The translations under genes were made by a program, and so were the position numbers. From positions 1-17,362 of the forward strand of contig JADGIZ010000271.1 in assembly GCA_027604665.1 (NCBI GenBank): DNA of 17,362 nucleotides. Direction: 5' to 3'. Every line of letters begins with the position of its first letter. The first letter of the stretch is position 1. Source of the stretch: Polyrhizophydium stewartii. Taxonomy: Eukaryota; Chytridiomycota; Chytridiomycetes; Rhizophydiales. The notes beneath the pieces were generated by a model, which was not told where the DNA came from, did no database searches, and worked only from the letters and a program-made list of their open reading frames with translations. Positions 1-17,362 of the stretch are shown in pieces.

Positions 1-1027
1 GCACGGTGAAGCCGATGCTCACGAGATACTCGCGGAATGTGCGCGACCATGCGCGCGGCGCCTGCTTGAGCCCATAGACAGCGTGCACGATCTTGAGCAC
101 TCGGTCCGTGCCGTCCTCATAGCCTGGAATCTGCTCGGCATAGACCGTCTCCTTGAGCTTCGCCTGCAGGAACGCAGTCGTCACGTCGCACTGATGGATG
201 TGCATCTTGCGCGCCCGCGCAATCTCTAGCAGCGCCAGGATCGACGCCTTCTTGGCCACAGGCGAGAACGTCTCGCCCGTGTTGGCATCGCCCTTGGTCT
301 GCACGAATCCGCGGATGACGGCGCGCGACTTGCGCCGCCCGTCCCTCTTGACGACGTCGACCCAGCGCCACGTCATCAGCTGGTTGCCCGCGGCCTCGGC
401 TCGCGGCACCATCACAAACGTGCCGATGTCGCGGTGCGCCGCAAACTCGGCGTCTCGCGACTCCTTCCACTCGGCAGCGTCCTGTGCCGCCATGCCCCTG
501 TAGTCGACACGCACACGAGGACGCAGGCCTGGTCGATTATCCGCTCGCGGCACTGTCTCATCTCCCCCTGCCGCGACGGGTACCGCAGGCACGGCAGCAG
601 GCGCTTCGGCGGCTGGCTCGTCCTCGAAAGCGTCAAAGTACTCGTCATCATCGTCGTCCGACAACCCTTCGCCGGGCGGAACACCCAGATCCTGGTTCTG
701 CGGGGCAGGCTGCGCATCTACCTCGACAGGAACGTCAACCACAACCGTCGGCGGCACATCGTGCACCGCGTCAGGCAGCGCGCCCCATTCGGCCATATCA
801 GGCGCGCTCCCCCTGTCTGCGAACGACAGCTCCTCGCGGAAGATTGCCTCGCGCGTCGTGACAAACGTCTTGGCCGCCGGGTCGTAAAACACCCAGCCCG
901 AGTCGCCCTTGGCGTAGCCCGCAAAGATCATCGGCACCGCAATGGGGTCAAGCTTGTTGCGCTGCTCCTTGCGCAGCCGCACCCACGCCAGGCAGCCGAA
1001 TACTTTGAAGTGCGAGACGTCGTTGTA
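1..1027 (-). pseudogene. copia integrase C-terminus plus reverse transcriptase N-terminal half (partial)
   Basis: One uninterrupted minus-strand frame of about 340 codons runs from near 1027 off the window edge. It opens with DVSHFKVFGCLAWVRL, the usual end of copia integrase, followed by a FAGY segment and a REAIF segment. Next comes a long acidic linker (a run of five Asp followed by EYFDAFEDE). The RT core then starts (W-K-E-S-R-D-A-E, TWRWVDVVKRDGR, SRAVIRGF, DVTTAFLQAKLKE) and ends at the edge after YGLKQAPRAW. DVTTAFL holds the first catalytic Asp; the YVDD box would lie outside. There are no stops, but the 5' side is truncated by the inverted duplication, so the polyprotein as a whole is broken. 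Confidence 0.87.
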
Positions 1028-1505
1028 TCCCGAGCGTGTCACCGAGATGGCGTCCAGGGCATCGGCGAGGTCGCCAAAGAACGCTGAGGCGGTTGACTGG
1101 ACCATTGACTCAGGCGCAACGAGCCATTTTACGCCGTTCAGGGATGCGTTTTCAACGTACGAGACGTTGCTGCCGCACGAACAGGTCCGGGTCATGGTCG
1201 CGAATGGCCAGATGCTGCGCGCGGTCGGTCGCGGGATGGTTGTGCTGCGCACGTGGTCAAGCAACAAGCGCCATGAGATCCGGCTGCCCGGCGTTCTGCA
1301 TGTGCCGGGCATGTCAAACAGCCTGATCTTGGTCGCCAAGCTGGCAAGCCAGATTGACCTTGTGGATGGTGTGTTCCGTCTCAAGGCACATGTTGGCGGC
1401 GTGATTGCAATCAGCCAGCGCGGCGGCGGGTGGACGCCGCGCGCGCTGCCGCAAGAGCGAGCGGCGGCGGCAAGCACACATGAGCGATACATGCATTTTT
1501 CGCCG
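1019..1505 (+). pseudogene. inverted fragment of the copia gag-end/protease region
   Basis: The plus strand encodes a fragment starting near YPERVTE and containing VDWTIDSGATSHF, VRVMVANGQMLR, LPGVLHVPGMSNSL and RYMHFSP, then a TGA at 1506. It matches the minus-strand gag-protease product of 1608-2137 with only scattered substitutions, for example NAEAVDW for SAEAVDW and SSNKRHE for SGNERHE. It has no start of its own and points against the rest of the element. It keeps the protease frame open where the other copy has a 40-bp insertion, so it shows the state before that insertion. Confidence 0.9.
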
Positions 1506-1507
1506 TG

Positions 1508-2574
1508 ACATCTTGCTGGCCACACAGGTGTCACAATTGTTGTCGTTGTGTGGGCAGAAGTCGAGGCCAACCACAGCCTTATGCTTGGCCATCGCCTCAA
1601 GCATGCGCGGCGAAAAATGCATGTACCGTTCGTGTGTGCTCGCCGCCGCCGCTTGCTCTTGCGGCAGCGCGCGCAGCGTCCACCCGCCGCCGCGCTGGCT
1701 GATTGCAATCACGCCGCCAACATGTGCCTTGAGACGGAACACACCATCCACAAGGTCAATCTGGCTTGCCAGCTTGGCGACCAAGATCAGGCTGTTTGAC
1801 ATGCCCGGCACATGCAGAACGCCGGGCAGCCGGATCTCATGGCGCTCGTTGCCTGACCACGTGCGCAGCACAACCATCCCGCGACCGACCGCGCGCAGCA
1901 TCTGGCCGTTCGCGACCATGACCCTGACCTGTTCGTCTGGTTGGTTGGGGTGGCAAGCTGCGTTCATTGTGTTCGTCTGGTGGCAACGTCTCGTACGTCG
2001 AAAAGGCATCCCTGAACGGCGTAAAGTGGCTTGTCGCACCTGAGTCAATGGTCCAGTCAACTGCCTCAGCACTCTTTGGCGACCTTGCTGACGCTCTGGA
2101 CGCCTTCTCAGTGACACGCTCGGGATACGACAACGACTCGCCTTCATTCGAAGTGGCTGGTGCCGCGCGCACGTACTCGTCTGCAACGAGGAACTTGCCG
2201 GCCACCGTGACCAGGCGCGCGACATAAACCTCGACCGGTTCGGCCAGGTCCGCGTATGGTGTCGTGAAGGTGCGCATCGCCACGTTGCGCTGCTGCTGCT
2301 CCGACGTCTTGCACAGCGTCTGCAGCGCGTCAAAGAGCTCCTTGACTGTCTTGCATGTCTCAATCGGGACCTGCTTGAGTAGCTCCTCGCCGATACTGTT
2401 GGTGATCGCCAGTCGCAGCCGAGCTGCTGCAACGGCCTTGCCTTGCGGAACAGTCCCAGTCGTGTGCAGGTTGGGAACCTCGAGAATCTCCGCAGCCAGC
2501 TCCACGGCTGTGCTGAACTGCGTCCAGTTGCTGCTGCCGAGCAGCGTGGGCAGAGTAGGCCCACTGGCGCTCAT
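1508..2574 (-). pseudogene. copia Gag-protease-GAG_pre-integrase, frameshifted
   Basis: The ATG at 2574 starts a Gag-like helical protein (MSASGPTLPTLLGSSNWTQF onward) of about 150 residues. It leads straight into the aspartic protease motif VDWTIDSGATSHF. The CCHC zinc knuckle normally found between Gag and protease is not visible, so Gag appears shortened. At 1941-1980 a 40-bp insertion shifts the frame; downstream protease (VRVMVANGQ, LPGVLHVPGMSNSL) and the pre-integrase module (RYMHFSPRMLEAMAKHK ... CDTCVASK, about 1508-1640) are in another frame. Reading past 1508 enters the inverted copy and becomes meaningless. This is a dead or defective element, unless the shift is bypassed by ribosomal frameshifting, for which I see no signal. 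Confidence 0.85.
1930..1981. repeat. 40-bp insertion bounded by a 12-bp direct repeat
   Basis: TGTTCGTCTGGT occurs at 1930-1941 and again at 1970-1981, with 28 bp between the copies. The inverted arm (1019-1505) has a single version at the corresponding place, so the extra 40 bp was gained in this copy. Forty is not a multiple of three, so the insertion breaks the protease frame. It could be a small insertion with a target-site duplication or a repair-associated duplication. Confidence 0.75.
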
Positions 2575-2639
2575 GACCTCTTATCGGAAACGGGGTGAAG
2601 AAAATTTCATTGTGCATTTCATGTGCTTTAACACCTCGT
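2575..2639. other. short gap between copia gag start and remodeller stop
   Basis: Only 65 bp separate the Gag ATG from the stop codon of the SNF2 gene, both on the minus strand. This must hold the 3' end of the remodeller transcript and any 5' part of the retroelement. It is too short for a normal copia LTR plus primer-binding site, and I see no terminal TG...CA repeat. Confidence 0.6.
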
Positions 2640-5600
2640 TCAGTCGGCGACTTCGTCATCTGCAGCGATGTCGTCCTCGTCCGAGAGCCCAAGATCCATC
2701 TCGGGCTCCGCGTCAGGTTCGGCGGCGTCCTGCATGCCCGCGAGGGCATCATTCTGCTCGTCGGCGTCTGCCTCTGCCACAACAGCAAAGGCGCCTGTCT
2801 CGTCCTCGTCGACGCCCTCTGCGGCGGACGCCTCGTAAGCTTTGGGACGGCGGTCCAGGATGCGGCCCAGAACCTCGTTCGTGAGCACGCTTTCCGGATG
2901 CGGGATCTTATCCGTCGTGTCGCCCAACCCTGTGTTGGCGTGCTCGGCCTCCTCGGAAGCCAGAATCATGGCCAGCTCCGCGAGCGACGTTTCGCGGTTC
3001 GACTTGTAGTACCTGCGGCTGCCTTTGAAGTGGCCTGCGCACACGGACAGTCAGCGCAGCGCAGTTTGCGACGACTCGTGTGCGCAGCACGTGCCTTTGT
3101 GAATCACAAGCTTCTCGAGCTTGCGCTTGGACTGAGCACAGTCGAGGATCCGGCGCTCGACAGAGTTGGTGGTGATGAGACGATACACAATCACGGGCCG
3201 GTGTTGGCCGATGCGGTGAACACGGTCCTGCGCCTGCAGATCCACCTGCGGGTTCCAGTCCGAGTCAAAGATGATGACGGTGTCTGCGGCCGTCAGGTTG
3301 ATTCCGAGGCCGCCTGCGCGCGTGCTGAGCAGGAAGAGCCTCGTGTTGGGGTTGGTGTTGAATTCGTGCAGCTGCGGCCAAGTGTCAGCGACGCGAGAGG
3401 TGGCAGCTTCGCGCATCAACACAAACGGGCTCGCACTCACTTGCTGGCAGCGGTCCTCGATCTTGACCGAGCCGTCTATGCGGCAGAACGACCAGCCCTT
3501 GACGAGCGCGCACCAGTCCGCAATGATGTCAAGCATGCGCGTCATCTGAGAAAACACAAGCACCTTGTGGCCTCGCTCAAACAGCGCCGGCAGGAGGCGA
3601 TCGAGAACGAGCATCTTGCCTGACCATGCAACAATCTCGGGAAGCTTAACGGCCGGTGCGTCGCTTCCTTGCGCAGGCTCTGTTTCAACGGTGTTGCCTT
3701 GGCCGTCGCCACCCTCGCCCTCAATGTCAAACAGATACGGGTGGTTGCAGATCTTGCGCAGCTGCATCATGGCCACCTTCAATCCCTGGCTCTGCAACGC
3801 CCGGGCTGTTGATGCCGTGCGCGTGTCAGCATCGCTGTCACGCACTGCCGATTCCGATGTAACGCACCAATAAACTTGCTTGCCGACTCTTCCACGCGCA
3901 CACTCTCTCGCAAAGGCTTGGCAGACTGATGGGCTAGGCTCTCAAAGTACTTTTTCTCGCTTAGCTCCGTATAGTCGACTCGCTCCTTTGAACGCGTGCG
4001 TCTGACTCCGAAACTATCAGCCGCCGAGTCGCTGTCTGGCCTCGCGTCGCCTGGCCCGATCGTTACGCCGGCATCCAAAGAAAACGCAAACTCGTCAGCT
4101 GGCAACAAGCAACCCAAGGCGAGCAAGTATTGGCCTATGCGCCTACCACCCTCGGGCTCGGCGTTCTCTTTCTGCGGATCCCCGACATCGATTTTGTGCT
4201 GGCGGCGCAGATTCTCGGCGACAGTCTCCTTGAGCACGCCGCGCAGCGTGGCATCGTAGAGCTCCTTTTGCTTTGGAAGAAGCGGTGCATAGAGCAAGTA
4301 CTCGCGTTTCTTTGGAAGATCGACTGCCGCCTCGGACTTGACGCGGCGCAGAAGAAAGGGCTTGAGAACCTGATGCAGGCTGTTGACCATCCAAGTCCTG
4401 GACTCTTGGCCAAGCAGCCTCGTTGCATCCGAGCTGTCATTTGCTGCCGAGAGCTCGTTGGCGAACTGGAACCTGAAAGAGCGACCAGGTGTCAGCGACC
4501 TCGCCTCTGGTGCGCCGGCCGCGCGAGAGCCGACCATTCTTCAAACGCCGTCAGATCGTCAAAGATCTCGGGCATCAGAAAGTTGAGTAGTGACCACAAC
4601 TCGGACAGGTTGTTCTGGTTGACATTTGCCAGGTCAGCCTGCGATTCATGCTCGGCTTCGACTGCTGTCGTGCTTCCACGCAGAGGGACCGCACCTGAAG
4701 CGGCGTGCCTGTCAGCAGAAGACGGTTGGCAGACTTGTACGACTTGAGCTCGCGGATCAGCTTGCAATCCAGGTTCTTGATGCGATGCCCTTCGTCAATG
4801 ATGATGTACCGCCAGAGTACGTTCTGTACGCAGCGTGTGAGAAATAAGCGACGGAGGCGAGCTTTGGCGGCTGAGCCCACCTGCAAGTACTTGCGATCGC
4901 GCATGCAGATTTCATAGCTGGTTACAATGACGGGGTAGTTCTTCTTGGCAAAGTTCATCTCGTTCTTGCGGAGATACTCGCGCTTCTTTTGGTCGCCATA
5001 GTAGAGTAGCACCGGCACCGACGGCGTGAAGCGCTCGACCTCGGAGACCCAGTTCGCAAGTGTCGACATGGGCGCCACGACGAGAAACGGACCTTTGGTT
5101 CCCATCTCCCGCAAATGCGCCAGAAACGCGATGGTCTGAAGCGTCTTGCCCAAGCCCATCTCGTCAGCTAAGATGCCGTTGAGCCCATTGTCGTATAGGC
5201 TAATCAGCCACTCCATGCCGACAATCTGGTAGTCTCGCATCACGCATCCCGTCACGAGCGACGGCTGGCGGCTTGCGGTTCTGGCAGCAGGGGCCGCGAT
5301 GGGACCAGCAGCATCATCGCCGCCCTCGGCGCCGCGACCAAACTCGCTTCCTCGAACACGCTTTGATTGCTTGCCAGAAATGTCAGTGCACATACAAGCC
5401 CACAGCTGGCGGCAACTCGGCGCACCTTGGCACTCGCCGAGGATTTGCGTCGCTTCTTGCGGCCCGACTCTGGAGCTTGCAGGCTGCTCTGGTCCGCTGG
5501 GACGGAGCCGGCCCGGTCGCCCTTGGCGGCATCTGCCGAGGCAGACGTCCTCGCAGAGCGACGCCGGGTGACGCGGGATGCCTCGGTCTCGGGATCTGGG

Positions 5601-6270
5601 TCGACAATCGCCGGTCGGACTCCGCGGTCGGCCGATCTGGCTTCGCCTGCTCCGCCGTCGGAGCCGCCCTGATCGCTGTCGTCTGCTGCTGCGACAGCTG
5701 CATCGACCGTACCCGCGGCTGCAGAAGCCGCGGGCGCTCGCGGTGAGTTTGTCTGGATCGACTTTTGGCGTGCCTCGAGCTTCTCAGCGAGCCACTTGGA
5801 GTAGATGCCGGCCCGCTCGACCAGGAACTTGAGCCTCTTCTGGCGCTGCTCTCGCTGCACCCTGTCGAACTCGCTCTCTTGCTGTCCGCCGTGCATCCCA
5901 CCATACGCATGCCACGAGCGTGCGGGCCAGGGATCAGCATATGCGCCTTTAGGAGCTGCGCGCAAGTGCGCGCAAGCCCTAAAGCCTCGCTCACCAGCGC
6001 CCACAGCCGGCGGTGGTACTCGGCGTCGCTCTCGTTGTCCAGACGCTTCTCTCCGGACAACGTGCCGACAACGGGCTCTGGTCGCTGCTCGTCCGCCGCC
6101 GCAAGAGCAGGGGCGAGGGCGGCTGCGTCGCCGTCAGTGCTAGGCGTGGGCTCAGCGCCCTGCGCTTCGGGGTGTGGCGAGTCGCCTCGAGCCGCACTGC
6201 GGGGCTGCGTGTCTTCGGGTGCCGTGTCCGCAGGTGCGTTGGCGGCTCGGACTTCGCTGTCCTCGAGCAT
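2640..6270 (-). CDS. HELLS: SNF2-family ATP-dependent chromatin remodeller, HELLS/DDM1/Irc5 type
   Basis: Nine exons (minus): 6270-5995, 5881-5426, 5369-4881, 4823-4695, 4614-4535, 4472-3868, 3805-3441, 3371-3095, 3034-2640; about 1023 aa, all joins in frame. The N-terminus is low-complexity and charged, then a basic helical stretch ([12 protein letters not shown], residues about 95-110). The ATPase lobe has [19 protein letters not shown] (about 313-320), DEGH (about 417-420) and [19 protein letters not shown]. Lobe 2 has [29 protein letters not shown] and QDRVHRIGQ (about 845-856). [14 protein letters not shown] and the acidic tail are typical of the Lsh/HELLS/DDM1 group, nucleosome-sliding enzymes linked to DNA methylation and repeat silencing. 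A low-complexity insert of about 100 residues lies between the lobes. The TTG in front of the ATG was not used. CHD1 and ISWI are less likely because no chromodomain or HAND/SANT/SLIDE region is seen. Confidence 0.9.
3035..3094 (-). other. GC-AG intron in the HELLS-type gene
   Basis: On the minus strand the exon ends ...CACAAAG and the intron begins GCACGTGCTG. It has a CTGACT branch site and ends GTGTGCGCAG, 60 nt in all. Splicing here gives [14 protein letters not shown], which fits the family. The nearby GT (GTGCTG) is in the wrong phase to join this acceptor. Without splicing, an in-frame TGA falls inside the intron and the protein would lose its last 131 residues. Confidence 0.78.
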
Positions 6271-6387
6271 CTTGCTCAAAGTGCGGCTCGCATGCCGAGC
6301 CTGCCCGAGTAAGCTCGCTCAGAGGACGGTGACCGCCGGCTGCAGCGGCCCCGGGAGCTGCGACAAGGCGGCCAGGACAACCTGTCG
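6271..6387. promoter_or_regulatory. putative bidirectional promoter between divergent genes
   Basis: The HELLS-type gene (minus) and the SMG7-type gene (plus) start about 117 bp apart, so both promoters must lie here or overlap the 5' coding parts. The stretch is GC-rich with no TATA box that I can see. If the SMG7 start is further upstream the gap is even shorter. Confidence 0.4.
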
Positions 6388-9300
6388 ATGCAGTGCGGCG
6401 ACGTGAGGGCGTATCCCGTTCTGCTGACGGCCAACCCGCCTCGGCCAGCGACATCGTCAATGCTCAGGCGCAGCTGGTCAAGAGCCTCCGGTCCGGCGGC
6501 CCGCTGAGCCAGCAGACGGACGCCTTATACCGCAGGTAGGAGCGAGTGCGTCCGCTCGTAACCGGCCTCCGTCTGCGCTCTCGCCTGCGCTTTGTACGCT
6601 GCTCCTGCTGACGCCCGCAGCGGCGCCTGGCCAGGCTCTGCAAGCTGCTCGAGGACTTTGCCTTCGCCAGCGGCGACATCATCAAGGCCGAGGACTACAT
6701 GTGGCGATACCTGCATCTCCGAGTCATCGAGGTCTTCCGCGCCGGCATCGAAAAGCCCCCGCACGATGTGGGCCATACTTGGATCACGGATACCCGCCGG
6801 CCCGAGCGAGCTGACGGCGCTGTAGCAGGGCAACAACGACCAAGGCGATCCGCACCGCTCCAAGCGAGCAGACGGCGATTCGGCCAGAGCGCTTCAAGCC
6901 GGGTTCCGTGTCTTCCTCAACAACTCGATCGGCTTCTATCTCGAGTTCATTCGCAAGCTGCATGCGCGCGAGCCGCTCGCTGCGGTGCAGCGCGCAGTCA
7001 TGGCCGACATTGCGTCGTGCATGGAGTTCTCGGACCTGCATGGCGGTGCGTCCGATTCCCTTCGCCCGATACAGACCGCCCGCGGCCGAGCTGACTGTCC
7101 AACCGCCCGGAGCAGAAAGGGGGAGCGATCCGTGTGGCGCCTACGAGCTTTCAGAGTGCGCCAAGCTCGCTGCGGACGACGTCATGCTGACAGTGCACCG
7201 ATGCCTGGTGCGACTCGGCGATCTCGGTTGGTTGCGCGGCCCCTTGCTGTTCGCAAAGCGCACATCATGTGGGCTGACAGCTCGGCCATCCTTCCAGCTA
7301 GATACAAGGACACGCTCTCTGGCCGAACGCTGCGCGAAGCACGTTGTCTGCTGTCGAAGCGATTTTACAACATGGCCGTTCGTTTGATTCCCGACAACGG
7401 ACATCCGTTCAACCAGCTCTCTGTGATTGCCAGCAAATACGAAATGGACCTGCTGCGCGCGTTTGAGCTGTACTTTCGGAGCCTCGCTATCAGCATCCCG
7501 TACAGGATCGCGCTCGAGAACATTCACACCACGTGCGTCGAGGCTCAAACCCGTGTCAAGGCCAAGGTCGCATCGCCTGAAGTTCCGCCATTCGCAAGCG
7601 TCTTCAAGGCTCACATTGGCGCTTTGCTTTGGAAAGTTTCGAGGTCAGTTGCGCCGGGAAGAGATGTGGTTGTCGCGGGCTGTACTGCCTTGCTGACACC
7701 AGCTGATGGTCCGCAAACCTGCAGCCCAGAGGCCATCGCGGCCGAGTCGCAGAGCGTCATTTCCGGCATCGAGGCCTTTCTTTCAGACCCCGCGCTTCGC
7801 AAACGGCTGAATATCTCGCCAGACGACATCAAAAGTATTCTCGTCGTCTCGCTCGGCGCCGTCTTCCTGAGCGAATCGCCGGAAACGTTCAGCCAGCGCT
7901 CAAACAAGCACCACAGCACAGCCAGCGGCACAGGTGGAGGCAAGCACGGCAAGCGCACCGATCTTGCGCCGCATGACCCGTCCGTTGTTCTCGACTTCAC
8001 TTGGAACTTGGTCCGCGTTGTTCTCAAATACGTCTTGGCGCTCGCGCGCAGCCAGATCAGCAAGGGCGTCGTTTGGAGCGGTTCAGACTCTGGCCAAAGC
8101 TCGGATGAGCTCGACTTTTTTGAGCCTTTGCTGCCGCACGTGAAGCTCGCGCTCAAGTTCCTGTCCAATCGCGTCAAGCAAGGCATGTATCTTGGCTCGC
8201 TCACGCCAGACTACTGGCCCCTGGTCGCCAGTGTCTGTACGGTGCTTTCGGAAGCGCATGCGCGGCTCTGGAACCGGATGCCGGATGAGGTCGCGTTGCT
8301 TGCTCCGACGCTGCTGCCGGAGGATCTTGAATGGCAAGGATTCAGTGTGCTTTACCCCTCTGGCGGGCGGCCGACACCGGCAGAATGGGACGCATCGATC
8401 CCGCTTGGCGAGATGGCGCCGATCCGCATCGCGCAGATTCTCGAAATAGCCAACGAGCTATGCGCGACAATGGTAGGGCCTGCAAGTCCCCGGCGCTCGG
8501 TGGGGTGTGTGCTAATGGCTCTGCTGTCCTGCCGTCGCGACTCGTGCAGCCGCCGAGGCTGTTCTTCTCCATGTTCCAATCTGCGGACAAGCGATACCGC
8601 ATGTTCTCGACTGTGCCGCCAGAGAACCCATCGATCGCGTTCACTTCGGTGACAGCCCGCGGAGGCCTCTTGCCAGCAGGCATCTGGGGTGCACCCACGC
8701 TTGTTGCGCCGCCAGTAGGGATGCGCCGGACGAGCACAGGCATGTCGGCGCTGTCAGGCCCGCCTCTTGTGCAGGAAGCCTTTGCATTCGGTCCACTGGC
8801 AAGCATGCAACCTCCTCAGGGCATTGAGTCGCTGGCCGCCAACTCCGAAGCCCCACAGAATCAACTCGACGATGACCGCGCGGGCGCATCTGACTGCGTC
8901 GACACAATAAGCTGGCTGGGTCTCATGGACGATGATGGAGAACCTCACGCAAGACCCGCAACGACGCCAAAGACACCGCAGAGGCTCGGCGCGGGTCCAG
9001 AGCCTGAGTTCGGGAACACTGCGATCCTGGCAGATGGCTACGCCGTGGCGATGCTTCGCTCAGCCAGCAATGCGTCTGTTCGCTCAGGGCGCTCAGTTCA
9101 CTCGAATCGCTCGGTGAGCCCAATCGGGCATGCGAGAGGAGCGCCTTCTGGGTGAGCAATCGTTGATTCTCTGTGTCTTGTTACTGAATAGGCTGACCAA
9201 CTTGTGCCACCGCTGGCAGAACCGGACGAGGACCAGGCGACTCGGCCGCAGGTGCTGGCGCAACCTCTCCGTTCGACATTGGGTTTCAGCTCGTGATCCC

Positions 9301-9703
9301 CAGAACTCCCACCTCGGCTGCCAAGGCGTCGCCGACTCCGGTGACGGCGACGGCGGCGGCGGCGGCGGATATATCGGCTGCCGAGGTCGGCCGCCTGATG
9401 CTTGCAGATCAAGACGCCGCGATGGCACAGCATGCGTTTCGGCAGCCACGGCTGCTGCACCAGGCGCAGCCCCTTGCAGACCCGCAGGATCCATTTGCCG
9501 TGTCATGGTGGGACTCGCAAGAGTCGCGGCTGTTTCCGTTTCGCACACCGGCAAGACAGTCGAGCTTTGCGAGGCGGCCTGACGACCGTGTTCCAGGACT
9601 CCGCGAAGCAGCCGCTGTCTCTTCCACCAAGGGCGTCGGCTCCTCGGACCCGAGCGCTGCCAGCGAGCTCACCGACCAGCATGCGTCACATTCGAACCAA
9701 TGA
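6388..9703 (+). CDS. SMG7: EST1/SMG7-like nonsense-mediated mRNA decay factor
   Basis: Nine-exon model: 6388-6402, 6468-6535, 6635-6767, 6829-7045, 7116-7226, 7298-7643, 7725-8472, 8550-9151, 9220-9703; about 907 aa, in frame throughout. The N-terminal helices (LYRRLCKLLEDFAFA, YMWRYLHLRVIEVFR, FRVFLNNSIGFYLEFIRKL) match the 14-3-3-like part of EST1/SMG proteins. CLVRLGDLARYKDT and AVRLIPDNGHPFNQL (about 208-222) are the family's TPR-like signature, and LPEDLEWQGF (about 494-503) marks the EST1 DNA/RNA-binding region. The tail is long and low-complexity, and there is no PIN nuclease domain, which favours SMG7/Ebs1 over SMG6. Family members bind phosphorylated UPF1 and recruit decay enzymes. 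The first exon (MQCGD) is the weakest part: it rests on one ATG and a splice to 6468. The 6828 acceptor could be 6825, adding one Gln. Confidence 0.85.
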
Positions 9704-9966
9704 ACACTCGCGATCTGACTGCGTTGTCGGGGATCCCGATCGCACTCGGCGCTGCCAACATCAGGCGTGAATGCGCTTCCGCCAATCTGCCGAAACAGCA
9801 GCATCCGCAACAGCCACCGCCCAGCAGTGCGTCTTCCAGCACCTGCGCTGCAGAGTCCGTCGTTGCGAGCGGCAGCGCGCTGACGTGGCCGTGCGTCGTG
9901 TCTGGCATCCGCGCTTCGCTCCGCGGCCCAATCGCTCGCCTGCCTGCAGCCGAGCGAGCCGGAGAG
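9704..9966 (+). other. region between SMG7 stop and opsin start
   Basis: The SMG7 stop TGA (9701-9703) overlaps an ATG (9700-9702) that opens a frame continuous with the opsin's first exon. The encoded stretch is Gln/Pro/Ser-rich and has no recognisable motif. I start the opsin at 9967, where the conserved-looking N-terminus begins, and treat this stretch as 5' leader and promoter. An N-terminal extension cannot be excluded. Confidence 0.45.
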
Positions 9967-11657
9967 ATGCGCGACAAAGACAACAGGCTGCGGTCGTCCT
10001 GCACGGCATGTGATTGCCCCGAATACGCGCTCCGGCCTGGATCAAGCAAGTGCGATGACTGCTCTTGCTCCGTGACGCGCCACCGTGTCGTCGAGGAGTT
10101 CAGCATGCCAGGCGGCTTCGAGTCTCGTGAAACCGGTGTGTGCGCATGCATCAGGCCCTGCGGTATCTGATAGCGTCGGATCGGTCGCATCGCATCTTTG
10201 GCCTTCGTGGCCCTCGGCATGCCGCGATAAGGTCGCCTGTGTAGCGTTGTTGGGCTGTAAACACACCAGCGGCTGTCGCGGCCTGAATCCACGGCTAAGG
10301 GAGCACCTGTGTCCGCGTCTGCGCCGTGGATATCGATGCATTATCTCGCAACTGCAGCGTGCCTTGGCACCTGCGGGCCGAGAGCTGACATGCGGCCTGA
10401 TATCCGACATAGCAGGCTTGGCATCGAATTCGCGTACCGCAGCCCGCGACCAAAACAGGACTGCGATCGAAAAGACGGTCAGGTTCGCTCAGCAGTGGAA
10501 GGTGCCAGACATCAAGGAGGCGCTCGGCATCACCGACATCGAGTCGACCACAATCAATGTTTGTCAGCGCCAGCTGCTGTTGTGGCTGCCGTCCCTTCTC
10601 GTGCTTGTCTTTGGCAACTTTCTCGACCACAAGCGCAAGTCGGCATCGCTCTCGCGTGTTTATTTCAGTATGCACTTGAATCAAAGACCTGCATCGCAAT
10701 ATCGCCTCTGACGCGATACTCGAATGCAGCTACAGCAGGCGTATTTCTCACGAGCACATTTCTCGCTTATACGATCAGTAAGTCCTGGCACATGAGCAGA
10801 TACGCCAACGCGTGCTGACAGCACTGGGCTTTGGCGCTCAGGCTGGCAGAGCAAGCGACACGCAAAGCGCGTGCTTGGCGCAGCACTCGTGGCCATGAAC
10901 GGAATGCTCGCCGTCATGTACACCCTGCTGTGGCTTGACCTTCTGCCGACTCTCCCGGCATCGGAGCCGGGCCACGTCGTTTCTCCCGCAAGATTCTTGA
11001 CTTTGATGGCGTACACGCCTCCGCTGCTGCACTTGATGGGCGATCTGACTAGCCACGAGGGCAACATCCGCGCGTAAGTCCATGCAACCAAACGGCATCA
11101 GAAAGCGGCCATGGACGCTCACGCAAGGATTTCGGTTTCTGATCTCTGCGCAGATACGCAAAGCTGTCGTACCTGCAGATCATTGTGATGTTCCTGTCGT
11201 CGTTCGTTGACGCGGGCCGTTCGCAACTCGCGACCCTCGTCTGGGTTGTGTCGACATTCGCCATCATCCGCCGCGTTCTTGTGCTGCACGGATCTGCTCT
11301 CAAAAGGGCATCGCATGCGCTGCTTGACCGACGCTCGCTGGTTCTGACCAGGCTATTTTCGGTCGCCGGCATGTGCACATGTGAGTTGTGCGACGCCCCG
11401 CTTTCAGTCGCACTGGGCTGACTTGTCCCTCGGCGCGCCAACAAGACGCCCTTGCGTGGAGTGAGTTGCTTCTCGTGCTTCAGACCTGGCCGTAGCACAC
11501 CTGGCTGACCTTGGCGCTGCGAGCAGGCTTTGAGCGCGCCATGATCGTCGACCACGTTGCCTCGGAGACGCTCTACAGCATTGGCGACTCGGCGTCCGTG
11601 GCTTCTCTGACCGCCATCCTGGCCTTCAGCACCCCGCGAGAGTTGGAGGAGCGCTGA
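9967..11657 (+). CDS. divergent opsin of the fungal rhodopsin-guanylyl cyclase type, without retinal lysine or cyclase
   Basis: Supported exons: 9967 to about 10163 (end uncertain), then 10459-10667, 10730-10777, 10842-11073, 11154-11380, 11446-11460, 11527-11657; the last six join in frame. The N-terminus MRDKDNRLR is followed by a Cys module (CTACDC, CDDCSC). As I remember it, the Blastocladiella rhodopsin-cyclase starts very similarly. Eight hydrophobic helices follow: one extra (LLLWLPSLLVLVFGNFL) and seven matching bacteriorhodopsin A-G. Helix C is ARFLTLMAYTPPLL, aligning without gaps to ARYADWLFTTPLLL with Asp85 replaced by Thr. Helix E has VWVVST. Helix F has YALAW, matching Tyr185 and Trp189. 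Helix G is ETLYSIGDSASVASL, where the position four after Asp, normally the Schiff-base Lys, is Val. The protein stops at STPRELEER, just where a cyclase linker would start, and the next gene begins 145 bp on. A plasma or internal membrane protein with unknown function. Confidence 0.75.
10165..10458 (+). other. unresolved middle of the opsin gene
   Basis: Between the Cys-rich first exon (frame 1, stop at 10168-10170) and the exon beginning TAIEKTVRFAQQW (acceptor at 10458) at least one intron is needed. A second short exon is possible, because branch-like CTGAT/CTGAC sites occur near 10165, 10385 and 10396 and possible acceptors near 10173, 10269 and 10414. I could not choose between them by frame or homology, since this cytoplasmic linker is poorly conserved. 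Confidence 0.5.
11446..11460 (+). other. 15-nt microexon of the opsin gene
   Basis: The stretch 11381-11526 looks like two introns around a microexon. The first (11381-11445, 65 nt) starts GTGAGT, has a GGGCTGACTT branch site and ends ACAAG. The second (11461-11526, 66 nt) starts GTGAGT, has GGCTGACC and ends GAGCAG. The 15 nt between them keep frame and turn the helix F sequence into CTYALAWSF. Its Tyr and Trp fall on the retinal-pocket positions Tyr185 and Trp189 of bacteriorhodopsin. Skipping it also keeps frame but loses both residues. Confidence 0.75.
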
Positions 11658-11802
11658 GCCGACCCTCTCTCTGCTCAATCCATCCCACCTGCGCATCCAT
11701 CTCGTCATTCGCCTTCACGTGCTTCCTCGCCGATATGCGTCCCCACCCGCTGCAGGCCGGCTGCGGCCAGATCATGCCGAAGCCGACTTGCCCCGCAACA
11801 AA
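11658..11802 (+). other. gap between opsin and Rab3GAP genes
   Basis: These 145 bp hold the opsin 3' end and the Rab3GAP promoter and leader. The first half is pyrimidine-rich (CCCTCTCTCTGCTC near 11660), as often seen in fungal promoters. No GT donor close to the opsin stop would allow splicing into a cyclase domain, and no cyclase motif is visible in any frame here. Confidence 0.5.
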
Positions 11803-14800
11803 ATGGACCTTTCAAAGACGCTCGCTGCCCGCACGCGGGCGGCGCCCGACGACGACGCCGCCGCGGCGGACGATGAGGTCTTTGAGATCGTCGACTATAC
11901 GGTGCGCGCCGCGGCCGTGTGCGCCTGCCGGCCGCCACCGCTCGCTGCTGCAGGCGCTGCTCAACGAGACGGGCGAGCTGCTCACTGGCGGTGCCCGCCA
12001 GCCCAGACCCGCCTGAGGCGGCCGACCAGGGGGAGCGGGCGGCGCACTTGGCGGCAGCGTCCCATGTGCCTCCCCCACAGACTGCGCTGGTGAGCGTGGA
12101 CACTGACCCGCACCTCTCGCCACGCGCGCAGGCGGCGTCGCCCCTCGAGCGCCTTGTCGCCGCCATCGAGGCCGCGCTCGTCGGATGGGGTGTCGACGGC
12201 GGCCGCCTCGGGGTCCTGGATCCGTCCCGCACGGCCGCTGCGGGAGCCAGCGGCGGCCACGCGGCACCGGGCATCTCAGGCGGTCGACCCGCTGGTCTCG
12301 CCGACAAGCCGAGTATGGCGTCGCTCGACTCGGCGGCCGACGACGACTCCGACCAGCGCGCGTTCATCCGCCGGCGCACGATCCAGTTTGGCGACCAGGC
12401 CTTTGTGCTGGCGTACCACTGCGTGCCGCCGCAGCGGGCCGCAGATCTATTCGGCATGGGGCTCACGGACGACCCGCCAGAGGCCTTATCTGATCTGCCG
12501 CTCGAGAGCCATGCGCACATGCGAAGCCGGATCCCGCTGCCTGAGCATCTGGCCAAATACGCACAGGGCATCCAGCGCATGTCCGACTTTCTCGTCTTTC
12601 CCGGATCGTCGCACAATAGCCTCAGCGCCAGCTTCGAGGCGTCGAAAATGTCTGCTGCTGCTTCGTCTGCGCCAGCGACGGCTTCGATCGCTGGCGCCAC
12701 GCATGCAACGCACTCGCCGCTGCACCGCTGGACCAGCTTGACGCACTTGATCACGTTTACGGGCGTCGGCTCGTCGTCCGCGCCGTCACAGCGTGGTTCT
12801 CCGTCGGGTGGCACATCGCTGTTTCCGCGCAATCTTGTGGCCGACGACCCAGATACCCCCACAGGCACTCGTACCTTTGCACCCGGAAATATCGACATCA
12901 ACTCGTGCAAGCTGTTTGCATCGGCGTTCGCCATTGCGCTCGCCAACACTGCGTGCAGCCTCCCCGTGTTTGTGCAGACTGGACAAGTTTGGAAGCTGCT
13001 CTTCCACGGCGTCATGGTCTCGACCGGCGCCGCGGGATCAACTGTGCCTGGGTTCGAGGCGCTCGACCTGCGCGATGTCGAGCAGCACTACCGCATGTCG
13101 TTCCTGCCCTACGTCCCGCCTGCGTACAACTCGCTGTCGGCTTTGTGCGAGATCTTCAAGGGCCGCTTGGGAATCGGTGCCTCGGGTGCGTCGCGTGGCG
13201 TGAGCGGATGCAGGAATCTGCCTGACACTTGAGCTACAATGCAGATCCTCACGCAAACCAGCCGCCGCAGCCGCCGGTGTTTGCGTCTATTTCGACCCGG
13301 TACAACTTTGAATTTGGCACGCAGGATCGTGCCGAGTGGCGGCGCCTGCCCCACGAGTTCTCCGAGATGCATCCGTCTGGCCTTGTCCCCGGCCAGACGG
13401 CGGATCCGGTGCTCAGGTTGTCGCTCGAAACCCATTATCCTGTTGCGCCGGTCGACTCGTACGTGGGCGTTTTCATCGATCCTGCGCTGTCGCCTGCATG
13501 GCACCTTGCGTTTGTGGCTTCAGCGGACATGCGCCAGATGCGCCTCTCTGCCACGCTCAGGACGGCGCTCGACAGCTGGCTCGAGCTTGTTGCCGAGACA
13601 CACGATGTCGAGGCCATCGCCACGGACCACATGACGCTGCCAGGTGCCTTTGCCAGCGGCTCAGGCTTCAGCAATGCTCGCAGCCTCGACGGACCGCGCC
13701 AGCGGCTGGTCGACTCGCATGACGTGATGGACGCAGTGCGCGCCATCATTGAGACCTCGCGCTTCGTCCCGCGATTCCAGCGCTCCTCGGCTGCGGCGGC
13801 GGCCGCGATTCCCACGCCGCACGCCAGCCATGTCGCTTCGCTCTCTGCGTCTGTCACCGCCGATGCCTTCGGCGCTGGCGCTGCCGTCCTCGAACCGCCG
13901 CCGCCCCGCCCCGCGCCGCTGCCCTCGCGCGCAGTGAACGTGCTTCCGACAAACCAGATCATATCGCAGCTCCAGTACCAATCGGTCACAGTTCCCATGT
14001 ACTCGCCCATGTGGCAGCTTGCAGCGCGCCTTCTCGACTCGTGCCTCGCAAGCCCAAAACATCTGCGCTTTGATGCGGGCATCGTGGCACTGCTCAAAGG
14101 AGTCTGGACTGAGTTCACCGCCGAGCTTGCCCAAATGTGGGAGCTTGGCGTTTACTTGCCCGGCGTCGACGTGCGTATACTGGACGACGAGAACCAGAGC
14201 ACTGAGGGCCGCGTCGACGTGGACATGCGGTACACCCTGCTCCATCAGAAGCTCGCCATGTTCAACTGCTGCTTGTATCGCAAAACAGTCGTCTTTCCGT
14301 CACCAGAGAACATTGCACGACTGCACAAGGAAGCCCGTGTGGCCGCAGGCTCGGACGATTTGGATGAGACAGCAGCGCGTCCAGAGCGCCAAGCAGGCAA
14401 GCCGCCGCGTCTGCCCGCGGGAGCAGCACCTTCGATGTCGGCGCGCTTTCTCGACAGCATCACCGATATTGCCGTGTCGGCAGTCGGCGACACGGCAGAC
14501 ACGATATCCAAGGTGGTCATCAACCCTGCGCGCAAAGCCGTCCAAGCGAGCTCGCTGTCGGCGCTCGCTGCGAGCGGATCGTCTGCCGTGGCTCTCGTCG
14601 CAGGCGCGGCCATCGGCCAGTCCGGCTTATCGGCAGGCACTCCACCAAGCCGCGTGGTGTCCGGCATCAGCGCTGCGCGGTCAAGCACCCCATCGTCAGC
14701 GGCGTCCGAGATGTCGCCTGCGCAAGGTGCGCGATCCACGCCGCTCTCGTCGCTCGGCCTCTCGCCGGACCAAGCACCTTCTGAGATCTTGGCGCGGTCA

Positions 14801-16891
14801 CGCTTGGCGGACGAGAATCTGGGGACAGGGGTACAGAATGCGCCGAATCCAGCCAAGCAGACCCTGCGCGCCGAGTCCTCCAACCTGTCGTTCGAGCTCT
14901 CCACAGGTAGCCATGAGGGCACGTCGTGGACAAGCGACAAGAGCTGGGGACGGCTCTCGATGCACGACGCGTCGTCGGTGCAGACGCGTGAGCCGGGACT
15001 CGGAATGATCCGCGACGACAGTGCAGAAGCGGCTGCAATCGAGCGCGCGCCGTTTGGATCAGGAGACCGCTTAAAGTCACAAGGAGCGATCTTCGGGAGT
15101 GTGGTCGCTTCGAGCGGAGACACGGACCTGTTTTTCGAGCCAATGGAGGGCTGGATCGAAGGGAAGACAGGTGCGGCGCTGTATCGCTCCGGGAAACCCG
15201 CTGCGCCTCCGCCAGGCCCAGGCACGACGGTAGAACGTTCTGGTGCAAAGTCCGAGTCGCCTGCTGTCGTGGCGCTCCACGGCGTGGATCTCTCGCAGTC
15301 ATTTGTGCAAATCGGCTCGTTGCCAACAGATCAAGCTGTCAGACACGCAACAACAAAGGTCGCTGCACGCCCGCCTTCTGCGGGGAAAACCGAGCGAGGC
15401 TCGCTGCCAGTGGCGCAAGAGCCGAGCCAAGGCGAAGTGCTCGGTCTCGACGAGCAAGCGGGTCATCTCAGACAGCTCGAGGGCCTCTTTCTCGTTGCTA
15501 CCGGTGCGCCGATGTGGCTACCGCAGACCCAGGTAAGCTTTGAGCGCCAGGACAAAAGCGCGATCTACCACAGATGCTGAATGACCTGCTGCTGGCAGGA
15601 ATCGGGCTATATGACCGAGGACATGGTCCGCGAGCAGGAGGCTGTGCTGGAGAGTCTGGGCACAGGCCCCGAAGCTGCGAAGCTCCGGGCACGCATGCAG
15701 TGCGCGCAGCTCATTTCTGGTCTGTGCATCTGGCCGTGGAAAGACCCAGCATTTTGCGAGGCTGACGCCTGCCCTCTCTACGCAGACATGGAGGCGTTCA
15801 AGGCAGCGAATCCGCATGCGATGCTGGAGGATTTTGTGAGGTGGCACTCGCCCCGAGACTGGATCGAGACAGCTGACGGAAAGGGCCGCCTGAGTGACCG
15901 CATGACGGATACTGGCAACCTCTGGCGCGAGTGCTGGGAGGTATGCACTGTCGTGCTGCCGTGCCTTGGCGGCTTCGTGGCTGATTCGTCGCCGCGAACC
16001 GTCAGGGATCGCGGCGCATGCCAGCCAGCATGCAGAAACCTCTGTTTGACTACGAAAAGGAGGCTGCCAAGGTTGTGCACTATCTGGAAAGCCTTGCGCC
16101 ACAGCAGATCTTGTCAGAGTGGGTTTCTCGAGTGTTGGCCAGAAGCACCTGATTGCCCTGAGTTGCTGACGGTGAGAGTGGCACAGACTCCTGCCGACGT
16201 TCTTCTTGATTGCGTACGACGTGCTGTCGACGCACGCTGCAGCACAGAGCGTGCTGGCTGTTGCGCAAGGCGTTGAGCGGTTCGGCAGGCAGCTTGTTGC
16301 GTTTTGGTGGAGTGGGGCGGCGTGAGTTGTGGTGTGCGCGACAGGGAACCAAGATGGCGGCTGACTGGCAACCGTGGGACGAGCAGGGAGAACAGCTTCG
16401 CGGCGCTGAGCGGTTTGCTCGACGAGATCCGCCAGATAGAGCGGGATATCGCGCTGAGCACCTCGCTTCTGCGCAAGGTGGGCATCCCGCGAGATCTGCA
16501 CAGTACTGATGGCCGATGGCTGACGATGAGAGCGCAGCTGCCCGGGCAGACGGAGCTCGTCAGCCGCCTTGTGCGGAACCAGAACACGGCGGTGCGAGAC
16601 AGCGAGCGCGACGGCGTGTTTGCGCTCTTCAGCGACGGTGAGTGGCGTCGCCTGCTTGGCCTCATGCGGTGCACGGCGGCTACTTGGGGCTGACACCGAC
16701 ACGCAGATGACGGCTCGTTTCCTTTCCCGCACGCACGCGAGTACATCCTGCAGGCGCTGCGGGTGCCGCGGCACGGGTCGCAGCAGCACCCGCAGCACCA
16801 GCCGCGTGCGATGCACGCGCGCATGTATGCCCTGCTGATGGACGGCGAGTTCCGCCTTGTGGAGTCGATGTCGACGGACGTCCGCCAATGA
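11803..16891 (+). CDS. RAB3GAP1: Rab3 GTPase-activating protein catalytic subunit (RAB3GAP1 homologue)
   Basis: Supported exons: 11803-11901, 12132-13185, 13245-15532, 15599-15719, 15786-15940, 16006 to about 16118, then to 16321 (join uncertain), 16387-16637, 16707-16891; about 1470 aa against about 980 in human. EVFEIVDYT joins AASPLERLVAAIEAAL across a 230-nt first intron, matching the family's N-terminus. Also seen are LFASAFAIALANTACSLPVF, LLHQKLAMFNCC, DLFFEPMEGW, YMTEDMVREQEAVLESLG, RARMQCAQLISDMEAFKAAN and the GAP segment EDFVRWHSPRDW (about residue 1203-1214), which as I recall includes the catalytic Arg of the human protein. The end is FPFPHAREYIL ... EFRLVESMSTD. Extra length comes mostly from Ser/Ala-rich inserts (about 12650-12800 and 14380-15120). 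The family works as a heterodimer with RAB3GAP2, as a GAP for Rab3 and an exchange factor for Rab18 at ER and lipid droplets; no partner gene is in the window. Confidence 0.9.
16119..16186 (+). other. unresolved intron of the Rab3GAP gene
   Basis: The coding frame before (HYLESLAPQQILSE) and after (FFLIAYDVLSTHAAAQ, from 16201) is the same, but a TGA lies between them at 16150-16152. An intron of 3n length is therefore needed. A branch site GCTGAC (16165-16170) and acceptor CACAG (16186) look good, but no GT donor has the right phase for that acceptor. GT at 16119 would fit the poorer acceptor at 16178, and a GC donor at 16145 would fit 16186 but make a 41-42 nt intron. Confidence 0.5.
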
Positions 16892-16951
16892 AAGCGCGGC
16901 GCGCGGGATTGCGGGCGGGCCTGGGCGGCAATTCGGATCGCCCCGAAACGG
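16892..16951 (+). other. 60-bp gap before the Sel1-type gene
   Basis: Between the Rab3GAP stop and the next plausible ATG lie only 60 bp of very GC-rich sequence with no recognisable motif. Either the promoter overlaps the upstream gene, or the true start of the downstream gene is elsewhere. Confidence 0.35.
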
Positions 16952-17362
16952 ATGAGGTGGACGGCGGACCCGGTGCGCGACGGCGGCGGCGGCGGTGGCG
17001 GCCGCGGGTCGGCGGGCACGGACGCGGACGCCTCCGGCCAGCCGCCCGAAGCCGCCCAGCGATGCGAGGACCCGTTCGCCGCGGCCGGCGCGCACGATGC
17101 CACCGGCGTGCCCGCGGCGGCGGGCCAAGGCGGCGGTGTCTCTGGCGGCTGCGACTCCGAGGCTGCGACACATCGAGCCGCTGCGGCCGCGTTTGAGCTG
17201 GGCACACGGATGCTCTTTGGCCGCGGCGGCGCCGCCGTCGACGAGGCTGCGGCCGTGCGGCTGTTCAGCGACGCGGGCTACGGCCCCGCCCGCCACGCCG
17301 AGGCGCTGGTGCGTGCATGGGCGGCGGGGCGCGGGGGGGGGGGGCCCGGGGGGCCCCGGCCC
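16952..17362 (+). CDS. Sel1-like repeat protein, N-terminal part only
   Basis: An open frame from ATG 16952 runs to the window edge without a stop. The first 90 or so residues are Gly/Ala-rich and look disordered. Then AFELGTRMLFGRGGAAVDE is followed by AAAVRLFSDAGYGPARHAEA. This has the spacing of a Sel1/TPR-like repeat: Ala, Leu-Gly, Gly, Asp, Ala, Ala-Gly, Gly, Ala. Such proteins are scaffolds, for instance in ER-associated degradation or chitin synthase activation, and the family member cannot be named from one repeat. A GTGCGT at 17309 could be a donor ending this exon after EAL. The final bases are homopolymer-rich and may be unreliable. Confidence 0.6.
   Translation, partial: MRWTADPVRDGGGGGGGRGSAGTDADASGQPPEAAQRCEDPFAAAGAHDATGVPAAAGQGGGVSGGCDSEAATHRAAAAAFELGTRMLFGRGGAAVDEAAAVRLFSDAGYGPARHAEALVRAWAAGRGGGGPGGPRP
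17331..17362. repeat. terminal G/C homopolymer tract
   Basis: The window ends in a run of 12 G (17333-17344) followed by blocks of C and G only. Such an end is typical of a contig terminating in unresolvable GC-rich sequence. No coding claim should rest on it. Confidence 0.7.

Follow-up and report, generated by a model that had tools for sequence, protein, structure and literature searches.

Enzyme-rhodopsins are usually viewed as one polypeptide chain, whose retinal passes the effect of light to the attached enzyme, and with NeoR some chytrids are known to build them as heterodimers. Among the closest described systems are the fungal rhodopsin guanylyl cyclases (RGCs, or CyclOp) of Blastocladiella, Catenaria and chytrids, in which a Cys-rich cytoplasmic N-terminus, an extra helix (TM0) and seven further helices with a helix-C Arg and a helix-G Asp are followed by a coiled-coil linker and a C-terminal cyclase. 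A survey of chytrids places RGCs in four orders, with none in Batrachochytrium dendrobatidis, and describes a rhodopsin and a cyclase that are split and lie 547 nt apart in Homolaphlyctis polyrhiza; its main text names neither Entophlyctis nor Polyrhizophydium (PMC9616733). At its Schiff base NeoR (RGC3), the heterodimer partner in Rhizoclosmatium, carries three carboxylates (PMC8815786), and a cyclase domain is part of the protein (PMC7655827).

Opsins of type 1 that lack the Schiff-base lysine have also been described, and are known as opsin-related proteins (ORPs). They occur in haloarchaea and in two fungal groups, of Ascomycota and Basidiomycota, and reflect at least nine losses of the lysine, in an account whose text contains neither the word guanylyl nor the word cyclase (PMC4915679). 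One lysine-less enzyme-rhodopsin, AsRhoPDE, belongs to the Rh-PDE branch and has Asn at the lysine position (PMC8774190). Here we describe a protein of the chytrid Polyrhizophydium stewartii, P0001, which has Val at this position and, unlike the ORPs of Ascomycota and Basidiomycota, the Cys-rich domain and TM0 of an RGC. Unlike the RGCs, whose N-terminus, TM0, seven helices, helix-C Arg and helix-G Asp it shares, it lacks the lysine, the acidic counterion, the coiled coil and the cyclase, and its pocket and TM7 dimer face are changed. It likewise has no counterpart of the C-terminal phosphodiesterase of Rh-PDE. Lysine-less opsins, AsRhoPDE included, are thus already known, and one of the RGC lineage appears to be without an earlier report among the literature matches listed.

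The gene occupies positions 9967–11657 on the forward strand of the window, by which we mean the whole stretch of DNA that was analysed (17,362 nucleotides). Spliced translation of its seven exons gives exactly the 348 residues of P0001, which NCBI lists as the 'hypothetical protein' HK105_204572, and its six introns, of 62–307 nt, are all of the GT-AG type; the first-pass annotation had given the same outer coordinates and missed a 15-nt microexon between them. Exon 1 (9967–10135) encodes residues 1–56, the Cys-rich N-terminal domain common to RGCs (CxxCxC...CxxCxC....H), which is 55–62% identical to three Blastocladiomycota RGC N-termini. From the translation and an AlphaFold2 model, exon 2 (10443–10667) covers a low-confidence linker, TM0 (residues 89–117), where the Trp equivalent to Rh-PDE Trp63 is retained, and the start of TM1; exon 3 (10730–10777) the middle of TM1 (helix A); exon 4 (10842–11073) the end of TM1 with TM2 and TM3 (helices B and C); and exon 5 (11154–11380) TM4, TM5 and most of TM6. 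The microexon, exon 6 (11446–11460), lies within TM6, is required for identity with P0001 and has GTGAGT donors on both flanking introns, and exon 7 (11527–11657) completes TM6 and adds TM7 and the stop codon.

The AlphaFold2 model of P0001 (pLDDT 86.2, and 89–95 across residues 1–40) has eight long helices, one at residues 89–117 and seven between 124 and 339, in agreement with the eight-helix protein claimed earlier; the seven-helix bundle of a type 1 rhodopsin is present, and residues 343–348 form a low-confidence tail. A control fold using the two lysine-less rows only reached a pLDDT of 39.7 and was uninformative, so that homology gains no independent evidence from the model with pLDDT 86.2. 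P0002, the orthologue in Entophlyctis helioformis, which is 47% identical to P0001, begins in the same way (MRDKD), and the start at 9967 was retained. Another ATG in the opsin's reading frame lies 267 nt upstream of this annotated start, at 9700; it forms an ATGA overlap with an open frame that stops at 9703 and probably represents the end of the EST1-type gene.

RGCs for comparison were gathered with the Catenaria RGC cyclase domain as query, in a form one residue off PDB 6sir; 120 of 350 matches were listed, 26 without a rhodopsin part were removed and the remaining 94 RGC rows were aligned, giving with Rh-PDE, P0001 and P0002 the 97 rows used for the lysine position. Within a set of 122 sequences, P0001 matches the Nowakowskiella RGC P0021 with 81 bits and P0002 matches P0005 with 118 bits, while the N-terminal domain of P0001 alone matches P0011 (E 4.6e-18) and its TM region alone P0043 (E 7.2e-21). 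The N-terminus of P0001 reads MRDKDNRLRSSCTACDCPEY...KCDDCSCSVTRH, its Blastocladiella counterpart MKDKDNNLRGACSSCNCPEY...LCDDCKCSVTKH, and a regular expression finds the Cys domain in 24 of the 94 RGC rows, many of which have short or incomplete N-termini. A Pfam search with P0001 gave a chance-level match only (PspC, E 1.5). P0002 matched Bac_rhodopsin with E 2.2e-4, under the family's cut-off in Pfam, and in the PDB, at E values up to 10, only two entries, both for the rhodopsin phosphodiesterase of a choanoflagellate (E 1.5e-7 and 2.6e-7). The scores against the RGC set and the likeness of the N-terminus make descent of both proteins from the RGC lineage well supported at the level of sequence, and the RGC-type N-terminus and TM0 argue for this descent rather than one from NOP-1/CarO-type fungal opsins. 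The original reading of a Cys-rich N-terminus and helices of rhodopsin-cyclase type is thereby upheld in both parts.

At the helix-G lysine position, Lys is present in 93 of the 97 rows, Val in P0001 and P0002, a gap in P0016 and Asn in P0033, which among the matches listed leaves Lys in 92/94 RGC rows. The two RGC exceptions look like gene-model faults: the P0016 model is missing the segment that holds the lysine, and P0033, a genomic model from Catenaria anguillulae, is separated by 0.016 changes per site from the Lys-bearing P0003. Besides these two faulty models, the lysine is lost only in the lysine-less pair among the 97 aligned rows, again among the matches listed. The codon of Val330 (BR Lys216) is GTG at 11598–11600, four residues after Asp326, and that of Thr201, at the helix-C counterion position (BR Asp85), is ACT at 11000–11002, where Glu stands in 95% of 84 RGC rows; both residues are as the first-pass annotation had reported them, and Thr, like Val, recurs in P0002. 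The suggestion that a sequencing error was unlikely to lie behind the Val has gained weight from the orthologue, because P0002 agrees with P0001 in the Val, the Thr and the C-terminal end, so that this is neither a sequencing error nor fresh decay. A sequencing error or single mutation was rejected as an explanation, since the two proteins also have further pocket changes in common.

In BR numbering, both proteins have Met in place of Gly122, Trp in place of Ser141, Thr in place of Met145 and Ser in place of Ala215, in addition to the Thr at Asp85 and the Val at Lys216. The Trp182 position is Met or Leu in the pair and Trp86 is replaced by Leu in P0001 only; Arg82, Asp212, Trp189 and Leu93 are retained in both. 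Mean identity of the lysine-less proteins to RGCs is 17% in TM4 and 11% in TM5, so the register can be assigned with less certainty for residues 122–145 than for TM3, TM6 and TM7. Pocket and other conserved positions, compared by a Fisher test, gave p = 0.011 for P0001 and p = 0.14 for P0002 at a 90% threshold, and p = 0.24 and p = 0.45 at an 80% threshold, and as the result is significant for P0001 at one of the two thresholds only, the test is a weak one. At BR 85, 89 and 212, where NeoR has the carboxylates Glu, Asp and Glu, P0001 has Thr, Tyr and Asp and P0002 Thr, Ser and Asp; with the three NeoR carboxylates absent, it is by its residues not a NeoR-type subunit.

P0001 ends in ...STPRELEER, followed by a stop at 11655–11657, at the place where RGCs run on into the coiled coil, and therefore has neither a coiled-coil linker nor a C-terminal cyclase. 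The earlier claim of an end at ELEER without a cyclase holds on translation and across the contig, on which no PF00211 cyclase match was found, the 23 cyclase-domain matches genome-wide (best candidates scored) all lying on other contigs. Without a cyclase, light-driven cGMP synthesis by P0001 itself is not expected from its sequence. A fused or adjoining cyclase was likewise rejected, the contig being without a cyclase match and the window frames carrying SNF2, EST1 and Rab3GAP domains. These are an SNF2-type ATPase domain at 4578–5783 (-), an EST1 DNA/RNA-binding domain at 7012–8439 (+) and a Rab3GAP catalytic domain at 15581–16273 (+), downstream of the opsin. A fragment of a copia-type retroelement frame, with RVT_2 and retroviral SH3-like domains, lies at 5–1708 (-), and no photosensory domain was found in neighbouring frames among the window frames scanned.

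The pattern of conservation within the lysine-less pair is uneven. Its TM-region identity is 101/230 (44%), as against 143/233 (61%) when the RGC of P. stewartii is compared with that of E. helioformis, and for comparison we used 694 RGC pairs with 42–52% TM1–7 identity, drawn from 74 RGCs. TM0 is 55% identical in the lysine-less pair and 21% on average in the RGC pairs (2/617 usable pairs reach 55%), TM7 76% and 60% (23/694 pairs reach 76%), and TM3, the counterion helix, 50% and 65% (671/694 pairs at or above), counts that are not p-values because the matched pairs share rows and are not independent. TM7, with 19/25 residues identical, is the best conserved helix of the pair, and the N-terminal domain has 31/48; setting TM7 against the remaining TM helices of these two proteins gave p = 0.005, but TM7 is high in RGC pairs too and we rely on the matched-pair comparison instead. 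The N-terminal domain is 43–62% identical between the lysine-less proteins and seven chosen RGC N-termini and 40–60% in eight chosen RGC pairs, with TM identities for the same chosen sets of 15–23% and 37–44%, respectively; across all comparable rows the N-domain means are 42% for lysine-less to RGC and 40% for RGC to RGC. Together, these figures suggest constraint on the N-terminus, TM0 and TM7, and not on the counterion helix. Among approximately 8000 candidates scored per search, P0001 and P0002 were the only lysine-less orthologues found, and as RGCs were missed too this puts little weight on rarity.

In phylogenetic trees, P0001 and P0002 form a clade with 100/100 support on a long stem (2.31–2.65 changes per site). 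With Rh-PDE as outgroup the pair branches off outside the fungal RGCs sampled, at a join flagged as possible long-branch attraction, and without Rh-PDE it adjoins Quaeritorhiza. The AU test rejected a grouping with the clade that holds the RGCs of P. stewartii and E. helioformis (p = 0.026), so the lysine-less gene did not arise recently as a copy of its presumed partner, while grouping with NeoR-like rows (p = 0.158) or with Blastocladiomycota rows (p = 0.39) was not rejected; the free tree without outgroup did not place the pair with the NeoR-like clade. In trees with fungal RGCs and the NeoR group, as had been proposed earlier, the place of the pair within the RGC lineage varies, and an early duplication would be a plausible origin. 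Two further observations emerge from these trees. E. helioformis is assigned to Chytridiales by NCBI, yet its RGC P0027 groups closely with that of P. stewartii, P0019 (Rhizophydiales), in both trees, and its placement or the history of the gene may deserve a look. P0076 (EukProt entry Colp12) is an RGC with a non-fungal-looking sample name and a long branch whose place differs between trees, which may reflect contamination or else the presence of RGCs beyond the fungi.

RGCs with rhodopsin and cyclase domains are listed by NCBI in both species, P0019 (HK105_200410, with a gene model that begins inside TM0) in P. stewartii and P0027 in E. helioformis, on contigs that, judging by their lengths, are not those of the lysine-less genes. 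A paralogue with both domains is thus on record for P. stewartii, where a genome search for a full-length one had been advised, but it was not found in the assembly searched (G000), where P0019 and P0027 as queries gave only weaker cyclase-domain matches, 28–42% identical, among the matches listed. No opsin-like frame was seen beside the cyclases on contigs C41 and C200 of this assembly when the frames were read by eye, and a PF01036 profile search of it found nothing, as was also the case in 14 control genomes. A carotenoid oxygenase of the RPE65 family was not found in G000 and part of a squalene/phytoene synthase was. With 12.9 Mb in 690 contigs G000 is probably incomplete, so that the RGC missing there is no argument against the species having one. 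The cyclase genes on C41 (L016) and C200 (L017) look paralogous, with similar charged, helix-prone upstream frames and similar stretches behind them (by eye). The idea that the partner RGCs are without the Cys domain was dropped: P0027 is annotated without it, but the P0019 model starts within TM0, and exons may be missing from N-termini as annotated. The N-terminus of P0032, an RGC of Dinochytrium kinnereticum, similarly passes from MLDRD directly to GKLSWKEKM, and its Cys-domain exon may be skipped (cf. P0025 and P0090); caution is advisable with RGC N-termini as annotated.

The changed face of TM7 can be read against Rh-PDE, whose dimer face has hydrogen bonds among Asn305, Glu309 and Asn113 and in which mutations of Met301 and Val304 lower the amount of dimer (PMC7644710). 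In the RGCs, position 301 is Leu in 77/93 rows, 304 is Val in 73/93, 305 is Asn in 90/92 and 309 is Glu or Asp in 92/92, and P0019 and P0027 retain the Asn and Glu of positions 305 and 309; Asn at the Asn113 position is found in 8/83 RGC rows only. P0001 and P0002 both have Ala, Ala, Phe and Arg, which in P0001 are Ala335, Ala338, Phe339 and Arg343 (11613–11639, +). An interface acid replaced by Arg, alongside acid-bearing RGCs in the same species, suggests heterotypic pairing of the pseudo-opsin with an RGC via TM7, on an interface transferred from Rh-PDE and with Arg343 in the low-confidence tail.

Our preferred reading, offered tentatively and at somewhat less than an even chance, is that P0001 is a pseudo-opsin without retinal that would pair with, and restrain, the RGC of the same cell. 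Such a regulatory subunit would associate with the RGC in the membrane; the change from Leu, Val, Asn and Glu to Ala, Ala, Phe and Arg would disfavour self-pairing, and the Arg of the pseudo-opsin would meet the Glu of an RGC protomer in a heterotypic contact. Class III cyclases require two catalytic domains, so that pairing with a protein that has no cyclase would keep RGC protomers inactive, and the retained N-terminal domain would add restraint in trans. On balance the pseudo-opsin would act as a brake and set either the gain or the dark noise in cGMP phototransduction. Restraint by the N-terminal domain would fit CaRGC, which is more active without residues 1–43 (PMC8575461), and BeCyclOp, which has higher dark activity without residues 1–90 (PMC4569695). 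The N-terminus is no simple inhibitor, however, as CaRGC is inactive without residues 1–139 (PMC8575461) and BeCyclOp without 1–90 also makes less cGMP in light (PMC4569695). The complete scheme, with heterodimerisation through a charge-swapped TM7 face and a Cys-rich domain that restrains in trans and sets the dark activity and gain of zoospore vision, is unlikely to hold in all its parts. The N-terminal domain being retained and the cyclase missing, a restraining subunit nevertheless seems to us the most economical proposal. The first-pass annotation had also pictured a partner or regulatory subunit, or else a repurposed sensor; an RGC-lineage opsin without lysine or cyclase and an RGC listed in the same species both stand, and a dimerisation or regulatory role would agree with where constraint lies and with the altered face of TM7.

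A repurposed membrane sensor or scaffold without retinal and independent of the RGC, in which the Cys domain, TM0 and TM7 serve a new homotypic or other partner, much as in the fungal and haloarchaeal ORPs, is possible if doubtful. The changed TM7 face would fit a new homodimer or another partner equally, the stem branch of 2.31–2.65 changes per site is long, and there is precedent in the nine or more lysine losses of type 1 opsins, two fungal groups included (PMC4915679), but an N-terminal domain at RGC-level identity and an RGC listed in both species suggest a continued common pathway. A decaying duplicate or pseudogene without function would account for a TM identity (101/230) below that of the same species' RGCs (143/233) and is very unlikely given an intact seven-exon frame, 47% identity to an orthologue in another genus and conservation that is highest among the helices in TM7 (19/25), the one that lost the lysine, with 31/48 in the N-terminal domain. 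That P0001 is one half of a split RGC, with a cyclase from a separate gene, is a reading with a chytrid parallel in the RGC-type opsin without a fused cyclase of Homolaphlyctis polyrhiza, compared here by its description only (Galindo et al. 2022, PMC9616733); it becomes highly improbable with a contig that has no cyclase match, a Rab3GAP catalytic domain downstream at 15581–16273, a fused RGC listed for P. stewartii and the lysine that a light-driven split enzyme would require. Light sensing through non-covalent retinal or another chromophore, for which the retention of Arg82, Asp212, Trp189 and Leu93 in both proteins could speak, is extremely improbable: the lysine and counterion are gone, Trp182 is lost in both and Trp86 in P0001, and the RPE65-family carotenoid oxygenase was not found in the seemingly incomplete G000. 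Gly122 to Met and Ser141 to Trp would moreover bring large side chains to the positions of the retinal ring in bacteriorhodopsin, with the less certain register of TM4 and TM5.

If P0001 is indeed a partner subunit of an RGC, NeoR, the heterodimer partner in Rhizoclosmatium, would be a parallel. A relative that two genera have conserved without lysine and enzyme, but with the N-terminal domain, TM0 and an altered dimer helix, would set apart from light sensing what an opsin does besides, namely pairing, restraint and targeting, and would offer a direct handle on the roles of the poorly understood RGC N-terminus and TM0. The pseudo-opsin could also serve as a natural damper in RGC-based cGMP optogenetics.
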